DNA of 64,000 nt from Clostridiaceae bacterium (GTDB lineage Bacteria; Bacillota; Clostridia; UBA1212; DUPL01): assembly GCA_012838385.1 (NCBI GenBank), contig DUPL01000012.1, forward strand, positions 1 through 64,000. Direction: 5' to 3'. The notes below the pieces were generated by a model. The model searched no databases. It saw nothing but the letters and a program-made list of their open reading frames with translations, and was not told the DNA's origin. Position 1 is the first letter of the stretch. Each line of letters starts with the position of its first letter. The translations under genes and the position numbers were made by a program. Of this stretch, positions 1 through 64,000 are shown piece after piece.

Positions 1-212
1 AAAAAATGAGAAAATGACAAGCGAGTTTGCTCGTGAGCAGTGAAGAATGACAAAGTTTGCTCGTGGAAGGTAATGAGTATTCATACGCAGGGTATAACCT
101 ACGGGAGGAAATATCGAAACCACCTAAACATCGGAATTCTACTTGCTTTCGAGGGATTAAAACTGCGTCCGGATTTCATATTTTATACATTGTTATATGC
201 TTTTTTACACAA

Positions 213-251
213 CAAAAAACCGCCAAAGGTTTTTATACCTATGACGGTTTT
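213..251 (-). terminator. Rho-independent terminator after rpsI
   Basis: Read on the minus strand, arms at 238-251 and 216-229 form a 14-position stem with one mismatch and one G-U pair around an 8-base loop, followed by a run of T. It sits about 60 bases after the rpsI stop and should end the rplM-rpsI transcript. The remaining bases 1-212 hold no gene that I can support, only short repeats containing the words GTTTGCTCGTG. Confidence 0.85.
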
Positions 252-310
252 GTAAACTCGTAAACAAACTTTGTAAGTTTGAACAAACTCGTGTGTAATG
301 AAACAATATG

Positions 311-700
311 TTATCTCTTTGAAAACTGTGGAGCACGACGAGCTTTTTTCAAGCCGTACTTCTTTCTCTCCTTCATTCTTGGATCTCTTGTGAGGAATCC
401 AGCTTTCTTGAGAGGTTCTCTAAACGAATCGTCGGCATCATTAAGCGCTCTTGCAACACCATGTCTAATAGCTCCAGCCTGTCCGGTGAATCCTCCACCT
501 TTAACACTGGCAACTATGTCATACTTACCTTCAGTATTTGTAACCTGCAATGGCTGTCTTACAATTGTTTTCAAAGTCTCAAGACCGAAATAATCATCAA
601 TGGATCTGCCATTAATGGTAATCTGACCTGTACCTGGATAAAGTCTAACCCTGGCTACAGCTTTCTTTCTTCTACCAGTTCCGTAAAAATATTCTGCCAT
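311..700 (-). CDS. rpsI: 30S ribosomal protein S9
   Basis: Small-subunit protein whose C-terminal tail reaches toward the P-site tRNA. The 129-residue length is normal for bacterial S9. The N-terminus carries the family pattern [15 protein letters not shown] and the C-terminus is strongly basic, ending in PQFSKR as S9 tails do. It lies 19 bases after rplM and ends before a strong terminator, so rplM-rpsI is a two-gene operon. In Bacillus subtilis the pair follows truA and the ECF transporter genes; here truA is close but on the other strand. Confidence 0.98.
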
Positions 701-719
701 CTAAATAACCTCCTTCCAG

Positions 720-1130
720 TTAGATTTCATAAACTTCGGGCTTTTGAGCCTGATTCTTGTGTTCAGGACCTGCATATACCTTGAGTTTCCTAAACATGGC
801 TCTTCCAAGAGAATTCTTTGGCAGCATTCCCTTGACAGCCGCTTCTACTGGAAATGTTGGACGTTTCTTGATCATGTCTTTAAAAGGTGTCTCCTTGAGT
901 CCACCAGGATATCCAGAATGACGTCTGTATATTTTATCAGTGTATTTCTTTCCAGTAACTATAACCTTGTCTGCATTGATAACTATAACATAGTCACCAT
1001 TATCCGCATGAGGTGCGTATGTGGGCTTGTGTTTTCCCATAAGCAGTCTTGAAACTTCTGTTGCCAATCTGCCAAGGGTTTTGCCTTCTGCATCAACCAC
1101 ATACCACTTTTTTTCATTGTTGTTTGGCAT
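720..1130 (-). CDS. rplM: 50S ribosomal protein L13
   Basis: Early-assembly large-subunit protein. The pattern [19 protein letters not shown], the [20 protein letters not shown] region and the [15 protein letters not shown] block are diagnostic. At 136 residues it is slightly shorter than the usual 142-147 because the N-terminal arm is reduced. The ATG at 1130 is preceded by AGGAGGT at a good distance, so the start is secure. It is the first gene of the rplM-rpsI operon and is divergent from the ROK kinase. Confidence 0.98.
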
Positions 1131-1176
1131 GGTTTTACCTCCTATTCTATTGTTAAGCCATAAAAGGCACTAGAAT

Positions 1177-1205
1177 ATACTACTTGATTTTATTAAGCAT
1201 GTCAA
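1177..1205 (-). promoter_or_regulatory. Sigma-A-type promoter for rplM-rpsI
   Basis: On the minus strand TTGACA (1205-1200) is separated by 17 bases from TAGTAT (1182-1177). The predicted start near 1170 gives a leader of about 40 bases that contains only a small GCC/GGC hairpin before the AGGAGGT site. Confidence 0.7.
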
Positions 1206-1311
1206 CTAACTTTTTGATAAAATTCAATATATATCTCTTATTCTCTTTATTTCTCTTTAAATATCTCTTTTTCTCTCGTTTTCTCACTCTCTGTCCTATT
1301 AATTTGGACAA

Positions 1312-1340
1312 TATACATAAAAAGCGTTTTGTGCTATACT
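1312..1340 (+). promoter_or_regulatory. Probable promoter for the ROK kinase gene
   Basis: TATACA (1312-1317), a 17-base spacer and TATACT (1335-1340). TGC directly precedes the -10, making an extended -10 that can compensate for the poor -35. It lies 33 bases before the start codon. Confidence 0.5.
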
Positions 1341-1372
1341 ATCTGCGAATAATATATATTCTGGAGGTATTT

Positions 1373-2320
1373 ATGTATAGGATAGGAATTGATTTGGGTG
1401 GAACAAATATTGCAGCTGGATTGGTGGATGAAAACGGAACACTGATTCACAAGGACAGTACTCCAACAAACAAGAATGCAAAAGACACCGAGATAGTATA
1501 TAACATGTGGGAACTGGTGTCAAAGATTATAAATGATAACAACTTGCAGGAAAACGATATAAAATCCATAGGAATTGGATGTCCGGGATCTTTCGATGCG
1601 GAGAAAGGAGTTATTATGCTTACAGTAAATCTCCCCTTCAGACAGACTCCTGTAAGAGAAGTGTTTGCAAAACATACTTCGATTCCTGTATATCTCAACA
1701 ATGATGGAAACTGTGCAGCTTTGGGAGAATTCATTGCAGGCGGAGCGAAGAATTACAAAAACTCCCTCACCTTTACATTAGGAACAGGAGTTGGTGGTGG
1801 AATCATCATAGATGGCAAGATATATAATGGATTCAACTTTGCGGCAGGAGAACTTGGCCACATGGTTATAAGGGTGGATGGAGAACCCTGCACTTGTGGT
1901 CGTCTTGGATGCTTTGAGTCTTATGCATCCGCTTCAGCTTTGATACGTGAAACTGTAAAGTCTTTGAAGGAAAACAAGAGTCCCGTTATAGCGGAGCTGT
2001 GTGATGAAGATCCAGCCAAAATAAATGCCAAGACTGCATTTGATGCAAAGAGAATGGGAGATCCGGAAGGAACAAGAATTGTTGATGAGTATATAAAGAA
2101 TCTGGGAGAGGGATTAATAAACTATATCAACATATTCCAGCCTGAGATAATTTTGATAGGCGGCGGTGTCTCAAAAGAAGGAGAGTACCTTTTGGAACCG
2201 CTTAGGAATTACATTAATAAATTTGTATACGGCAGCGGGCTTCTTGATCATACTAAAATTGAAATTGCACTTTTGGGCAACGATGCAGGTATTATCGGCG
2301 CTGCAATGCTAGATAGTTGA
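1373..2320 (+). CDS. ROK family sugar kinase, probable glucokinase
   Basis: Predicted ATP-dependent hexose kinase, most likely glucokinase, feeding glucose into glycolysis; substrate is inferred from family only. 315 residues. The phosphate-binding loop DLGGTN is at residues 7-12. A catalytic-type Asp sits in LNNDGNCAALGE. The ROK zinc signature is intact: GELGH followed by CTCGRLGCFE. The ATG at 1373 has GGAGG 5 bases upstream; a longer frame running back to 1184 has no support and would cover the promoter. truA follows with a short overlap or near-abutment, so the two are probably co-transcribed. Confidence 0.9.
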   Translation: MYRIGIDLGGTNIAAGLVDENGTLIHKDSTPTNKNAKDTEIVYNMWELVSKIINDNNLQENDIKSIGIGCPGSFDAEKGVIMLTVNLPFRQTPVREVFAKHTSIPVYLNNDGNCAALGEFIAGGAKNYKNSLTFTLGTGVGGGIIIDGKIYNGFNFAAGELGHMVIRVDGEPCTCGRLGCFESYASASALIRETVKSLKENKSPVIAELCDEDPAKINAKTAFDAKRMGDPEGTRIVDEYIKNLGEGLINYINIFQPEIILIGGGVSKEGEYLLEPLRNYINKFVYGSGLLDHTKIEIALLGNDAGIIGAAMLDS

Positions 2321-2322
2321 TT

Positions 2323-3060
2323 ATGAATATTAGGCTTGTCTTGCAGTTTGATGGAACCAGATATTGTGGATGGCAGAAACAGAAAAGCCACATAACTGTG
2401 CAGTCGGTGGCAGAAAAGACTCTGTCAAAACTATTAGGTCACAAGGTCGACGTAATAGGCTGCAGTAGAACCGATGCCGGCGTGCACGCTCTTTGCTACA
2501 ATGCAAATTTCCATACAGATACTAACATTCCTCCGGACAAGATATCTTATGCTGTAAATCCTCTTCTTCCGGAGGATATTGTTGTACTTGAATCATGCCT
2601 TGTTAGCGACGATTTTCACGCAAGATACGATGCGAAAAGTAAAACCTACAAGTATCTGGTGCATGCATCTCCAAGAAGAAATCCACTTTTAAATAATAGG
2701 GTCTGGCATGTAAATAGAGAGCTTGATTTGGCTTTGATGCAAAAAGCGGCAATGCATATTCAAGGAAAAAGAGAGTACGATGCCTTCAGGGCCCAGGGAG
2801 GATATGCAAAAACTACCACCCGTACTGTATTCCACACTACGGTCAAACAGGAGTATCTTCCTAATATATACTCCATTGAAGTCTGTGGAGATGGATTTTT
2901 ATACAACATGGTAAGAATAATTGCCGGAACTCTTGTATATGTTGGCCTTGGAAAGATTGCACCTGACAACATACCTTTTATTATTGAATCAAAAGACAGA
3001 ACAAAAGCGGGGATAACCGCCCCGCCCCATGGTCTGTATTTGTATGACGTCAGTTATTGA
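2323..3060 (+). CDS. truA: tRNA pseudouridine(38-40) synthase TruA
   Basis: Isomerises uridines 38-40 in the anticodon stem-loop of tRNAs. 245 residues, normal for the family. The catalytic Asp51 lies in GCSRTDAGVHAL, and RYCGWQKQ (13-20) matches the family N-terminal block. A TTG at 2317 overlapping the kinase stop is an alternative start; the ATG at 2323 gives the usual N-terminus. The 3' end overlaps galK by 11 bases in convergent orientation. In B. subtilis truA sits between the ECF transporter genes and rplM; here it has been separated and inverted. Confidence 0.95.
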   Translation: MNIRLVLQFDGTRYCGWQKQKSHITVQSVAEKTLSKLLGHKVDVIGCSRTDAGVHALCYNANFHTDTNIPPDKISYAVNPLLPEDIVVLESCLVSDDFHARYDAKSKTYKYLVHASPRRNPLLNNRVWHVNRELDLALMQKAAMHIQGKREYDAFRAQGGYAKTTTRTVFHTTVKQEYLPNIYSIEVCGDGFLYNMVRIIAGTLVYVGLGKIAPDNIPFIIESKDRTKAGITAPPHGLYLYDVSY

Positions 3061-4228
3061 CAGACACTTCCCTGACACCATCTCCTATTCTGCAAATATA
3101 AAAGTCTGCTTGTAATCCTGTTCTTTCTGTGTATTTTCCGCCCACATTCTTTTTAAAACTTTCAATCTTATCTTTGTGGACAATATTGACAGTGCAGCCG
3201 CCGAAACCGGCTCCTGTCATTCTGCTTCCTATGCACCCTTCCTCTTCCATTGCCAAATCAAATAACGTATCAAGTTCGATACCTGTAACTTCATACAAAT
3301 ATCTGATGGAATCATTAGCTTCGCACAAGATTTGTCCAAAACTTACAAGGTCTCCTTGCTTTAATACCTTTGTTGCGTGCAAAACCCTTTCATTCTCATA
3401 TATCACGTGTTTTACACGCTTCCTTATTATATCATCTGTTATATATTCATCATACTTTAAGTAATCTTCCACAGTATAGTTGCATAAATATGGACGTTTG
3501 TCATCAGGAGCTGCAGTGTGAATATACGAAAGACCTTTCTCCACTTCCTGCCTTCTTTCATTGTACTTGGAGCTCCCCAATTTATGTTTCACATTAGTGT
3601 TGGCCAATATCAACACATAATCACCAAGGTCAAGAGGCACGTATTCATATTCCAATGTATCGCAATTAAGAAGAATTGCACAATCCTTTTTGCCCATGGC
3701 GGAAGCAAACTGGTCCATGATACCGCAGTTTACACCAACAAAATTGTTTTCACATCTCTTCCCCATTAACGCAATCTCAATACGATTGGGCATTTCATTT
3801 GCAAATAAGCTGGCAAGCGCATAGCCTGTGACCACTTCAATAGAAGCTGATGAGGACAAGCCCGCTCCAAAAGGCAGTGTGCTGTCATATAGCATGTCCA
3901 CGCCTCTTACGTTTATACCAGCTTCAAGCAGTTCTTTTGCCATGCCTGCCTGGTAGTTCCCCCATTTCAGCTCTTTGGCCTTATCTATATCTGACAAATC
4001 AGCAGTATATACACGCGCAAGATCAGTTGCACACATATTCATTTTGCTTGTGCCGTTTTCCCTTACAGCAACAACATTGTCCAGAGTAAGTGCTGCAGGA
4101 AATACATAACCACCGCAATAGTCGATATGTTCGCCTATCAGATTAACTCTTCCGGGCGCAGCAAAAAATCGAATCTGTCTGTCTGATTTTCCAAACATTC
4201 TAATGAATTCTTCTGTTAATTTCTTCAT
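3050..4228 (-). CDS. galK: Galactokinase
   Basis: GHMP-family kinase that phosphorylates galactose at C1, first step of the Leloir pathway. The galactokinase signature PGRVNLIGEHIDYCGG starts at residue 25, the phosphate loop LPFGAGLSSSAS follows around residues 115-130, and the C-terminal motif GAGFGGCTVN is intact. The ATG at 4228 has GGAG 8 bases upstream; the ATG at 4234 lies too close to that site. No galT or galE neighbour is present, so it stands alone, divergent from carD and convergent with truA. Confidence 0.95.
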   Translation of the reverse strand: MKKLTEEFIRMFGKSDRQIRFFAAPGRVNLIGEHIDYCGGYVFPAALTLDNVVAVRENGTSKMNMCATDLARVYTADLSDIDKAKELKWGNYQAGMAKELLEAGINVRGVDMLYDSTLPFGAGLSSSASIEVVTGYALASLFANEMPNRIEIALMGKRCENNFVGVNCGIMDQFASAMGKKDCAILLNCDTLEYEYVPLDLGDYVLILANTNVKHKLGSSKYNERRQEVEKGLSYIHTAAPDDKRPYLCNYTVEDYLKYDEYITDDIIRKRVKHVIYENERVLHATKVLKQGDLVSFGQILCEANDSIRYLYEVTGIELDTLFDLAMEEEGCIGSRMTGAGFGGCTVNIVHKDKIESFKKNVGGKYTERTGLQADFYICRIGDGVREVSVNN

Positions 4229-4263
4229 CCTCATTTCTCCATTTATCCCCTTTTCATTGTTGT

Positions 4264-4292
4264 TGTTGATTTTCCGATAATAATAGTATATA
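4264..4292 (+). promoter_or_regulatory. Sigma-A promoter for the carD-type operon
   Basis: TTGATT (4264-4269), a 17-base spacer and TATAAT (4287-4292). About 60 bases of AT-rich leader follow before AGGAG and the ATG at 4354. A strong match in the galK-carD intergenic region. Confidence 0.75.
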
Positions 4293-4353
4293 ATGTAATA
4301 TGGATTTAGTATATACCTTTTAGGTAAATATTTACTTGCTAGGAGTTTTTAAA

Positions 4354-4842
4354 ATGAATTACTCTATAGGAGACAGAATAGTGTACCCAATGCACGGAGC
4401 CGGTGTAATAACTTCGATTGAAACAAGAGAAGTAATGGGTGAAATGAAGGAATATTATTTTCTCGAGCTCCCATATGGCAGCACTGTTCTTATGATACCG
4501 GTGGATGGTCTCGAGGCCAATGGTGTACGAGACATAATTGATCAGAATGAGGTTCCAAACGTACTTGAACACTTTAGGACTTCTTGTCTTGAATGTAACA
4601 GCAACTGGAACAAGAGACAAAGAGAAAACCTGGAAAGACTGAAATCGGGTAACATTTTTGATGTTATCGATGTGTACAAGGCTCTTTATATCAGAGAACT
4701 TGATAAGAACCTGTCCACAGGCGAAAAGAAGATGCTTACTACTGCAAGAAACATTTTGTTTAGCGAACTGATGCTGTCGACAGGAAGAACAGAAGAAGAA
4801 GTTGAAGAACTTGTGAATAACGCAATGGGGCTTGATGACTGA
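4354..4842 (+). CDS. CarD/CdnL-family transcriptional regulator
   Basis: Predicted RNA polymerase-binding protein that stabilises open complexes, as known for CarD/CdnL. 162 residues. The N-terminal Tudor-like RNAP-interaction domain (about 1-60) begins with SIGDRIVYPMHGAGVI, the hallmark of the family; the remainder is helical with several basic residues, matching the DNA-binding helical domain. The start at 4354 follows AGGAG by 8 bases. It overlaps the next gene as TGATG, so it is translationally coupled to two membrane-protein genes, which is an unusual partnership. Confidence 0.9.
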   Translation: MNYSIGDRIVYPMHGAGVITSIETREVMGEMKEYYFLELPYGSTVLMIPVDGLEANGVRDIIDQNEVPNVLEHFRTSCLECNSNWNKRQRENLERLKSGNIFDVIDVYKALYIRELDKNLSTGEKKMLTTARNILFSELMLSTGRTEEEVEELVNNAMGLDD

Positions 4843-5318
4843 TGAATGACTCGAAAAATTACGGACAGATTCTACTATATTCTTTTCTTGGAGGACTTGG
4901 CGGTGCGATACCCTTTTTGGCTATTAACTTTTTCGCCAAAACACTGATTGGGCCTTTGTATCTCCTTGTCGGCTTTTCAGCCTATTCCCTTTACCTGTTT
5001 TTTGTTGATAAAAGAGATAAAAAGGCTTTAAGCCTGTTGTTTGTGATTATTGGAATATTGATGTCAGTTGTTATTTCCCAGCTGATTTTCTTTTCCTTTG
5101 ATCCTACTTTTACAAAACAGGCTTCCGGGAATGTCATAGACAAGGCAGTCGAAATTCTTTCCAACAGCCTATCGATGTATTTATTGGCAGTTGGACTATA
5201 TTTCATACTTTCCCTTATAGGTTTGTTAATCACATATTATGTATTCAAGTTCTTGAAATATGACAAGGTAGTATACAAGGAGTACAGAAAGAGAAATGCC
5301 AGAAAGAAAAAGATTTAG
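4842..5318 (+). CDS. Four-helix integral membrane protein, function unknown
   Basis: I do not recognise a family. 158 residues with four hydrophobic stretches at about 10-31, 35-54, 62-88 and 112-137, and a strongly basic C-terminus (residues 141-158). The charge pattern suggests a cytoplasmic tail. The start codon overlaps the carD-type stop and the gene overlaps the next one by 23 bases, so all three appear co-translated. No catalytic motif is visible. Confidence 0.75.
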   Translation: MNDSKNYGQILLYSFLGGLGGAIPFLAINFFAKTLIGPLYLLVGFSAYSLYLFFVDKRDKKALSLLFVIIGILMSVVISQLIFFSFDPTFTKQASGNVIDKAVEILSNSLSMYLLAVGLYFILSLIGLLITYYVFKFLKYDKVVYKEYRKRNARKKKI

Positions 5319-6117
5319 TTATTTATTCAGCGAAGCTGTGAACATATTCAGAAGGAATATTTCAATTTTCCTATTATTGACACTGTTTGTATTTTTGCCG
5401 CTTTCATTGGCAAACGTTTACATTGCAGACAGGATAATCGATACAGAACTGTTAAATGATTATCTTTCCAATTTTGAGTCCTATCTCAATACTACGGATT
5501 ATGAGAAAATTGCAAACATATCTGCTCTGACAAAACAGTTCACAACATATATTCTTGTATCCTTTATTCTGTCGTTGTTCTCCCTTGTAGGAGATATAGT
5601 GGTAATTAAAACTACATATGAAAGGCAGAATGGAATACATAGGTCCTTTTTCGAGGTCTTTGAGGATTCTGTAAAACAGTTTCCCAAAGTTCTCGGAATA
5701 TTTCTCATTACTAGATTTTTTATCTCTCTGGGAATCTTTCTGATAATCCCAAGTCTTTACATGATCTTTCTGTTTGGATTTGTAATCCAAGTGGTTGTAA
5801 TCTACAACATTGGAGGATTCAAGGCATTAAGGCATGCGGTTAGAGTATCGAGAACCGATCTTCTAAGAGTCGTGGGATATAAATTGTTTCCAGTGTTACT
5901 ACTTGTTCCGCTCACTTTTGTTTCATCAATCTTGTTTGAATTTATATCAAACAAGTACGTTATTGATGTTATAAATGTAATAAAGCTGTCTTTAGACAGC
6001 CTCATTATGTGCATAGGAACAATTCTTGTTACACTCTTGTTCTTCGACATGCAAAAGCTTGTCGGAGAACCTGTAGATATCATGTCTGCTCAGAATTACT
6101 CAAGCGGCCAATCATAA
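5296..6117 (+). CDS. Polytopic membrane protein, function unknown
   Basis: 273 residues with about six hydrophobic segments (roughly 22-45, 84-108, 130-168, 196-216 and 230-252). The layout, an N-terminal amphipathic SEAVNIFRRN segment followed by paired helices and a GGFKALRHAVRVSRTD loop, resembles the membrane domain found beside or inside glycerophosphodiester phosphodiesterases and YciC/DUF975-like proteins; this is a resemblance only. The start lies inside the preceding gene and the 3' end overlaps the DJ-1/PfpI gene by 22 bases in convergent orientation. Confidence 0.75.
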   Translation: MPERKRFSYLFSEAVNIFRRNISIFLLLTLFVFLPLSLANVYIADRIIDTELLNDYLSNFESYLNTTDYEKIANISALTKQFTTYILVSFILSLFSLVGDIVVIKTTYERQNGIHRSFFEVFEDSVKQFPKVLGIFLITRFFISLGIFLIIPSLYMIFLFGFVIQVVVIYNIGGFKALRHAVRVSRTDLLRVVGYKLFPVLLLVPLTFVSSILFEFISNKYVIDVINVIKLSLDSLIMCIGTILVTLLFFDMQKLVGEPVDIMSAQNYSSGQS

Positions 6118-6650
6118 AGGATACCTTTGCGTACCTTTTCGGCCTCTTCTTCCTTTCCAAGGGATTTGGCAATAAGTAATGCAAAATCAATAGCACCGCC
6201 TACACCACAGCCGGTAACGACATTGCCATCCCTTACTGCTTTTACTTTTTTGTAATTCACAGCGCTTTCATCAATGCAATTAGGATATGCAGTAACATTC
6301 TTGTTTTTTAATACACCCGCTCTTTCGAGTATGCAAGGTGCGGCACATATTGCTGCAAGAACCTTGCCATTTTTGTCATACTCTTTTACAAGATTAATAA
6401 CCCTTTCATCATCCCTTAAATTGTGTGCGTTTGGTAGTCCGCCAGGGAGAAGCAAACCATCATAACCCTCTGCATTCAAATCTTCAATCAAGGTATCAGT
6501 AACCATTTTGATATCATGAGCTCCGGTTATTTCTCTGCTTCCTGTTATGCTTGCAACATCAACCTCAATATCACATCTTCTCAAGATATCAATGACCGTT
6601 ATTGCCTCAATCTCCTCAAAACCGTTTGAAATTAGCATCAATGTCTTCAT
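6096..6650 (-). CDS. DJ-1/PfpI family protein
   Basis: 184 residues of flavodoxin-like class I glutamine-amidotransferase fold. The nucleophile elbow reads AAICAAP with the conserved Cys near residue 104, and an early Glu in GFEEIEA matches the family's acid partner. Members act as deglycases, chaperones or proteases; the activity here cannot be assigned. The ATG at 6650 follows GGGAGG by 10 bases; a TTG two codons upstream is too close. It lies just downstream of radA, where many Firmicutes have disA, and is probably co-transcribed with it. Confidence 0.9.
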   Translation of the reverse strand: MKTLMLISNGFEEIEAITVIDILRRCDIEVDVASITGSREITGAHDIKMVTDTLIEDLNAEGYDGLLLPGGLPNAHNLRDDERVINLVKEYDKNGKVLAAICAAPCILERAGVLKNKNVTAYPNCIDESAVNYKKVKAVRDGNVVTGCGVGGAIDFALLIAKSLGKEEEAEKVRKGILYDWPLE

Positions 6651-6667
6651 AAACAATCATCCTCCCT

Positions 6668-8023
6668 TTATTTTAACAACAATTCATTCAGCTCCTGAAT
6701 AGAGCTTATTGAAACTATTTTATCACTATCTTGTGACTTTAGCTTGTTTCCTTTAGGAATAATGCACTTCGTAAAACCAAGCCTTATGGCTTCAGATACC
6801 CGCTTGTCCACATGGCTTACAGTCCTTATCTCCCCCGTCAAACCAATCTCACCACAGAATACCATCCCAGGATCCAGGCTCAAATCCCTGTAGGATGACA
6901 AGATAGCAGCCACAACGGGCATGTCTACAGCGGGCTCGGTAATCCTAATACCCCCTATAACGTTCACATACACGTCGAAATTGGACAGTTTCAAGCCCAG
7001 CCTTTTTTCCATTACAGCAATGAGCAATGACAGTCTGTTCACATCAAAACCCGTTGCCATCCTTCTGGCATTCATGAAACCGGATCTGGTCACCAGAGCC
7101 TGTACCTCAATAAGCATGGGCCTTGTACCTTCCATGGTACATACAACGGCTGTGCCTGGACAATCCACAGGACGTCCAGAGAGAAGCGCCAGTGAAGGAT
7201 TCTGAACCTCGACAAGGCCATTTTCCTTCATTTCAAATACGCCTATTTCATTTGTGGAACCAAACCTGTTTTTAACACTTCTTAAAACTCTGTAAGTTTG
7301 GTGCCTTTCACCTTCAAAGTACAGTACGGTATCTACCATGTGCTCAAGCACCATAGGACCAGCAATTGCTCCTCCCTTGGTTACATGACCGACTATGAAC
7401 ACACTTATGCCCTGCGTCTTTGCAATCTGCATAAGAGTATTTGTAGTCTCTCTAACCTGGCTTACACTACCTGGTGCTGATTGTATTGCATCATCATACA
7501 ATGTCTGTATGGAGTCTACAACAAGATAACCCGGCTGGAACTCTTCAATCAGCCTTGTAACGGAGTCTATATTTGTCTCCGAAACCAAATACAACTCTTT
7601 TGCATCCACATTAAGCCTTTTGGCACGCATCTTGATCTGCCGTACAGATTCTTCTCCAGATACATACAAAACCCTGTTGCTTTTTGCGATATTTCCGGAT
7701 AGCATGAGCATAAGAGTTGACTTTCCGACACCGGGGTCTCCCGCAATCAAAATCATCGAACCCTTGACAACTCCCCCACCAATAACTCTGTCCAGCTCAT
7801 CAATGGATGTGCTTAACCGTTTCTCATCCTCGATGGATACCTCATTGATGGATACGGCTTTAGGAGTGTTTCTGATGCCTGTATTGCCGGCACCAGAAAC
7901 CTCCTTGGTTATCTTCTCTTCCACAAATGTATTCCATTGGGTACAGCCTGGACACTTGCCAAGCCAGCCTGCGGACTCGTATCCGCATTCGGTACAATAG
8001 AATTTTGTCTTGCTCTTCGCCAT
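6668..8023 (-). CDS. radA: DNA repair protein RadA
   Basis: Branch-migration helicase-like RecA paralogue. 451 residues. The N-terminal zinc finger has Cys10, Cys13, Cys24 and Cys27; Walker A GDPGVGKST is at about 95-103; the RadA-specific KNRFG motif is present in SVKNRFGSTNEIG; and the C-terminal Lon-protease-like domain starts near residue 290. It follows clpC by two bases, the order known from B. subtilis where radA belongs to the ctsR operon. Transcription from the CtsR-controlled promoter is therefore likely. Confidence 0.97.
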   Translation of the reverse strand: MAKSKTKFYCTECGYESAGWLGKCPGCTQWNTFVEEKITKEVSGAGNTGIRNTPKAVSINEVSIEDEKRLSTSIDELDRVIGGGVVKGSMILIAGDPGVGKSTLMLMLSGNIAKSNRVLYVSGEESVRQIKMRAKRLNVDAKELYLVSETNIDSVTRLIEEFQPGYLVVDSIQTLYDDAIQSAPGSVSQVRETTNTLMQIAKTQGISVFIVGHVTKGGAIAGPMVLEHMVDTVLYFEGERHQTYRVLRSVKNRFGSTNEIGVFEMKENGLVEVQNPSLALLSGRPVDCPGTAVVCTMEGTRPMLIEVQALVTRSGFMNARRMATGFDVNRLSLLIAVMEKRLGLKLSNFDVYVNVIGGIRITEPAVDMPVVAAILSSYRDLSLDPGMVFCGEIGLTGEIRTVSHVDKRVSEAIRLGFTKCIIPKGNKLKSQDSDKIVSISSIQELNELLLK

Positions 8024-8025
8024 GG

Positions 8026-10485
8026 CTATTCTGTCTTTCTGTACTTGGGAGTACCGTCTTCAATATAAATTGTTATCATACCCTTGTCTATATCCCCTCT
8101 TAACATGCCTTCGGACAATTTGTCCTCAAGATGTGTCTGTATAGCCCTCTTGAGAGGCCTTGCGCCAAAAACAGGGTCAAAACCTTTATCAGCGATAAAC
8201 TCTGCAACGCCTTCATCAAAGGACAACTCTATGTCATTCAGTCTTGCTCTCTTCTTCAAGTCATTGAGAAGCAGGTGAGCAATCTTCACTATCTGTTCCT
8301 TGTTAAGAGGCTCAAATACAATTATATCGTCCACCCTGTTCAAAAACTCTGGTCTGAAAGTCTTCTTAAGCTCTTCCATGACATTCTTTTTCATATTCTC
8401 ATAGTTCTCATGCTCGGAGATGTCAGGGTCAGCAAAACCAAGACGTTTTGGTTCTGTAATATTCCGTGCACCTACGTTTGATGTCATGATTATTACTGTA
8501 TTCTTAAAGTCCACGACTCTTCCATGGGAATCTGTAAGCCTTCCATCCTCCATTATCTGCAACAGAATATTGAACACATCAGGATGGGCTTTCTCTATTT
8601 CATCGAACAGAACAACTGAATAAGGTTTTCTTCTAACCTTTTCAGTCAGCTGTCCCCCTTCATCATATCCCACGTAACCTGGTGGTGAACCAATCAGCCT
8701 GGATACGCTGTGTTTCTCCATGTACTCAGACATGTCAATTCTTATCATGGATTTCTCATCACCAAACAACAGTTCGGCAAGAGCCCTTGACAACTCTGTC
8801 TTTCCAACACCCGTTGGTCCAAGGAAGATAAACGAACCTGTAGGTCTCTTTGGATCCTTCAAACCCATTCTTCCGCGCCTTATAGCCTTCGAAACTGCCT
8901 TTACAGCTTCCTCCTGTCCTACAACCCTTTCATGCAGTTGATTTTCCAGATTAAGGAGTCTTGCAGCTTCGTCCTCATTCAATCTGGTTACAGGAATACC
9001 TGTCCAGTCTGCTACGATTTCTGCGATGTCGTCTTCTGTAACAGTACCGGATATCATTGCCTTTTTCTTATCCCACTCGTTCTTCTTTTCCTCGAGTTCT
9101 CCTTTTATCTTTCTTTCTTCATCCCGTATTTTTGCCGCTCTCTCAAAATCCTGATGGTTTATTGCCTCTTCTTTTTCCGCCTGCAACTTTGCCAAAGTCT
9201 CCTCCAAATTCTTCAGATCTGGAGTCAATGTATATGAAAGCAGACGTTTCTTTGATGAAGCCTCATCAATCAGGTCTATGGCCTTGTCAGGGAGAAACCT
9301 GTCATTAATGTACCTGTGGGACAAATGTACCGCAGATTTCAAAGCCTCATCCGTAATTGTTACATTATGGTGAGACTCGTATTTGTCTCTCAAACCATAC
9401 ACTATCCTTATAGTATCCTCGGGACTTGGCTCATCAACCATGATGGGTTGAAACCTTCTTTCCAACGCCGCATCCTTCTCAATGTGCTTTCTGTACTCAT
9501 TGAGAGTTGTCGCACCAATAATCTGAAGTTCTCCTCTGGATAGAGCCGGTTTCAATATATTTGCAGCATCCAGGGCACCCTCTGCACTACCTGCACCAAT
9601 GATCGTATGGAGCTCATCTATAAACAGGATGATGTTCTTACTCTTTATGACCTCGTCTATAGCCTTCTTGATTCTCTCTTCAAAGTCTCCTCTGTATCTG
9701 GTACCAGCCACCATGCTGGACAAATCAAGAGTGATAACTCTTTTGTCCCTCATAAGCTCTGGAACATCACCTGACGCTATCAGTTGAGCAAGGCCTTCTA
9801 CAATTGCAGTTTTACCAACACCAGGCTCTCCGATGAGGCATGGGTTGTTCTTTGTCCTTCTGCTGAGTATCTGCATTATTCTCTGGACTTCCTTCTCGCG
9901 ACCAATAACCGGGTCAAACTTCTTTTCACGAGCCATCTCAGTAAGGTCTTTACCGAATCTCAAAATGGTTAAGTCCTCCTGCTTTTTCGTGTCGCCGCCA
10001 ACATTATTCATATTCGGCATGCCACCTACATTCTCCCCTGACATCATCTCCTGACCAGTAAGTATCTTGTTAAGATCCATAAGGAACTTCTGCGGTTCCA
10101 CACCAATTTCAATAAGGATTTTAACGGCAATACTATCGGGTTCAGAAACAAGGGAAACCAAAAGATGCTCTGTTCCCACAAACTTCTGTCCCCTCATGGA
10201 TGCTTCCCTGAAACTGTTATCTATGACTCTTTTTGTTCTTGGTGTGTATCTTGCCTGTTCTATGCTGACTTTCTGTCCTACATTGTCTCCAGCCAGCCTG
10301 TTAAGAAAAGGTTCAAGTTTTTCAGGTGTTACCCCATGCTTTGCAAAAAGCTTGCCCGAGATGCTTTTTGCTTCTGAAACGATACCGTATAGTATATGCT
10401 CGGTACCCACATATGGCAATCCTAATGATATCGCCTTGTTTATTGCTGTATTTATAGCGTTTGACGCACTATCTGTAAATCTCAT
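8026..10485 (-). CDS. clpC: ATP-dependent Clp protease ATP-binding subunit ClpC
   Basis: Class II HSP100 unfoldase that feeds substrates to ClpP and reads phosphoarginine marks. 819 residues. Two N-terminal Clp_N repeats (about 1-145), first AAA domain with GEPGVGKTAI, the UVR-type coiled middle region, second AAA domain with GPTGVGKTELSRAL, and a C-terminal D2-small domain. It is the last core gene of the ctsR-mcsA-mcsB-clpC operon, 15 bases after mcsB. McsB is its expected adaptor kinase. Confidence 0.98.
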   Translation of the reverse strand: MRFTDSASNAINTAINKAISLGLPYVGTEHILYGIVSEAKSISGKLFAKHGVTPEKLEPFLNRLAGDNVGQKVSIEQARYTPRTKRVIDNSFREASMRGQKFVGTEHLLVSLVSEPDSIAVKILIEIGVEPQKFLMDLNKILTGQEMMSGENVGGMPNMNNVGGDTKKQEDLTILRFGKDLTEMAREKKFDPVIGREKEVQRIMQILSRRTKNNPCLIGEPGVGKTAIVEGLAQLIASGDVPELMRDKRVITLDLSSMVAGTRYRGDFEERIKKAIDEVIKSKNIILFIDELHTIIGAGSAEGALDAANILKPALSRGELQIIGATTLNEYRKHIEKDAALERRFQPIMVDEPSPEDTIRIVYGLRDKYESHHNVTITDEALKSAVHLSHRYINDRFLPDKAIDLIDEASSKKRLLSYTLTPDLKNLEETLAKLQAEKEEAINHQDFERAAKIRDEERKIKGELEEKKNEWDKKKAMISGTVTEDDIAEIVADWTGIPVTRLNEDEAARLLNLENQLHERVVGQEEAVKAVSKAIRRGRMGLKDPKRPTGSFIFLGPTGVGKTELSRALAELLFGDEKSMIRIDMSEYMEKHSVSRLIGSPPGYVGYDEGGQLTEKVRRKPYSVVLFDEIEKAHPDVFNILLQIMEDGRLTDSHGRVVDFKNTVIIMTSNVGARNITEPKRLGFADPDISEHENYENMKKNVMEELKKTFRPEFLNRVDDIIVFEPLNKEQIVKIAHLLLNDLKKRARLNDIELSFDEGVAEFIADKGFDPVFGARPLKRAIQTHLEDKLSEGMLRGDIDKGMITIYIEDGTPKYRKTE

Positions 10486-10500
10486 TCAGTCAACCTCCAT

Positions 10501-11541
10501 TCATTCTGTCTTCGACTTTAACTTTTCTCTAATTATGTTTGCTCTTAAAATATCTCGTTCTCCTGGTGATAGTATTTTACCAGAAATCTTCTGCAAGGAT
10601 GCAGGTTGAACATTCGACATAAGAGCAATTATATCAGTAGTGTCATATTCTGCAAACATTCCCAGGTCAATACCCAGTTTAAGCTCCGACAAAAGTCTCA
10701 AAGCTTCTTCTGATGTAAGCATTCTGGCATTGGTCAGTATTCCGTATGCCCTGAAAATCATGTCGTCAAAAGTTATTCCAAACTTTGACCTTAACGTCTC
10801 TCTAGCTTCCCTTTCAAGCTGTATTATGTTTTTTATAAGATTGTCAATGCCTGAAATTATTTCATGTTCAGTAAACCCCATGGTAACCTGGTTTGATATC
10901 TGATAACAGCTTCCAAGACTTTTTGTGTTTTCTCCATGAAAACCTCTTACTGCAACACCCATTTTCCTGCATTGATCAATCAAAGATTCCATCTTGTCCG
11001 TCTTTTCGAGGGCAGGCAGATGAACCATTGCAGATGCTCTAAGGCCTGTACCTGTATTGGTAGGACAGCTGGTAAGGTACCCAATCTCATGACTGAAAGC
11101 ATATTTGGGTTGAAACTCTGCAATACCTTCAAACTCAAGACATTGCTTGTATGCATCCTCCAGCTGCAAACCAGGCATCAGGCTTTGTATCCTCAAATGG
11201 TCCTCTTCATTAACCATAACCGCCAGGTTTTCATTTCCTTCTTTAATAACCAAAGCGGTAGGTATCTTTTTTCCGACCATATCGGTACTCATCATATGAA
11301 TCTCGACAAGATACTCCTGATCAAGCTGAGGAAGGCTGCCTAGATCAATAACCTTGAAATTGAGATTCTTTACCGAATCCACAGCTTTTTTGACTATGGA
11401 TATACTCTCTTCCGCACTCTTAATATTCTCCGATGTAGGAAAAGGCAAACTCTTGAAATTCCTGGCAAGTCTTACTCTGGAACTTATGACCACATCCTGC
11501 ATCGGACCGCTTTTGGTAAACCAACCCGACATATTATTCAC
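10501..11541 (-). CDS. mcsB: Protein arginine kinase McsB
   Basis: Phosphorylates arginine residues of unfolded proteins and of CtsR, marking them for ClpCP. 346 residues with the phosphagen-kinase catalytic fold: VISSRVRLARN near residue 19 and the phosphagen-type loop CPTNTGTGLRASAMVHLP around residues 150-167. The dimer and phosphoarginine-pocket region follows. Its start overlaps the mcsA 3' end by 8 bases, which suggests translational coupling to its activator. Confidence 0.97.
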   Translation of the reverse strand: MNNMSGWFTKSGPMQDVVISSRVRLARNFKSLPFPTSENIKSAEESISIVKKAVDSVKNLNFKVIDLGSLPQLDQEYLVEIHMMSTDMVGKKIPTALVIKEGNENLAVMVNEEDHLRIQSLMPGLQLEDAYKQCLEFEGIAEFQPKYAFSHEIGYLTSCPTNTGTGLRASAMVHLPALEKTDKMESLIDQCRKMGVAVRGFHGENTKSLGSCYQISNQVTMGFTEHEIISGIDNLIKNIIQLEREARETLRSKFGITFDDMIFRAYGILTNARMLTSEEALRLLSELKLGIDLGMFAEYDTTDIIALMSNVQPASLQKISGKILSPGERDILRANIIREKLKSKTE

Positions 11542-12043
11542 CTTCCTCGATAGCCTTTATTCTATCCCTTAATTCGGCCGCTTTTTCAAACTCTTCACTA
11601 TCCACCGCTTCCTGCATAAGTTGCTTCAGTTTAACCAGCTCCATCTGCCTTTTGCTAACATCAGCAATGCTCTCGCCAGCATCATTTTTCGCCACCACAT
11701 AAGGAGTAGCACCCTTGTGCGCACAATTGCCGTGAATCTTTCTTAACAGAGCGCGTACTTCCTTGTTAAAGGTATCATAACATTCTGAACAACCAAATTT
11801 ACCTGTCTTGTTGATTGTATTAATGCTGGAGTTGCAAACAGGACATTTTTTGTCAAAGGCCCCAACACCATTGTATATATTGTCCATGTTCAGCAAAGTA
11901 GAAAACAAAGAACCGATGTTGTTGCCAATATATCCGAGTTCAACTGCACACTGGTTACACAAATTCATCTCCTGCTTATGAAAATTGACAACCTGTATCT
12001 TTCTGATAGTGGCATTTCTTGCTTTGCATCTGTCACACAGCAT
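11534..12043 (-). CDS. mcsA: McsA, activator of the McsB kinase
   Basis: 169 residues. Four CxxC pairs (CDRC, CNQC, CPVC, CSEC) in the N-terminal half form the two zinc-binding modules typical of McsA. The C-terminal UVR domain lies at about 132-166. McsA activates McsB and links stress, thiol and metal state to CtsR activity. It sits two bases after ctsR and overlaps mcsB, in canonical operon order. Confidence 0.97.
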   Translation of the reverse strand: MLCDRCKARNATIRKIQVVNFHKQEMNLCNQCAVELGYIGNNIGSLFSTLLNMDNIYNGVGAFDKKCPVCNSSINTINKTGKFGCSECYDTFNKEVRALLRKIHGNCAHKGATPYVVAKNDAGESIADVSKRQMELVKLKQLMQEAVDSEEFEKAAELRDRIKAIEEGE

Positions 12044-12045
12044 TG

Positions 12046-12528
12046 TTAATCACCCCTTTGTGTCAATAAAGAAGTAAGCATATTCCTCAATAACGAAGCC
12101 CTCACCTTATCTCGCTCTACAGTGGGCAGGAACTTCAATATTTTGTCGCTTGTAGCAGCCTCCATGATTCTTGCTTCCCTTTCAGTAATAATTTCATACT
12201 CAAGAAAGTTTCTAATGAATATCTGACAATGGTACTGTGATAGACTCTTGCCCATACCACCAATTACATGCATGGTATAGTGGTCCTTATTCTTGTCCTT
12301 GTCAAATCTAATCCTACAAATCTTGATATATCCTCCGCCTCCCCTTCTGCTCTCGACATAATAGCCTTTTTCAGGAGAGAATCTTGTATCTATAACATAA
12401 TTTATTTGAGAAGGTACACAGTTAAAATAGTTTGCAAGCTCATTCCTCTGTATCTCAACATGTTCCGGATCATTGTCATCCAACAAACCTTTGATGAATT
12501 CTTCAATCAAATCACTTAAATTGCTCAA
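12046..12528 (-). CDS. ctsR: Transcriptional repressor CtsR
   Basis: Repressor of class III heat-shock genes. 160 residues: N-terminal winged helix-turn-helix (about 1-70) with the tetraglycine wing ESRRGGGGYIKI that acts as the thermosensor and DNA-contact loop in this family, then the C-terminal dimerisation domain. The start is a TTG at 12528, supported by AGGAGG 8 bases upstream and by the MSNLSDLIEEF N-terminus. A CtsR box lies on its own promoter, so it is autoregulated. Confidence 0.97.
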   Translation of the reverse strand: MSNLSDLIEEFIKGLLDDNDPEHVEIQRNELANYFNCVPSQINYVIDTRFSPEKGYYVESRRGGGGYIKICRIRFDKDKNKDHYTMHVIGGMGKSLSQYHCQIFIRNFLEYEIITEREARIMEAATSDKILKFLPTVERDKVRASLLRNMLTSLLTQRGD

Positions 12529-12547
12529 TTATACCCCTCCTTTTGTC

Positions 12548-12564
12548 CTTGACTTTCTTTGACT
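12548..12564 (-). promoter_or_regulatory. CtsR operator
   Basis: On the minus strand the site reads AGTCAAAGAAAGTCAAG, a heptad direct repeat separated by three bases. It matches the known CtsR consensus RGTCAAA-NAN-RGTCAAA at all but the last position. It starts one base after the -10 box of the ctsR promoter, so bound CtsR would block initiation. Confidence 0.9.
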
Positions 12565-12594
12565 ATTATACCATAAAAATATTTTATAAGTCAA
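12565..12594 (-). promoter_or_regulatory. Promoter of the ctsR-mcsA-mcsB-clpC operon
   Basis: TTGACT (12594-12589), an 18-base spacer and a perfect TATAAT (12570-12565) on the minus strand, immediately followed by the CtsR box. A strong sigma-A promoter. Confidence 0.85.
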
Positions 12595-12611
12595 TATTTT
12601 ATAGTCTAACC

Positions 12612-12657
12612 AAAAAAAAAATTAAAAAAGACAGAATGATCAAAATCACTCTGTCTT
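12612..12657 (-). terminator. Terminator after the EF-G-like gene
   Basis: On the minus strand the arms at 12657-12645 and 12640-12628 form a 13-bp stem (one G-U pair) with a 4-base loop, followed by TTTTTTAATTTTTTTTT. It isolates the EF-G-like gene from the ctsR promoter just downstream. Confidence 0.92.
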
Positions 12658-12682
12658 GGTATTCATATCGTTTTCTATTAAT

Positions 12683-14749
12683 TTAACCTTCCAGATTGCC
12701 TGAAGCTTTTGCTTCTTCAACAATCTTTTGAGCTATATTCATAGGCACTTCTTCGTATCTTACAAACTCAGAAACAAACTCTCCCCTTGCTTGGGTCATG
12801 GAGCGGAGGTCTGTAGCATACTTGAACAACTCAGCATATGGAACCTCAGCTTCGATTTCCTGCATTCCATTCTCAAGAGGATTCATGCCAAGGACTCTGC
12901 CACGCCTCTTGTTAAGGTCACCGATAATGTCTCCCATGTATCTTTCTGGCACATATACCTTGATCTGATAAATAGGCTCGAGAAGGACCGGACTTGCTTC
13001 TGCAAGACCCTTCTTATATGCAAGGGATGCTGCAATCTTGAACGCCATTTCCGAAGAGTCGACTGGATGGTAGGAACCATCAACCAAGGTAGCTTTCAGA
13101 TAAAGTACAGGATATCCAGCAAGAACGCCTTTCCTTATGGCTTCCTGCAATCCTTTCTCAACTGCCGGGAAATAGTTCTTTGGAACTGCTCCACCGAAAA
13201 TCTTCTCGCCAAACTCCAGCTCTTCTTGTGTTCCTGGCTCAAACTCAATCCATACATCACCGTATTGGCCGTGTCCACCGGACTGTTTCTTGTGCTTACC
13301 CTGAACCTTGACTTTCTTTCTAATGGTTTCTCTGTATGGTACCTTTGGATCGCTAAGATCAACTTGAACCTGGTACTTGCTCTTGAGTTTACCAACTATG
13401 ACATCAAGATGCTGCTCGCCCATACCGGTTATGAGAAGTTGTGCAAATTCAGGATCGTTTTCATATTTGAATGTCAAATCCTCTTCAGCAAGTCTTGACA
13501 ATCCGTTACTTATCTTCTCCTCGTCACCTTTTGCCTTTGGAGTAACAGCAAGTGTAATCTGTGGCTGTGGGAAATTGATTCCTTTTACTTTCACAGGCTT
13601 TGATTTCAAGCACAATGTATCGTTTGTAGTTGTGTTGGACAGCTTTGAAACTGCTCCAATATCACCAGCAACAAGCTCTTGTACAGGAATCTGCTTCTTG
13701 CCCATCATAGTGAATACATTGGATATCTTCTCATCAGCACCCTTGTTGGGGTTATGCATTGTAGTGTCGCCTTTCATAGTGCCTGAGCAAACCTTGAATA
13801 GTGACAATTTGCCAACGAATGGGTCTGCAATAGTCTTGAATACAAACAACACCGGTTCTTTAGAGCTGTCTGGTGTAATATCAATCTTGTTTCCGCTTGC
13901 ATCTTCAGCCTCAAATTTGCAAACTTCAGCCGGATTTGGCAAATAGTCTACTATGAAGTCATTGAACTGAGCAACTGCCATGTTTTCAAAAGCTGAACCC
14001 AAAAGAACAGGGTAACAGCTATTGGAGTTAATGGCTTCCTTTACACCCTTCTTAATTTCATCAGGTGTGAAAGATTCACCTTCAAAAAACTTCATCATAA
14101 GTTCATCGTCAGTCTCAGCAACAATCTCCATTATCTTCATGTTGAGTTCTTCAACCTGAGCCTGAAGGTTTGAAGGTATATCAGTATCTGTTACTTTTCC
14201 ATCCTTGTCAAATTTATATGCTTTTTGATTCAGAACATCAACGAATCCTTCGAATTTTCTATCGGTTTTTATTGGTAAATGAAACGCAACGCATTTATTT
14301 CCAAAGAGATTAACAAGTTCATCGTAAATCTTATTAAAATCAGAAGTTTCTTCATTCATTTTGTTTACATAAAATACCCTGGGTATATTATGTAACTCAC
14401 ATGCATCAAAAGCTTTTTCAGTTCCAACAGCAACATCACCCGCAACTACTATGACTGCAGAATCGGCAACAAAAATACCTTCATACATTTCTCCCACAAA
14501 GTCAAAATAACCTGGAGTATCGATAATATTAATTTTTGATTTTTTCCATTCAAAAGGTGCAACAGCAGTATTTATAGATACTTGCCTTTTTTGTTCTTCT
14601 GCGTCGTAGTCAAGCGTTGTATTGCCATCTGCTATACGACCCAATCTGTCTATAGCTTTGGCATTGAACAGCATAGCTTCAGCAAGAGTGGTTTTGCCGA
14701 CTCCACCATGTCCCAATAATACAACGTTGCGTAAATCAGTAGTTTTCAT
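12683..14749 (-). CDS. EF-G-like translational GTPase
   Basis: Paralogue of elongation factor G rather than the main fusA, which normally lies with rpsL-rpsG-tuf. 688 residues with the full EF-G domain set: GTPase domain with GHGGVGKTT (G1) and DTPGYFDF (G3), then domains II-V including a VPYRETIRKK block. The G4 guanine-specificity motif reads NKMN where EF-G has NKxD. The ATG at 14749 has AGGAGG 7 bases upstream; the ATG at 14755 is too close. It lies 34 bases after rex and is probably co-transcribed with it. Whether it translocates, recycles ribosomes or does neither cannot be told. Confidence 0.9.
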   Translation of the reverse strand: MKTTDLRNVVLLGHGGVGKTTLAEAMLFNAKAIDRLGRIADGNTTLDYDAEEQKRQVSINTAVAPFEWKKSKINIIDTPGYFDFVGEMYEGIFVADSAVIVVAGDVAVGTEKAFDACELHNIPRVFYVNKMNEETSDFNKIYDELVNLFGNKCVAFHLPIKTDRKFEGFVDVLNQKAYKFDKDGKVTDTDIPSNLQAQVEELNMKIMEIVAETDDELMMKFFEGESFTPDEIKKGVKEAINSNSCYPVLLGSAFENMAVAQFNDFIVDYLPNPAEVCKFEAEDASGNKIDITPDSSKEPVLFVFKTIADPFVGKLSLFKVCSGTMKGDTTMHNPNKGADEKISNVFTMMGKKQIPVQELVAGDIGAVSKLSNTTTNDTLCLKSKPVKVKGINFPQPQITLAVTPKAKGDEEKISNGLSRLAEEDLTFKYENDPEFAQLLITGMGEQHLDVIVGKLKSKYQVQVDLSDPKVPYRETIRKKVKVQGKHKKQSGGHGQYGDVWIEFEPGTQEELEFGEKIFGGAVPKNYFPAVEKGLQEAIRKGVLAGYPVLYLKATLVDGSYHPVDSSEMAFKIAASLAYKKGLAEASPVLLEPIYQIKVYVPERYMGDIIGDLNKRRGRVLGMNPLENGMQEIEAEVPYAELFKYATDLRSMTQARGEFVSEFVRYEEVPMNIAQKIVEEAKASGNLEG

Positions 14750-14783
14750 ACACATTCCTCCTAGAAATTAAAATTTATTCAAT

Positions 14784-15440
14784 TTAATTTTTTCCGTTTT
14801 TTCTTAATTCAGAAATTCTATAACCTAAAACCATTAAATTATCTGTAAGATGAACATTTTCTACGACCGTTCCAAACTCTTCTTCAATGTTGTGCAAGTC
14901 GGTAGATGAAAAATTCCACAAGCCATGTATACCAAGAGCAGCGACTCTTCTTGCTATTTCCATTGCATTTTCCTTGGGAATACACAGTACAGCAATATCT
15001 GTTTTGTTTTCTTTTACGAAATCTTCAAGAGTATCAATATGAGCAACCTTAACCCCATTTATATCTTGACCAATAACATTGGGATTCTTGTCGAATATAC
15101 CGGTGAATACAAAACCTCTTTTATTAAAATTCTCGTACTTTGCAATTGCTTGTCCCATGTTACCAGCACCGATAATAATTACATTAAAAGGATCAGGAAT
15201 TCCTAAAATTGAAGCAATTTCTTTGTGAAGCACTTCCACGTTATAACCATAACCTTGTTGACCAAAACCTCCAAAACAATTCAAATCCTGTCTAATTTGA
15301 GAGGCTGTTAAATTCATCCGTCTACTTAACTCTTGCGATGACACCTTCGCGATCCCATTTTCGAGCAACTCTGTAATATATCTGTAATACCTTGGTAATC
15401 TTTTAATTACCGCTATAGAGATCTTTTTATTGCCATCCAT
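14784..15440 (-). CDS. rex: Redox-sensing transcriptional repressor Rex
   Basis: Represses fermentation and NADH-linked genes when NAD+ is high and releases DNA when NADH binds. 218 residues: N-terminal winged helix with IKRLPRYYRYI and the recognition segment SSQELSRRMNLTASQIRQDL, then a Rossmann domain with IIGAGNMGQAI and a C-terminal swapped helix. The ATG at 15440 is 9 bases after AAGGA; upstream TTG and ATG codons are too near. It leads the rex/EF-G-like transcription unit. Confidence 0.95.
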   Translation of the reverse strand: MDGNKKISIAVIKRLPRYYRYITELLENGIAKVSSQELSRRMNLTASQIRQDLNCFGGFGQQGYGYNVEVLHKEIASILGIPDPFNVIIIGAGNMGQAIAKYENFNKRGFVFTGIFDKNPNVIGQDINGVKVAHIDTLEDFVKENKTDIAVLCIPKENAMEIARRVAALGIHGLWNFSSTDLHNIEEEFGTVVENVHLTDNLMVLGYRISELRKNGKN

Positions 15441-15493
15441 CTGCATCAATCCTTTTTTTATGTTTTCTCAGGTTAAAAGCTCATGTACGATTT

Positions 15494-15523
15494 ATTCTAT
15501 CATTTGTTATTAACACTTGTCAA
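15494..15523 (-). promoter_or_regulatory. Promoter of rex with internal palindrome
   Basis: TTGACA (15523-15518), an 18-base spacer and TAGAAT (15499-15494) on the minus strand. The spacer contains the palindrome TGTTAATAACA (15505-15515), whose TAACAA half resembles a Rex half-site although the full spacing does not match the consensus. Confidence 0.65.
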
Positions 15524-15561
15524 TATTGTTTTTAAATTGTAAAATATCACGGGAGGTTTAT

Positions 15562-17394
15562 ATGACTATATTTTCATGCACAAACATAAACTTGAGTTTT
15601 GGAAATTTAACAATATTTGATAATCTTGATATAAACATATATGAAAAAGACAAAGTTGGAATAGTTGGTGTAAATGGAGCTGGCAAAACCACTTTTGTGA
15701 AACTACTACTCGGCATGCTTCCGCCCGACAAGGGAAACGTTTTCGTATCCAGCAAGGTTGAAATCGGATATCTTGAACAAAACTCCGGCCTTGACTCAAA
15801 CAACACTGTCATGGACGAGTTTCTTCTACCCTTTTCCCACCTTATTGAACTGGAAAACCGAATTAAATCAATTGAAAGGGAGCTGCAAAAGGAAAATACG
15901 GACAAGATAAAACTTTCAAACACTCTGGCAAACCTCTATGAGGAGTATAATGTAAATGGCGGTAATGAATACAAAAACCGTGTAAGAAGCATTCTGCAAG
16001 GATTAGGATTTCCAGAAGAGAGTTGGAATATGCAAATTTCCACCCTTAGCGGAGGTCAAAAAACACGCCTTGCACTAGCAAGACTTTTAGTAAGAACGCC
16101 TGATGTTCTTGTATTGGACGAGCCTACGAACCACCTGGATACACAGTCTATTGAATGGCTTGAATCCTTCCTGAAAAGCTACCAGGGAACACTACTAGTA
16201 ATATCCCATGACAGACAGCTTCTCACTACAGTAACCACAAAGACTCTATTAATAGACAACCAGGAAGCATATGTTTACAATGCTCCCTATGACAAGTATG
16301 TGGAACTAAGAGAAGCAGACAAGGCCTATCAGGAAAAACGATATATCCAGCAGCAGAAGGAAATTGATAGAATAATGGCTTTCGTTGAACAGCAAAAACG
16401 CTGGAACAGGGAAAGAAACATTATTGCAGCAGAAAGCAGACTTAAAAAGCTTGAAAAAATAACCCTTGTTGAAAAGCCACAGGATGAAAAGAAAATAAAT
16501 CCTATAAATCTGAAAATAAACTACTTGGGAGGCAAAGAAGTACTTGTTGCTGACAACCTTTCCTTTGGCTATACCGATGAAATGCTTTTTGAAAACCTCA
16601 GCTTTAAAGTTTTCAGAGGCGACAGAGTATTTATAACCGGGCCGAATGGTTGTGGTAAGACTACCCTTCTCAAAATCCTTACAGGAACCCTTGAAGGCTA
16701 CAATGGCAATTATAAAATCGGGGATGGAATAGAGTTTGCCTACTATTCTCAAGACATGTCCGATTTGAATTGGGAAAACACCATATTCGATGAACTATAT
16801 GACAATTTTGACAATGTAACACCGGTTGAGATAAGAAACAGTCTTGCAGCTTTTGGTTTCAAGGGAGATGATGTTTTTAGAAAGATAGGTGTTCTAAGCG
16901 GTGGTGAAAAAGCAAGGGTACAACTGCTTAAAACAATATACAAAAACGCATCATTCCTTATACTTGACGAACCTACAAACCATTTGGACATATACACAAG
17001 AGAAGTACTGGAAGACGCCCTTCTTGAGTTTGAAGGTACCATCCTTTGTGTATCCCATGACAGGTTCTTTGTAAATAAAATCGCTACATCATTTATTGAT
17101 ATGGGTAATAATGAAGAAGCAGACCAGAAAAATGAAAAAGACGAGTCAGCAAAGCTTGCTTATCTCAAAGCAAAAGAAGAAAGAGCAAGACAAAGGAGAA
17201 ACAAAGCTCAAAAAGAACGAATGGAAAATGAAATGCAGAAAACCGGAGAGAGAATAAAGGTTCTGGAAGAAAAACTGCACACTATTATCGATTATGAAGA
17301 AATCCAAAAACTCTACACTGAATGCGAAGAGCTGAAAAAATACTTAAGACAAACAGAAGACGAATATCTGCTTCTTTTGGAAGAAGACCTTTAA
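15562..17394 (+). CDS. ABC-F family ATPase
   Basis: Soluble twin-ATPase of the ABC-F class, which acts on the ribosome; some members give antibiotic resistance and others rescue or tune translation, and this one cannot be placed. 610 residues: first ABC domain with GVNGAGKTT (about 35) and LSGGQKTRL, a linker rich in charged residues (about 240-320), second ABC domain with GPNGCGKTT and LSGGEKARV, and a C-terminal coiled coil (about 530-605). No membrane segment. The ATG at 15562 has GGGAGG 5 bases upstream. It is divergent from rex and convergent with comF. Confidence 0.93.
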   Translation: MTIFSCTNINLSFGNLTIFDNLDINIYEKDKVGIVGVNGAGKTTFVKLLLGMLPPDKGNVFVSSKVEIGYLEQNSGLDSNNTVMDEFLLPFSHLIELENRIKSIERELQKENTDKIKLSNTLANLYEEYNVNGGNEYKNRVRSILQGLGFPEESWNMQISTLSGGQKTRLALARLLVRTPDVLVLDEPTNHLDTQSIEWLESFLKSYQGTLLVISHDRQLLTTVTTKTLLIDNQEAYVYNAPYDKYVELREADKAYQEKRYIQQQKEIDRIMAFVEQQKRWNRERNIIAAESRLKKLEKITLVEKPQDEKKINPINLKINYLGGKEVLVADNLSFGYTDEMLFENLSFKVFRGDRVFITGPNGCGKTTLLKILTGTLEGYNGNYKIGDGIEFAYYSQDMSDLNWENTIFDELYDNFDNVTPVEIRNSLAAFGFKGDDVFRKIGVLSGGEKARVQLLKTIYKNASFLILDEPTNHLDIYTREVLEDALLEFEGTILCVSHDRFFVNKIATSFIDMGNNEEADQKNEKDESAKLAYLKAKEERARQRRNKAQKERMENEMQKTGERIKVLEEKLHTIIDYEEIQKLYTECEELKKYLRQTEDEYLLLLEEDL

Positions 17395-17409
17395 CAGAAC
17401 AGTGGCAGT

Positions 17410-18102
17410 CTACAAGTCCTTTCTTCCTGATGCAAAGACTGCAGCATATATCTTGTTTGCTCCTTTATCCAGGAGAAGATTCGAAACTTCATCAAGAGTG
17501 CTACCTGTAGTAAGGATGTCATCGATAACAAGGATGTTATTGCCTTGTATTTTTTCCTCATTTATCGCAACAAACCTGTCTTTTATTCCAAGCCTTTCTT
17601 CCTCCGTTAATTTCGACTGGGTTTGTCCCTGCATGGGTCTTGCCAACACTTCCTTATATGGAATGTCTGAAAGCTTTGATATTCTTTTTGCCAGCAGTCC
17701 ACTTTGATTGTATCCTCTCTGTGCAAACTTCTTGCCGCTTAGAGGTACAGAAGTAATAAAGTCAATATCCATGTATGCATTCTCATACTCAAGCATTCCA
17801 TGCATAAGGACGGCAAAAGATTTATATACGGTTACATCCCCTCTGAACTTATACTCTACAAAGGTTTTCTTAACAGCTCCGGAGTATTCAAACAGACAAT
17901 ACACCTCTTCAAACTTCCTAAATCCTCTATGTTGTTGCCGTTTATTACCTTTGAACTGTCTGTACTCTTCCTTGTAATATGGCAGCTTTATATTGCATTT
18001 TTTGCATATATTGGTTGTGCTGTCCACGTCATCCATGCAGCCGCAGAATGTACACTTTGCAGGAAAAACAAGGTCAATAAATGCATTCAATAGCTCCCTC
18101 AT
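17410..18102 (-). CDS. comF: ComF family phosphoribosyltransferase-like protein
   Basis: 230 residues. The N-terminal Cys4 cluster (CTFC then CKKC) is followed by a type I phosphoribosyltransferase fold with the PRPP loop ILVIDDILTTGST near residue 190. In B. subtilis ComFC helps process incoming single-stranded DNA during competence; in non-competent Clostridia the role is unclear. It overlaps recD2 by four bases, suggesting coupled translation of two DNA-handling proteins. Confidence 0.92.
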   Translation of the reverse strand: MRELLNAFIDLVFPAKCTFCGCMDDVDSTTNICKKCNIKLPYYKEEYRQFKGNKRQQHRGFRKFEEVYCLFEYSGAVKKTFVEYKFRGDVTVYKSFAVLMHGMLEYENAYMDIDFITSVPLSGKKFAQRGYNQSGLLAKRISKLSDIPYKEVLARPMQGQTQSKLTEEERLGIKDRFVAINEEKIQGNNILVIDDILTTGSTLDEVSNLLLDKGANKIYAAVFASGRKDL

Positions 18103-20312
18103 TCTCTTAACAACCCCGTATACCTTAATTCTTCGGTATTGTTGTTAATCATATGAACAAGGCAGTCTTCTTTGCCAATCAGGACGACCATCTTCTTTGC
18201 CCTTGTTATGGCAGTGTAAAGAAGGTTTCTGGTCATCAGAATGGGAGAGGTGTAGAACAAAGGCAGTACAATATAGTCAAATTCGCTACCTTGGCTTTTA
18301 TGAACTGTAATGGCATAACACAGCTCCAGGTCGTTCAGCTGCTCAAATTCATAGCGTACGATTCTTTCATCATCAAATACAACATGAGCAATTTTACCCT
18401 TAGTGTCAATACTGGTCAGTATGCCCATTTCACCATTGAACACACCTTTCCCGTACTCTAAAGTACTTTGTCTTTCCCATTCAATGTTGTAATTATTCCT
18501 TATCTGCATCACCCTATCCCCTTCCCTGAAGAGGATATCTCCAAACAGTCTCTCCTTTTTATGTTTACTGGGAGGGTTTAGATAGCTTTGCAGAACTTTA
18601 TTGACGTTTAACACACCGCATATTCCCTTTTTGGTTGGTATCAAAACCTGAATATCCCGCCTCGGATCAATATTATACGTCTGAGGAAGTCTGTTCACGC
18701 AAACATCAACGAGGGTGTCAAGACACCTTTCCTGATTATCCCTTTTTATTAAAAAGAAATCCTTGTCACTCACATTCAACTTAGGTAATTGACCATTGTT
18801 TATCCTGTGTGCATTTACTGTAATCAGGCTTTCACTCTCCTGCCTGTAAATCTCATTAAGCGTGACAGTTGCAAACAGCCCGGAATCCAGCATGTCCTTT
18901 AACACTTTGCCAGGACCAACAGAAGGCAGCTGATCCTTATCGCCTACAAAAACAACCCGACAACCGTCATTTACGGCTTTGAGCAGATGATACATAAGAA
19001 TTATGTCTATCATGGAAGACTCGTCCACTATCAATACATCACATTCAAGAGGTTCGTTTTCATTCTTTTTGAACATAGCGTAATAATCGTCGTCGTTTTC
19101 AATATCGGAACTTACTTCAAGAAGTCTATGGATTGTCTTTGCTTCATGATTGCACATTTCCGACATCCGCTTGGATGCCCTTCCTGTTGGAGCGCAAAGG
19201 AACACATCTTGCCCAAGAGATGTCATAAGATTCAATATGCCTTTTATTATGGTTGTCTTGCCTGTTCCAGGACCGCCTGTAATAATTGAAACACCATTGC
19301 TTGCCGCAGTCCTTATGGCCTCTTTTTGCAGAGATGCCAGTATGTACCCTGTCTGCTGCTCAAAGGATTGTATTCCTCTTGCAACCTCGTCTTCATTCAA
19401 ATGATATATGTTTGCAGAAAGCTCTTTAAGTTTTTTTGCAACAAAGGACTGGCATTCGTACATATAGCGGAGATATACATGCCTGTCGTCTTCTCCATCT
19501 ATAACAACTATCGAGCCTTCTTCTTCCAAAATGCCAATACAATGCACGATATCCTCTTCCGATACATTTATAACTCTTACGTTATAAACAATATCCATAA
19601 GAGGCAGGTAAACATGTCCTCTTATGTAGCTGCTTTTTAGAATATAAATTATGTATGCACAGACTCTTCTATATGAGTTTTCAGGATAGTCCAGCTGCAG
19701 AGCCAAGGCATCAACTTTTTCAAATCTTATTCTAGGAATATCCTCAAGCAGTCTGTATGGATTGCTCTTTATCAAGTCTGTGGCCATGCTCCCATATTTC
19801 TTATACAGTTTGACTGCATGCTTTGCATTTATGCCATGCTTGGTCAAAAAGCCCACTAGATTGGACATATCCTTGTGAATCATGCAAGCGTCACTGATTT
19901 TGTATGCCTTTTCCTCACTTATTCCTTTAACGCAAGTCAATTGGAGAGGATCATTTATGATTATATCTATGGATTCATCGCCAAACTCGTCCACTATGTA
20001 TTTAGCTGTTTTTATCCCTACTCCTGGAATGAGTCCTGAAGACAAAAAACCAATTATTTCATCATATCCAGTTGGAAGTTCCTTGGTGTAGCTTTCCACA
20101 ACAAATTGTTCACCATAGCGTTTGTGAACCTCAAATTTGCCAACAGCAGAAATTGTCTCACCAACTTGCACGGAAGGCAAACTTCCTTTTATTGTAATGA
20201 GACAATCCCCTGTATCAAGATCACATATTTTAAAGCCATTATCAGTTTCAAACACTATGGATACAATTGTTCCATGAATGGTTTCCTCATTCATTTTGCT
20301 ACCCCGAATCAC
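18099..20312 (-). CDS. recD2: RecD2-type 5'-3' DNA helicase
   Basis: SF1B helicase outside a RecBCD complex, active in repair and replication-fork processing. 737 residues from the GTG at 20312: N-terminal OB-like region (about 7-75), helix-hairpin-helix repeats (about 85-190), Walker A GGPGTGKTT (about 345), DEAD-like box VLIVDESSMID, GDKDQLPSVGPG, and C-terminal motif VI YTAITRAKK. The GTG has AGGA 5 bases upstream; an ATG at 20294, four bases after a small ORF's stop, is the alternative and would give a 731-residue protein. Confidence 0.95.
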   Translation of the reverse strand: MIRGSKMNEETIHGTIVSIVFETDNGFKICDLDTGDCLITIKGSLPSVQVGETISAVGKFEVHKRYGEQFVVESYTKELPTGYDEIIGFLSSGLIPGVGIKTAKYIVDEFGDESIDIIINDPLQLTCVKGISEEKAYKISDACMIHKDMSNLVGFLTKHGINAKHAVKLYKKYGSMATDLIKSNPYRLLEDIPRIRFEKVDALALQLDYPENSYRRVCAYIIYILKSSYIRGHVYLPLMDIVYNVRVINVSEEDIVHCIGILEEEGSIVVIDGEDDRHVYLRYMYECQSFVAKKLKELSANIYHLNEDEVARGIQSFEQQTGYILASLQKEAIRTAASNGVSIITGGPGTGKTTIIKGILNLMTSLGQDVFLCAPTGRASKRMSEMCNHEAKTIHRLLEVSSDIENDDDYYAMFKKNENEPLECDVLIVDESSMIDIILMYHLLKAVNDGCRVVFVGDKDQLPSVGPGKVLKDMLDSGLFATVTLNEIYRQESESLITVNAHRINNGQLPKLNVSDKDFFLIKRDNQERCLDTLVDVCVNRLPQTYNIDPRRDIQVLIPTKKGICGVLNVNKVLQSYLNPPSKHKKERLFGDILFREGDRVMQIRNNYNIEWERQSTLEYGKGVFNGEMGILTSIDTKGKIAHVVFDDERIVRYEFEQLNDLELCYAITVHKSQGSEFDYIVLPLFYTSPILMTRNLLYTAITRAKKMVVLIGKEDCLVHMINNNTEELRYTGLLRE

Positions 20313-20403
20313 ATTCTTCCTGTCGATACAGCCAAATACTGAGAAGAATCACCAAGTGCATTGTAGTCAGCATGATGATTACCGAGTAAAGAAAAAACAG
20401 CAT
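20299..20403 (-). CDS. Possible 34-residue single-helix membrane micropeptide
   Basis: A small ORF starting at an ATG (20403) with GGAGG 9 bases upstream and ending with TAG at 20299. The product begins MLFFLYSVIIMLTTMHL, is hydrophobic over residues 1-26 and ends RQEECDSG, consistent with one membrane helix. It overlaps the recD2 GTG start and its stop is four bases from the recD2 ATG at 20294. It may be a real micropeptide or a leader ORF that couples translation into recD2. No homologue is known to me. Confidence 0.5.
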   Translation of the reverse strand: MLFFLYSVIIMLTTMHLVILLSIWLYRQEECDSG

Positions 20404-20418
20404 GACACTACACCTCCA

Positions 20419-20435
20419 ATATCATTATATGATAT
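20419..20435. promoter_or_regulatory. Perfect inverted repeat upstream of the recD2-comF unit
   Basis: ATATCAT and ATGATAT arms separated by three bases. On the minus strand the repeat contains a TATAAT-like -10, so a bound protein would occlude the promoter of the micropeptide/recD2/comF unit. The -35 is weak and the binding protein is unknown. Confidence 0.4.
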
Positions 20436-20465
20436 CAGTTATGGGTATGTGTAATGCTGCATCTC

Positions 20466-22262
20466 TTATTCTGCCATGATTCTATCAAATTCATCCCCTT
20501 CGATTTTCTCTTTTTCGAGTAGGATGTCAGCAAGCTTGTTAAGTTTATCAATATTTTCTGTCAGTATCTGCTTTGCTTTATCATAGCAGGAATCAATAAC
20601 TTTCTTGACTTCATTGTCTATTATTGCAGCAGTTTCCTCTGAATAATTTCTGGTATGGGCATAATCCTTTCCTATGAATACCTCGTTGCTGCCAGTGTCC
20701 ACAATCATATTGCCGAGATTCTCACTCATACCATACTTGGCCACCATGTTGTGAGCAATTTTGTTTGCTCTTTTAAGGTCTGAAGACGCTCCGGTACTTA
20801 CCTCGTTCAGTACAAGCTCTTCGGCAGCCTTGCCACTTAGAGCAATAACTATTTCTTCAAGAAGTTGAGACTTTGTAGTATATGCCCTGTCCTCATCAGG
20901 TCTGGAGGCGGTATAACCTCCTGCCAATCCTGCAGGTATTATTGAGATCCTGTCAACCCTCTCAGTACTTGAGATAAGTTTTACGGCAATTGCATGTCCA
21001 GCCTCATGAAGTGCAGTCAGTCTCTTGTCCTTATCGGTCATTACCCTGCTCCTCTTCTCAGGACCTACGATGACCCTGAAGGTGGCTTCCTTAATATCCT
21101 CGTTGATAATCTCGTCCCTTTTGTTTCTCGCAGCCAATAGTGCAGCCTCATTCATGAGATTTTCCAGGTCAGCAGCAGTAAATCCTGATGTATTCTTTGC
21201 CACGTCAGAAAGGTCCACATCACTGCTTAACGGCTTGTTCTTTGCATGCACCTTGAGCATGAGTTCACGGGCCTTAATATCCGGATAACCAACGGTTATT
21301 TTCCTGTCAAAACGTCCCGGACGAGTCAATGCAGGGTCCAGTATGTCCGGCCTGTTTGTAGCAGCCATGATAATTATACCTTCATTTATACCGAAACCGT
21401 CCATTTCAACAAGCAACTGGTTCAGCGTCTGCTCTCTTTCGTCATGACCGCCGCCAAGTCCTGCACCTCTATGTCGTCCCACAGCGTCAATCTCGTCAAT
21501 AAAGATTATGCATGGGGTGTTTTTCTTTGCTTGTTCGAACAAATCCCTTACCCTGGATGCTCCAACTCCGACGTACATCTCTACAAAATCAGAACCACTG
21601 ATTGAGAAGAATGGAACCCCGGCTTCTCCTGCAACTGCTTTTGCGAGATATGTCTTACCTGTACCAGGTGGTCCAACCATTAAAACACCTTTTGGAATTC
21701 TGGCTCCCAATGAGGAATATCTTTTTGGATCCCTCAAAAAAGACACCAGTTCCATAAGTTCTTCTTTCTCTTCATCAGCTCCAGCAACATCCGCAAAGGT
21801 TATGTTACTGGTCGTATATATTCTGGCTCGGCTTTTTCCAAAGTTCATGACTCTGTTTGCGCCGGCATTTCCTTGATTCATAAAGATAAACAAAAAAACC
21901 AGGAAAAGTACAACCATGAGAATGTATGGCAACAAGGTCACCCAAAATGGAATTTCCCGTACGGTAGTAGAATATTTAAAGTCTTCTGCTTTTCTGCTTG
22001 CTTCAATCATTAATTCTTCAAAGACTTCCTGGGAATATATTGTTACCTTATACTCTTTCGCACCTTTAACCGGCTCTTTTAACTTTACGTTTGCCGTGTT
22101 TTTTTCCAGCTTGACTTCAGCCACATTATCTGCATCCAGCTGTTGTATGAATTCCGTGTAGCTAAGGGTATTTACCGATATAATATTTTCGAGCATTATG
22201 ACAACAAAAATAATCAGCGCTCCAATTATAATATATACCGATATATTTTTAAACGCCTTCAC
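20466..22262 (-). CDS. ftsH: ATP-dependent zinc metalloprotease FtsH
   Basis: Membrane-anchored AAA protease for membrane-protein quality control. 598 residues: TM1 at about 8-28, an extracytoplasmic segment, TM2 at about 108-130, AAA domain with [11 protein letters not shown], the second-region-of-homology segment [20 protein letters not shown], and the zinc site HEAGH in the peptidase domain. The start is GTG with GGAGG 6 bases upstream. It follows hpt in the classic tilS-hpt-ftsH order. Confidence 0.97.
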
Positions 22263-22324
22263 AATCTACCTCCAATGTGTTTATTAAAAATCGTACCATA
22301 ATAATTGGGTTTTATCAACTTTTT

Positions 22325-22897
22325 CTACTTGACATACACGGACTTCTTGAGGATCCTCAAGTCAGGCAGATTCCTAAACAATCCATTGTAATCAAGTCCG
22401 TATCCCACCACATATTCATCAGGTATTACAATACCACTGTACTCAACATCAACTTCAACTTTTCTTCTGTCAGGCTTGTCAAAAGCTGTACATACTTTGA
22501 CACTTAATGGATTTCTAGTAGAAAACAAATTCTTCAGGTAAGACAAAGTCAACCCTGTATCTATTATATCCTCTACGATAAGAACATGTTTGCCAGTTAC
22601 AGGTGTATCGGTGTCTTTTACCAAACGAACAACTCCTGATGATTTTGTTGAAGCACCATAACTGGATACAGCAATAAAATCCATCTCGACAGGTATGGAT
22701 ATATTCTTTGAAAGGTCGGACATGAACATAAATCCGCCTTTTAGAACACATATCAAGATCAAAGGTTCCCCTTTGTAATCATTACTTATTCTTTCACCAA
22801 GCCTCTTACACATTTCAGCAATTTCTTCTTTCGTAGCCACTATTCCTTCTGTGTAATCCTCCAATGGTACATCGCATTCATATATTTCATTGCTCAT
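22325..22897 (-). CDS. hpt: Hypoxanthine phosphoribosyltransferase
   Basis: Salvages hypoxanthine and guanine to IMP and GMP with PRPP. 190 residues. The PRPP-binding motif VLIVEDIIDTGLT is near residue 105, and LKGGFMFMSDL is the conserved N-terminal loop. Its ATG overlaps the tilS stop by four bases. Gene order tilS-hpt-ftsH is conserved in Firmicutes. Confidence 0.97.
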   Translation of the reverse strand: MSNEIYECDVPLEDYTEGIVATKEEIAEMCKRLGERISNDYKGEPLILICVLKGGFMFMSDLSKNISIPVEMDFIAVSSYGASTKSSGVVRLVKDTDTPVTGKHVLIVEDIIDTGLTLSYLKNLFSTRNPLSVKVCTAFDKPDRRKVEVDVEYSGIVIPDEYVVGYGLDYNGLFRNLPDLRILKKSVYVK

Positions 22898-24282
22898 TTG
22901 TCTTCCTCCAATATTTTGTAGTGCAACCTGAATATTATAACATTTTGTGTGTTTTTATCAATAGGTGCCACATTGCTTATTCTCAAATTTGGTATCCAGA
23001 GTATGTTGTTTTCATGTGCAAGAAGCATAATTTTATTTCTTTCCGATACAGGTATTTTTTCATCTATAAAAAACTTTTTAAGTTTCTTTGTTCCTCTGAA
23101 ACCAAAAGGCCTGAATATGTCACCTTCTTGTCTTGTTCTAATCTCCAACTGATCCATATTTACTTCCTTTAACAGTTTGTCATAATCAAAACATGCACAT
23201 CCCATATCCTTCAAAAGCTCTTTGTCAAAGGAATTGCCAGAAACAACCTCATGTGTGAAATAATAGTCGGATTGCTCATTCTGAACATCCTCGTCAAAAG
23301 CAAATATTAAAGCATCATATTCTTTCCTTGCGACAACTCCCTTGGATACGTCCACATGTTTACCAGAATAACCAGAAAGAGCGAACTCGTCCACCCGTTT
23401 AATAATCGACATCTCAATACCTTTTCCAGCTTCAAAAAAATGTCTGCCATTCTTGTCAATAAGCTGACTTAAAGCAATCTTTAATATTCTTCCCCTTATT
23501 GCCACATGGTACTTTGAATACCTTGCTGTATCTATTTTTACATTTGAATCTGGAATAATGCATTCAAGTGCCTTTTCATATGCAACAGAATTTAGAAATT
23601 CACTATCCTCCATGCTTAAATCAGAAAGACGGATTATGGATTCTTTTATGCTGCCATACTCACTTTCCAAAAAAGGAATGATATTATGCCTTATCCTGTT
23701 TCTTGTGTATGTCACATCAGCATTTGTACTGTCTACTTTGAACTCGATATTGTTTTGACTTAAGAATTCTTCAATTTTCTTACGGCTAATATCAAGCATC
23801 GGCCTGATTATATTACCTCTCGTATAAGGGATGCCTTTCAAGCCATCAATGGATGTACCTCTTAAAATATTGTGAATGACAGTCTCAATCCTGTCATCCC
23901 TGTTGTGGGCAACACAAATTCTATACCCTGTTTCTTTTGCAACCTTTTCAAAAAATTCATACCTTGCAATCCTTGCTGTTTCCTCTATACCCTTGTTAAG
24001 CTTTTTGGCAAGAGAAGGTACATCCCCCGACTCACAATAAAGCTTTATGCCAAGTTTTTTGCAAACATCTTTTACAAACTCCATGTCGGAGTCCGATTCC
24101 TTTCCTCTTATGCAGTGATTGAAGTGGGCACATACCAAATCAACATCATGTTTTCTGCAATAGTCAAAAAGAAGATACAGCATGCATATTGAGTCAGCTC
24201 CACCCGATACGCATGCTATCACACCTTTGTCTATCATGTTGTATTTGGTTATCGTTTCTTCAAACCTCTCATATATGTCCAC
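22894..24282 (-). CDS. tilS: tRNA(Ile)-lysidine synthetase
   Basis: Modifies C34 of the CAU-anticodon tRNA-Ile to lysidine so it reads AUA. 462 residues: N-type PP-loop ATPase with CVSGGADS (about 24-31), the HNRDDRIETVIHNILRGT block, a TilS substrate-binding middle domain and the C-terminal TilS_C domain ending with RPFGFRGTKKLKKFFID. It follows dnaB by 16 bases and overlaps hpt. Confidence 0.96.
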   Translation of the reverse strand: MDIYERFEETITKYNMIDKGVIACVSGGADSICMLYLLFDYCRKHDVDLVCAHFNHCIRGKESDSDMEFVKDVCKKLGIKLYCESGDVPSLAKKLNKGIEETARIARYEFFEKVAKETGYRICVAHNRDDRIETVIHNILRGTSIDGLKGIPYTRGNIIRPMLDISRKKIEEFLSQNNIEFKVDSTNADVTYTRNRIRHNIIPFLESEYGSIKESIIRLSDLSMEDSEFLNSVAYEKALECIIPDSNVKIDTARYSKYHVAIRGRILKIALSQLIDKNGRHFFEAGKGIEMSIIKRVDEFALSGYSGKHVDVSKGVVARKEYDALIFAFDEDVQNEQSDYYFTHEVVSGNSFDKELLKDMGCACFDYDKLLKEVNMDQLEIRTRQEGDIFRPFGFRGTKKLKKFFIDEKIPVSERNKIMLLAHENNILWIPNLRISNVAPIDKNTQNVIIFRLHYKILEEDK

Positions 24283-24298
24283 TTAAATATCTCCAACC

Positions 24299-25639
24299 TT
24301 ACTTAGAAAACGCCATGTTTTTGAAAGTAATGTGTTCAGGGTCAAACATAAGTTTAACAGTTCCAGTTGAACCGTTTCTGTGTTTTGCCACAATAACTTC
24401 CGTTACGTTTTTGAACTCTGTATCCGGGTTGTAATAATCGTCCCTGTATAAAAACATAACGATATCGGCATCCTGCTCTATTGCTCCTGATTCTCTCAAG
24501 TCACTGAGCATGGGTCTTTTGTCTCCTCTTTTCTCAACATCCCTACTCAACTGGGAGCCAACGATTACAGGCACATTAAGCTCTTTGGCCATGATTTTCA
24601 ACGACCTGGAAATATCGGATACTTCCTGTACCCTGTTGTCTGTACGTTTGCTTCCCGACATAAGCTGTATGTAGTCTATTATAACCAATTTTATATCTTT
24701 TTCCAACTTGAGTTTTCTGCACTTTGCCCGGATGGATGAAACGTTTACATCCGTTGCATCGTCAAAGTAAATTGGAGCTTCCGACATTGGACCCAAAGCT
24801 TCAGCAAGTCTTGTCCAATCATCGTCCTGAATCTGGCCGCTTCTGAGCTTTTCACTGGCAACCTGCGATACACTGCTTAGCATTCTAGTCGCCAGCTGCT
24901 CATTAGACATCTCCAAGTTAAATACTGCAACAGGTACCTTTCTGTTAATGGCTGCATATTGTGCAATATTCAACATGAATGCGGTTTTTCCCATACCTGG
25001 ACGAGCAGCTATAAGGATAAGGTCCGAGTCATGAAGACCTGAAAGCATTTTGTCCAGGTCATGATAACCTGTTGGTATTCCTGGGATGCCTTTCATTAGG
25101 GATATCTCTTCGAGCTTGTTGTATACAGTTGTAAGGACATCCCTCAGCTGAACATAGGATTTCCCGGTTCTGTTCTGGGAGATACCGAATACAAGCTGTT
25201 CTGCCATTTCAAGAGCCTGAGAGATATCTCCTTCAGGTTCATAAGCAGTTTTCGATATTTCATATGCAGCTTTAATAAGTTTTCTCTGAATTGATTTATC
25301 AGCAACGATTGTTGCATACTGCTTTGCATTTGAAGACAAGGGAACACCGTCTGCCAAAGAAGCGATATATGGAATTCCGCCAACGGTTTCAAGAATTCCC
25401 TTCGTTGCAAGTCTTTCCGTTACCGTAACCACATCCACGGGCAGGTTCTGGTTGAACAGTTCAATTATTGTCTCAAATATGGACGCATGGTTACGGCTGT
25501 AGAAGTCGTCAGGTTTTACAATATCAACAACATCCATCAATACATCCGATGTCAGGAGTACTGCCCCTATAACGGATCTTTCTGCATCCAGATTGTGTGG
25601 CGGAATCCTGTTGGTTCCAACTGCGCTACTGGCATCCAT
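24299..25639 (-). CDS. dnaB: Replicative DNA helicase DnaB-type (DnaC in Bacillus)
   Basis: Hexameric 5'-3' helicase at the replication fork. 446 residues: N-terminal domain IPPHNLDAERSVIGAVL (about 11-27), a linker, and a RecA-like C-terminal domain with AARPGMGKTAF and the DnaB signature near IDYIQLMSG. No intein is present. The ATG at 25639 is preceded by AGGTGA 6 bases upstream; a GTG at 25645 is too close to that site. It is 10 bases after the rplI stop, in the order rplI-dnaB. Confidence 0.96.
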   Translation of the reverse strand: MDASSAVGTNRIPPHNLDAERSVIGAVLLTSDVLMDVVDIVKPDDFYSRNHASIFETIIELFNQNLPVDVVTVTERLATKGILETVGGIPYIASLADGVPLSSNAKQYATIVADKSIQRKLIKAAYEISKTAYEPEGDISQALEMAEQLVFGISQNRTGKSYVQLRDVLTTVYNKLEEISLMKGIPGIPTGYHDLDKMLSGLHDSDLILIAARPGMGKTAFMLNIAQYAAINRKVPVAVFNLEMSNEQLATRMLSSVSQVASEKLRSGQIQDDDWTRLAEALGPMSEAPIYFDDATDVNVSSIRAKCRKLKLEKDIKLVIIDYIQLMSGSKRTDNRVQEVSDISRSLKIMAKELNVPVIVGSQLSRDVEKRGDKRPMLSDLRESGAIEQDADIVMFLYRDDYYNPDTEFKNVTEVIVAKHRNGSTGTVKLMFDPEHITFKNMAFSK

Positions 25640-25649
25640 TCGCACTCAC

Positions 25650-26096
25650 CTATTCTTCTTGTATACTTACACTAAACCTTGCAGAAACACCAAGGTGAAC
25701 CTTTACTTCCAAGTCAAAGGTTCCCAACTGCTTTATAGGTTCGTTCATAACTATTTTCTTTCTGTCTATATCCACACCTGTTGCGTCCTTTATTGCATCT
25801 GAAATATCCTTATTGGAGATGGCACCAAAAAGTTTTCCACTTTCACCAGTTTTTACTTTTATGACAAATTGCTTACCCTCAATTTTCTTCGCAAGCTGTT
25901 TTGCTTCCTCCAGTTCTTTTGCAGCCTTTGCATCTGCCGCCCTCTTCTTGTTTTCCAAAGTTCTTAAATTGGCATCAGTTGCTTGTAATGCAAGCTTTCT
26001 TGGAATAAGATAATTGTTCGCATACCCGTCACTAACATTCACTATCTGATCCTTTTTACCTAAAGACTTTATATCCTGTAACAATATTACCTTCAT
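25650..26096 (-). CDS. rplI: 50S ribosomal protein L9
   Basis: 148 residues. The N-terminal domain starts MKVILLQDIKSLGKKDQIVNV with the signature GYANNYLIPRKLA, followed by the long connecting helix (about 42-75) and the C-terminal rRNA-binding domain. L9 contacts 23S rRNA domain V and helps frame maintenance. The gdpP-rplI-dnaB order is the one found in B. subtilis. Confidence 0.98.
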   Translation of the reverse strand: MKVILLQDIKSLGKKDQIVNVSDGYANNYLIPRKLALQATDANLRTLENKKRAADAKAAKELEEAKQLAKKIEGKQFVIKVKTGESGKLFGAISNKDISDAIKDATGVDIDRKKIVMNEPIKQLGTFDLEVKVHLGVSARFSVSIQEE

Positions 26097-26114
26097 TACA
26101 TAATCCTCCCCAAA

Positions 26115-28112
26115 TTAATTGATATAACTTTCAATTGCTTCTATCAAGCTCTTTTTTGCGTATTGTATTGATACGTCTTTTATTGCAGCGCCAGCAGCAG
26201 TCAAATGACCGCCTCCTCCCAGTTTCTCTAGAATAACTTGAACATTGATTGCCCCTAAAGACCTGGCGCTTATGTAAACAACTCCACCTATTTCACACAG
26301 GACAAACGTAGCATCAATACCTGCCACATTCAGCATCTGATCCGCAGCAAGAGCTGATATGAATTTCGGATTCTTTATGTCCGAACCACATACGGCAATG
26401 GACATGTTTCCGTACACAATCTCCGCACTGGTTGCCACATCACAAACCTGTATAAAGGTTTGAATATCAGGCTGGAAGTATTGCTTTACGGATATTGTAT
26501 CAACACCCTGTGCTCTTAAGAAGGAAGCCGCTTCAAAGGTTCTTGTGCCGGTTTTGAATGTAAAGTTCTTGGTATCAACAAGTATCCCGGCATAAAGCGC
26601 TTCAGCCTCTATGGGTGGTATTGTTACATTCGGTTCAAAATACATGAGTATTTCCACTAGCAGCTCGCTTGTGGATGATGCGTAAGTTTCCGCATAATCT
26701 ATTACAGTATTTTTGATGAAGTCGGAACCTCTTCTATGGTGGTCTATAAGTGCTATTCTGCTTGCATAATCAAGAAGCTTTGGACACTCCGTAAGCTCCT
26801 TGTTATATGTGTCCACAACAATAACAAGAGTGTTGTCATCGATTATATTCAAGGCGTAACTTGAGTTAATAAATACTTCCTCGTATTCCTCCATGGTGGA
26901 CAGCTTTTCCATAATAGCTGCAATGGACTGGTTTACTGAGTTCAGAACAATATTGGCTTTTACACTTCTTAAACAACATGCCCTGTAAAGCGCAAGGGAT
27001 GCCCCCAGACTGTCCATGTCACAGTTATTATGACCCATTATGATTACCCTGCTGCTTTTGTCTATCTCTTCCTTCAGAAGATTGGATATGACTCTTGCCC
27101 TTACCTTTGTACGGCGTTCCATTTCAATATTGCTTCCACCATAGTAAGTGTCCTTGTTGTTCGACCTGACTATGGCCTGGTCTCCGCCTCTTCCAAGCGC
27201 AAGCTCGACAGCCATTTCTGCATTTTTGTAGTTTTCTTCTATTGTTTCTCCATCTTTCGCAATACCTATGCTAAGAGATACCGGTATCTTGTTTCCTACA
27301 TTAATGTTCTTTGCCTTGTCCAATATTACAAACTTGTTCTTCTCAAACTCTTTTAACTCATGATTTTCAGCAAGCAAAACATACCTGTCTCTTATTAATC
27401 TTCTGATTATTGCGCCTTTTCCTTTAAGCCATTCGTCAAATATTCTATTAAGTTCAACAAATATTTCATTTACAACAGCTTCTCCACTGGAACGATATAT
27501 TTCTTCATAACTGTCTATTACAATTATTCCTACTGCCAGTTTCTCATCTTCGTACTTCTGCCTTAATTTGACCATCTCGGTTATATCAATGAAATACAGC
27601 ATGATATAAAAGCCGCGTTTTTCTTCCTTTTCAGCTTTTATAATATTGCCCAGCATCTGATAAGTTCTGCCTTCAAGATATACCTCGCTCACAAGGTTAG
27701 TATCGTTCTCTATAAGCTTGCTTTTTATTTTCAATAGAAATAGTTCGTTGACAGTCTTCCTTATTAGCTTCTTTTTTTCAAAAATATTGGCAAAATGCTT
27801 GTTGTGCCATATAAGTTCTCCACTTTCATTTATAAACAAAAGCGGCAAATGGAAATCCCTTATCGAACCTTCCTTTCCTTCCTTCATGTGGAAAGATATG
27901 CCCGACACAATTTTTACTATGGCTTTTCTTTTTAATATGGCTATAACAATATTCAATAAAATAACAGCGACAAGCAGCAGAATGTAAACCAGCACATTCG
28001 TATAAATCTTCTGCACTGCACTAATATAAATGCTGTTTGCAATAAACGCTGCCGCTATCACAAAATTAATCAACGCCATATTTACTTTTCGGATTGAAAA
28101 TTTACCTTTCAT
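26115..28112 (-). CDS. gdpP: Cyclic-di-AMP phosphodiesterase, GdpP/YybT type
   Basis: Membrane enzyme hydrolysing c-di-AMP to pApA. 665 residues: two TM helices (about 12-32 and 37-58), a PAS domain (about 75-170), a degenerate GGDEF domain (about 175-305) without an intact GGDEF signature, then DHH/DHHA1 domains. The DHH metal motifs are visible as GHNNCDMDSLGA, VVDTYNKE and DHHRRGSDF; the DHHA1 end carries GGGGHLTAAG. It lies two bases after the MazG-like gene and upstream of rplI. Confidence 0.96.
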   Translation of the reverse strand: MKGKFSIRKVNMALINFVIAAAFIANSIYISAVQKIYTNVLVYILLLVAVILLNIVIAILKRKAIVKIVSGISFHMKEGKEGSIRDFHLPLLFINESGELIWHNKHFANIFEKKKLIRKTVNELFLLKIKSKLIENDTNLVSEVYLEGRTYQMLGNIIKAEKEEKRGFYIMLYFIDITEMVKLRQKYEDEKLAVGIIVIDSYEEIYRSSGEAVVNEIFVELNRIFDEWLKGKGAIIRRLIRDRYVLLAENHELKEFEKNKFVILDKAKNINVGNKIPVSLSIGIAKDGETIEENYKNAEMAVELALGRGGDQAIVRSNNKDTYYGGSNIEMERRTKVRARVISNLLKEEIDKSSRVIIMGHNNCDMDSLGASLALYRACCLRSVKANIVLNSVNQSIAAIMEKLSTMEEYEEVFINSSYALNIIDDNTLVIVVDTYNKELTECPKLLDYASRIALIDHHRRGSDFIKNTVIDYAETYASSTSELLVEILMYFEPNVTIPPIEAEALYAGILVDTKNFTFKTGTRTFEAASFLRAQGVDTISVKQYFQPDIQTFIQVCDVATSAEIVYGNMSIAVCGSDIKNPKFISALAADQMLNVAGIDATFVLCEIGGVVYISARSLGAINVQVILEKLGGGGHLTAAGAAIKDVSIQYAKKSLIEAIESYIN

Positions 28113-28113
28113 G

Positions 28114-28347
28114 TTAAACTTTTCTCAACCTTAATTTTCTTATTACCTTGTTGCTTATTTCGTCCTGATCAAGTCCCAGTTTCTTTCCGAGTGCATAAGA
28201 AAGAACTATTAGCTCAGATATGTCCTCGTTCACTTCGTCGATTATTATTTCGTCGGCTGAAAGGTCTTTGTACAGTTTTCCTACCGCCAGTACCAAGTCG
28301 GCTTTACAATTGTCAATTTGTCTGACATTACCAAAAACATTCAACAT
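28114..28347 (-). CDS. Small MazG-like protein
   Basis: 77 residues, all-helical by composition. The spacing of acidic residues (KADLVLAVGKLYKDL, then DEVNEDISELIVLSYALGKKLG) resembles small MazG-like proteins that sit before gdpP in Clostridia; assignment is by resemblance and position. It lacks the full MazG catalytic set, so pyrophosphohydrolase activity is doubtful. It nearly abuts gdpP and follows a hairpin after rpsR. Confidence 0.65.
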   Translation of the reverse strand: MLNVFGNVRQIDNCKADLVLAVGKLYKDLSADEIIIDEVNEDISELIVLSYALGKKLGLDQDEISNKVIRKLRLRKV

Positions 28348-28375
28348 ACTAACCCCTCATTCCGTTTTTTATATA

Positions 28376-28409
28376 CAAAAAGAGCGCAACTATGGAAGCT
28401 GCGCTTTTT
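28376..28409. terminator. Hairpin after rpsR, probable terminator or attenuator
   Basis: Arms at 28376-28391 and 28397-28409 form a GC-rich core (GCGCAGCT with AGTTGCGC on the minus strand) extended by A/T pairs with one bulge. Runs of T follow on both strands. It lies between rpsR and the MazG-like/gdpP genes and could reduce read-through from the rpsF operon. Confidence 0.65.
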
Positions 28410-28416
28410 ACTTATA

Positions 28417-28689
28417 TTAATCAGAAGAAAATGGCATCAACGCAACGTGTCTTGCCCTCTTTATAGCGTTGGTAAGCTGTCTCTGATGCTTGGCGCAGTT
28501 TCCGGAAATTCTTTTTGGCAGAATCTTGCCTCTTTCGGAAACAAACTTTCTAAGCTTTGCAATATCTTTATAATCAATATGTTCAACTTTGTCAACGCAG
28601 AAAGGACATACCTTCTTTCTTCCTCTTCTTTGTCTTGTAAAGTTTCTAACTTCCTTTTCGCCATCTTTGTTGCCTTCTTTTTTCACCAT
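28417..28689 (-). CDS. rpsR: 30S ribosomal protein S18
   Basis: 90 residues. S18 pairs with S6 on the small-subunit platform. The core [18 protein letters not shown] and the [13 protein letters not shown] motif are diagnostic. The extra N-terminal basic stretch (about 1-30) is longer than in short S18 proteins. Third gene of rpsF-ssb-rpsR. Confidence 0.97.
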
Positions 28690-28725
28690 GATTTCGCCTC
28701 CTTCTTTCGAGATAGGTAATATTAC

Positions 28726-29151
28726 TTAGAATGGTATATCTCCATCATCTTCGTCTAGAACAAAGAAGCCAGCCTGTTGAGGTTGTGATTCAGCACCGTA
28801 ACCCGGCATATTGTCGTTAGTAGGTCCATCATGGCGTTTGCTGTCTGCAAACTCAACTTCATCAATAACTACATCTGTTGAATAACGCCTCTTGCCTTCC
28901 TGGTCCTCCCAGGAACTCGTCTCAATTCTACCAGCCACAGCTATTCTAGAGCCCTTGGTAAAATACTTTGATATAAATTCAGCAGTACTTCTCCACGCAA
29001 CGCAGTTTATAAAATCTGCGGTTTGCTGTTGGTTTTCCGACCTGTATCTGCGGTCTACCGCCAAAGTTATACGGCAAACTGGAATATTGGACGGAGTATA
29101 CCTCAGTTCCGGATCTTTTGTAAGCCTTCCGATTAAAACTACTTTATTCAT
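28726..29151 (-). CDS. ssb: Single-stranded DNA-binding protein
   Basis: 141 residues. N-terminal OB fold (about 1-105) starting MNKVVLIGRLTKDPELRYT with the FINCVAWRSTAEFI block, a short flexible linker, and the acidic tip DEDDGDIPF that recruits partner proteins. It lies between rpsF and rpsR, the standard Firmicute order. Confidence 0.98.
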   Translation of the reverse strand: MNKVVLIGRLTKDPELRYTPSNIPVCRITLAVDRRYRSENQQQTADFINCVAWRSTAEFISKYFTKGSRIAVAGRIETSSWEDQEGKRRYSTDVVIDEVEFADSKRHDGPTNDNMPGYGAESQPQQAGFFVLDEDDGDIPF

Positions 29152-29159
29152 AACATCAC

Positions 29160-29447
29160 CTATCCTTTGTTTCTTCTGATGACAAGGTACCTTAAAATAC
29201 CTTCAGTAATTTTGAAGTTTCTTTCAAGTTCCGCTGGAAAATCGGACTCGGAACTAAATGTCGCCAATACATAATGACCTTCGGTTACATAGTTAATTGG
29301 ATAAGCGAGACGTCTCTTGCCCCATTCTACAAAGGATTCAAGAGTCGCTTGAGATTCTATCAGGTTTTTGAATTTTTCAACTATTTCATTTACTTTCTCT
29401 TCACCTGGTACTGGATTAACTATGAACATTACTTCATAATTGTTCAT
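29160..29447 (-). CDS. rpsF: 30S ribosomal protein S6
   Basis: 95 residues, exactly the usual core length. Starts MNNYEVMFIVNP, and the ferredoxin-like fold includes VEWGKRRLAYPINYVTEGHYVL. The ATG at 29447 has AGGAGG 8 bases upstream; a GTG further upstream lies too close to that site. First gene of the rpsF-ssb-rpsR operon and divergent from the XRE/AbrB regulator. Confidence 0.98.
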   Translation of the reverse strand: MNNYEVMFIVNPVPGEEKVNEIVEKFKNLIESQATLESFVEWGKRRLAYPINYVTEGHYVLATFSSESDFPAELERNFKITEGILRYLVIRRNKG

Positions 29448-29457
29448 CTGTTTCACC

Positions 29458-29500
29458 TCCTTTTGGACTAACGGCCCTGTTATAACTAACAGAGCAAGGA
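29458..29500 (-). ncRNA. Candidate S6:S18 autoregulatory leader
   Basis: On the minus strand a CTGTTA/TAACAG hairpin with a 4-base loop (29492-29477) is followed by GGCCG, and CCTT (29499-29496) can pair with the AAGG just before the ribosome binding site. A hairpin next to an exposed CCG between the start site and the rpsF RBS fits the known S6:S18 leader, in which the protein complex represses its own operon. Confidence 0.5.
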
Positions 29501-29513
29501 ATTACAATATAGA

Positions 29514-29542
29514 ATTATATCACACAAATGTCAATTGTACAA
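29514..29542 (-). promoter_or_regulatory. Promoter of rpsF-ssb-rpsR
   Basis: TTGTAC (29542-29537), a 17-base spacer and a perfect TATAAT (29519-29514) on the minus strand, placing the start just before the candidate leader. Confidence 0.7.
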
Positions 29543-29658
29543 GCAATATTTTTTCGTGTGCCTATCCCTACATAATATTATAACTCATTTCCATCACCTG
29601 TCAATTGGTGCAACCAAAGTTAACAAAATCTGTTACATATGGTTGGTTTCAATAATAA

Positions 29659-29670
29659 ACAATTTATTGT
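29659..29670. promoter_or_regulatory. Candidate operator of the XRE/AbrB regulator
   Basis: Inverted repeat ACAAT-TT-ATTGT located 27 bases before the regulator's start codon and 12 bases before its ribosome binding site. The position suits autorepression; there is no direct proof of which protein binds. Confidence 0.35.
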
Positions 29671-29696
29671 ATTATACAGACAGGAGGTTGAAAAAT

Positions 29697-30149
29697 ATGA
29701 AAAGTATGAAAAATATTATTTCAGCAAATCTTAGATACTTGAGAAACATACAGGGATGGTCCCAGGAAGATATTGCGGAAAAAATCGGAGTAAGCCGCCA
29801 ATCAGTCGCAAAATGGGAAAACGGAGAAACCCTACCAGATATACTAAAGTGTGAAGCTTTGGCTGAACTATTCAATGTAACTCTTGATGATCTGGTACGT
29901 TACAACTCGGATGAACAAGGATTGCCCATACCACCCAAAAACAAGCATTTTTTTGGTATTGCAACCATTGGAGAAAGAGGTCAAATAGTTTTGCCTAAGA
30001 GTGCAAGAGAAACAATGGGACTAAAACCTGGAGACAAGCTTGTCGTGCTGGGCGACACCTCCCAAAATGGCAAAGGTATTGCTTTGATTGAAAGCGATCA
30101 GTTCTTGAAAATGACCGGACAGATTGTTGATAAGATTTTTAAAGAATAA
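29697..30149 (+). CDS. XRE helix-turn-helix / AbrB-like fusion regulator
   Basis: 150 residues combining two DNA-binding folds. Residues about 7-65 are an XRE/Cro-type HTH (LRNIQGWSQEDIAEKIGVSRQSVAKWENG). Residues about 85-130 read IATIGERGQIVLPKSARETMGLKPGDKLVVLGD, a SpoVT-AbrB swapped-hairpin domain. The ATG at 29697 follows AGGAGG by 9 bases. It directly precedes an ABC transporter, the position usually taken by a GntR-type regulator in similar clusters, so it probably controls that exporter. Confidence 0.9.
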   Translation: MKSMKNIISANLRYLRNIQGWSQEDIAEKIGVSRQSVAKWENGETLPDILKCEALAELFNVTLDDLVRYNSDEQGLPIPPKNKHFFGIATIGERGQIVLPKSARETMGLKPGDKLVVLGDTSQNGKGIALIESDQFLKMTGQIVDKIFKE

Positions 30150-30159
30150 AGGTGATAAA

Positions 30160-30906
30160 ATGATAATATTGAAGGTTGATAATCTTAGTAAAAAATATCC
30201 TGGTTTTCTTCTTGATGATATTTCTTTCTCCATATCTGAGGGGAAAATAATGGGCCTTATTGGAAAAAACGGTGCAGGAAAATCCACGACATTGAAAGGA
30301 ATGCTTAACCTTGTGAATCGCGATGGCGGTATGGTCGAAATGTTTGGTATGGATTTTTTCAAGCATGAAGAGGAAATCAAGCAGCAACTGGGTGTGGTGC
30401 TTGGAGGTATTGACTTTTACAACCATAAAAGACTTTCCGATATAACCGCTGTTACAAAAAGATTCTATAATAACTGGGATGATGATGCGTATGAAAATTA
30501 TATGGATGTCTTTTCACTAAATCCCAATAAGAAAGTAAAGGAACTATCAAGCGGCATGAAAGTAAAATACATGCTCACACTGGCCTTATCCCACAATGCA
30601 AAACTCCTTATTCTGGATGAACCCACCAGTGGACTTGATCCTGTAGCAAGGGATGACCTGCTAACACTATTCCGTCAGCTGGTAGAGAAAAAGAATATTA
30701 CTGTTCTATTCTCAACTCATATAATCACAGACCTTGAAAAATGCGCAGACTATATTACCTATATAAAAGATGGAAAACTCCTCAAAAGCGCTGAGAAGGA
30801 TGAATTTATAGATTCTTTTCAATATTTGAGAGAACCAGATGAGAACACCCGTCTTTCATTGGAGGATATTATGATAAGAACGGAAAGGAGAGAATACAAT
30901 GTTTAA
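30160..30906 (+). CDS. ABC transporter ATP-binding protein
   Basis: 248 residues. Walker A GKNGAGKST is near residue 37, the signature LSSGMKVKY near residue 129, and Walker B LLILDEPTSGLDP about 150. Similar to the ATPases of YtrB-type exporters. The ATG at 30160 is preceded by AAAGGTGAT. It overlaps the permease gene by eight bases. Substrate unknown; such modules often export or detoxify cell-envelope-active compounds. Confidence 0.92.
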   Translation: MIILKVDNLSKKYPGFLLDDISFSISEGKIMGLIGKNGAGKSTTLKGMLNLVNRDGGMVEMFGMDFFKHEEEIKQQLGVVLGGIDFYNHKRLSDITAVTKRFYNNWDDDAYENYMDVFSLNPNKKVKELSSGMKVKYMLTLALSHNAKLLILDEPTSGLDPVARDDLLTLFRQLVEKKNITVLFSTHIITDLEKCADYITYIKDGKLLKSAEKDEFIDSFQYLREPDENTRLSLEDIMIRTERREYNV

Positions 30907-31540
30907 TATGTTATATAAAGAAATCAGGCTTTCCGCCCATCCAAACCTCTTCATATTCACACTGCTTGGCATGCTGGTGATAGTGCCTGCTTATCCTTAT
31001 GGAATGGTTTTCATCTTCGGATGTCTTGGTCCATATATAACCATGATGTATGGCAGGGAAACAAATGATATTTACTACACTGCCCTGCTTCCTGTAAAAA
31101 AGACAGATATTGTAAAAGCAAAGTGTCTTTTATTCGTTCTTGCACAAATGACACAAATACTGATATCCCTACCCTTTGCCATATTGAGAGTATATATCCT
31201 GCCTGATGGCAATCCTGCAGGCATTGAAGCAAATCTGGCATATTACGGTTTTGGTTTCATAATATATGCAGTATTCAACATGATATTCCTTACCACGTTC
31301 TTTAAAACTGCATATAAGGCAGGCAAAGCCTTCTTGCTTGCAATAATTCCAGCTACTTTTTGCATGATTTTGATGGAAGTTCTTGTCCACTTTCCTAAAT
31401 TCAAGTGGCTTGACAGTACAAAAGCATACGATTTGCTTAAACAGAGTCCCATACTTGTTATTGGCATTGTATTCTATACCATAGTCATGTTACTAACTTA
31501 CAGAGTATCTGCAAATAGGTTTAAAAAAGTTGATCTTTAA
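30899..31540 (+). CDS. ABC-2 type transporter permease
   Basis: 213 residues with about six membrane segments (roughly 15-33, 38-52, 80-100, 112-138, 145-165 and 185-205). The motif GRETNDIYYTALLPVKKTDIVKAK matches the cytosolic loop of ABC-2 permeases that partner YtrB-like ATPases. GGAGAG lies 8 bases before the ATG, which is inside the ATPase gene. Together with the upstream regulator this makes a three-gene operon. Confidence 0.88.
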   Translation: MFNMLYKEIRLSAHPNLFIFTLLGMLVIVPAYPYGMVFIFGCLGPYITMMYGRETNDIYYTALLPVKKTDIVKAKCLLFVLAQMTQILISLPFAILRVYILPDGNPAGIEANLAYYGFGFIIYAVFNMIFLTTFFKTAYKAGKAFLLAIIPATFCMILMEVLVHFPKFKWLDSTKAYDLLKQSPILVIGIVFYTIVMLLTYRVSANRFKKVDL

Positions 31541-31543
31541 TGG

Positions 31544-31572
31544 TTGACGGTAGTCACCTTCTAATGTAATAT
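31544..31572 (+). promoter_or_regulatory. Promoter for the metallophosphoesterase lipoprotein
   Basis: TTGACG (31544-31549), a 17-base spacer and TAATAT (31567-31572), starting a few bases after the permease stop, with an AGAGGTG site before the ATG at 31608. Confidence 0.6.
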
Positions 31573-31607
31573 AAGTTTCAAAAGCGACGAAAACCAGAGG
31601 TGTATAA

Positions 31608-33146
31608 ATGAAAAGAAAAATTATTATCCTTGTTCTACTGATTATTGCAATTCTAGCCACTTCATGCTCATCCAGCGTAAAACTTACGGAGAAAGACAAG
31701 GAATTCATAAGCAAATACTACACAGAGTACGAAAGTGAGCTATTTGATGCTGAAAACATAGTTCTTTCATTTGCAGCCATGAGCGACCTCCATATAGGAG
31801 GAAAGAACCAGCCTGAAAAACTTGCAAAAGCCATAAATTTGCTTAATAAAAGGGTAAAGCCAGGTCTGGATGCTTTGTTGTTTGCTGGAGATCTTACAGA
31901 TCTTACAGGTTACAAAGTACAGGAAGATGAAATCAAAATATTTAAGAAAGTTATAGATGAAAACCGGGATAAAAATACTTCAATATTATATGTCCTTGGC
32001 AACCATGATGAAAACAGCGAAGTTTCAATGAGTCCCAGCTTCTACAGAATCTTTGGCGAATCTTTTTATAATGCTGATGTTCTTGACAAAGAAGAAATTT
32101 TCTCAGGTAGACATCACTGGATCGTAAATGGTTATCATTTTCTTGGGGCTGATTTTGACTGGAGTTCTGATGACTATGTTGGCAAGAATCTTGAATGGAT
32201 TGACACAAAACTTAAGGAAATAACAGAAAAAGAGCCAAACAAACCTGTTTTTGTCACAGTTCACGCCCCAAGGAGCAATGTTGACAAAACGCTTTCCAAG
32301 TATCCGCAGGTAATATTATTGACAGGGCACACCCATCTGCCCCTCAATTCAGACAGAGCAATAAAACAAACAACCTACACTCACCTGCATTGCGGTGGCA
32401 TGTATTACTACCGTCAATATACTGTTGACGGTAAGCTTATGGAAGAACTGGGAGAAATACATAATTTCATGCAAGGATACCTCGTGGAGGTCGACAAGAA
32501 TCAGAATGTAAGAGTTATAAGAATGGATTTTTACCACGAAAAGGCCTATGAGCCTGTGTGGATTATCCCTGCACCTAAAGAAGATAAATCTCATCTTCTA
32601 TACACTGAAGTGCTTAAGGACAAGAGCAAGAGACCGTATTTCGAGGATACTGAAATCGATCTAAGTGACTCCTTGACATACACCTTTATAGGCAGATTCA
32701 AAACAGCAAAGACGGAAAGCACAAATCCAATTGAGCTTTATGAAATCACTCTGTGGCAGACTGACAAGGTTGAAACAAAGTATATCTCCACCTATTATGC
32801 CATTACAGAAATTGATGATTTTCCTGATGAGTATGAATTTCGGTTCATAAATGTTGATGCAGACACCCATGCTGTAAGCATCTCTGCCTACGACTGCCAT
32901 GGAAGTTCGTCCAACAACATCCTCTACAATAAAGGCTTGTACTTTGTTGATATAAGATCCAATGTCCCTGGTAATGCAAATATTAAAGCTTACAAACAAG
33001 GAGAAAAAGTTAGAGTAAGAATAACTCCTCCTGCAGGTTACAGTATCGAGAACATAACCGCAGAAGGAATAGAGCTTGATGATTCAATGTCATTTGACAT
33101 GCCGGACAACAATGTGATTATTAACGTAACTTATTCAAAAAGATAG
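31608..33146 (+). CDS. Surface lipoprotein with calcineurin-like metallophosphoesterase domain
   Basis: 512 residues. A lipoprotein signal peptide with Cys20 (ATSC lipobox) places it outside the membrane. The phosphoesterase motifs are complete: MSDLHIGG, FAGDLTD, LGNHDEN, TVHAP and GHTHLP. A middle region (about 330-460) is unassigned, and the last 45 residues (ITPPAGY through SFDMPDNNVIINV) resemble small beta repeat modules common on Gram-positive surface proteins. Substrate unknown; nucleotides or wall phosphodiesters are possible. It overlaps the CapA-like gene by 12 bases, convergently. Confidence 0.88.
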   Translation: MKRKIIILVLLIIAILATSCSSSVKLTEKDKEFISKYYTEYESELFDAENIVLSFAAMSDLHIGGKNQPEKLAKAINLLNKRVKPGLDALLFAGDLTDLTGYKVQEDEIKIFKKVIDENRDKNTSILYVLGNHDENSEVSMSPSFYRIFGESFYNADVLDKEEIFSGRHHWIVNGYHFLGADFDWSSDDYVGKNLEWIDTKLKEITEKEPNKPVFVTVHAPRSNVDKTLSKYPQVILLTGHTHLPLNSDRAIKQTTYTHLHCGGMYYYRQYTVDGKLMEELGEIHNFMQGYLVEVDKNQNVRVIRMDFYHEKAYEPVWIIPAPKEDKSHLLYTEVLKDKSKRPYFEDTEIDLSDSLTYTFIGRFKTAKTESTNPIELYEITLWQTDKVETKYISTYYAITEIDDFPDEYEFRFINVDADTHAVSISAYDCHGSSSNNILYNKGLYFVDIRSNVPGNANIKAYKQGEKVRVRITPPAGYSIENITAEGIELDDSMSFDMPDNNVIINVTYSKR

Positions 33147-34286
33147 TTCCAATATACTTATCGCTTCAACTCCATGCTCGAGAGGCTTGCTCCTCTCGAG
33201 TATTACATTTATGCATTCTTGTTTTTTTGTATCTTCCAAAGGGGTTGGTCTGAAGTTGTTTGCCAGAACACCCTTGAAATTAAGATCATTAGTAGATGTT
33301 ATGTAGCATGGGACAACAAAGCTGTCGTCTCCTAAAACTTTCCCGCCCTTTACCGTCCATTCATGTACATATATCATGGTTTCAGGGTTTGTTGCACTTC
33401 TTGATCCTCCGAAAGCAAAGTTACCAAGACTGTATACAATATGTTTTCCTTTGTAGTTTTCAATTCCCTGAAGAAGATGAGGATGGTGTCCGACTATCAG
33501 GTCCGCTCCTTCATCTATATACAAATGAGCTACATCCCTTTGTGCTTTTGGGGGAACTTTTTCAAGTTCCTTGCCCCAATGAAGGTTGACTATTACAATA
33601 TTGTCCTCTTTCTTGTTGTCCCTTATCAATGGAAGAACATCCTCGTACCTCTCTGCCATGACATTGGTGTCTTCAACTAATATGAAGTTTGCAGCTATAA
33701 AGACAATTTCAACACCTTTTACAATAACCTTGTAAACTTCATTATGCCCTATCGGTTCAACACCATGGCTTTTAAAAGAATTCCGAGTTTCAATATACCC
33801 TTCCTCCAAGTAATCATAAGAGTGGTTGTTGGCAAGAAGTGCAATTTCTACACTTGATTCTTTTAATATGTTGGCATATTCAGGCTTTCCTCTGAAGCGC
33901 CAGGGTTTGTCCGCCTGCTTTGTATGATTTGTCAGGGTCCCCTCATAATTAATAACAGTAATGTCGTCACTTTTGAAATAGTCAAGAACGTAATCAAAGG
34001 GGTATGTTACACTGTTTGATCTTTCATACACCTGCGGAAACAGGTCAGGCAGATCATATTCGTTTTGCATTCCAAACATGCAGTCCCCGACAAAACTTAT
34101 TCTGATTGTCTGTTCGACTTCGGGCTTCTCTGTTGGCTCGAGAGTGGGAGATGGCGAAGGTGTTAATGTATGTGTAGGCAGCAAAGCATCTGTGGGCACA
34201 GGAGTTAAATTTACTCCACCTTGCCCACAGGAAGACAGTACAAATATCAAGACAATAATAATGAAAATAAATGATTTTCTTTTCAT
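33135..34286 (-). CDS. CapA-family lipoprotein (PgsA/CapA-like metallophosphatase fold)
   Basis: 383 residues. Signal peptide with the lipobox LSSC (Cys20), then a Thr/Pro-rich spacer (about 28-55) and a CapA domain with SFVGDCMFG, VINYEGTLTN, LANNHSYDY, NLHWGKE and VGHHPHLLQG. CapA proteins are needed for poly-gamma-glutamate capsule in Bacillus, but many lone copies have other or unknown roles; no capBC genes are present here. The ATG at 34286 is chosen over a TTG at 34292; the ribosome binding site is weak, so translation may depend on the upstream gene. Confidence 0.87.
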   Translation of the reverse strand: MKRKSFIFIIIVLIFVLSSCGQGGVNLTPVPTDALLPTHTLTPSPSPTLEPTEKPEVEQTIRISFVGDCMFGMQNEYDLPDLFPQVYERSNSVTYPFDYVLDYFKSDDITVINYEGTLTNHTKQADKPWRFRGKPEYANILKESSVEIALLANNHSYDYLEEGYIETRNSFKSHGVEPIGHNEVYKVIVKGVEIVFIAANFILVEDTNVMAERYEDVLPLIRDNKKEDNIVIVNLHWGKELEKVPPKAQRDVAHLYIDEGADLIVGHHPHLLQGIENYKGKHIVYSLGNFAFGGSRSATNPETMIYVHEWTVKGGKVLGDDSFVVPCYITSTNDLNFKGVLANNFRPTPLEDTKKQECINVILERSKPLEHGVEAISILELSF

Positions 34287-34288
34287 AA

Positions 34289-35254
34289 TCAAAACTCAAA
34301 CTTTGTTTCTCTGATGAACATGCTGTCCAACATTTCTTTCGCATCCTTGTCTTCAAAAAGTACATTGTAAACTGCTTTTGAAATTGGCAGTTCCACATTG
34401 TACAACTCTGATAACCTTACCAATGCCTTTGCAGTGTCGACACCTTCTGCCAGCTTGTTCATCGGGATACCCTTTATATAGTTCTCACCGAACAATCTAT
34501 TGTGACTGTATTCGGAGAACAGCGTAGCCTGGTAGTCGCCAAGATGGGAAAGACCGTAAGCTGTAAGTTCATTGCCTCCCATTGCCCTTACCAGCCTTGA
34601 AATCTCTCTTGCTCCTCTTGCCATAAGAGCACCTTTCAAGCCTGGCCAGTCAAAACCGTCAAGCATGCCTGCGGCAATACCCATGACGTTTTTTGCAGCA
34701 GCACCTACCTCACACCCTATTAGGTCCTGACCGTAATAGAACCTTATCAGAGTGCTGTTAAGCTCAGAAACCAAAAGCTTTGTAACCTCAATATCATCGG
34801 ACCCAATAATCATGCAGCTGGGTCTGCCGTTGTAAAAGTCCTGCACATGGCCAGGTCCCACCCAAATGGCAACCTTGTTGCCAGGACCAACCTCCTCATG
34901 GAATATCTGTGTAAGTCTTTTTCCGGTTTCACTTTCAAGACCCTTCATACATAAGATGAAAATTTTATCTTTAACTTCAATACGATTAACCAAGTCCTTT
35001 AAAAATGCTCTGAACTGCTGTGCCCCAATAGAAACAACAACCACTTTTGAATAACTCATCGCATATTCCAAATCATCTGTCAATTCTATATCATCAGGAA
35101 GAGTAATATAATCGTTCTTTCTTGTTTCCACAAACCTAACATAATCACGTGTACCTTTTAGGCCGTAGAGCAGCACATCATGTTTTTTTATCGCTTGACA
35201 GTACCATGCAATGCAACTGCCCCATCTGCCACAACCAACAACTGTTATTTTCAT
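34289..35254 (-). CDS. NAD(P)-dependent glycerol-3-phosphate dehydrogenase homologue
   Basis: 321 residues. N-terminal Rossmann motif VVGCGRWGSCIA and the C-terminal all-helical domain GCEVGAAAKNVMGIAAGMLDG containing the catalytic Lys. These features match GpsA, which makes sn-glycerol 3-phosphate for phospholipids, but RWG replaces the usual SWG/NWG context and the sequence is divergent, so it may be a paralogue of the main gpsA. The ATG at 35254 starts exactly at the Rossmann strand. It precedes the CapA-like gene. Confidence 0.85.
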   Translation of the reverse strand: MKITVVGCGRWGSCIAWYCQAIKKHDVLLYGLKGTRDYVRFVETRKNDYITLPDDIELTDDLEYAMSYSKVVVVSIGAQQFRAFLKDLVNRIEVKDKIFILCMKGLESETGKRLTQIFHEEVGPGNKVAIWVGPGHVQDFYNGRPSCMIIGSDDIEVTKLLVSELNSTLIRFYYGQDLIGCEVGAAAKNVMGIAAGMLDGFDWPGLKGALMARGAREISRLVRAMGGNELTAYGLSHLGDYQATLFSEYSHNRLFGENYIKGIPMNKLAEGVDTAKALVRLSELYNVELPISKAVYNVLFEDKDAKEMLDSMFIRETKFEF

Positions 35255-35321
35255 TCTGAAAATCAATCCTTTATTCTTTTTTCATTACTATTTAGTATAC
35301 CATTTTCAAGCAAAAATGCAA

Positions 35322-35990
35322 CTAATCAAACGTATATTTATCAATCAGCTTGTCAGATCTTTCTTTATACTCTTCTTCAGATATTCTCCGCCAATCATAC
35401 TTCTTCTTAAGGTTTTTTAATTTGCCTTCAAGAATCTCAGCATAAAACAATTCCTTCATATCATGGATATCCTTTGCTGTAAAGGAAAGCAGTATGAAAT
35501 ATCCTGCAAATGGAGTCAGCATAATTCCGCTTGTAGAATATTCAATTGTAGATAAAATTATGGTTGTCCAACCCAATATATTTGCTAATACTACATCTTC
35601 AAAATCATGTAGAACTATATACAAAGACAACAACAGACAAAAAGACAGAATTGTAGTAGCAAGGTTGTCCGAACAGACATAAGATTCATTGTATTTCATG
35701 CAATATGTCACATTACGCATAATAATTGTTGCGCTCATAAGTCCCCACGAAGCAATCAGACAACACTTCCTGTACAACATGTTCAAGAGCAGTATGCAAA
35801 AAGCAATAATGAGCAAAAGACTTGTTATATAACAAGCACTTGTTAAAAAATACAGTATGAAATAGTAGATGTCTTTAACAAGTATCTTAAAATCTGCCGC
35901 ACTATATAGCAATGTAGGCAAACTCCACAAAATAGCAAGTAAATAAATACAAATCTGTAGAAGAAGTTTAGTTTTCAAACTGGTTGTCAC
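35322..35990 (-). CDS. Membrane protein with C-terminal SHOCT-like segment
   Basis: 222 residues with about six hydrophobic segments between residues 8 and 165; no catalytic motif is visible. The cytosolic tail KNLKKKYDWRRISEEEY resembles the SHOCT motif, which occurs at protein ends and probably mediates oligomerisation. It overlaps the small gene upstream by 23 bases, so the two products are probably made together. Function unknown. Confidence 0.7.
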   Translation of the reverse strand: MTTSLKTKLLLQICIYLLAILWSLPTLLYSAADFKILVKDIYYFILYFLTSACYITSLLLIIAFCILLLNMLYRKCCLIASWGLMSATIIMRNVTYCMKYNESYVCSDNLATTILSFCLLLSLYIVLHDFEDVVLANILGWTTIILSTIEYSTSGIMLTPFAGYFILLSFTAKDIHDMKELFYAEILEGKLKNLKKKYDWRRISEEEYKERSDKLIDKYTFD

Positions 35991-36276
35991 ATTTATCCTC
36001 CGTGTTTGTTTCGAATGTTTGCTCCCTAATTTCTAATAACTGCAAAATTCTTTCATTTGATTCGGCAGTTTTTTCTGCATTTTCTATGAGTTCTCCAAAT
36101 CCAAAGACAAGCCATGATGCAAACAATGTACTAATAAAAACAAGAATAGCAATTAAAAATCCTTCATCATGCTCATCTGTAATGGCTTCTAAAAAAAGAA
36201 TGAAAGATGCAAATATGCCTAGTGTTAGAATTAAGACAGCAGTTACCTTAATTCTTGCAGAAATATTATTGAACAT
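35968..36276 (-). CDS. Small two-helix membrane protein
   Basis: 102 residues: TM segments at about 9-30 and 40-61, then a charged, probably coiled-coil tail rich in Glu and Asn. A short acidic loop (DEHDEG) joins the helices. Overlaps the SHOCT-like membrane protein gene. I do not recognise a family; a partner role for the downstream protein is an inference from the overlap. Confidence 0.65.
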   Translation of the reverse strand: MFNNISARIKVTAVLILTLGIFASFILFLEAITDEHDEGFLIAILVFISTLFASWLVFGFGELIENAEKTAESNERILQLLEIREQTFETNTEDKCDNQFEN

Positions 36277-36356
36277 ATGTACCTCCGAAAATGCCGATTG
36301 TTTTTTTCATTATATGATAAAAACCAAAATAGTCAAGTATTAGAAATTTACTCGTC

Positions 36357-36385
36357 TTGCAATATGATAGTAATGCTGTTAAAAT
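36357..36385 (+). promoter_or_regulatory. Promoter for the secreted 322-residue protein
   Basis: TTGCAA (36357-36362), a 17-base spacer and TAAAAT (36380-36385), followed by GGAGG and the ATG at 36423. Confidence 0.6.
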
Positions 36386-36422
36386 ATATCCGATGCCTAC
36401 TAAAGGAGCCTGGAGGGTACAA

Positions 36423-37391
36423 ATGAGATTACAAAAGATAGCATCAGGAATTGCAATTTTCTTCGCAGCAATAATTTATGTAGTATTCGCTCCACAAACG
36501 GTTTATTCGGATACGGTGGGATTCGAATCCGCCAAACTTTTGAGCGAACTTGGCATCTTTTACATAGACAAAGACATGAGCGACAAGGAACTTTCCGATT
36601 TCCTAAAAGAAAAATCCACCAAGGCAATTGCATACAATCTGGCTTTTGGTCTAACCGGGGCTGTCAAAGATCCATACACTGGATTAATTGACGCAAGTTT
36701 TTCGCTACGCTTTTTCAAAAGCGAAAATTTGTCTGTTTACACCAATATGCTTGATACAAGGGAATACATCTCATCCACTGAATTAAGTTCTGCCGACTGT
36801 TATAGGGTTTTTCTTGATGTGCTGGGTTATGAATCAATGAAGGGTAAGAGCAACGAGGAAGTTCTTTTGGCAGCACAAAATGCAGGCTTTGGATACTTCC
36901 AGCCGGTTGATAATAAAGAAAATATAACCAACGGAGAACTTGTGAATACCGCCTTCGAAGCTTTATATCTTTGCGGTGTGAAGACCAAGATACCAACAAT
37001 ACATTCACTATCGCAAATTAATCCAGATTTGAAATCCAAAGCTGTAAAACTTGGCATGATAGATTTGTTCCCCGAAGATATCCCCATGTTTACCGAAGGA
37101 CCATACAAAACCCAGACTTTTTCTGAACTTATTGGTACGGATGTAACAACAAATGTTAAAAAGCATGAATGGTCCGCCGAATATTTGAATGTAAATTTGG
37201 CAGGTTATGAAAATTATAAAAATAAACTTGTTAATTCCGATTGGCTATTTGAAGTTGAATTCTACAAAGAATCGGAAGACTTTGAGGATCTTTGCGTATT
37301 GTACTATAAAGTAATTGATGGTTTGGAACACTATGTTACGCTTGTATTCAATAAAGAATCGAAAACCTTGGAACTCTGGTATGCTTATTAA
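36423..37391 (+). CDS. Secreted or surface protein, function unknown
   Basis: 322 residues. A signal peptide at about 1-30 ends near TVYSDT. Three stretches (FESAKLLSELGIFYID, SSADCYRVFLDVLGYE and NGELVNTAFEALYLCGV) have the spacing of divergent S-layer-homology-like helices, but not a convincing match. The C-terminal 70 residues look like an independent beta-rich domain ending LVFNKESKTLELWYAY. GGAGG lies 6 bases before the ATG. Its 3' end overlaps the sigH-like gene by four bases. Confidence 0.72.
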   Translation: MRLQKIASGIAIFFAAIIYVVFAPQTVYSDTVGFESAKLLSELGIFYIDKDMSDKELSDFLKEKSTKAIAYNLAFGLTGAVKDPYTGLIDASFSLRFFKSENLSVYTNMLDTREYISSTELSSADCYRVFLDVLGYESMKGKSNEEVLLAAQNAGFGYFQPVDNKENITNGELVNTAFEALYLCGVKTKIPTIHSLSQINPDLKSKAVKLGMIDLFPEDIPMFTEGPYKTQTFSELIGTDVTTNVKKHEWSAEYLNVNLAGYENYKNKLVNSDWLFEVEFYKESEDFEDLCVLYYKVIDGLEHYVTLVFNKESKTLELWYAY

Positions 37392-37957
37392 GCATTCTTG
37401 AGTTTTCTTTTTACCCTTTGCAATGCATTGTCAATAGCCTTGGGGTCCTTGTTTAATGTGCCTGCAATGCTTGCATATGAATCCCCATTAAGAAACATAA
37501 TAAGGACCTGTTTTTCAAAATCACTAAGAAGTGTGTCTATCTTTTGTTTAAATATCTCAGTCGATTCCTTGCTTATCGCAATCTCCTCAGGGTTTGACAA
37601 ATCCGAAGTGGTAAGACAATCCATATCACAGTCGTCATCATTCTCCTTGTAAATCGATACATAAGAATTAAGAGGCAGGTGTTTAAGCCTGTTTGCTGAT
37701 TTAACAGCGCTTATCACCTGTCTCTTTATACAAATTTCCGCATATTTTCCGAAATTGACATTCTTGCCCGGGACAAACGACAGTATAGCCTTGTACAAGC
37801 CTATCATACCTTCCTGCAGCAAATCCTCGCCATCAGCTCCGGTTAGAAAATAAGCTCTTGTAACAGTCCTGACAAGACTTTTGTACTTAACCAACAAAGA
37901 TTCCATATGCTGGTCGCTGCCCTGTTGAGCAAGCATTACCAATTTTTCGTCATTCAT
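37388..37957 (-). CDS. sigH: Sigma-70 family factor, SigH (Spo0H)-like
   Basis: 189 residues. Region 2 reads FLTGADGEDLLQEGMIGLYKAI, and KRQVISAVKSANRLKHLPLNSYVS and the region 4 segment DNALQRVKRKL closely match SigH of Bacillus. SigH directs early sporulation and transition-state genes. It is shorter than the 210-218-residue SigH at both ends and may be a paralogue. It lies directly after cysS; in B. subtilis mrnC, rlmB and yacP lie between cysS and sigH, so position supports the name. The ATG at 37957 follows the cysS stop closely. Confidence 0.8.
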   Translation of the reverse strand: MNDEKLVMLAQQGSDQHMESLLVKYKSLVRTVTRAYFLTGADGEDLLQEGMIGLYKAILSFVPGKNVNFGKYAEICIKRQVISAVKSANRLKHLPLNSYVSIYKENDDDCDMDCLTTSDLSNPEEIAISKESTEIFKQKIDTLLSDFEKQVLIMFLNGDSYASIAGTLNKDPKAIDNALQRVKRKLKNA

Positions 37958-37962
37958 AGATA

Positions 37963-39363
37963 TCAATCCACAATTTTCGTTCCTTCAGGAGTATCAATTA
38001 TCTTGATGCCCATCTCTTTCAATTGGTCCCTGATAGCATCAGCCCTGGCATAATCCTTGTTCTTTTTAGCCTCTGCCCTAACGCGTATAAGCTCATGAAC
38101 CTCTTCACTAACTTTGCTTTTTGCATTCTTCTGAGCTTCTTCCCTCTTGATAACCTGATTCTCCATATCAAGCCCCAATACATTATCAGTCTTAATAACA
38201 AAATCATATATCTTTCTACTCTTTTCGGAGTTCCTTAGCGCCTTCCATACAACACCCAATGCCTGAGGGATGTTCAAATCGTCATTTACAGCGTCAAGAA
38301 AATCTTTTTCAAAATCCTTAATCAACTCATCAGAAACATCATCCTGGCCTTCCTTGTGTTGCATTAATGCATCATAGAGTCTATCCAGTGCTTTGGATGC
38401 TGCTGTCAAAGCGTCAAAAGTAAAGTTTAGCTTGTTCCTGTAATGACCGTTCAGACAGAAATACCTGTAGGCAAGTGGCTCATATCCTCTTTCCTTAAGG
38501 TCCTTTATTGTGTATGTGTTGCCAAGACTTTTTGACATCTTGCCGCCGTCAACCAAAAGAAATTCGGCATGCATCCAGTACTTGACAGTCTCCTTTCCAG
38601 TCAAGGCTTCAGACTGAGCAATTTCATTCTCATGGTGTATGGGTATGTGGTCCACACCGCCAGTATGGATATCAAATTCATCACCAAGATAATCCCTTGC
38701 CATGGCAGAGCACTCGATATGCCAGCCTGGATATCCCATTCCCCAAGGGCTTGCCCATTGCATGATGTGCTCTTTCGGAGCCTTTTTCCACACTGCGAAA
38801 TCTGCAGGGTGTCTCTTTTCATCATTTACAGAAACCCTTGCTCCGGCCATCTGGTCCTCCAGGTTTATTCTAGAAAGCTTGCCGTACTCTGGAAACTTTT
38901 CAATATCAAAATATATTCCATCACTGGTTTCATAAGCATATCCCTTTTCTACCAACGATACAACAAACTCAATCATGCTTCTTATGTGTTCAGTTGCCTT
39001 CACAACAATCTCAGGTGTTTCAATGTTCAGGCTCTTTATATCATCAAAAAATACATTTGTATAATACTCTGCAATTTCTTCCGGTGTTTTTTGCTGTGCT
39101 TTTGCAGCCTTTGCCATTTTATCCTCGCCTTCATCCGCATCGGACACAAGATGGCCTACATCGGTAATATTCATTACATGCTTCAGCTTATACCCATTCA
39201 GCCTCAACACTCTTCTAAGGGTGTCCATGAAGATATATGTTCTTAAGTTGCCGATATGGGCATAATTGTACACGGTAGGACCGCAGGAATAAATTCTTAC
39301 TTCGTTGCCTTCCAAAGGTTTGAATTCTTCTTTTTGTCTACTCAGTGTGTTGTATATCTTCAT
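37963..39363 (-). CDS. cysS: Cysteinyl-tRNA synthetase
   Basis: Charges tRNA-Cys. 466 residues. The class I signature HIGN is in CGPTVYNYAHIGNLRTY, the zinc ligand Cys28 and the WHIECSAM segment are present, and the KMSKS loop reads KMSKSLGN. The anticodon-binding C-terminus ends QLKEMGIKIIDTPEGTKIV. It overlaps cysE by 26 bases, so cysE-cysS are tightly coupled, linking cysteine synthesis to its use. No T-box precedes the operon. Confidence 0.97.
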   Translation of the reverse strand: MKIYNTLSRQKEEFKPLEGNEVRIYSCGPTVYNYAHIGNLRTYIFMDTLRRVLRLNGYKLKHVMNITDVGHLVSDADEGEDKMAKAAKAQQKTPEEIAEYYTNVFFDDIKSLNIETPEIVVKATEHIRSMIEFVVSLVEKGYAYETSDGIYFDIEKFPEYGKLSRINLEDQMAGARVSVNDEKRHPADFAVWKKAPKEHIMQWASPWGMGYPGWHIECSAMARDYLGDEFDIHTGGVDHIPIHHENEIAQSEALTGKETVKYWMHAEFLLVDGGKMSKSLGNTYTIKDLKERGYEPLAYRYFCLNGHYRNKLNFTFDALTAASKALDRLYDALMQHKEGQDDVSDELIKDFEKDFLDAVNDDLNIPQALGVVWKALRNSEKSRKIYDFVIKTDNVLGLDMENQVIKREEAQKNAKSKVSEEVHELIRVRAEAKKNKDYARADAIRDQLKEMGIKIIDTPEGTKIVD

Positions 39364-40072
39364 TTTTATCTATCTCCATTTTCTGTTCATATTTCTTTTT
39401 CACGCATTCCAGTTCACTAATCTTGTGATTGAGTTCTTCAATCAATGCCTGAAGGTGTTTCTCCCTTTCCTTTATCGTTTCCATTATCTTCATCAATTCC
39501 TGATTTATAGGATCAGGAACTTTTGTATGCTCAAGTGTTTCAGAGGGAGCTACCTTCTGTCCATACATCTTTACAATCCTCGCTTTCATTCCTGTTACAG
39601 TGCAGTTGTCAGGAACATCATTCAGAACAACAGAACCGGCACCTATCAGTGAGTTATTTCCAATCGTGACAGGACCCAGTATTTTGGCTCCTGCACCGAT
39701 AAGTACATTGTCACCAACGGTTGGGTGCCTTTTTTTATGTTTTTGCGTACCAGTTCCGCCCAGAGTTACCTGATGATATATCGTACAGTTGTTCCCTATT
39801 TCAGCCGTCTCGCCTATTACTACACCATTCCCATGGTCAATAAACAATCCTTCACCGATTTTTGCGCCAGGATGTATTTCAATTCCAGTTTTTCTACTTG
39901 CTCTTTGTGACAAGTATCTTGCTATAAAATACATCTTGTGTCTATAGAAGAACGATGAAAATCTATGATATAAAAGAGCCTTGAAACCTGGATATAGAAG
40001 GATAACTTCCAAGGTGCTTCTAGCAGCAGGATCTCTTTTATATATTGACTTTGCATCTTTTAATAATCCCAC
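39338..40072 (-). CDS. cysE: Serine O-acetyltransferase
   Basis: Makes O-acetylserine for cysteine synthesis. 244 residues. Begins GLLKDAKSIYKRDPAARS, followed by a left-handed beta-helix of hexapeptide repeats (HPGAKIGEGLFIDHGNGVVIGE, GDNVLIGAGAKILGPVTIG). The C-terminal 60 residues are a charged coiled coil not usual in short EpsC-type enzymes. The start is a GTG at 40072 with AGGAGG 6 bases upstream; the longer frame would run through the promoter and the 6S RNA terminator. Confidence 0.95.
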   Translation of the reverse strand: MGLLKDAKSIYKRDPAARSTLEVILLYPGFKALLYHRFSSFFYRHKMYFIARYLSQRASRKTGIEIHPGAKIGEGLFIDHGNGVVIGETAEIGNNCTIYHQVTLGGTGTQKHKKRHPTVGDNVLIGAGAKILGPVTIGNNSLIGAGSVVLNDVPDNCTVTGMKARIVKMYGQKVAPSETLEHTKVPDPINQELMKIMETIKEREKHLQALIEELNHKISELECVKKKYEQKMEIDKNEDIQHTE

Positions 40073-40090
40073 AAAAATCCTCCTATTATT

Positions 40091-40110
40091 ATAATTGTGA
40101 ATACAATTAT
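40091..40110. promoter_or_regulatory. Perfect 8-bp inverted repeat on the cysE promoter
   Basis: ATAATTGT and ACAATTAT arms separated by four bases. It covers most of the -10 box and the predicted start of the cysE-cysS transcript, a typical repressor-site position. A cysteine-responsive Rrf2-type regulator such as CymR is one candidate, by inference only. Confidence 0.5.
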
Positions 40111-40134
40111 ACAACATGGTACATGTAAAGTAAA
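40106..40134 (-). promoter_or_regulatory. Promoter of cysE-cysS
   Basis: TTTACT (40134-40129), a 17-base spacer and a perfect TATAAT (40111-40106) on the minus strand. The -35 lies in the T-rich tail of the 6S RNA terminator. Confidence 0.7.
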
Positions 40135-40141
40135 GAATAAA

Positions 40142-40172
40142 CCGGATGAAACATAAGTTTAGTTTCATCCGG
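40142..40172 (-). terminator. Terminator of the 6S RNA
   Basis: A perfect 11-bp stem (arms 40172-40162 and 40152-40142 on the minus strand) with a 9-base loop, followed by a T-rich stretch (TTTATTCTTTACTTT). Confidence 0.8.
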
Positions 40173-40189
40173 CCAGACATAAACAGAAG

Positions 40190-40401
40190 AAAATATCCCA
40201 AAATGCCGCCACCTTATTTTGACACCTAGCCTCGCTAGGTGGGTATCCTATGGTATACTTCTGCCTTCCCCTGATTCTTGCGAATGGCATTTGTGCCTGA
40301 GGCCTGACATCCGTATCCCAAGTCGGATTCCCTTTTTTGTCATGTAGGTTCAAAATTAAGGTTCCTCGTCGAACATTTCAGGATAAGTTATTTGGTTTTT
40401 C
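40190..40401 (-). ncRNA. ssrS: 6S RNA
   Basis: Regulatory RNA that mimics an open promoter and binds sigma-A RNA polymerase. About 200 bases. The closing stem is formed by 40385-40374 with 40205-40194 (12 pairs, two of them G-U). A second stem pairs 40362-40351 with 40221-40211 with one bulge. The 3' strand of the central bubble carries a perfect CACCTAGC/GCTAGGTG hairpin (40241-40223). End sequences ATGTTCG and GGCGGCAT also occur at the matching places in E. coli 6S RNA. It has its own promoter and terminator. Confidence 0.85.
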
Positions 40402-40407
40402 ATTAGT

Positions 40408-40435
40408 ATTATATCATGTTTTTCGCAAAACGCAA
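40408..40435 (-). promoter_or_regulatory. Promoter of the 6S RNA
   Basis: A perfect TATAAT (40413-40408) with TTGCGT (40435-40430) 16 bases upstream on the minus strand. Predicted start near 40401, matching the predicted 5' end of the RNA. Confidence 0.65.
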
Positions 40436-40444
40436 CAAGCAAAT

Positions 40445-41347
40445 TCAGGTTACTTCGACTTTCAGAAATCCTTCGCGTATTGCGTAGAATAAATACTGCT
40501 GCGCAAACCCGGCAATACTTCCAAAATATTCTTGCACAAACTCATCAATTTCCTTGTGGGTCGACACATTATAAAGGTTTGTCATAACTTTTCTCACCCA
40601 CACATCCACAGGAAAAGCATTGTAATAACTTCCTGTGAAAAGTAGTATGCAGTCTGCGACTTTAGGTCCAACGCCTTTATATTGTCTCATAAACCTTCTT
40701 GCGTTTGCAATGTCAATTTTTTGAAAACTTTCTTTTGAAAAAGGTTGTTCGACAAACAAGCGCGAAGCTTCTACAATATAATTACACCGATAACCCGCTT
40801 TTATACAGTCAGACAATTCGTTTTCACAAACATTGGCAAGATTATGGGGTTTTGGAAAAGCATACACATCATCCTTGATTTTTTCTCCATAGTTTCTGCA
40901 AAGGTTTTCAATGCACTTCTTTATTCTCGGAATGTTGTTATTTGCAGAAATTATAAACGATACAAGTGTTTCAAAAGGTTCCTGGCGTAGAATTCGAATA
41001 CCCTTGCCAAATTCTATGGCCCGCCTCATATACTCATCTTTTAAAGATAGCTCACCCTTTATTTTCGAATAATCTCTTTCCAGATCGAAATAATCCAACC
41101 AGAAAGTATAAAATTCTTCTTTTGTGGAACCAATAATCTCAAGCACCCCATCTGAATATTTAATCTCTGCGTAATTCTCACCTGCTACACCACAATAGTG
41201 TCCCATGGGGTTTAGATTCCACCTGAAACACTGACCGCATTCGAATACGTGTTTAGGGTTGAAGTCTTTCACACCATATACCCTGATTCCCTTTTTCGTT
41301 TCCTCAACTTTGTACATGACCTTCACTCTTTCAACTATATCAAGCAT
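40445..41347 (-). CDS. ogg: 8-oxoguanine DNA glycosylase / AP lyase
   Basis: Removes oxidised guanine from DNA. 300 residues. N-terminal OGG_N domain (about 10-110) and a helix-hairpin-helix glycosylase domain with YKGVGPKVADCILLF carrying the catalytic Lys and FPVDVWVRKVM carrying the catalytic Asp. The FECGQCFRWN segment is typical of clostridial Ogg1-like enzymes. The start is uncertain: ATG 41347 is used, and an ATG at 41317 is also possible; neither has a strong ribosome binding site. Confidence 0.9.
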   Translation of the reverse strand: MLDIVERVKVMYKVEETKKGIRVYGVKDFNPKHVFECGQCFRWNLNPMGHYCGVAGENYAEIKYSDGVLEIIGSTKEEFYTFWLDYFDLERDYSKIKGELSLKDEYMRRAIEFGKGIRILRQEPFETLVSFIISANNNIPRIKKCIENLCRNYGEKIKDDVYAFPKPHNLANVCENELSDCIKAGYRCNYIVEASRLFVEQPFSKESFQKIDIANARRFMRQYKGVGPKVADCILLFTGSYYNAFPVDVWVRKVMTNLYNVSTHKEIDEFVQEYFGSIAGFAQQYLFYAIREGFLKVEVT

Positions 41348-41371
41348 CAATTTTACGCCAACACAACTGCA

Positions 41372-41400
41372 TTGTCAATCATTCGTTTCTGTGCTAGAAT
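41372..41400 (+). promoter_or_regulatory. Promoter for the DUF6062-like gene
   Basis: TTGTCA (41372-41377), a 17-base spacer and TAGAAT (41395-41400) with TGC directly before it, an extended -10. Confidence 0.7.
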
Positions 41401-41440
41401 AGATGCTGACAACTTTAATGTGGGAGGTACCAAAAGACTT

Positions 41441-42187
41441 ATGAAAGAAACTATTTATACAATCCCTGTAAATGAAGTTTTTGCTGAAAAATGCGAATGT
41501 CCCTTGTGCGAATTGGAATCACGTTTTGAAAAAGAAACAGTTGACTACTATTTGGGACCTTCCTTAATGGAACCTGACAACAGAATTGAAACAAACGATA
41601 CAGGTTTCTGCGCAAGACATTATGGAATGATGTACAACACACAAACCAATCGTTTGGGACTTGGTCTCATTCTTGACACCTATTTGCTTGAGCAAAACAA
41701 AAGATTGTCCAAACTGATGCGAGTTGAAAGCAAATCCCAAGGTGAAAAAAGAGGTCTTTTTGGTAGAGGTAAAAAGTCCTCAGGCAATGTCGACGAAGTA
41801 TACAAATATATTTCAGAGCATCTTGAAGAATGCTGCATTTGCAGCAAGTTGTCGTATACTATGAGCAGGTACATTGAGGTAATCTTTTACCTGTATGTAA
41901 GAGAGAAAGAGTTCAGAGAAAGATTCAATGACGGACTTGGTTTTTGCATGCCTCACTTGAAGCTGTTGATTGAAGGAGCAAAACAACACTTAAGTTCATC
42001 CCAGCAGGATGAGTTTTTCAGGAACCTGTTTTCCATGCAAGTTAACAACCTTGAGAGACTTGAAAAGGAAGTTTCCTGGTTTACACAAAAGTTTGATTAC
42101 AGAAACAACGACAAGCCTTGGGGCACTTCAAAAGATGCATTGATAAGAGGTATTAAGAAAGTATCAGGGTTGAAAGAACTGGATTAA
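41441..42187 (+). CDS. DUF6062-like protein with duplicated Cys/His modules
   Basis: 248 residues, function unknown. Two copies of the same metal-site pattern are visible: C20-x2-C23 with C57-x2-H60 (CPLC and GFCARH), and C131-x2-C134 with C169-x2-H172 (CCIC and GFCMPH). A basic Gly-rich linker (about 98-115) separates the halves. I assign it to the DUF6062 family by memory of this pattern. The ATG at 41441 is 13 bases after GGGAGG, a long spacing, but no other start is available. The next gene follows after 14 bases and is probably co-transcribed. Confidence 0.8.
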   Translation: MKETIYTIPVNEVFAEKCECPLCELESRFEKETVDYYLGPSLMEPDNRIETNDTGFCARHYGMMYNTQTNRLGLGLILDTYLLEQNKRLSKLMRVESKSQGEKRGLFGRGKKSSGNVDEVYKYISEHLEECCICSKLSYTMSRYIEVIFYLYVREKEFRERFNDGLGFCMPHLKLLIEGAKQHLSSSQQDEFFRNLFSMQVNNLERLEKEVSWFTQKFDYRNNDKPWGTSKDALIRGIKKVSGLKELD

Positions 42188-42201
42188 GAGGTGTATGTAT
42201 T

Positions 42202-43035
42202 TTGGAGGTATATGCGCTTGTAGGAGCAAGTGGTACCGGAAAAAGCCACAGAGCATTGTGGGTGGCAAAGGAAAGAAATATTGAATATATAATTGATGAC
42301 GGCCTTTTAATCAGGGGTAATGAGATTATTGCCGGCAAGTCAGCCAAGAGGGAAAAGACCCGTATTGGCTCTATTAAGACTGCCGTTTTTACCAGCGATG
42401 ATCACGCTTTTGAAGTTGCACAGCAGTTAAAGCTGCGCAATGCCAAAAGCATTCTTATTCTTGGTACTTCCGACAACATGGTAAAAAGAATTGCTAAAAG
42501 GCTTGGGTTAAACAAGATAGATAAAACCATATATATCGAAGAAATATCAAGCAAGTTTGAAATACAGCAGGCATTAAATACAAGAAGAAGTGAAGGAAAG
42601 CATGTAATTCCCGTCCCTACCCTGGAGCTGAAAAAAGACTTTTCAGGTTTCATGCTGGATCCTTTGAACATATTAAGAAGAAAAGGTATAGGTGATTATG
42701 AATCCCTGGGTGAAAAGTCAGTTGTAAGGCCAACATTTAGTTATCTTGGAAAATACACCATATCAGACTATACACTTTACCAGCTGGTGGAACATATTGT
42801 GTTGAAAGAAGAAGGAGTTGCAAAACTCGGAAGATTCAGGGCTGAAACAAGCGAATCAGGTATCAGCCTGAATATTGAGTTTGTTTTGTACTATGGATAC
42901 AATATACCGGAGCTGTTTAAAAAACTGAAAGCAAAAATAATTGAGGAAATAGAAAGAATAACATCGATAAATATAGATTCAATAGTCCTTATTGCAAAAA
43001 GTCTTGTTGTCAAACCAAAAAGCAAGGCCAATTAA
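42202..43035 (+). CDS. P-loop NTPase fused to an Asp23/Gls24-like domain
   Basis: 277 residues. Residues 1-160 hold a P-loop, GASGTGKS (8-15), and a strand ending SILILGTSD that suggests an NTPase core. Residues about 185-272 match the Asp23 pattern: GKYTISDYTL, EGVAKLGRF, then SLNIEFVLYYGYNIPELFKKLKA and the final INIDSIVLIAKSL. Asp23 proteins sit at the cell envelope in Firmicutes. The start is a TTG with AGAGGTG about 8 bases upstream. It overlaps the YtxC-like gene by four bases, convergently. Function unknown. Confidence 0.8.
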   Translation: MEVYALVGASGTGKSHRALWVAKERNIEYIIDDGLLIRGNEIIAGKSAKREKTRIGSIKTAVFTSDDHAFEVAQQLKLRNAKSILILGTSDNMVKRIAKRLGLNKIDKTIYIEEISSKFEIQQALNTRRSEGKHVIPVPTLELKKDFSGFMLDPLNILRRKGIGDYESLGEKSVVRPTFSYLGKYTISDYTLYQLVEHIVLKEEGVAKLGRFRAETSESGISLNIEFVLYYGYNIPELFKKLKAKIIEEIERITSINIDSIVLIAKSLVVKPKSKAN

Positions 43036-43781
43036 TTGTTTGAAATAATTATTCTTCCTGCAAAAACACCCTTGATGGTTTCTACAAGTTCAGGATTTCC
43101 ACTTTTGTTTTCATTGTGAATTATGATTCTATTAGGTGCAACAGCGATTAAAGTAGTAACCATCAGATCATCAAGGCTTGCATTTATTGCCATTTTGCTG
43201 TCCACAAAGCCTTCCAGACATTTGAATGTAATATCCATTCCCTCATCGTTATAGATTCTGTGCTGTCCATCTTCCCCAGTAATAATATGCACTTCCTTGT
43301 ATTCAGATTTCTGTTGCTTGACAAAATTCTTCAGAAGTTCAATATATTCCTCATATTCCTTTTGAGCAAGATATTCACTTATACAAATATCAGACAGAGC
43401 CTTTATTCTGTTTATTAGCTCACGCAACCTGAAATTTGCAAAACCGTCAACTGAAATTGTTCTGTGCAATTTCAAGTATTCACTCAAGCTGTGTTCAACT
43501 ATATCGGGATGAACCCTTATACAGGATGCAACATCTATTATCCTTTCAAAAACAACGTATCTGTCATCTTTTTCAAATATCTTTGACTTTATCAAATAGT
43601 ATTTTATTTTTCTTATCAATACATAATCCCAAATATATTCGGCCAAAACCTTGGAAATCTGGTTGATTCCAATCCTGCATTTTACAAAAGGCTCGTCATA
43701 CCGGGCACCAGGCAGTTTTATCATTAAAAAACGCACCAGTTCCTCCCTGTTGCTGACAGATGTAATCCTGAAAGGATACAT
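43032..43781 (-). CDS. YtxC-like sporulation protein
   Basis: 249 residues. The central block ISVDGFANFRLRELINRIKALSD and the following QKEYEEYIELLKNFVKQQ match YtxC, a protein found in endospore formers whose molecular role is not known to me. The N-terminal 80 residues carry IRKIKYYLIKSKIFEKDDR, also like YtxC. No membrane segment or catalytic motif is visible. In Bacillus ytxC is near dnaI and thrS; here it stands between two uncharacterised genes. Confidence 0.75.
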   Translation of the reverse strand: MYPFRITSVSNREELVRFLMIKLPGARYDEPFVKCRIGINQISKVLAEYIWDYVLIRKIKYYLIKSKIFEKDDRYVVFERIIDVASCIRVHPDIVEHSLSEYLKLHRTISVDGFANFRLRELINRIKALSDICISEYLAQKEYEEYIELLKNFVKQQKSEYKEVHIITGEDGQHRIYNDEGMDITFKCLEGFVDSKMAINASLDDLMVTTLIAVAPNRIIIHNENKSGNPELVETIKGVFAGRIIISNN

Positions 43782-43842
43782 AAGCTAACCTCCCTGACTT
43801 CCTGTTTTCATTATATGCTCATACAGGTTGTTCTCGTGCATG

Positions 43843-44550
43843 CTACAACTTGTATATTTGTATTCCTCCGATATCTTCAAGAAGATCGTCGTTCAGTTCC
43901 AAAATATCAATACCTTGTTTTAATAAGAACTCCTTTACCTTACAACCTTCCCTGTGATATTCAAGGCTACCTGTAAGCAAAAGACCCAAATTTTCAATAT
44001 ATCCGCTGCAACCGCCTATGAATCCCCTATCATAACCTTTTAGAATTATATCGTCACCGTTGAAGCAAAAGCACTTGTCTCCCAGCTCTTTTGCTTTTTT
44101 TTCGATGCCTTTGTCGGTTGTCAGAATAAAATCTTTTACACATATGGAGGAACAACCTGCATAACCCTGCCGAACATTGACAAAATTGAATCCTTTGTCT
44201 GTAAAAACTCTTTTCACAATACAATCGGTATATTTTGTATTATGATATATATTTCTTCCCACTTTCAGCGCGTTATATGCAATATTTCCCGGATATTTTG
44301 GCAAAATTTGCGTATTACCTTCAATCAGTTTTATTCCAGTATCCTTCAAAGAATTCAATGTTTTTTTATTAATGTCCTTTGCATATACAAGAGTGTTTTG
44401 GTTAATACAAGTTATCTGCATGTCTGCATGACAGCATACAGCTTCATTGAGATTTGGATGCGGATAAACAAGAATCACATTGCCATATTTTTTTAATTCT
44501 GCAATTATTTTTTCATCAGCCTGACAACTTAAAACAAAGTATAAATTCAT
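43843..44550 (-). CDS. DUF6873-like protein (predicted amidinotransferase-type fold)
   Basis: 235 residues. Repeats of short strand-loop units (VRQGYAGCSSICVKDFILTTDKGI, and FIGGCSGYIENLGLLLTGSLEYH) and the ending LEDIGGIQIYKL resemble the GME/pentein fold used by DUF6873 proteins; this is a resemblance. Several Cys residues are scattered through it, but the pentein catalytic triad is not obvious. The ATG at 44550 has GAGG 8 bases upstream; the longer frame has no support. Confidence 0.7.
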   Translation of the reverse strand: MNLYFVLSCQADEKIIAELKKYGNVILVYPHPNLNEAVCCHADMQITCINQNTLVYAKDINKKTLNSLKDTGIKLIEGNTQILPKYPGNIAYNALKVGRNIYHNTKYTDCIVKRVFTDKGFNFVNVRQGYAGCSSICVKDFILTTDKGIEKKAKELGDKCFCFNGDDIILKGYDRGFIGGCSGYIENLGLLLTGSLEYHREGCKVKEFLLKQGIDILELNDDLLEDIGGIQIYKL

Positions 44551-44651
44551 GTAAATAACCTCATAAAAAAGTTTTTTCAGTGAATAATAACATGGGAATG
44601 CTAAAATTTCAACAATGAACAAACATGTATTAAATAAATTCAACAAGGGAA

Positions 44652-44678
44652 ACATAAGAACGGTGGCATAACTTATGT
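44652..44678. repeat. Inverted repeat before the DUF378 gene
   Basis: ACATAAG and CTTATGT arms separated by 13 bases, ending 22 bases before the start codon. It may be an operator or an RNA hairpin; no T tract follows. Confidence 0.35.
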
Positions 44679-44699
44679 CACAGAAAGGAGCTGAATCAA

Positions 44700-44918
44700 A
44701 TGGCCAGAACAGGTTTTGATAGATTCGCATTAATACTGGTTATAATCGGTGCTATAAACTGGTTGTCGGTGGGGCTGTTCCGATTTGACATCGTAGCTGC
44801 TCTGTTTGGAGGTGCCACGAACCTTGTAAGCAGGATTATATACTCAGTAGTTGGTATTGCAGGAATCTATTCAATCAGTCTTTTGTTCAGGCACAGTCCT
44901 GTTAACGTTAGGGAATAA
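44700..44918 (+). CDS. DUF378 small membrane protein
   Basis: 72 residues with two hydrophobic helices (about 8-30 and 42-63). The core LILVIIGAINWLSVGLF and the VSRIIYSVVGIAGIYSI segment are typical of DUF378 (YuzA-like). AAGGAG lies 9 bases upstream of the ATG. Function unknown; the family is common in Clostridia and Bacilli. Confidence 0.9.
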   Translation: MARTGFDRFALILVIIGAINWLSVGLFRFDIVAALFGGATNLVSRIIYSVVGIAGIYSISLLFRHSPVNVRE

Positions 44919-44998
44919 TTACCCTGAATAATAATAATATATGAGATAATAATATAATTGCCGGTAGTAAACCGGTATAAAAAATGGAGGTATTGAAA

Positions 44999-45193
44999 AT
45001 GGCAAGAAGCAGAAACAAGACTACCTTTGACAAGCTGAAATACGAGATTGCCAATGAAACCGGAATTAATCTTAAGGAAGGTTACAATGGCGATTTGACT
45101 TCCAGAGAAGCTGGTACAATCGGCGGAAACATTGTTCGTAAAGTTTTTGAAAGCTATACCGGAAACAATTATTATACAGGTAAACCTCAATAA
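44999..45193 (+). CDS. Alpha/beta-type small acid-soluble spore protein
   Basis: 64 residues. SASPs coat and protect spore DNA and are degraded at germination. Family signatures are complete: KYEIANETGINL containing the GPR protease site after Glu, and NGDLTSREAGTIGGNIVRK. The ATG at 44999 has GGAGG 8 bases upstream; an in-frame ATG at 44984 precedes that site. A strong terminator follows, so it is probably monocistronic. A forespore (SigG) promoter is expected but I could not place one with correct spacing. Confidence 0.95.
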   Translation: MARSRNKTTFDKLKYEIANETGINLKEGYNGDLTSREAGTIGGNIVRKVFESYTGNNYYTGKPQ

Positions 45194-45210
45194 GGTTTGC
45201 CTCTAACCAA

Positions 45211-45246
45211 AAGGGACCAGAGAGTTTTCTCTGGTTCCTTTTTTGC
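45211..45246 (+). terminator. Terminator of the SASP gene
   Basis: Arms 45211-45223 and 45228-45240 make a 13-position stem (one G-U pair) around a 4-base loop, followed by six T. Confidence 0.92.
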
Positions 45247-45302
45247 TTTGTATTGGTTATTTAATTTCACCTTTAATCATATTTATTACAAAGGGATGTG
45301 AT

Positions 45303-45572
45303 ATGATGATAAGAATCATTGTTGTTTTTGCAGTAACCACCTTGTTTGTCTTCTTTCCTGAAATCTTCCCCAGGTGCGAATACTGTAGAAAAATAAAACT
45401 AAGAAAGTGTTTTCAGTTTCATAAAAGCGTAAGCCTTAAGTTGACTTACAAAGGCAATCTGTCTCTGTGCAAAAAATGCTGCAAGAAATATAATTTTACA
45501 TCCCTGGACAAATTCAGGAAACACATGCGCGTGGAAAAAAGAATAGAATACACAGTCAGGTACAACCTGTAA
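45303..45572 (+). CDS. Small membrane-anchored Cys4 protein, unknown
   Basis: 89 residues: one N-terminal hydrophobic helix (about 3-20), then C25-x2-C28 and a second CKKC pair about 30 residues later, a zinc-ribbon-like arrangement with many Lys and Arg. The start at 45303 follows AAGGGA by 6 bases. Not a family I recognise. It is convergent with ndoA, three bases away. Confidence 0.6.
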   Translation: MMIRIIVVFAVTTLFVFFPEIFPRCEYCRKIKLRKCFQFHKSVSLKLTYKGNLSLCKKCCKKYNFTSLDKFRKHMRVEKRIEYTVRYNL

Positions 45573-45575
45573 CTA

Positions 45576-45935
45576 CTATGTATCCCCTGGATTTGCCAAT
45601 CCCAAACTAATCAAAAGTGCCTTATCAATCTTCTTCATAAGTACCGGATCTAAAACGCAGACTCTTTCTCTCAAACGCCTCTTGTCGATAGTCCGCAACT
45701 GTTCCAACAAAACAACTGAATTTTTACTTAGCCCTTTATACTCGTTCGCATTCAATTCCAAATGAGTGGGCAGCTTCGATTTATTCACCTGTGATGTTAC
45801 GGCAGCAACAATAATGGTTGGACTATATTTGTTTCCAATATCGTTCTGCACAACCAAAACAGGTCGTACACCACCTTGTTCCGAACCAACTACAGGACTT
45901 AAATCCGCGTAATAAATATCTCCTCTTTTGATCAC
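45576..45935 (-). CDS. ndoA: EndoA/MazF-type mRNA interferase toxin
   Basis: Endoribonuclease of the MazEF class that cuts mRNA at short sequences. 119 residues, close to the 116 of B. subtilis Ndo[21 protein letters not shown] and [11 protein letters not shown]-type motifs are intact, including the catalytic Arg and the SEQGG loop. The GTG at 45935 has GGGAG 8 bases upstream, and gives the same N-terminus as NdoA; upstream GTG codons are not supported. It follows its antitoxin ndoAI. Confidence 0.95.
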
Positions 45936-45950
45936 AAGATTCACTCCCAC

Positions 45951-46241
45951 TTATGTTTTTGGAGGTTTTATGCCGTTTTTATCATCTGACTCCAATATAG
46001 ACATTACTTCATTTTCAATATGCAGAAACTCCTCAGCTATCTTTAGATTTATATCTGCCATTTCCTGATAGCCTTTTTCCATTTGCCTGACCAGTTCTTC
46101 CTGCTTTGTCTTCTTAAGAAGATCATGCAATGCTGTTTGAACAACTTGATCCAAAGAAGAATTGTTCTCCTTTGCCAGGGCTTCTGCTTCATTAAGTAAG
46201 TCAGATGAAATAGTAATAAGTACTTTTTTGAATTCAGGCAT
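45951..46241 (-). CDS. ndoAI: EndoAI/MazE-type antitoxin (ribbon-helix-helix)
   Basis: 96 residues. N-terminal ribbon-helix-helix MPEFKKVLITISSDLLNEAEALAKENNSS (shown in part) forms the DNA-binding dimer; the acidic C-terminus wraps the toxin. The ATG at 46241 has GGAGGG 8 bases upstream. The alr-ndoAI-ndoA order is as in B. subtilis. An imperfect inverted repeat just upstream could serve autoregulation. Confidence 0.92.
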   Translation of the reverse strand: MPEFKKVLITISSDLLNEAEALAKENNSSLDQVVQTALHDLLKKTKQEELVRQMEKGYQEMADINLKIAEEFLHIENEVMSILESDDKNGIKPPKT

Positions 46242-46263
46242 TAACCAAACCCTCCAACTAAAG

Positions 46264-46291
46264 TGTATCCATTTTTTCCGAAGTGAATACA
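46264..46291. repeat. Imperfect inverted repeat upstream of ndoAI
   Basis: TGTATCC and GAATACA arms (one mismatch) separated by 14 bases, between the ndoAI promoter and its start codon. A possible binding site for the RHH antitoxin. Confidence 0.3.
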
Positions 46292-46316
46292 TTATCAATA
46301 AAAATTTTTCAATTTT

Positions 46317-46345
46317 ATTTTATTTTCCTACCATTCCAAAGTCAA
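46317..46345 (-). promoter_or_regulatory. Promoter of ndoAI-ndoA
   Basis: TTGACT (46345-46340), a 17-base spacer and TAAAAT (46322-46317) on the minus strand, starting just after the alr stop, so the toxin-antitoxin pair can be expressed apart from alr. Confidence 0.65.
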
Positions 46346-46350
46346 TGTCA

Positions 46351-47529
46351 CTAATTGTCAGGACAAATATAGTTTAGGACATTGATAATCTCGCCATTCT
46401 TTATGTAAATGCGAGGGACCCTTTTGCCAACCAAACTAATTATCTCATAATTTATCGTCCCCATTATGTCTGCCAGTTCCTCACATGTTATACTTTTATT
46501 CATCTGCGAACCAAATAGAACAACTTCATCACCAATCTCAGGTTTCTTTTCAAAATCTGTAACATCCGCCATGCACTGATCCATGCAAATCCTTCCCACT
46601 ATCGGTGCATACTCCCCATTTATAAGTACCTTTGATTTGCCGCTTAAAAGTCTTGAATATCCGTCTGCATATCCAATGGTGATTGTTGCTATTGTTCTTT
46701 TAGCATCTGTTCTGTATGTACTCCCATAACTTATACTTGTATCCTTTTCCACAGTCTTGACCATATTCACGCCAGCCTTTAATGTCATTGCAGGCTTTAG
46801 ATTCAAATCATACTTTCTGGTATATTCGGACGGGTAATGTCCGTACAGAATAATACCTGCCCGTACCATGTCAAGATGCATTGAGGGATACTGAACTATG
46901 GCACCACTGTTTGCAACATGTAAAATAGGTATGTGTATGCCTATCCTCTTTAGTTCATTTACTATGCTCATGAACATCTCAAACTGATTACGGGTGTAAG
47001 TCCTGTCTTCCGTGTCCGCCTGAGCAAAGTGGGTAAACAAACCTTCCACGATTAGTCCTTTTAATGAAGATATCTTCATTACATCCTTTACAGCACTATA
47101 ACCAGGCAGGAATCCAACCCTTCCCATTCCCGTATCTACTTTTACATGAACCTTGATTGTTGCGTTTTCAGCCAAAGCCACATCCGACAAATATTTGGCC
47201 AGTTCATGGCTGTATATTGTCTGAGTTATATCATACTTAATAAGTTCTTTTGCTCTTCTAGGATCTGTATAGCTTAGAACCAATATTGGTACCTCTATTC
47301 CATTCTTTCTGAGCTGTATGGCTTCATCCAAAATAGCAACTCCAAGCCTTGATACTCCATTATCAATAAGCGTGTTTGCGACCTCCATGGCGCCATGGCC
47401 ATATCCGTCAGCCTTCACAATCCCCATAATTTCCGCATTAGGTTTGGTAATACGTCTAACTTCCCTGACATTATTGCTTATCGCATCCAAATCAATTTCC
47501 GCCCACGCCCTGTTATACCTGAAATCCAT
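46351..47529 (-). CDS. alr: Alanine racemase
   Basis: PLP enzyme making D-alanine for peptidoglycan. 392 residues. The PLP-binding Lys39 lies in VKADGYGHGA, and the second catalytic base Tyr is in SISYGSTYR. It follows nnr by 9 bases and precedes the EndoA toxin-antitoxin pair. Confidence 0.97.
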   Translation of the reverse strand: MDFRYNRAWAEIDLDAISNNVREVRRITKPNAEIMGIVKADGYGHGAMEVANTLIDNGVSRLGVAILDEAIQLRKNGIEVPILVLSYTDPRRAKELIKYDITQTIYSHELAKYLSDVALAENATIKVHVKVDTGMGRVGFLPGYSAVKDVMKISSLKGLIVEGLFTHFAQADTEDRTYTRNQFEMFMSIVNELKRIGIHIPILHVANSGAIVQYPSMHLDMVRAGIILYGHYPSEYTRKYDLNLKPAMTLKAGVNMVKTVEKDTSISYGSTYRTDAKRTIATITIGYADGYSRLLSGKSKVLINGEYAPIVGRICMDQCMADVTDFEKKPEIGDEVVLFGSQMNKSITCEELADIMGTINYEIISLVGKRVPRIYIKNGEIINVLNYICPDN

Positions 47530-47538
47530 ACAATTACC

Positions 47539-49047
47539 TCACCAATCTATTCTCAAAACCTGTGGAAGCATATTAATCAAGTCGCCTGAAAGCATTGATT
47601 CTTCTCCATAAAGCTCCCTTGCCTTGTCTCCACAAAGACCATGAACCAACACTCCATATCTTGCAGCATCATATAGATTCATTCTTGTAGCAAATGCAGC
47701 GATTATACCGCAAAGTACATCACCGGAACCGCATACAGCCATTCCAGGATTACCTGTACCGTTTACCGTAAATGAAGCCTTGCTGCTTGTTATGGTTGAT
47801 GCGCCTTTCAAAACAGTTATTATTCCCTTGTCATTAAAGTACCCAGCATCCTTGATTCTATCTCCCAAACTACTTCCTGTCAAACGACTGAATTCTACAT
47901 AATGGGGAGTAATTACAATATTCTCTCCTGCAAGTTCGTTGCTTCTTCCTTCAAAGGCATTAATGCCGTCTGCATCTAGAATTACTTTTACATCCTTGTT
48001 CTTCAATTCACTTATCAATCTTCTTACAAATACTTTTGTCGTCTCCCTGATGCCAAGACCTGGTCCTATTACTACAGAATCACAAGTAAGAACATATTTC
48101 AGGACCTCTTCAATATGCTCTTCTCTAAAGAAACCGTCATCATTGTCTCCTATGGGTATCTTGACAGGTTCCCTTAATACACTCTCAAAAACAGTCAATA
48201 GACCTGCTGGAGAAAGCATAAACACATATCCTGCCCCGCTTCTCAAAGCGCTTTCAGCACATAGCATGGCTGCACCAGTCATGCCCCTGCTGCCAGCAAC
48301 AACACATATTTTCCCATAATCCCCTTTATGGGTGTCTTTCTCCCTATTTCCAACAATATTTGATAGATTAAATCCTTCATCCAAATATTCATTGTTTCCA
48401 GCAAACATTTTTTTCACAAAAGAAGGAATACCGATGTCGGACACATAAAGCTTTCCGCAGTATTCCCTTCCAGGATAAATTACGTTTCCAGTTTTCAAGT
48501 CTGAAAGAACCACAGTAATATCAGCCTTTACACAGTAATGCGACACTTTTCCACTATCTCCGTATACTCCTGAAGGCATATCTACGGAAATAATCAGTTT
48601 CCCAGACCTGTTTATACAGTCAATAACACGAGCTGGCTCTTCCCCTATTTCTCCTTTGAAACCGATGCCGAAGATACAATCAAGAATAACATCGCAATCC
48701 TTTAACACAAAATCTATATCACAACTCTTTGCCTTATGCATCTCCACATTTTCTTTTTCCAGTATCCGTCTGTGTAATTCCACGTTTTCATTTGCTTTTT
48801 CGCCTACCATAATTGCATTGACACTGTATCCCAAATTGCCAAGCTTTCTCAATGCTGCCAATCCGTCAGCCCCATTATTTCCACCACCACATATTGCAAC
48901 AATTCTTTTGGAATTGCCTGCATGATTTACAACACAATCCTTTATGCTGCTGGCTGCATTCTCCATAAGAGCAATTGTGTTTAACCCCAATGTCTCTTCA
49001 CAATACTTGTCAATTTTCTTCATTTCATCAGTAAATACAATGCGCAT
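47539..49047 (-). CDS. nnr: Bifunctional NAD(P)HX epimerase / dehydratase
   Basis: Repairs hydrated NAD(P)H. 502 residues: N-terminal YjeF_N epimerase (about 1-210) with ICGGGNNGADGLAA and a C-terminal carbohydrate-kinase-like dehydratase (about 225-495) with VVAGSRGMTGAA, VIGPGLG and the catalytic-type GNPGMAVCGSGDVL. The ATG at 49047 is preceded by a GGGGGTG site; a longer frame upstream overlaps ecfT and is not supported. Confidence 0.95.
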   Translation of the reverse strand: MRIVFTDEMKKIDKYCEETLGLNTIALMENAASSIKDCVVNHAGNSKRIVAICGGGNNGADGLAALRKLGNLGYSVNAIMVGEKANENVELHRRILEKENVEMHKAKSCDIDFVLKDCDVILDCIFGIGFKGEIGEEPARVIDCINRSGKLIISVDMPSGVYGDSGKVSHYCVKADITVVLSDLKTGNVIYPGREYCGKLYVSDIGIPSFVKKMFAGNNEYLDEGFNLSNIVGNREKDTHKGDYGKICVVAGSRGMTGAAMLCAESALRSGAGYVFMLSPAGLLTVFESVLREPVKIPIGDNDDGFFREEHIEEVLKYVLTCDSVVIGPGLGIRETTKVFVRRLISELKNKDVKVILDADGINAFEGRSNELAGENIVITPHYVEFSRLTGSSLGDRIKDAGYFNDKGIITVLKGASTITSSKASFTVNGTGNPGMAVCGSGDVLCGIIAAFATRMNLYDAARYGVLVHGLCGDKARELYGEESMLSGDLINMLPQVLRIDW

Positions 49048-49058
49048 ATGGACACCCC

Positions 49059-49856
49059 CTAGAAAAAGATTCTGCTCAGGATAACAAGAACACCAAACAC
49101 AATAAAAAACGAAGTCAATACAATATCTGCCTTTGAAAATTGCAGCACTCTGTACCTTGTACGATTCTTTCCACCTCTGTAGCATCTTGCTTCCATTGCA
49201 GTTGCCAAATCTGTAGCTCTTCTAAAGGCACCAATAAACAGTGGCACCAATACAGGTATGAAACTGCGTATTTTTTCCCGTAGTTTTTTTGAATCAAAAT
49301 CCGCACCTCTTGATGCCTGTGCACGCATGATTCTTTCAGTTTCTTCTGCAAAGGTAGGTATGAATCTCAAGGCAATTGAAATCATCATTGCAATATCATG
49401 GGCAGGAAAGCCAATAACACTCAAGGGAGACATAATTCTTTCCAGACCGTCAGTAAGCATGATTGAGGTGGTTGTATAAGTCAAAAGTGAAGCTCCAGCC
49501 ACAAGTAGAAGAATTCTCAGTATCATTTGTATGCTGAAGAGGATGCCTTCCTTGTATATGTCGATGAATCCTATGCTTAATAAAAGTGTTTCCCCCTGAT
49601 ACAAAAAGATATTAAGAATTACTGTAAATATAATTAAAAACACTATTGGCCTCAGGCTTCTTAAAACCATGCGGATTCCTACGCGGGAAGAAACAATAGC
49701 CAGAATCAAAAAGAACATGGCAATGGCATAACCCACAAAATTGTTTATCAAAAGAACAATTACCATATAAGCAAAAGTCATTGTCAACTTTGTACGGGGG
49801 TCTGATCTATGGAATATGGATTCACCGGGTACATATTGTCCAATTGATATGTTCAT
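49059..49856 (-). CDS. ecfT: ECF transporter transmembrane protein EcfT
   Basis: Membrane scaffold of the energy-coupling factor module shared by vitamin S-components. 265 residues with four to five hydrophobic segments (about 28-50, 62-90, 110-130, 240-260). The coupling helices contain the two Ala-Arg motifs of the family, seen as RAQASRGADF and AMEARCYRGG. It overlaps ecfA2 by four bases. Confidence 0.95.
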   Translation of the reverse strand: MNISIGQYVPGESIFHRSDPRTKLTMTFAYMVIVLLINNFVGYAIAMFFLILAIVSSRVGIRMVLRSLRPIVFLIIFTVILNIFLYQGETLLLSIGFIDIYKEGILFSIQMILRILLLVAGASLLTYTTTSIMLTDGLERIMSPLSVIGFPAHDIAMMISIALRFIPTFAEETERIMRAQASRGADFDSKKLREKIRSFIPVLVPLFIGAFRRATDLATAMEARCYRGGKNRTRYRVLQFSKADIVLTSFFIVFGVLVILSRIFF

Positions 49857-50701
49857 CTCTTACTCCTTATATGTCGTAAAATTTCTTCTTTTGCTTCCTC
49901 AATAGTCAAAATATCCTCACGTATGTCCGGATTAATCTTCTTTAGGTTGCACATCAACCTTGTCACCTGGGGAATTGATAGTCCTATCTCGTCAAGTTTG
50001 TCTGCCTGCATGAATATTTCCCTCGGACAGCCTGTCATGACTACTCGGCCCTTGTTCATTACAACAACATAGTCAGTAAGCCTTGCTATGTCATCCATAC
50101 TGTGGGATACCAGTACTACTGTTACTCCCTTTTCCTTGTTAAGCTTTTTTATAAATGCAAGAATTTCATCCCTACCAGCAGGATCAAGTCCAGCCGCTGG
50201 TTCGTCAAGTATAAGGTATTCAGGTTTCATTACAATAACACCAGCTATTGCACATCTTCTCTTCTGTCCGCCTGATATCTCATAAATGGATTTATCCAAA
50301 ATGGATTTGTCCAAGCCAACTATTTCAGCAGCCTCCAATACTCTCTCAGCCATCTGTTCCTCAGTCAGATTTTCTCTCTTTAAGCCAAATGCTATATCCT
50401 TGAATACAGTCTCCTCAAACAGCTGGTATTCAGGGTATTGAAAAACCAGACCTACCTTTCTCCTTATCTCTCTTATGTTCGCATTATTAATCAACTGTTC
50501 GTCTATATAAACCCTGCCAGTTTCAGGTCTTAATATTCCATTCAAATGCTGCACCAAAGTCGATTTTCCACAACCGGTGTGTCCAATAATACCTATGAAG
50601 TCTCCTTTTTTCAACTCAATACTAACATCTATCAGGGCTTCTTTTTCAAAAGGTGTCCCTCTCATGTATGAATAAAACAGGTTTTCAACTCTAATTGACA
50701 T
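49853..50701 (-). CDS. ecfA2: ECF transporter ATPase EcfA2
   Basis: 282 residues. Walker A GHTGCGKST (about 39-47), signature SGGQKRRCAIAG, Walker B YLILDEPAAGLDP. The C-terminal extension typical of EcfA proteins is present. The ATG at 50701 has GAGG 7 bases upstream and begins MSIRVENL; upstream codons are not needed. It lies 4 bases after the ecfA1 stop. Confidence 0.95.
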   Translation of the reverse strand: MSIRVENLFYSYMRGTPFEKEALIDVSIELKKGDFIGIIGHTGCGKSTLVQHLNGILRPETGRVYIDEQLINNANIREIRRKVGLVFQYPEYQLFEETVFKDIAFGLKRENLTEEQMAERVLEAAEIVGLDKSILDKSIYEISGGQKRRCAIAGVIVMKPEYLILDEPAAGLDPAGRDEILAFIKKLNKEKGVTVVLVSHSMDDIARLTDYVVVMNKGRVVMTGCPREIFMQADKLDEIGLSIPQVTRLMCNLKKINPDIREDILTIEEAKEEILRHIRSKR

Positions 50702-50705
50702 CCCT

Positions 50706-51566
50706 TTACCTCGCAATCAACGGTTTAATATGCTCTAACGCTTCATCGACAGTTATTATATCTCTTGGCAAATCAATTCCCTCATCTGCAAGCTCGTTGA
50801 CCAGTGTCGTAATCTGAGGTTGTTCAAGTCCCGCTTCCTTTAATTCTTCCGAACGAATAAAAATCTCCTTCGGCGTCCCCTCCATTATAATCCGGCCATT
50901 GTCTATCAATAATACCCTGTCCGCATTCGTTACCTCATCCATATGATGCGTTATATGGATTATAGTTATCTTGTCTTCCTCATTCAACCTCTTTATAAGG
51001 CTCATTACCTCTTTTCTACCAATCGGATCAAGCATGGCGGTTGCTTCATCAAGCACTATGCACCTCGGCTTCATAGCCAAAATGCCTGCTATTGCGACTC
51101 TCTGCTTTTGGCCTCCTGAAAGATAATGAGGCTCGTTGTGTCTTAGTTCTGTCAGTCCGGTATACTTCAATGCAAACTCTATTCTCTTTATCATTTCTTC
51201 TCTTGGAACACCCAGGTTCTCAGGACCGAATGCTATGTCTTCCTCAACGCTTGTACCTATTATCTGGTTGTCTGGATTCTGAAATACCATACCTACATTT
51301 TGCCTGATTTCATATAGATATTCTTCGTTGGTTGTATCTATGTCCAAAACTGTAACGACACCTTCAGATGGAAATATGAGGGCATTGGCAAGCTTTGCAA
51401 TGGTGGACTTGCCTGAACCATTCCTCCCAATTATAGCGAGGAACTCTCCTTCCTTTACTGAAAAGTTGATACCTGATACAGCATAGTTTTCATAATACGT
51501 GCTGTCTTCCTCATCATTGAAGTCATATGAATAGTATACATTGTCAAAGCTTATAAAATATTCCAT
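50706..51566 (-). CDS. ecfA1: ECF transporter ATPase EcfA1
   Basis: 286 residues. Walker A GRNGSGKST, Q-loop FQNPDNQIIGTSVEEDIAFG, signature LSGGQKQRVAIAG, Walker B CIVLDEATAMLDP. A 12-residue acidic insertion (DFNDEEDSTYYE) follows the first strand. The ATG at 51566 is 5 bases after GGAGG; an adjacent upstream ATG is only 2 bases away. Follows rplQ as in B. subtilis, behind a hairpin terminator. Confidence 0.95.
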   Translation of the reverse strand: MEYFISFDNVYYSYDFNDEEDSTYYENYAVSGINFSVKEGEFLAIIGRNGSGKSTIAKLANALIFPSEGVVTVLDIDTTNEEYLYEIRQNVGMVFQNPDNQIIGTSVEEDIAFGPENLGVPREEMIKRIEFALKYTGLTELRHNEPHYLSGGQKQRVAIAGILAMKPRCIVLDEATAMLDPIGRKEVMSLIKRLNEEDKITIIHITHHMDEVTNADRVLLIDNGRIIMEGTPKEIFIRSEELKEAGLEQPQITTLVNELADEGIDLPRDIITVDEALEHIKPLIAR

Positions 51567-51600
51567 CATTTCCTCCGAAAAAGGTATATACCCAAATATG

Positions 51601-51643
51601 AAAAAGGGAATCATAAAACTTTTGTAGAAGTATTATGAATCCC
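51601..51643 (-). terminator. Terminator after rplQ
   Basis: On the minus strand arms 51643-51633 and 51616-51606 pair over 11 positions with one mismatch, followed by CTTTTTC. It should reduce read-through from the ribosomal operon into ecfA1. Confidence 0.7.
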
Positions 51644-51673
51644 AACAATTCCTTATTGCCTTTTTTGTTTTCC

Positions 51674-52195
51674 TCATATAAGTTCGAGTTTGGCCATTAC
51701 AGAACCGTCGCCGCGCCTTGCATCAAGTTTGTAGATTCTTGTATAACCGCCGCTCTTTCCTTTGTACTGTACAGCTATCTCATCGAACAGCTTGTTGACA
51801 ACGTTAATCTTGTTTCCTTCTTCATCCTTTGGCTGATATATCCAGGCAATTGCCTTTCTTCTTGCCGCAAGTCTTGAAGGATTGTCAACTCTTACAAGCT
51901 CGGTTGTGATTTCTCTTTCTCTAACTCTGTATTCACGACCATTCTTCGACTTAACTACGGTTGTTATTGGCTTTCCTTTGCCGTCTACTTTTACCCTGCT
52001 AACTGTAGCCTGTTTTGTAGTAAAGTTATCGGCTTCTTTTACTGCAGCAGCGATCAGTTTCTCAGCAATGCTCTGTACCTCTTTTGCTCTTGTCACAGTG
52101 GTAACTATTGAGCCGTGTTGGAGCAAGGCGGTAACGAGACCTCTTAACATAGCCTTCCTCTGATCAGTAGGACGCCCAAGTTTTCTATATCCCAT
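51674..52195 (-). CDS. rplQ: 50S ribosomal protein L17, long form
   Basis: 173 residues; most L17 proteins have 115-130. The N-terminal MGYRKLGRPTDQRKAML and C-terminal GGYTRIYKLDARRGD blocks are normal. About 50 extra residues are inserted between KLIAAAVKEADN and LAARRKAIAWIY (about 63-112), rich in Lys, Arg, Val and Thr. The insertion is in frame and compositionally like a ribosomal extension. Last gene of the ribosomal run. Confidence 0.96.
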   Translation of the reverse strand: MGYRKLGRPTDQRKAMLRGLVTALLQHGSIVTTVTRAKEVQSIAEKLIAAAVKEADNFTTKQATVSRVKVDGKGKPITTVVKSKNGREYRVREREITTELVRVDNPSRLAARRKAIAWIYQPKDEEGNKINVVNKLFDEIAVQYKGKSGGYTRIYKLDARRGDGSVMAKLELI

Positions 52196-52217
52196 TAATT
52201 ATTCCCTCCCTAGATTT

Positions 52218-53174
52218 CTACTCTTCGCTGGATTTAAGTGAAAGTCCGAGAGAAACAAGCTTTGCAACTACCTCCTCTAGAGACTTTCTACCCAAGTTGC
52301 GAACTTTCATCATATCTTCTTCTGTTTTGTTTACAAGATCTCCTACAGTATTTACTGCAGCTCTCTTCAAACAGTTGTATGATCTGACAGACAGATCAAG
52401 TTCTTCTATGTTCATCTCAAGAATTTTCTCTTTCTTGGATGCAGCAGTATCTTCAACAGGCTCTTCTTCTTCCTCTTCCTGCTGTGTCAGGTTGACAAAT
52501 AGACTGAGTTGTTCAGTAAGAATCTTGGCACTAAGACTGATTGCCTCATCGGGCATCAAGGCTCCGTTTGTCCACACTTCCAAGGTCAACTTGTCAAAGT
52601 CTGTAACATTGCCTACACGAGTGTCTTCTACAAAGAAGTTTACTTTTTTCACAGGGGTAAAAATAGAATCAATCGGAATGTCTCCAAAAGCCTGATTGGG
52701 CATCTTGTTCTTTATCGCTGGTTTCCAACCTGTGCCGTTCTCCACTATCATCTCAATATACAGTCTGCCTTTTCCACTAAGCGTTGCAATGTGATGATCT
52801 GGGTTCAAAATCTCTACATCGGAATCACATTTGATATCTCCTGCAGTTACGATTCCCTGTTCGCTGCTGTCGATATATACAACTTTTCTTTCATTGGTAT
52901 GAAGCTTTACAGCTATCTCCTTGATGTTCAATATGATTTCCGTTAAGTCTTCCACCACACCATCTATGGTAGAGAACTCATGCAGGGCACCTTCAACTTT
53001 AACAGTTGTGACAGCGGAACCTGGTAGAGAAGAAAGTAAAATCCTTCTTAACGAATTACCTAAGGTAGTTCCGTACCCTCTTTCCAAAGGTTCAACGACA
53101 AAAACGCCTTTTATGCCTTCAGGAGTCTCTTCCGTTGAAACATTCTCAATTCTTGGCTTTACAAATTCATTCAT
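52218..53174 (-). CDS. rpoA: RNA polymerase alpha subunit
   Basis: 318 residues. Alpha N-terminal domain (about 1-230) with [20 protein letters not shown], an acidic linker (about 238-255, run of Glu), and the C-terminal domain with [14 protein letters not shown] that contacts UP elements and activators. It follows rpsD and precedes rplQ in the usual alpha-operon order. Confidence 0.98.
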
Positions 53175-53200
53175 GATTTTACCCTCCCTGGAAAAATTTA

Positions 53201-53827
53201 TTACTTACTGTACAACTCAACAATCAAGTGCTCCTGAATTTCTACATCCAAATCTTCTTTCGTTGGAACTCCAACTACTGTTGCAGTCAATTTGTCACTG
53301 TCAAAGTCCAGCCAGTTAGGAACTGTACGTCCTGAAGTAATATCCAAAACCTCTTCGATTCTCTTGGTTCCTCTGCTTTGTTCAGCAAGGGCAACAACAT
53401 CATTTACAGACAGCAAATATGATGGAATATTAACTCTTCTTCCATTAACCGTAATATGTCCATGTCTTACAAGCTGCCTTGCTTCCGCTCTTGACGTACC
53501 CAATCCCATGCGGTATACAACGTTGTCAAGTCTTGATTCCAATATAGCAAGCAGATTTTCACCGGTAACACCTGATTGTTTGCTGGCTTTATCAAAATAG
53601 TTGCGGAACTGTTTTTCGAGTACGCCATAAATTCTTCTGGCCTTCTGCTTTTCACGCAACTGAAGTCCGTATTCACTCATCTTCTTTCTTGCTCTTCCGT
53701 GCTGTCCAGGTGCATACTCTCTGCGTGCAACTGGGCATTTATCTGTATAACACTTTTCACCTTTAAGGAAAAGTTTTTGACCTTCTCGTCTACAAAGTCT
53801 GCAAACTGCATCCGTATATCTCGCCAT
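53201..53827 (-). CDS. rpsD: 30S ribosomal protein S4
   Basis: 208 residues. Primary assembly protein. This copy is the zinc-binding form: Cys9, Cys12 and a KCYTDKCP segment give four Cys near the N-terminus. The S4 RNA-binding domain carries [20 protein letters not shown]. Placed between rpsK and rpoA. Confidence 0.98.
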
Positions 53828-53845
53828 TAAATATCTACACCTCCG

Positions 53846-54244
53846 TTATACTCTTCTTCTCTTTGGCGGTCTGCACCCGTTGTGAGGAATTGGAGTCTCG
53901 TCCTTAATCACACTGATTTCCAGACCTGCAGCTTGCAATGCTCTAATTGCAGCCTCACGACCAGATCCTGGTCCTCTAACAAGAACTTCAACTGTCTTCA
54001 AACCATGTTCCATCGCAGCTCTTGCAGCGGTATCAGCAGCTGATTGTGCCGCAAACGGAGTGCTCTTTTTAGATCCTCTAAATCCCAATTGTCCGGCACT
54101 AGCCCATGACAATGTATTTCCCTGCTTGTCTGAGATAGTTACTATGGTGTTGTTGAAGCTTGAACGGATGTGCGCAATACCGTGTTCAACGTTTTTGCGT
54201 TCTCTTCTTTTTACTCTGCTTCTCTTAGCTGTTTTTACTGCCAT
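53846..54244 (-). CDS. rpsK: 30S ribosomal protein S11
   Basis: 132 residues. [28 protein letters not shown] and the ending PPKRRRV are diagnostic. Part of the 30S platform. Standard rpsM-rpsK-rpsD order. Confidence 0.98.
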
Positions 54245-54263
54245 GCTTTAGTCAAACCTCCCA

Positions 54264-54632
54264 TTACTTTCTCTTGCCTGCTACGGTCTTTGCAGGACCT
54301 TTACGGGTTCTTGCATTAGTCTTGGTCCTTTGACCACGCACAGGAAGTCCCATCCTGTGTCTTCTACCTCTGTAACATCCAATTTCCATGAGACGTTTGA
54401 TATTAAGATTTACCTCTCTGCGAACATCACCTTCAACGTGGTATTCTTTATCTATAACATCTCTTAAACTATTTACTTCTTCATCAGTCAGATCTCTGAC
54501 TCTTGTATCGGGGCTAATACCGGTTTTGTTAAGGATTTCTTTTGCAGTTGATCTGCCAATACCGTATATATATGTCAACCCGATTTCAATTCGCTTGTCT
54601 CTTGGCAAGTCTACACCTGCTATACGAGCCAT
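54264..54632 (-). CDS. rpsM: 30S ribosomal protein S13
   Basis: 122 residues starting [14 protein letters not shown]. The helix-two-turn-helix [11 protein letters not shown] and the basic C-terminal tail [15 protein letters not shown] are normal. S13 contacts the P-site tRNA and S19. The ATG at 54632 is used; upstream codons would shift it beyond its ribosome binding site GGAGG. Confidence 0.97.
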
Positions 54633-54691
54633 TAAAGAAAACACCTCCAAATAATTTTACAATAAATATAGAATAATAATAAATATATAAT

Positions 54692-54739
54692 AACACATTA
54701 GACATGAAATTTCTTTCATGCAGCCGCTTCCAATGTGAT
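54692..54739 (-). other. Structured element between rpmJ and rpsM
   Basis: CATGAAA/TTTCATG hairpin (54720-54703) with a 4-base loop, enclosed by a CACATT/AATGTG helix (54737-54732 with 54699-54694). It lies in the 115-base gap before rpsM, the largest gap in the ribosomal cluster here. It could be a regulatory leader or a processing site. Confidence 0.4.
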
Positions 54740-54747
54740 TATTTTAC

Positions 54748-54864
54748 CTAGCCTTGTTTCTGCTTGTGCTTTGGATAAGCAGTACAGATAACCATTACTT
54801 TTCCTTTTCTCTTTATAACCTTGCATTTGTCACAAATGGGTTTTACTGATGGTCTTACCTTCAT
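54748..54864 (-). CDS. rpmJ: 50S ribosomal protein L36
   Basis: 38 residues, [19 protein letters not shown] then [19 protein letters not shown]. The zinc ligands Cys11, Cys14, Cys27 and a late His are in place, so this is the C+ form. The ATG at 54864 has AGGAGG 9 bases upstream. Between infA and rpsM, as usual. Confidence 0.97.
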
Positions 54865-54885
54865 TAAAACAAACCTCCTTTAAAG

Positions 54886-55101
54886 CTACTTGCGCCATGT
54901 TATTCTGCCACGACTGAGGTCATAGGGGCTAATTTCCACAGTTACCCTGTCGCCTTGCAGAATACGTATATAGTTAGTCCTTAACTTTCCGGATATGTGC
55001 GCAGTTACCACGTGTCCGTTGTCAAGGGTTACCTTGAAAAAACAGTTTGGAAGTACATCTGTTACTGTACCTTCAACTTCAATTACATCTTCTTTTGACA
55101 A
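54886..55101 (-). CDS. infA: Translation initiation factor IF-1
   Basis: 71 residues, a single S1-like OB fold. [23 protein letters not shown] and [18 protein letters not shown] are diagnostic. It lies 12 bases after map with no intervening KOW-domain gene. Confidence 0.98.
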
Positions 55102-55113
55102 ATTACACTCCTC

Positions 55114-55881
55114 CTATTTATATAGTGTAGTTAGTATTGGTTCATTATCTGTAATAATTACAGTATTTTCATAATGAGCAGAAAATTTGCCATCCGCCGT
55201 CAATACAGTCCAATGATCGGATGCCATTCTAATATTACTCATACCAGCATTCACCATTGGCTCTATTGCCAGTGACATGCCGGAAACCAACCTAGGTCCT
55301 GGAATCCGTGACCTATAATTTGGAATTTCCGGCCCCTCATGCAATTCTTTCCCAATTCCATGACCGGTAAACTCCCTAACCACGGAAAATCCGTTTTTTT
55401 CTACATAATCCTGAATGTTTCCGGATATATCTATTATACGGTTGCCCGTATATGCTTTCTTGATACCCTCAAAGAAGCTGTTTTGGGTTACTTCTATCAA
55501 TCTTAAAGCTTCTTCGGAACATTTGCCTACAGGATAAGTCCTTGCTGCATCGCCATGATAGCCATTGTATAGTGCTCCAACATCAATGCTGATTATGTCT
55601 CCTTCTTTCAGTACCCTGTTGCCAGGTATACCATGAATCACCTCGTCATTTATCGAGGTACAGATTGCTGCTGGAAACGGCTTTGCGCGGTGCGAGCCCT
55701 TAACTCCTTTAAAAGAGGGAAAAGCACCACACTTTATTATATAATTTGTAGCAATTCTGTCAAGTTCTTTTGTAGTAATTCCTGGTTCTACCTTCTCTTT
55801 AAGCAGTTCCAGAACCTCAAAAACTATTCTGCCTGCAGTTTTCATTTGTTCGATTTCATACCTTGTTTTGATATTAATCAT
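55114..55881 (-). CDS. map: Methionine aminopeptidase, type I
   Basis: Removes the N-terminal Met from new proteins. 255 residues. Metal ligands lie in SIDVGALYNGYHGDAARTY, the FTGHGIGKELHEGPEIPN block and AIEPMVNAG. It overlaps adk by four bases. Confidence 0.97.
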   Translation of the reverse strand: MINIKTRYEIEQMKTAGRIVFEVLELLKEKVEPGITTKELDRIATNYIIKCGAFPSFKGVKGSHRAKPFPAAICTSINDEVIHGIPGNRVLKEGDIISIDVGALYNGYHGDAARTYPVGKCSEEALRLIEVTQNSFFEGIKKAYTGNRIIDISGNIQDYVEKNGFSVVREFTGHGIGKELHEGPEIPNYRSRIPGPRLVSGMSLAIEPMVNAGMSNIRMASDHWTVLTADGKFSAHYENTVIITDNEPILTTLYK

Positions 55882-56525
55882 TTTGTTATGTCTATTGCCT
55901 CCAATATGTTCTTAAGCGTTTGCTCATAACTTTCCATACCTTTTGCGTTTCTCAATATTTTCCGTGCAGCGTAATAGTTTAACAAAGGCTCGGTTTGATT
56001 ATGATATGATATGAATCTCTCTTTGATTATCTCTATCTTATCATCATCTCTTTTCACCAATTTACCACCACACTTAGGACAAGTGTCGTTCTTAACGCAG
56101 GTCTGAGACAAGCTGAATGTGCTCTTGCATTGAGAGCAAACCCTTCTTGACAACAACCTTTGTATCAATACATCCTCTTCAACAAGAATGTTGACTACAT
56201 AATCAACCTTCCTGTTCTTTCCCTCAAGAAACTTGTCAAGCTCTTCAGCCTGAACAAGAGTTCTTGGAAAACCATCCAGAATGAAACCATCATCACAATC
56301 TTCTTTGCTTAATCTGTCTTTTACTATGGACATTGTGATTTCATCCGGCACCAACATACCTTTGGAAATATACTTATCTGCTACAATACCCAGTTCGGTT
56401 TGTTGGGAGATATTATCTCTAAAAATATCACCTGTAGATATATGAGGTATGTTCAGCATCTCTGATAGTTTCTTTGCATGTGTTCCCTTACCTGCACCTG
56501 GTGCTCCAACAAAAATAATATTCAC
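55878..56525 (-). CDS. adk: Adenylate kinase
   Basis: 215 residues. Walker A GAPGAGKGTHA at the N-terminus. The LID contains a zinc site with two CxxC pairs (CSQC and CPKC), as in many Gram-positive enzymes. Equilibrates AMP, ADP and ATP. Between secY and map, overlapping map. Confidence 0.97.
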   Translation of the reverse strand: MNIIFVGAPGAGKGTHAKKLSEMLNIPHISTGDIFRDNISQQTELGIVADKYISKGMLVPDEITMSIVKDRLSKEDCDDGFILDGFPRTLVQAEELDKFLEGKNRKVDYVVNILVEEDVLIQRLLSRRVCSQCKSTFSLSQTCVKNDTCPKCGGKLVKRDDDKIEIIKERFISYHNQTEPLLNYYAARKILRNAKGMESYEQTLKNILEAIDITK

Positions 56526-56552
56526 TGCCAGACCTCATTTCTTTTCAACATT

Positions 56553-56581
56553 CATGAGAGTTTAGCAAGTAAACTCCCATG
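56553..56581. other. Intergenic hairpin between secY and adk
   Basis: Arms CATGAGAGTTTA (56553-56564) and TAAACTCCCATG (56570-56581) give a 12-bp stem with one G-U pair and a 5-base loop. No T tract follows on the minus strand, so it is not a terminator. It could be an RNA-processing or regulatory element. Confidence 0.45.
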
Positions 56582-56594
56582 AAATTAAGTTCTA

Positions 56595-57920
56595 TTACTC
56601 CAAGAATCCTTTGTAATGTCTCATCAACATCTGTGATTCGAGCTGTCTTACTGTTTCAAGTGCAACACCAACCAGAATCAACACTGTGGTTCCTCCAAAC
56701 CAGAGATTCAAACTTCCCAAATTCTTGTAGAACAGTGACGAAACCTTCTGCAAAAAGCTTGGCAAAACTGCCAGTGCTGCGAGGAAGAAAGCACCAAATG
56801 TTGTTATCTTTCTGGATGAATTCTTTATGAATTCTACAGTTGGTCGTCCTGGCCTCAAGCCTGGAATGAATCCACCATTCTTCTTCAGGTTGTTTGCTAT
56901 GTCTACAGGATCGAAATATACCATGTTGTAGAAAAATGTAAAAGCAACAATCAGAACAGCATACAGAAGCAAATACCACCATGAGTTGTTGAAATTATTC
57001 AACCAAGTGTCAAATTTCGAACCCCTTGCAGTAAACGCAACAATTGTTGCTGGGAACTGTAGCATTGACATTGCAAAGATTATTGGTAGTACGCCGGAAG
57101 AATTGACTCTAAGGGGTATGTGAGTATTCTGTCCACCATAGATTTTTCTTCCTACAACCCTCTTTGCATATTGTACTGGTATTCTACGCTCTCCGCCTTC
57201 CATCCATACAACCGCCATAATGACAGCCAGGAACACAATCAAGATTGCCAATACTATTACTATTCTCAATACCAAGTGTAATCCAGCAAGAATTTCCTTG
57301 CCTGAGAGCAATCCATAAAGCATCCTTGCAGCACTTGGAGCGTTTGCAACAATACCAGCAAAAATAATCATTGATATTCCATTTCCAATACCTACCTCAG
57401 TAATCTTTTCTCCCAGCCATACAAGTATTGCGGTACCTGTGGTGAAAGAAATAACAATAAGCAGGAAAGTAAATGCGGATGAAATAAAGCTGTTGCCAAT
57501 TGTTATTGTAAATCCTTCAACCTGGATGTAGAGCATGATTGCCTGGAAAAGCCCTAAACCCAAAGCAACGTATCTTGTTATCCTAGTTATAACCTTTCTG
57601 CCTTCCTGTCCTTCCTTCTGCAGTTTCTCAAGAGCAGGAATGGCAACGGTCAAAAGCTGCATGATAATGGAAGCGTTGATGTATGGTGATATACCCATGG
57701 CAAAAATGGATATGTTTCTAAAAGCGCTTCCTGTCAACAGATCCATAAATTTGAAAAGACCGTTCCCGGCAAGCGATGTCAAAGCATCCGCTTCCAAGCC
57801 GGGAATAGCTATAAAGCATCCAATTCTAAAGATTACGACGAGCAATAGTGTCATATAAATCTTTTTTCTTAATTCGGGAATTTTAAAAGCGTTGACTACA
57901 ATAGTGAATAAACTCTTCAA
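56595..57920 (-). CDS. secY: Preprotein translocase subunit SecY
   Basis: Channel subunit of the Sec translocon. 441 residues with ten membrane helices, the plug region GLEADALTSLAGNGLFKFMD and the cytosolic loop WMEGGERRIPVQYAKRVVGRK. The usual rplO-secY-adk-map order. Confidence 0.97.
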   Translation of the reverse strand: MKSLFTIVVNAFKIPELRKKIYMTLLLVVIFRIGCFIAIPGLEADALTSLAGNGLFKFMDLLTGSAFRNISIFAMGISPYINASIIMQLLTVAIPALEKLQKEGQEGRKVITRITRYVALGLGLFQAIMLYIQVEGFTITIGNSFISSAFTFLLIVISFTTGTAILVWLGEKITEVGIGNGISMIIFAGIVANAPSAARMLYGLLSGKEILAGLHLVLRIVIVLAILIVFLAVIMAVVWMEGGERRIPVQYAKRVVGRKIYGGQNTHIPLRVNSSGVLPIIFAMSMLQFPATIVAFTARGSKFDTWLNNFNNSWWYLLLYAVLIVAFTFFYNMVYFDPVDIANNLKKNGGFIPGLRPGRPTVEFIKNSSRKITTFGAFFLAALAVLPSFLQKVSSLFYKNLGSLNLWFGGTTVLILVGVALETVRQLESQMLMRHYKGFLE

Positions 57921-57921
57921 T

Positions 57922-58365
57922 TTATATCACCTCAGCCTTTCCCCCTATGCTCTCAATCTTCTCAGCTGCAGTCTTTGAGTACTTAGCAGCTCTAACGGTC
58001 AACTTCTTTTCAAGTTCACCAGTTCCGAGAACACACAAGCCGTCATGCTCTTTCTTGATAAGGCCTGCTTCAATAAGTTCCTTTGCACTTACTACGCTGC
58101 CATCTTCGAATATATTCAAGTCTTCGACATTGACTTCAGCATAAACCTTTGCAAATCTTTTGTTATTGAAACCGCGCTTTGGTATCCTTCTATAAAGAGG
58201 TGTCTGACCGCCTTCAAAGCCAGGTCTTACTCCACCACCAGAACGTGCCTTTTGACCCTTATGGCCTCTACCAGCTGTTTTTCCGTTTCCAGAACCATGT
58301 CCTCTTCCTTTTCTGAAAGCTTTAGTTGTAGAACCACTTGCAGGTCTTAACTCACCAAGTTTCAT
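57922..58365 (-). CDS. rplO: 50S ribosomal protein L15
   Basis: 147 residues. Basic Gly-rich N-terminal arm [20 protein letters not shown] and [15 protein letters not shown] are diagnostic. It lies one base before secY and after rpmD. Confidence 0.98.
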
Positions 58366-58378
58366 TACTCACACCTCC

Positions 58379-58552
58379 TTAGATCTCTTCAACTTTTACT
58401 AAGTGATTAACCTTCTGTATCATTCCTCTGATTTGAGGATTATCCTTATGTGTGACAGAACTACCTGTCTTTCTTAATCCTAACGCTCTAACGGTAGCAA
58501 CCTGCTTTTTATTCGAACCGGTAGTGCTTCTTACTAATGTTATCTTAAGCAT
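58379..58552 (-). CDS. rpmD: 50S ribosomal protein L30
   Basis: 57 residues starting [17 protein letters not shown]. The ferredoxin-like fold and [24 protein letters not shown] match L30. The ATG at 58552 is 6 bases after a GGGGG site; an adjacent ATG at 58555 is less well spaced. Confidence 0.96.
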
Positions 58553-58562
58553 CATAATCCCC

Positions 58563-59063
58563 CTATTCAAGAATTTCATCTACAGTCTTACCGCGAAGTT
58601 TGGCAACCTCTTCCACTGTGACAAGCTGCTTAAGAGCTTCAATTGTTGCATATACGATGTTTATCTGATTGGGAGAACCCAAGGATTTGGTCCTAATGTC
58701 CCTAATACCCGCAAGCTCACATACCGCTCTTACAGGGCCGCCTGCTATAACTCCGCTACCTTCGCTAGCTGGTTTGAGCAGAACCTTGGCTGCTCCAAAT
58801 TTTCCTATAATCTCATGAGGGATCGTAGTATTAACCATAGGAACCTTGATAATATTCTTTCTGGCTTTCTCAGCACCTTTACGAATAGCGTCAGCTACTT
58901 CGTTTGCCTTGCCCAGTGCAGCACCTACATGTCCTTGTCCGTCTCCGACAACAACAAGAGCACTCCATCTGAAATTACGACCACCTTTGACAACCTTGGT
59001 AACCTTACCAAGATGGACAAGTTTTTCAGTAAATTTCTTTTCGTCTATATTCATATGTTCCAT
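58563..59063 (-). CDS. rpsE: 30S ribosomal protein S5
   Basis: 166 residues. The S5 double-stranded-RNA-binding-like domain has [21 protein letters not shown]; the loop [16 protein letters not shown] and [17 protein letters not shown] follow. S5 is part of mRNA unwinding and ribosome fidelity. The ATG at 59063 has GGGGAGG 8 bases upstream; the longer frame would overlap rplR. Confidence 0.97.
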
Positions 59064-59082
59064 TCCATAATCCTCCCCGTTA

Positions 59083-59451
59083 TTAGAAGTCCAGACCAGC
59101 TTCTCTTGCCGCTTCTGCCAAACCTGCAACTCTGCCGTGGTAAACGTATCCGCCGCGGTCAAATACAACCGTTGTTATGCCCTGCGCCTTTGCTCTCTCT
59201 GCAATCAGCGTACCGACAGCTTTTGCGGCTTCTACATTTCCAAAAGACTCGAACTTATCTCTGATGGATTTGTCCAATGTAGAAGCAGAAACCAATGTTC
59301 TTCCGGTTGTGTCATCTATTATCTGAGCATACACATGAGACAAACTTCTATAAACATTTAATCTCGGACGCTCGGGGGTACCAAAGACTTTCTTTCTGAC
59401 GCGATCATGTCTTCTTTTGCGTATATCATTTCTACTCATTTTTCTTGTCAT
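59083..59451 (-). CDS. rplR: 50S ribosomal protein L18
   Basis: 122 residues. Binds 5S rRNA with L5 and L25. [20 protein letters not shown] and the final [23 protein letters not shown] are diagnostic. In the spc-operon order rplF-rplR-rpsE. Confidence 0.98.
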
Positions 59452-59471
59452 TATAGTCTCACTCCTTCTTA

Positions 59472-60017
59472 CTACTTACCTGAGCCGGACTTGCCTTCTT
59501 TACGTCTGATGACTTCATCAGAGTACTTGATACCTTTACCCTTGTAAGGCTCTGGTTTCCTCTTGCTTCTTATCTTGGCAGCAAACTCACCAACGGCCTG
59601 CTTGTCGGCACCCTTGACAATTATTCTGTTGGCAGCTGGCACTTCCACTGTAATACCTTCTGGTTCTTCCATTTCAATAGGATGTGAATAACCTAGGTTC
59701 AATACGAGTTTGTTGCCTTGCTTTGCGGCTCTATATCCAACACCGTTTATCTCCAATGTTTTTTCAAATCCCTTTGTTACTCCTTCAATCATATTGAAAA
59801 TAAGAGTTCTGGTCAATCCATGAAGTGAACGGTCAAACTTTTCATCCGATGAACGCTCAACAATAATATTGTTGTCCTCAATCTTTATAGAAATGTTAGG
59901 ATGAAACTTGTTTTCCAATGACCCTTTGGGTCCTTTAACCTGAACTACATTTCCATTGGATAGAGTTACATTTACTCCGTCCGGAATTGCAACAGGTTTC
60001 TTTCCTATTCTCGACAT
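59472..60017 (-). CDS. rplF: 50S ribosomal protein L6
   Basis: 181 residues beginning [15 protein letters not shown], with two related alpha/beta domains and the ending [21 protein letters not shown]6 supports the factor-binding region. The ATG at 60017 has GGAGG 7 bases upstream; the extended frame is not real. Confidence 0.98.
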
Positions 60018-60073
60018 TTTCTTTCCTCCGATCTTAAAATTATGAACAATCCAATTGTCCTTTTCAGATTTTC

Positions 60074-60472
60074 TTACCAAACGTAAGCCAGAACTTCTCC
60101 GCCTACGCCAAGCTTTCTTGCTTTCTTATCCGTCATAATACCCTTCGATGTTGAAACTATTGCGATTCCAAGTCCACCCAAAACTCTGGGCAATTCGTCC
60201 TTCTTAGCATACACTCTTAAGCCGGGTTTACTTATTCTCTTTATTCCGGAGATAACATGCTTTTTCGTAGGAGTATACTTCAGAGTTATTCTTAGAATTC
60301 CCTGTCTCCCATCATCGATTTTAACTACTTCCCTTATATATCCTTCTTCCAACAAAATGTCGGCAATTGAAGCCTTAACCTTAGACGAAGGGATATCAAC
60401 GGTTTCGTGTTTTGCACTGCCTGCATTTCTGATACGTGTCAGCATATCAGCTATAACATCTGTCACTTGCAT
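60074..60472 (-). CDS. rpsH: 30S ribosomal protein S8
   Basis: 132 residues. [21 protein letters not shown] and the C-terminal [20 protein letters not shown] are diagnostic. In B. subtilis and others S8 binds 16S rRNA and can repress the spc operon. Confidence 0.98.
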
Positions 60473-60496
60473 ATTTGCTGCCTCCTTCTTTATAGC

Positions 60497-60682
60497 CTAC
60501 CAGCTTGATTTCTTTACACCGGGTATCTGGCCTTTATACGCTAACTCTCTAAAGCATATACGGCATATGCCGAACTTCCTTAAATACGCACGAGGACGTC
60601 CGCAAAGTTGACACCTGTTGTATGCTCTGGTTGAATACTTGGGTTCTCTTTTTTGTTTTATTTTCATTGATTCTTTTGCCAC
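60497..60682 (-). CDS. rpsN: 30S ribosomal protein S14, type Z
   Basis: 61 residues, short zinc-binding form with CQLC and CRIC pairs. The start is a GTG at 60682 with GGGAGG 8 bases upstream, giving [17 protein letters not shown], the usual N-terminus; an upstream TTG is not needed. Confidence 0.97.
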
Positions 60683-60697
60683 AATCAATACCTCCCG

Positions 60698-61237
60698 TTA
60701 CTGTCGATAAGGCATTCCCATGAGCCCTAACAACTCTTTTGCCTCTTCATCGGTTTTAGCAGTGGTTACGATGATAACATCCATACCCCTGACCTTGTCA
60801 ATCTTATCATAGTCTATCTCTGGAAATATGATTTGCTCCTTTATTCCCAGGGCATAGTTTCCTCTTCCGTCAAAGGAATTTGGAGAAACGCCGTGGAAGT
60901 CTCTAATACGGGGCAAAACTATGTTCACCAACTTATCCAGAAAAGCATACATGCGGGCTCCTCTGAGAGTGACCTTGATTCCTACATTCATACCTTCCCT
61001 GAGCTTGAAAGCAGCAATAGATTTCTTTGCCTTGGTTACAACAGGTCTCTGTCCCGTTATCAATGAAAGATCTTCTATTGCAGAATCAATGGCCTTTGGG
61101 TTTTCTCTTGCTTCTCCGAGACCCATATTGACAACAATCTTCTCAACTTTAGGAACCTGCATAACACTCTTATAGTTGAATTTTTCCATCATTGCAGGAA
61201 TTATTTCGTTTTGATATTTTTCCTTAAGCCTTAACAT
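60698..61237 (-). CDS. rplE: 50S ribosomal protein L5
   Basis: 179 residues. Binds 5S rRNA and the P-site t[21 protein letters not shown] and [18 protein letters not shown] are diagnostic. Placed between rplX and rpsN. Confidence 0.98.
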
Positions 61238-61258
61238 TTTTTAGCCTCCTTGAGTTCC

Positions 61259-61603
61259 TCACTTGCTGGTGTCCACGGTAAAGATGTCTGCACCACAATC
61301 CTTCTTCTTGCATACTCGCACCTTTACTGCCTTACCGTCCACCATTATCTGCTTGTTTCCAGTTCTGGTGGGTTTGCCACATTCAGGACAAACAAGCATG
61401 ACATTTGATACATGTATGGGAGCCTCTTGTGTTACAATACCACCTGTGTCATACTGACCTCTAGGCTTCTTGTGCTTTGTTACAAGGTTAACCCCCTCAA
61501 CAACCACTCTATTCTGAGCAGGGAGAGCTTTTATTACTTTACCTTTTTCACCTTTGCTTTTTCCAGTGATTACGATAACTGTATCACCTTTTTTGATATG
61601 CAT
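61259..61603 (-). CDS. rplX: 50S ribosomal protein L24
   Basis: 114 residues. KOW motif [20 protein letters not shown] at the N-terminus; the C-terminal half has CPECGKPTR and CKKKDC pairs, a possible zinc site seen in some L24 proteins. Early-assembly protein. Confidence 0.97.
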
Positions 61604-61617
61604 ACAACTACCTCCCC

Positions 61618-61986
61618 TTATAGTACTTCTGGAGCCAGTGATATGATTTTCATGAAATCACTGCTTCTTAGCTCACGAGCAACAGGTCCAAAAATACGGG
61701 TTCCTCTTGGATTCATGTCATCTTTTATGATAACTGCTGCGTTCTCATCAAATCTAATGTGTGTTCCGTCAGGTCTTCTGATACCCTTCTTGGTACGAAC
61801 AACAACAGCTTTGACAACTTCACCCTTTGAAACGACTCCGCCTGGAACCGCACTCTTAACTGAACAAACTATTATATCGCCTATGTTGGCGTAACGCTTC
61901 TTGCTGCCACCAAGTACCTTAATGCACATAAGTTCCTTGGCTCCAGTATTATCAGCGACTCTTAGTCTTGTTTGTGTTTGTATCAT
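61618..61986 (-). CDS. rplN: 50S ribosomal protein L14
   Basis: 122 residues starting [35 protein letters not shown] near the end is diagnostic. L14 bridges the subunits. Confidence 0.98.
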
Positions 61987-62003
61987 TTACAAAACCTCCT
62001 ACA

Positions 62004-62261
62004 CTACTGTGCCTTTTCAATAATCGAAACCAATCTCCATCGCTTATCCTTGCTCAGAGGTCTGGTTTCCATAACTTCAACAACATCTCCAACTTTTGCA
62101 CTGTTGTCTTCATCATGTGCTTTCAACTTGTATGTTGTTTTTACTATCTTTTTGTAAAGCGGATGAGTCTTTCTGTTTTCAACCGCAACAACTATTGTCT
62201 TATCCATTTTGTCGCTAATGACTCTACCAACTCTGGTCTTTCTTATATTTCTCTCAGCCAA
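62004..62261 (-). CDS. rpsQ: 30S ribosomal protein S17
   Basis: 85 residues, OB fold. [20 protein letters not shown] and [12 protein letters not shown] are diagnostic. Between rplN and rpmC. Confidence 0.98.
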
Positions 62262-62284
62262 AACAAACTACCTCCTTCCAAGGA

Positions 62285-62500
62285 CTACTGCTCAAGGGCT
62301 GCCAGTTCTTTTTCCCTTATAATGGTCTTAACTCTGGCAATATTGCGCTTTATTACTGTTATTTCATGTGGATTATCGACATGTGATGTCGCATGCTTGA
62401 AGCGAAGCTTGAACAATTGCTCCTTCAATTCCATTTCTTCTTTTTTAAGGTCCTCCAGACTCTTTGCTCTCAAACTCTCTTTATAATCCTTAGCCTTCAT
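62285..62500 (-). CDS. rpmC: 50S ribosomal protein L29
   Basis: 71 residues, a two-helix protein near the exit tunnel. [18 protein letters not shown] at the start and [19 protein letters not shown] near the end. The ATG at 62500 is preceded by AAGGTGA; a longer frame would overlap rplP further. Confidence 0.96.
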
Positions 62501-62930
62501 TTGCTTCACCTTCCATTTCAGCGTCACTACGCGCAATAATCTTGCACTTTATAGGAAGCTTGTGTATTGCCAATCTCAATGCTTCTCTAGCAACCTCTTC
62601 GGGTACGCCAGCAATTTCAAACATTACTCTTCCTGGTTTAACAACAGCAACCCAGTACTCTGGCGAACCTTTTCCTGAACCCATTCTTGTTTCAGCTGGC
62701 TTCTTTGTTACAGGTTTGTCGGGGAATATTTTTATCCACACCTTGCCGCCTCTTCTTGCATGACGTGTAAGAGCAATACGGGCAGCCTCAATCTGATTGC
62801 TTGTGATCCAACCACATTCCATAGCCTGTATTCCAAATTCACCATGAGCAAGTGTATTGCCACGGGAGGCTACACCCTTCATTCTGCCTCTATGAACTCT
62901 TCTGTATTTTACTCTTTTAGGTAGCAACAT
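62490..62930 (-). CDS. rplP: 50S ribosomal protein L16
   Basis: 146 residues. [19 protein letters not shown] and [20 protein letters not shown] are diagnostic. Near the peptidyl-transferase centre. It overlaps rpmC by 11 bases. Confidence 0.98.
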
Positions 62931-63595
62931 TACGCCTCGCCTCCCTCATTACTCTTGTTGCTTGAAGCGGGTAAAACCTCGCCTTTGTAAATCCAAACCT
63001 TAACGCCGATTTTGCCATAAGTTGTATCAGCTTCAGCAAAACCATAGTCTATGTCAGCCCTGATTGTCTGTAGAGGAATTGAACCTTCATGATAGTGTTC
63101 GGTTCTCGCTATTTCAGCACCGCCAAGACGGCCGCTTACCTGTGTCTTTATTCCAAGAGCACCTGCACGCATGGACCTGGACATTGTCTGCTTCATTGCT
63201 CTTCTAAAGGAAATTCTTCTCTCGAGCTGGCTTGCAATGTTTTCAGCAACCAACTGTGCATCCAAATCAGGTGACTTTACTTCAAAAACATTGATGCTTA
63301 CGTTACGATTGGTCATCTTCTCAATCTGAGCCTTGAGCTCATCTTTGGTCGCTCCGCCTTTGCCTATAACAATACCAGGTTTTGCAACATCTATGTTGAT
63401 TATAAGTTTGTTGGCAGTGCGTTCTATTCTGATTCTGGAAATACCAGCAGAATACAAGGACTTCTTGATATGCTCTCTAACCTTTGTATCTTCAACCAGG
63501 TATTCAGCAAAATTCTTTTTGTTTGCGTACCATTTTGAATCCCAATCTTTGATTATTCCAACTCTCAGTCCGTGAGGATTAACTTTCTGTCCCAT
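62930..63595 (-). CDS. rpsC: 30S ribosomal protein S3
   Basis: 221 residues starting [17 protein letters not shown] domain with [15 protein letters not shown] and the C-terminal domain with [22 protein letters not shown]. The ATG at 63595 has GGAGG 7 bases upstream. Helps unwind mRNA. Confidence 0.98.
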
Positions 63596-63608
63596 TGTTT
63601 GACCTCCT

Positions 63609-63983
63609 CTATTCTTCTCTTTCTTTAACAACAATTGTTATGTTGCTGGTACGTTTCAATATTCTCGCACCTCTACCTCTTGCAGCGGCTCTCATTCTCT
63701 TTAAAGTGGGACCTTGAGATACGTTTGCTTCGACAACATATAACAAATCTTCATCAAGTTCGAAGTTGTTCACTGCGTTGGCTTCAGCAGACTTCAGCAT
63801 TTTGTATAAAATCTCTGATGCCGCTTTTGGCGTATATCTCAAAATTGCATATGCTTCTTTCAAGTCTTTGCCTTTTATCAAATCAAGAACAAGCTTTACT
63901 TTTCTTGGAGAGATTCTTACATAGTTAAGTCTTGCTACACCACGATCTCTACCGATACCAAGTACTTTGCGCTCTTTCTTCAT
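63609..63983 (-). CDS. rplV: 50S ribosomal protein L22, possibly truncated at the window edge
   Basis: The core [20 protein letters not shown] and [16 protein letters not shown] are diagnostic. 124 residues from the ATG at 63983. Upstream of this ATG the frame stays open to base 64000 and no ribosome binding site is visible, so the real start may lie outside the window. It already has about 15 N-terminal residues more than short L22 proteins. Confidence 0.93.
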
Positions 63984-64000
63984 CAAAACAAGAGGTTTCT

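Follow-up and report, generated by a model that had tools for sequence, protein, structure and literature searches.

Upstream of cysE, an earlier note on the 64,000-nucleotide stretch of DNA analyzed here (the window) had placed a 6S RNA, a well-known small RNA that sequesters the main RNA polymerase once growth slows down, and had suggested that transcription reading through its terminator could link this global regulator to cysteine synthesis. Two questions follow, whether the locus is a 6S RNA gene and whether its position beside cysE has a regulatory meaning. We consider the locus an ordinary 6S RNA gene, a member of a well-known family, which would be transcribed from its own sigma-A promoter to its own intrinsic terminator, with cysE and cysS transcribed independently from a separate promoter; the probability that we give to this joint reading is about 0.93. 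The coordinates of all features are collected in Table 1.

Table 1. Features of the 6S RNA locus and its surroundings (window coordinates)
Feature	Position	Strand	Basis or remark
cysS, cysteinyl-tRNA ligase, downstream of cysE	37963..39363	-	TIGR00435, 512.7 bits
cysE, serine O-acetyltransferase	39338..40072	-	TIGR01172, 232 bits
Perfect 9-base palindrome TATAATTGT-N4-ACAATTATA	40090..40111	-	spans the cysE -10 region; operator candidate
cysE promoter, TTTACT-17-TATAAT	40106..40134	-	promoter scanner
Intrinsic-terminator-like hairpin, 13 pairs, the two outermost G-U	40140..40174	-	between 6S RNA and cysE
6S RNA (ssrS-type), structured core	40191..40387	-	RF00013 match; covariation, 48 sequences
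Predicted pRNA, 5'-GUAGGUUCAAAAUUA	40344..40358	+	antisense to the 5' strands of central bubble and P2
Putative sigma-A promoter of 6S RNA, TTGCGT-16-TATAAT	40408..40435	-	sequence; kept in G001
ogg-type 8-oxoguanine DNA glycosylase, upstream neighbour	40445..41350	-	PF07934 and PF00730; TIGR00588 below cut-off

Identity and structure of the 6S RNA

A search with the 6S model, the check that the earlier note had proposed, was clearly significant: in a scan of the whole window, 6S RNA (RF00013) was the sole Rfam match above gathering score, covering the full model (positions 1–187) on the minus strand from 40387 to 40191 with 81.7 bits (E = 1.5e-14) against a cut-off of 46.4 bits. A home-made model built from relatives together with the window, whose own sequence was thus part of the training set, gave the locus 160.7 bits, the next match in the window having an E-value of 0.91. 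No second 6S gene was found in the 2.57-Mb draft genome, which is 92.5% complete and could lack an extra copy. Among 58 relatives, 46 had 6S matches, 37 of them above the RF00013 cut-off. Two relatives, G050 (L051, L065) and G041 (L067, L068), carry two 6S genes each on separate contigs, unlike the remaining relatives with a match, which have one each.

The window sequence was aligned with 47 sequences from relatives, a set gathered with the Rfam model and hence biased towards the Rfam structure, although the margins were large: standard pairs filled 91.0% of cells (P2 included) vs. 75.2% in shuffles and 38–53% in slid controls, and both sides of a pair had changed in 333 cells vs. 91 and 61–93, respectively. 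Of the 34 consensus pairs, 25 showed compensatory changes, and covariation was strong in every arm. The closing stem consists of 13 uninterrupted pairs, including three G-U, close to the 12 counted before; the second stem (P2, UUUUGA/UCAAAA) and the central-bubble hairpin (CACCUAGC..GCUAGGUG), both described earlier, were found again and covary across relatives, with double changes at 6/6 P2 pairs. Folding of 40399..40130, i.e., the 6S RNA with its terminator, gave -84.2 kcal/mol (z -4.67), and 0/200 shuffles reached so low a value. Fold and covariation together yield the rod that characterizes a 6S RNA, made up of a closing stem, a central bubble, and an internal arm, and the 6S RNA proposed for 40190–40401 is borne out by the full-model match and the covariation. 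The locus gives a clostridial lineage a clear 6S annotation, complete with predicted pRNA and neighbouring genes; knowledge of 6S RNA itself is unchanged by it.

Predicted pRNA and mode of action

Conservation in the 48-sequence alignment is strong on the 5' side of the central bubble, with the sequence UUUUGAACCUAC, and the template of the predicted pRNA is kept in most of these sequences. Bases 7–12 of this pRNA are complementary to the 5' strand of P2, so that its synthesis would open P2, an event described for 6S RNAs (PMC8876501). The rod would mimic an open promoter, bind sigma-A RNA polymerase, and hold the enzyme during slowed growth, until the polymerase used the central bubble as template for a short pRNA beginning 5'-GUAGGUUCAAAA, P2 opened, and the 6S RNA was released. 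From membership in the family we infer that the RNA binds polymerase here and is copied into a pRNA; that it is expressed, and is released in this way, is likewise expected.

Transcription signals of the 6S gene

The promoter of its own that had been claimed for the RNA is present as a putative TTGCGT-16-TATAAT element, from which transcription would be expected to start near 40401. Both hexamers are unchanged in the sister species G001, and a TTGC-type -35 with TATAAT occurs again upstream of the 6S gene in several relatives. Against the claim stands the weak -35 (3/6 vs. TTGACA), too weak for the generic promoter scanner, which omits the element.

The terminator part of the claim holds for the existence of a hairpin, not for its place, which at 40174..40140 is outside 40190–40401. 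The hairpin has -19.7 kcal/mol (z -6.3) and is followed by the T-rich tail UAUUCUUUAC; as this tail is interrupted and a pattern scanner calls no terminator at the hairpin, termination may be incomplete. A stop at the hairpin would give a primary transcript of ~265 nt, so that a ~200-nt form needs 3' processing, and we infer a ~265-nt precursor processed to ~200 nt, unless transcription stops at the U-rich stretch just past the closing stem. The stem is identical in G001 and the loop is changed. The hairpins that follow the 6S RNA in G019, G026, L082, and others are unrelated to that of the window; in most of the more distant relatives with this gene order, a different hairpin is present and the distance to the gene is larger, and in G053, where cysS directly follows the 6S gene, no clear hairpin was seen by eye.

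The cysE gene and the palindrome over its promoter

cysE is present in a single copy in the genome, and in the collection searched, from which its own or very near genomes may have been omitted, the nearest named CysE relatives of the lineage are ~60% identical. The gene probably starts with the GTG at 40072 after AGGAGG, as its homologues align from this region, and the frame running to 40201 would be an upstream extension. In G001, its promoter differs by three substitutions in the spacer, the two hexamers being the same. Other RNA elements or a T-box were not found between the 6S RNA and cysE in the window. At another locus (L080, a Clostridiaceae MAG, ~1286–2501), a T-box-like leader (AGAGTGGAACCGCG) was seen by eye between the two genes.

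A repressor binding the palindrome over the -10 region could regulate cysE and account for growth-linked control without any 6S RNA, which is compatible with an independently acting 6S RNA and which we regard as possible, if rather unlikely. The palindrome is the sole perfect copy in the genome, is identical in G001, and the genome encodes one Rrf2-family regulator (G000:C17:164-553). However, the entire 5' leader is identical in G001 and not the palindrome alone, -10 regions are AT-rich anyway, near-matches outnumber those of a control pattern only slightly (10 vs. 7 sites per strand), and the site is a candidate operator to which no regulator is assigned.

Conservation of the gene neighbourhood

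The order ogg, a small Se/S carrier-like protein gene (PF11823), 6S, cysE, cysS recurs in several Clostridia and is complete in Ruminiclostridium cellobioparum (L082), while the window and G001 have ogg-6S-cysE-cysS without the carrier-like gene. Parts of it are kept elsewhere: ogg-6S-cysE with a small frame between in G006, 6S-cysE-cysS in G019 and G042, 6S-cysS in G026 and G053, and the upstream ogg in G041, G043, and G044, where cysE is absent beside the 6S gene. Most relatives differ in their 6S neighbours, other families having other genes there. A 6S gene was found within 2.5 kb upstream in 2/80 named cysE loci, some of which are cut by contig ends, and cysE was the first or second gene downstream in 5/48 6S genes (relatives set, window included); a general 6S-cysE linkage was rejected on these counts. 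Gene order beside the 6S RNA varies among relatives, and the arrangement seen here looks inherited, retained in parts of the Clostridia, rather than a sign of coupling.

Directly after cysS (37388–37966, minus strand) lies a gene for a Sigma-H-like sporulation sigma factor. In Firmicutes, mrnC, rlmB, and yacP are usually found between cysS and the sigma factor gene; all three are absent from this interval in the window.

Read-through from the 6S gene into cysE

The earlier note had described the terminator as nested with the cysE promoter, which is roughly right, since the -35 hexamer (40134..40129) is inside the T-rich tail. If some transcription from the 6S promoter passed the terminator into cysE-cysS, cysteine synthesis would rise along with 6S transcription, both in this lineage and in those Clostridia that share the gene order. 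The two genes are on one strand, ~120 nt apart, the T tail is interrupted and overlaps the -35 of cysE, and there is a precedent in Escherichia coli ssrS-ygfA, where termination after the 6S RNA reportedly affects the downstream gene. However, co-transcription of that type goes with neither a strong terminator nor a separate promoter in between, and here a strong hairpin intervenes, whose stem is kept in G001 although its loop is changed, and cysE carries a promoter and a ribosome-binding site of its own. Unchanged hexamers and stem next to a diverged loop and spacer look like two separate working elements, as far as one close species can tell. Most relatives with the order also have hairpins after the 6S RNA, the order itself is rare among named cysE loci, and in Clostridium acetobutylicum changes in the expression of sRNAs and of their neighbouring genes correlated poorly (PMC3879012). 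Titles and abstract beginnings in the literature on 'cysE' with '6S RNA' mention no such link. With the neighbourhood not kept in most relatives, the proposed coupling finds no support, and we consider it improbable. What speaks for a 6S-cysE link is adjacency alone, and this position looks like inherited gene order and is not regulatory evidence.

The reading that the region encodes protein (frame 40165–40353, or cysE read upstream to 40201) and folds by coincidence can be dismissed almost entirely: a 62-aa open frame and the upstream extension of cysE do overlie the 6S RNA, as the remark on masking frames had said, but the former has no Pfam match, the latter disagrees with the AGGAGG and GTG from which cysE homologues align, and the RNA covariation, together with the RF00013 match, refutes coding as the main reading.

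Genes directly downstream of 6S RNA in other relatives

In three relatives of one genus (L035 in G008, L034 in G013, L033 in G027), a small gene starts only 26–38 nt past the 6S RNA, and no terminator was seen in between. The small gene belongs to the PqqD family by Pfam in G008, the copies in G013 and G027 look alike, and a gene of ~300 aa without Pfam match follows in all three. From this layout, the 6S RNA and the PqqD-type operon may be co-transcribed. Hairpins follow the 6S RNA in G002 and G017 of the same genus. In L055 (G051) and L054 (G037), a ribosome site and a start codon are found within ~20 nt of the 6S 3' end, the gene being ThiF/TcdA-like in G051 and glycoside-hydrolase-like in G037 by eye; another 6S-mRNA read-through is possible there.

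Comparison with known 6S RNAs

The window RNA shares with RF00013 the full-length match, the closing stem, P2, the internal arm, the pRNA template, and the central bubble with a hairpin on its 3' side, and differs from the Rfam consensus by a local insert, ~20 bases long and close to the internal arm's tip, but in nothing essential. In E. coli ssrS-ygfA the situation differs from the one here, where the 13-pair hairpin (z -6.3), a T-rich tail, and a separate cysE promoter intervene. Clostridial 6S RNAs, to which the present one belongs, have been detected by Northern blot in Clostridioides difficile (RCd3, expressed, with a sigma-A promoter and bands of ~200 and 175 nt; PMC3649979) and in C. 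acetobutylicum (expressed, with three bands; PMC3879012); a primary transcript ending at the terminator found here would exceed the ~200 nt of the C. difficile RNA. Bacillus subtilis has two 6S genes, where one was found here, and the location of 6S-1 differs from that of the present gene. Its 6S-1 RNA and the present one have the 3'-central-bubble hairpin in common, and the predicted pRNA, like that of 6S-1 (5'-GUUCGGUCAAAACUA; PMC12005410), would begin with G and follow a GG..CAAAA pattern.
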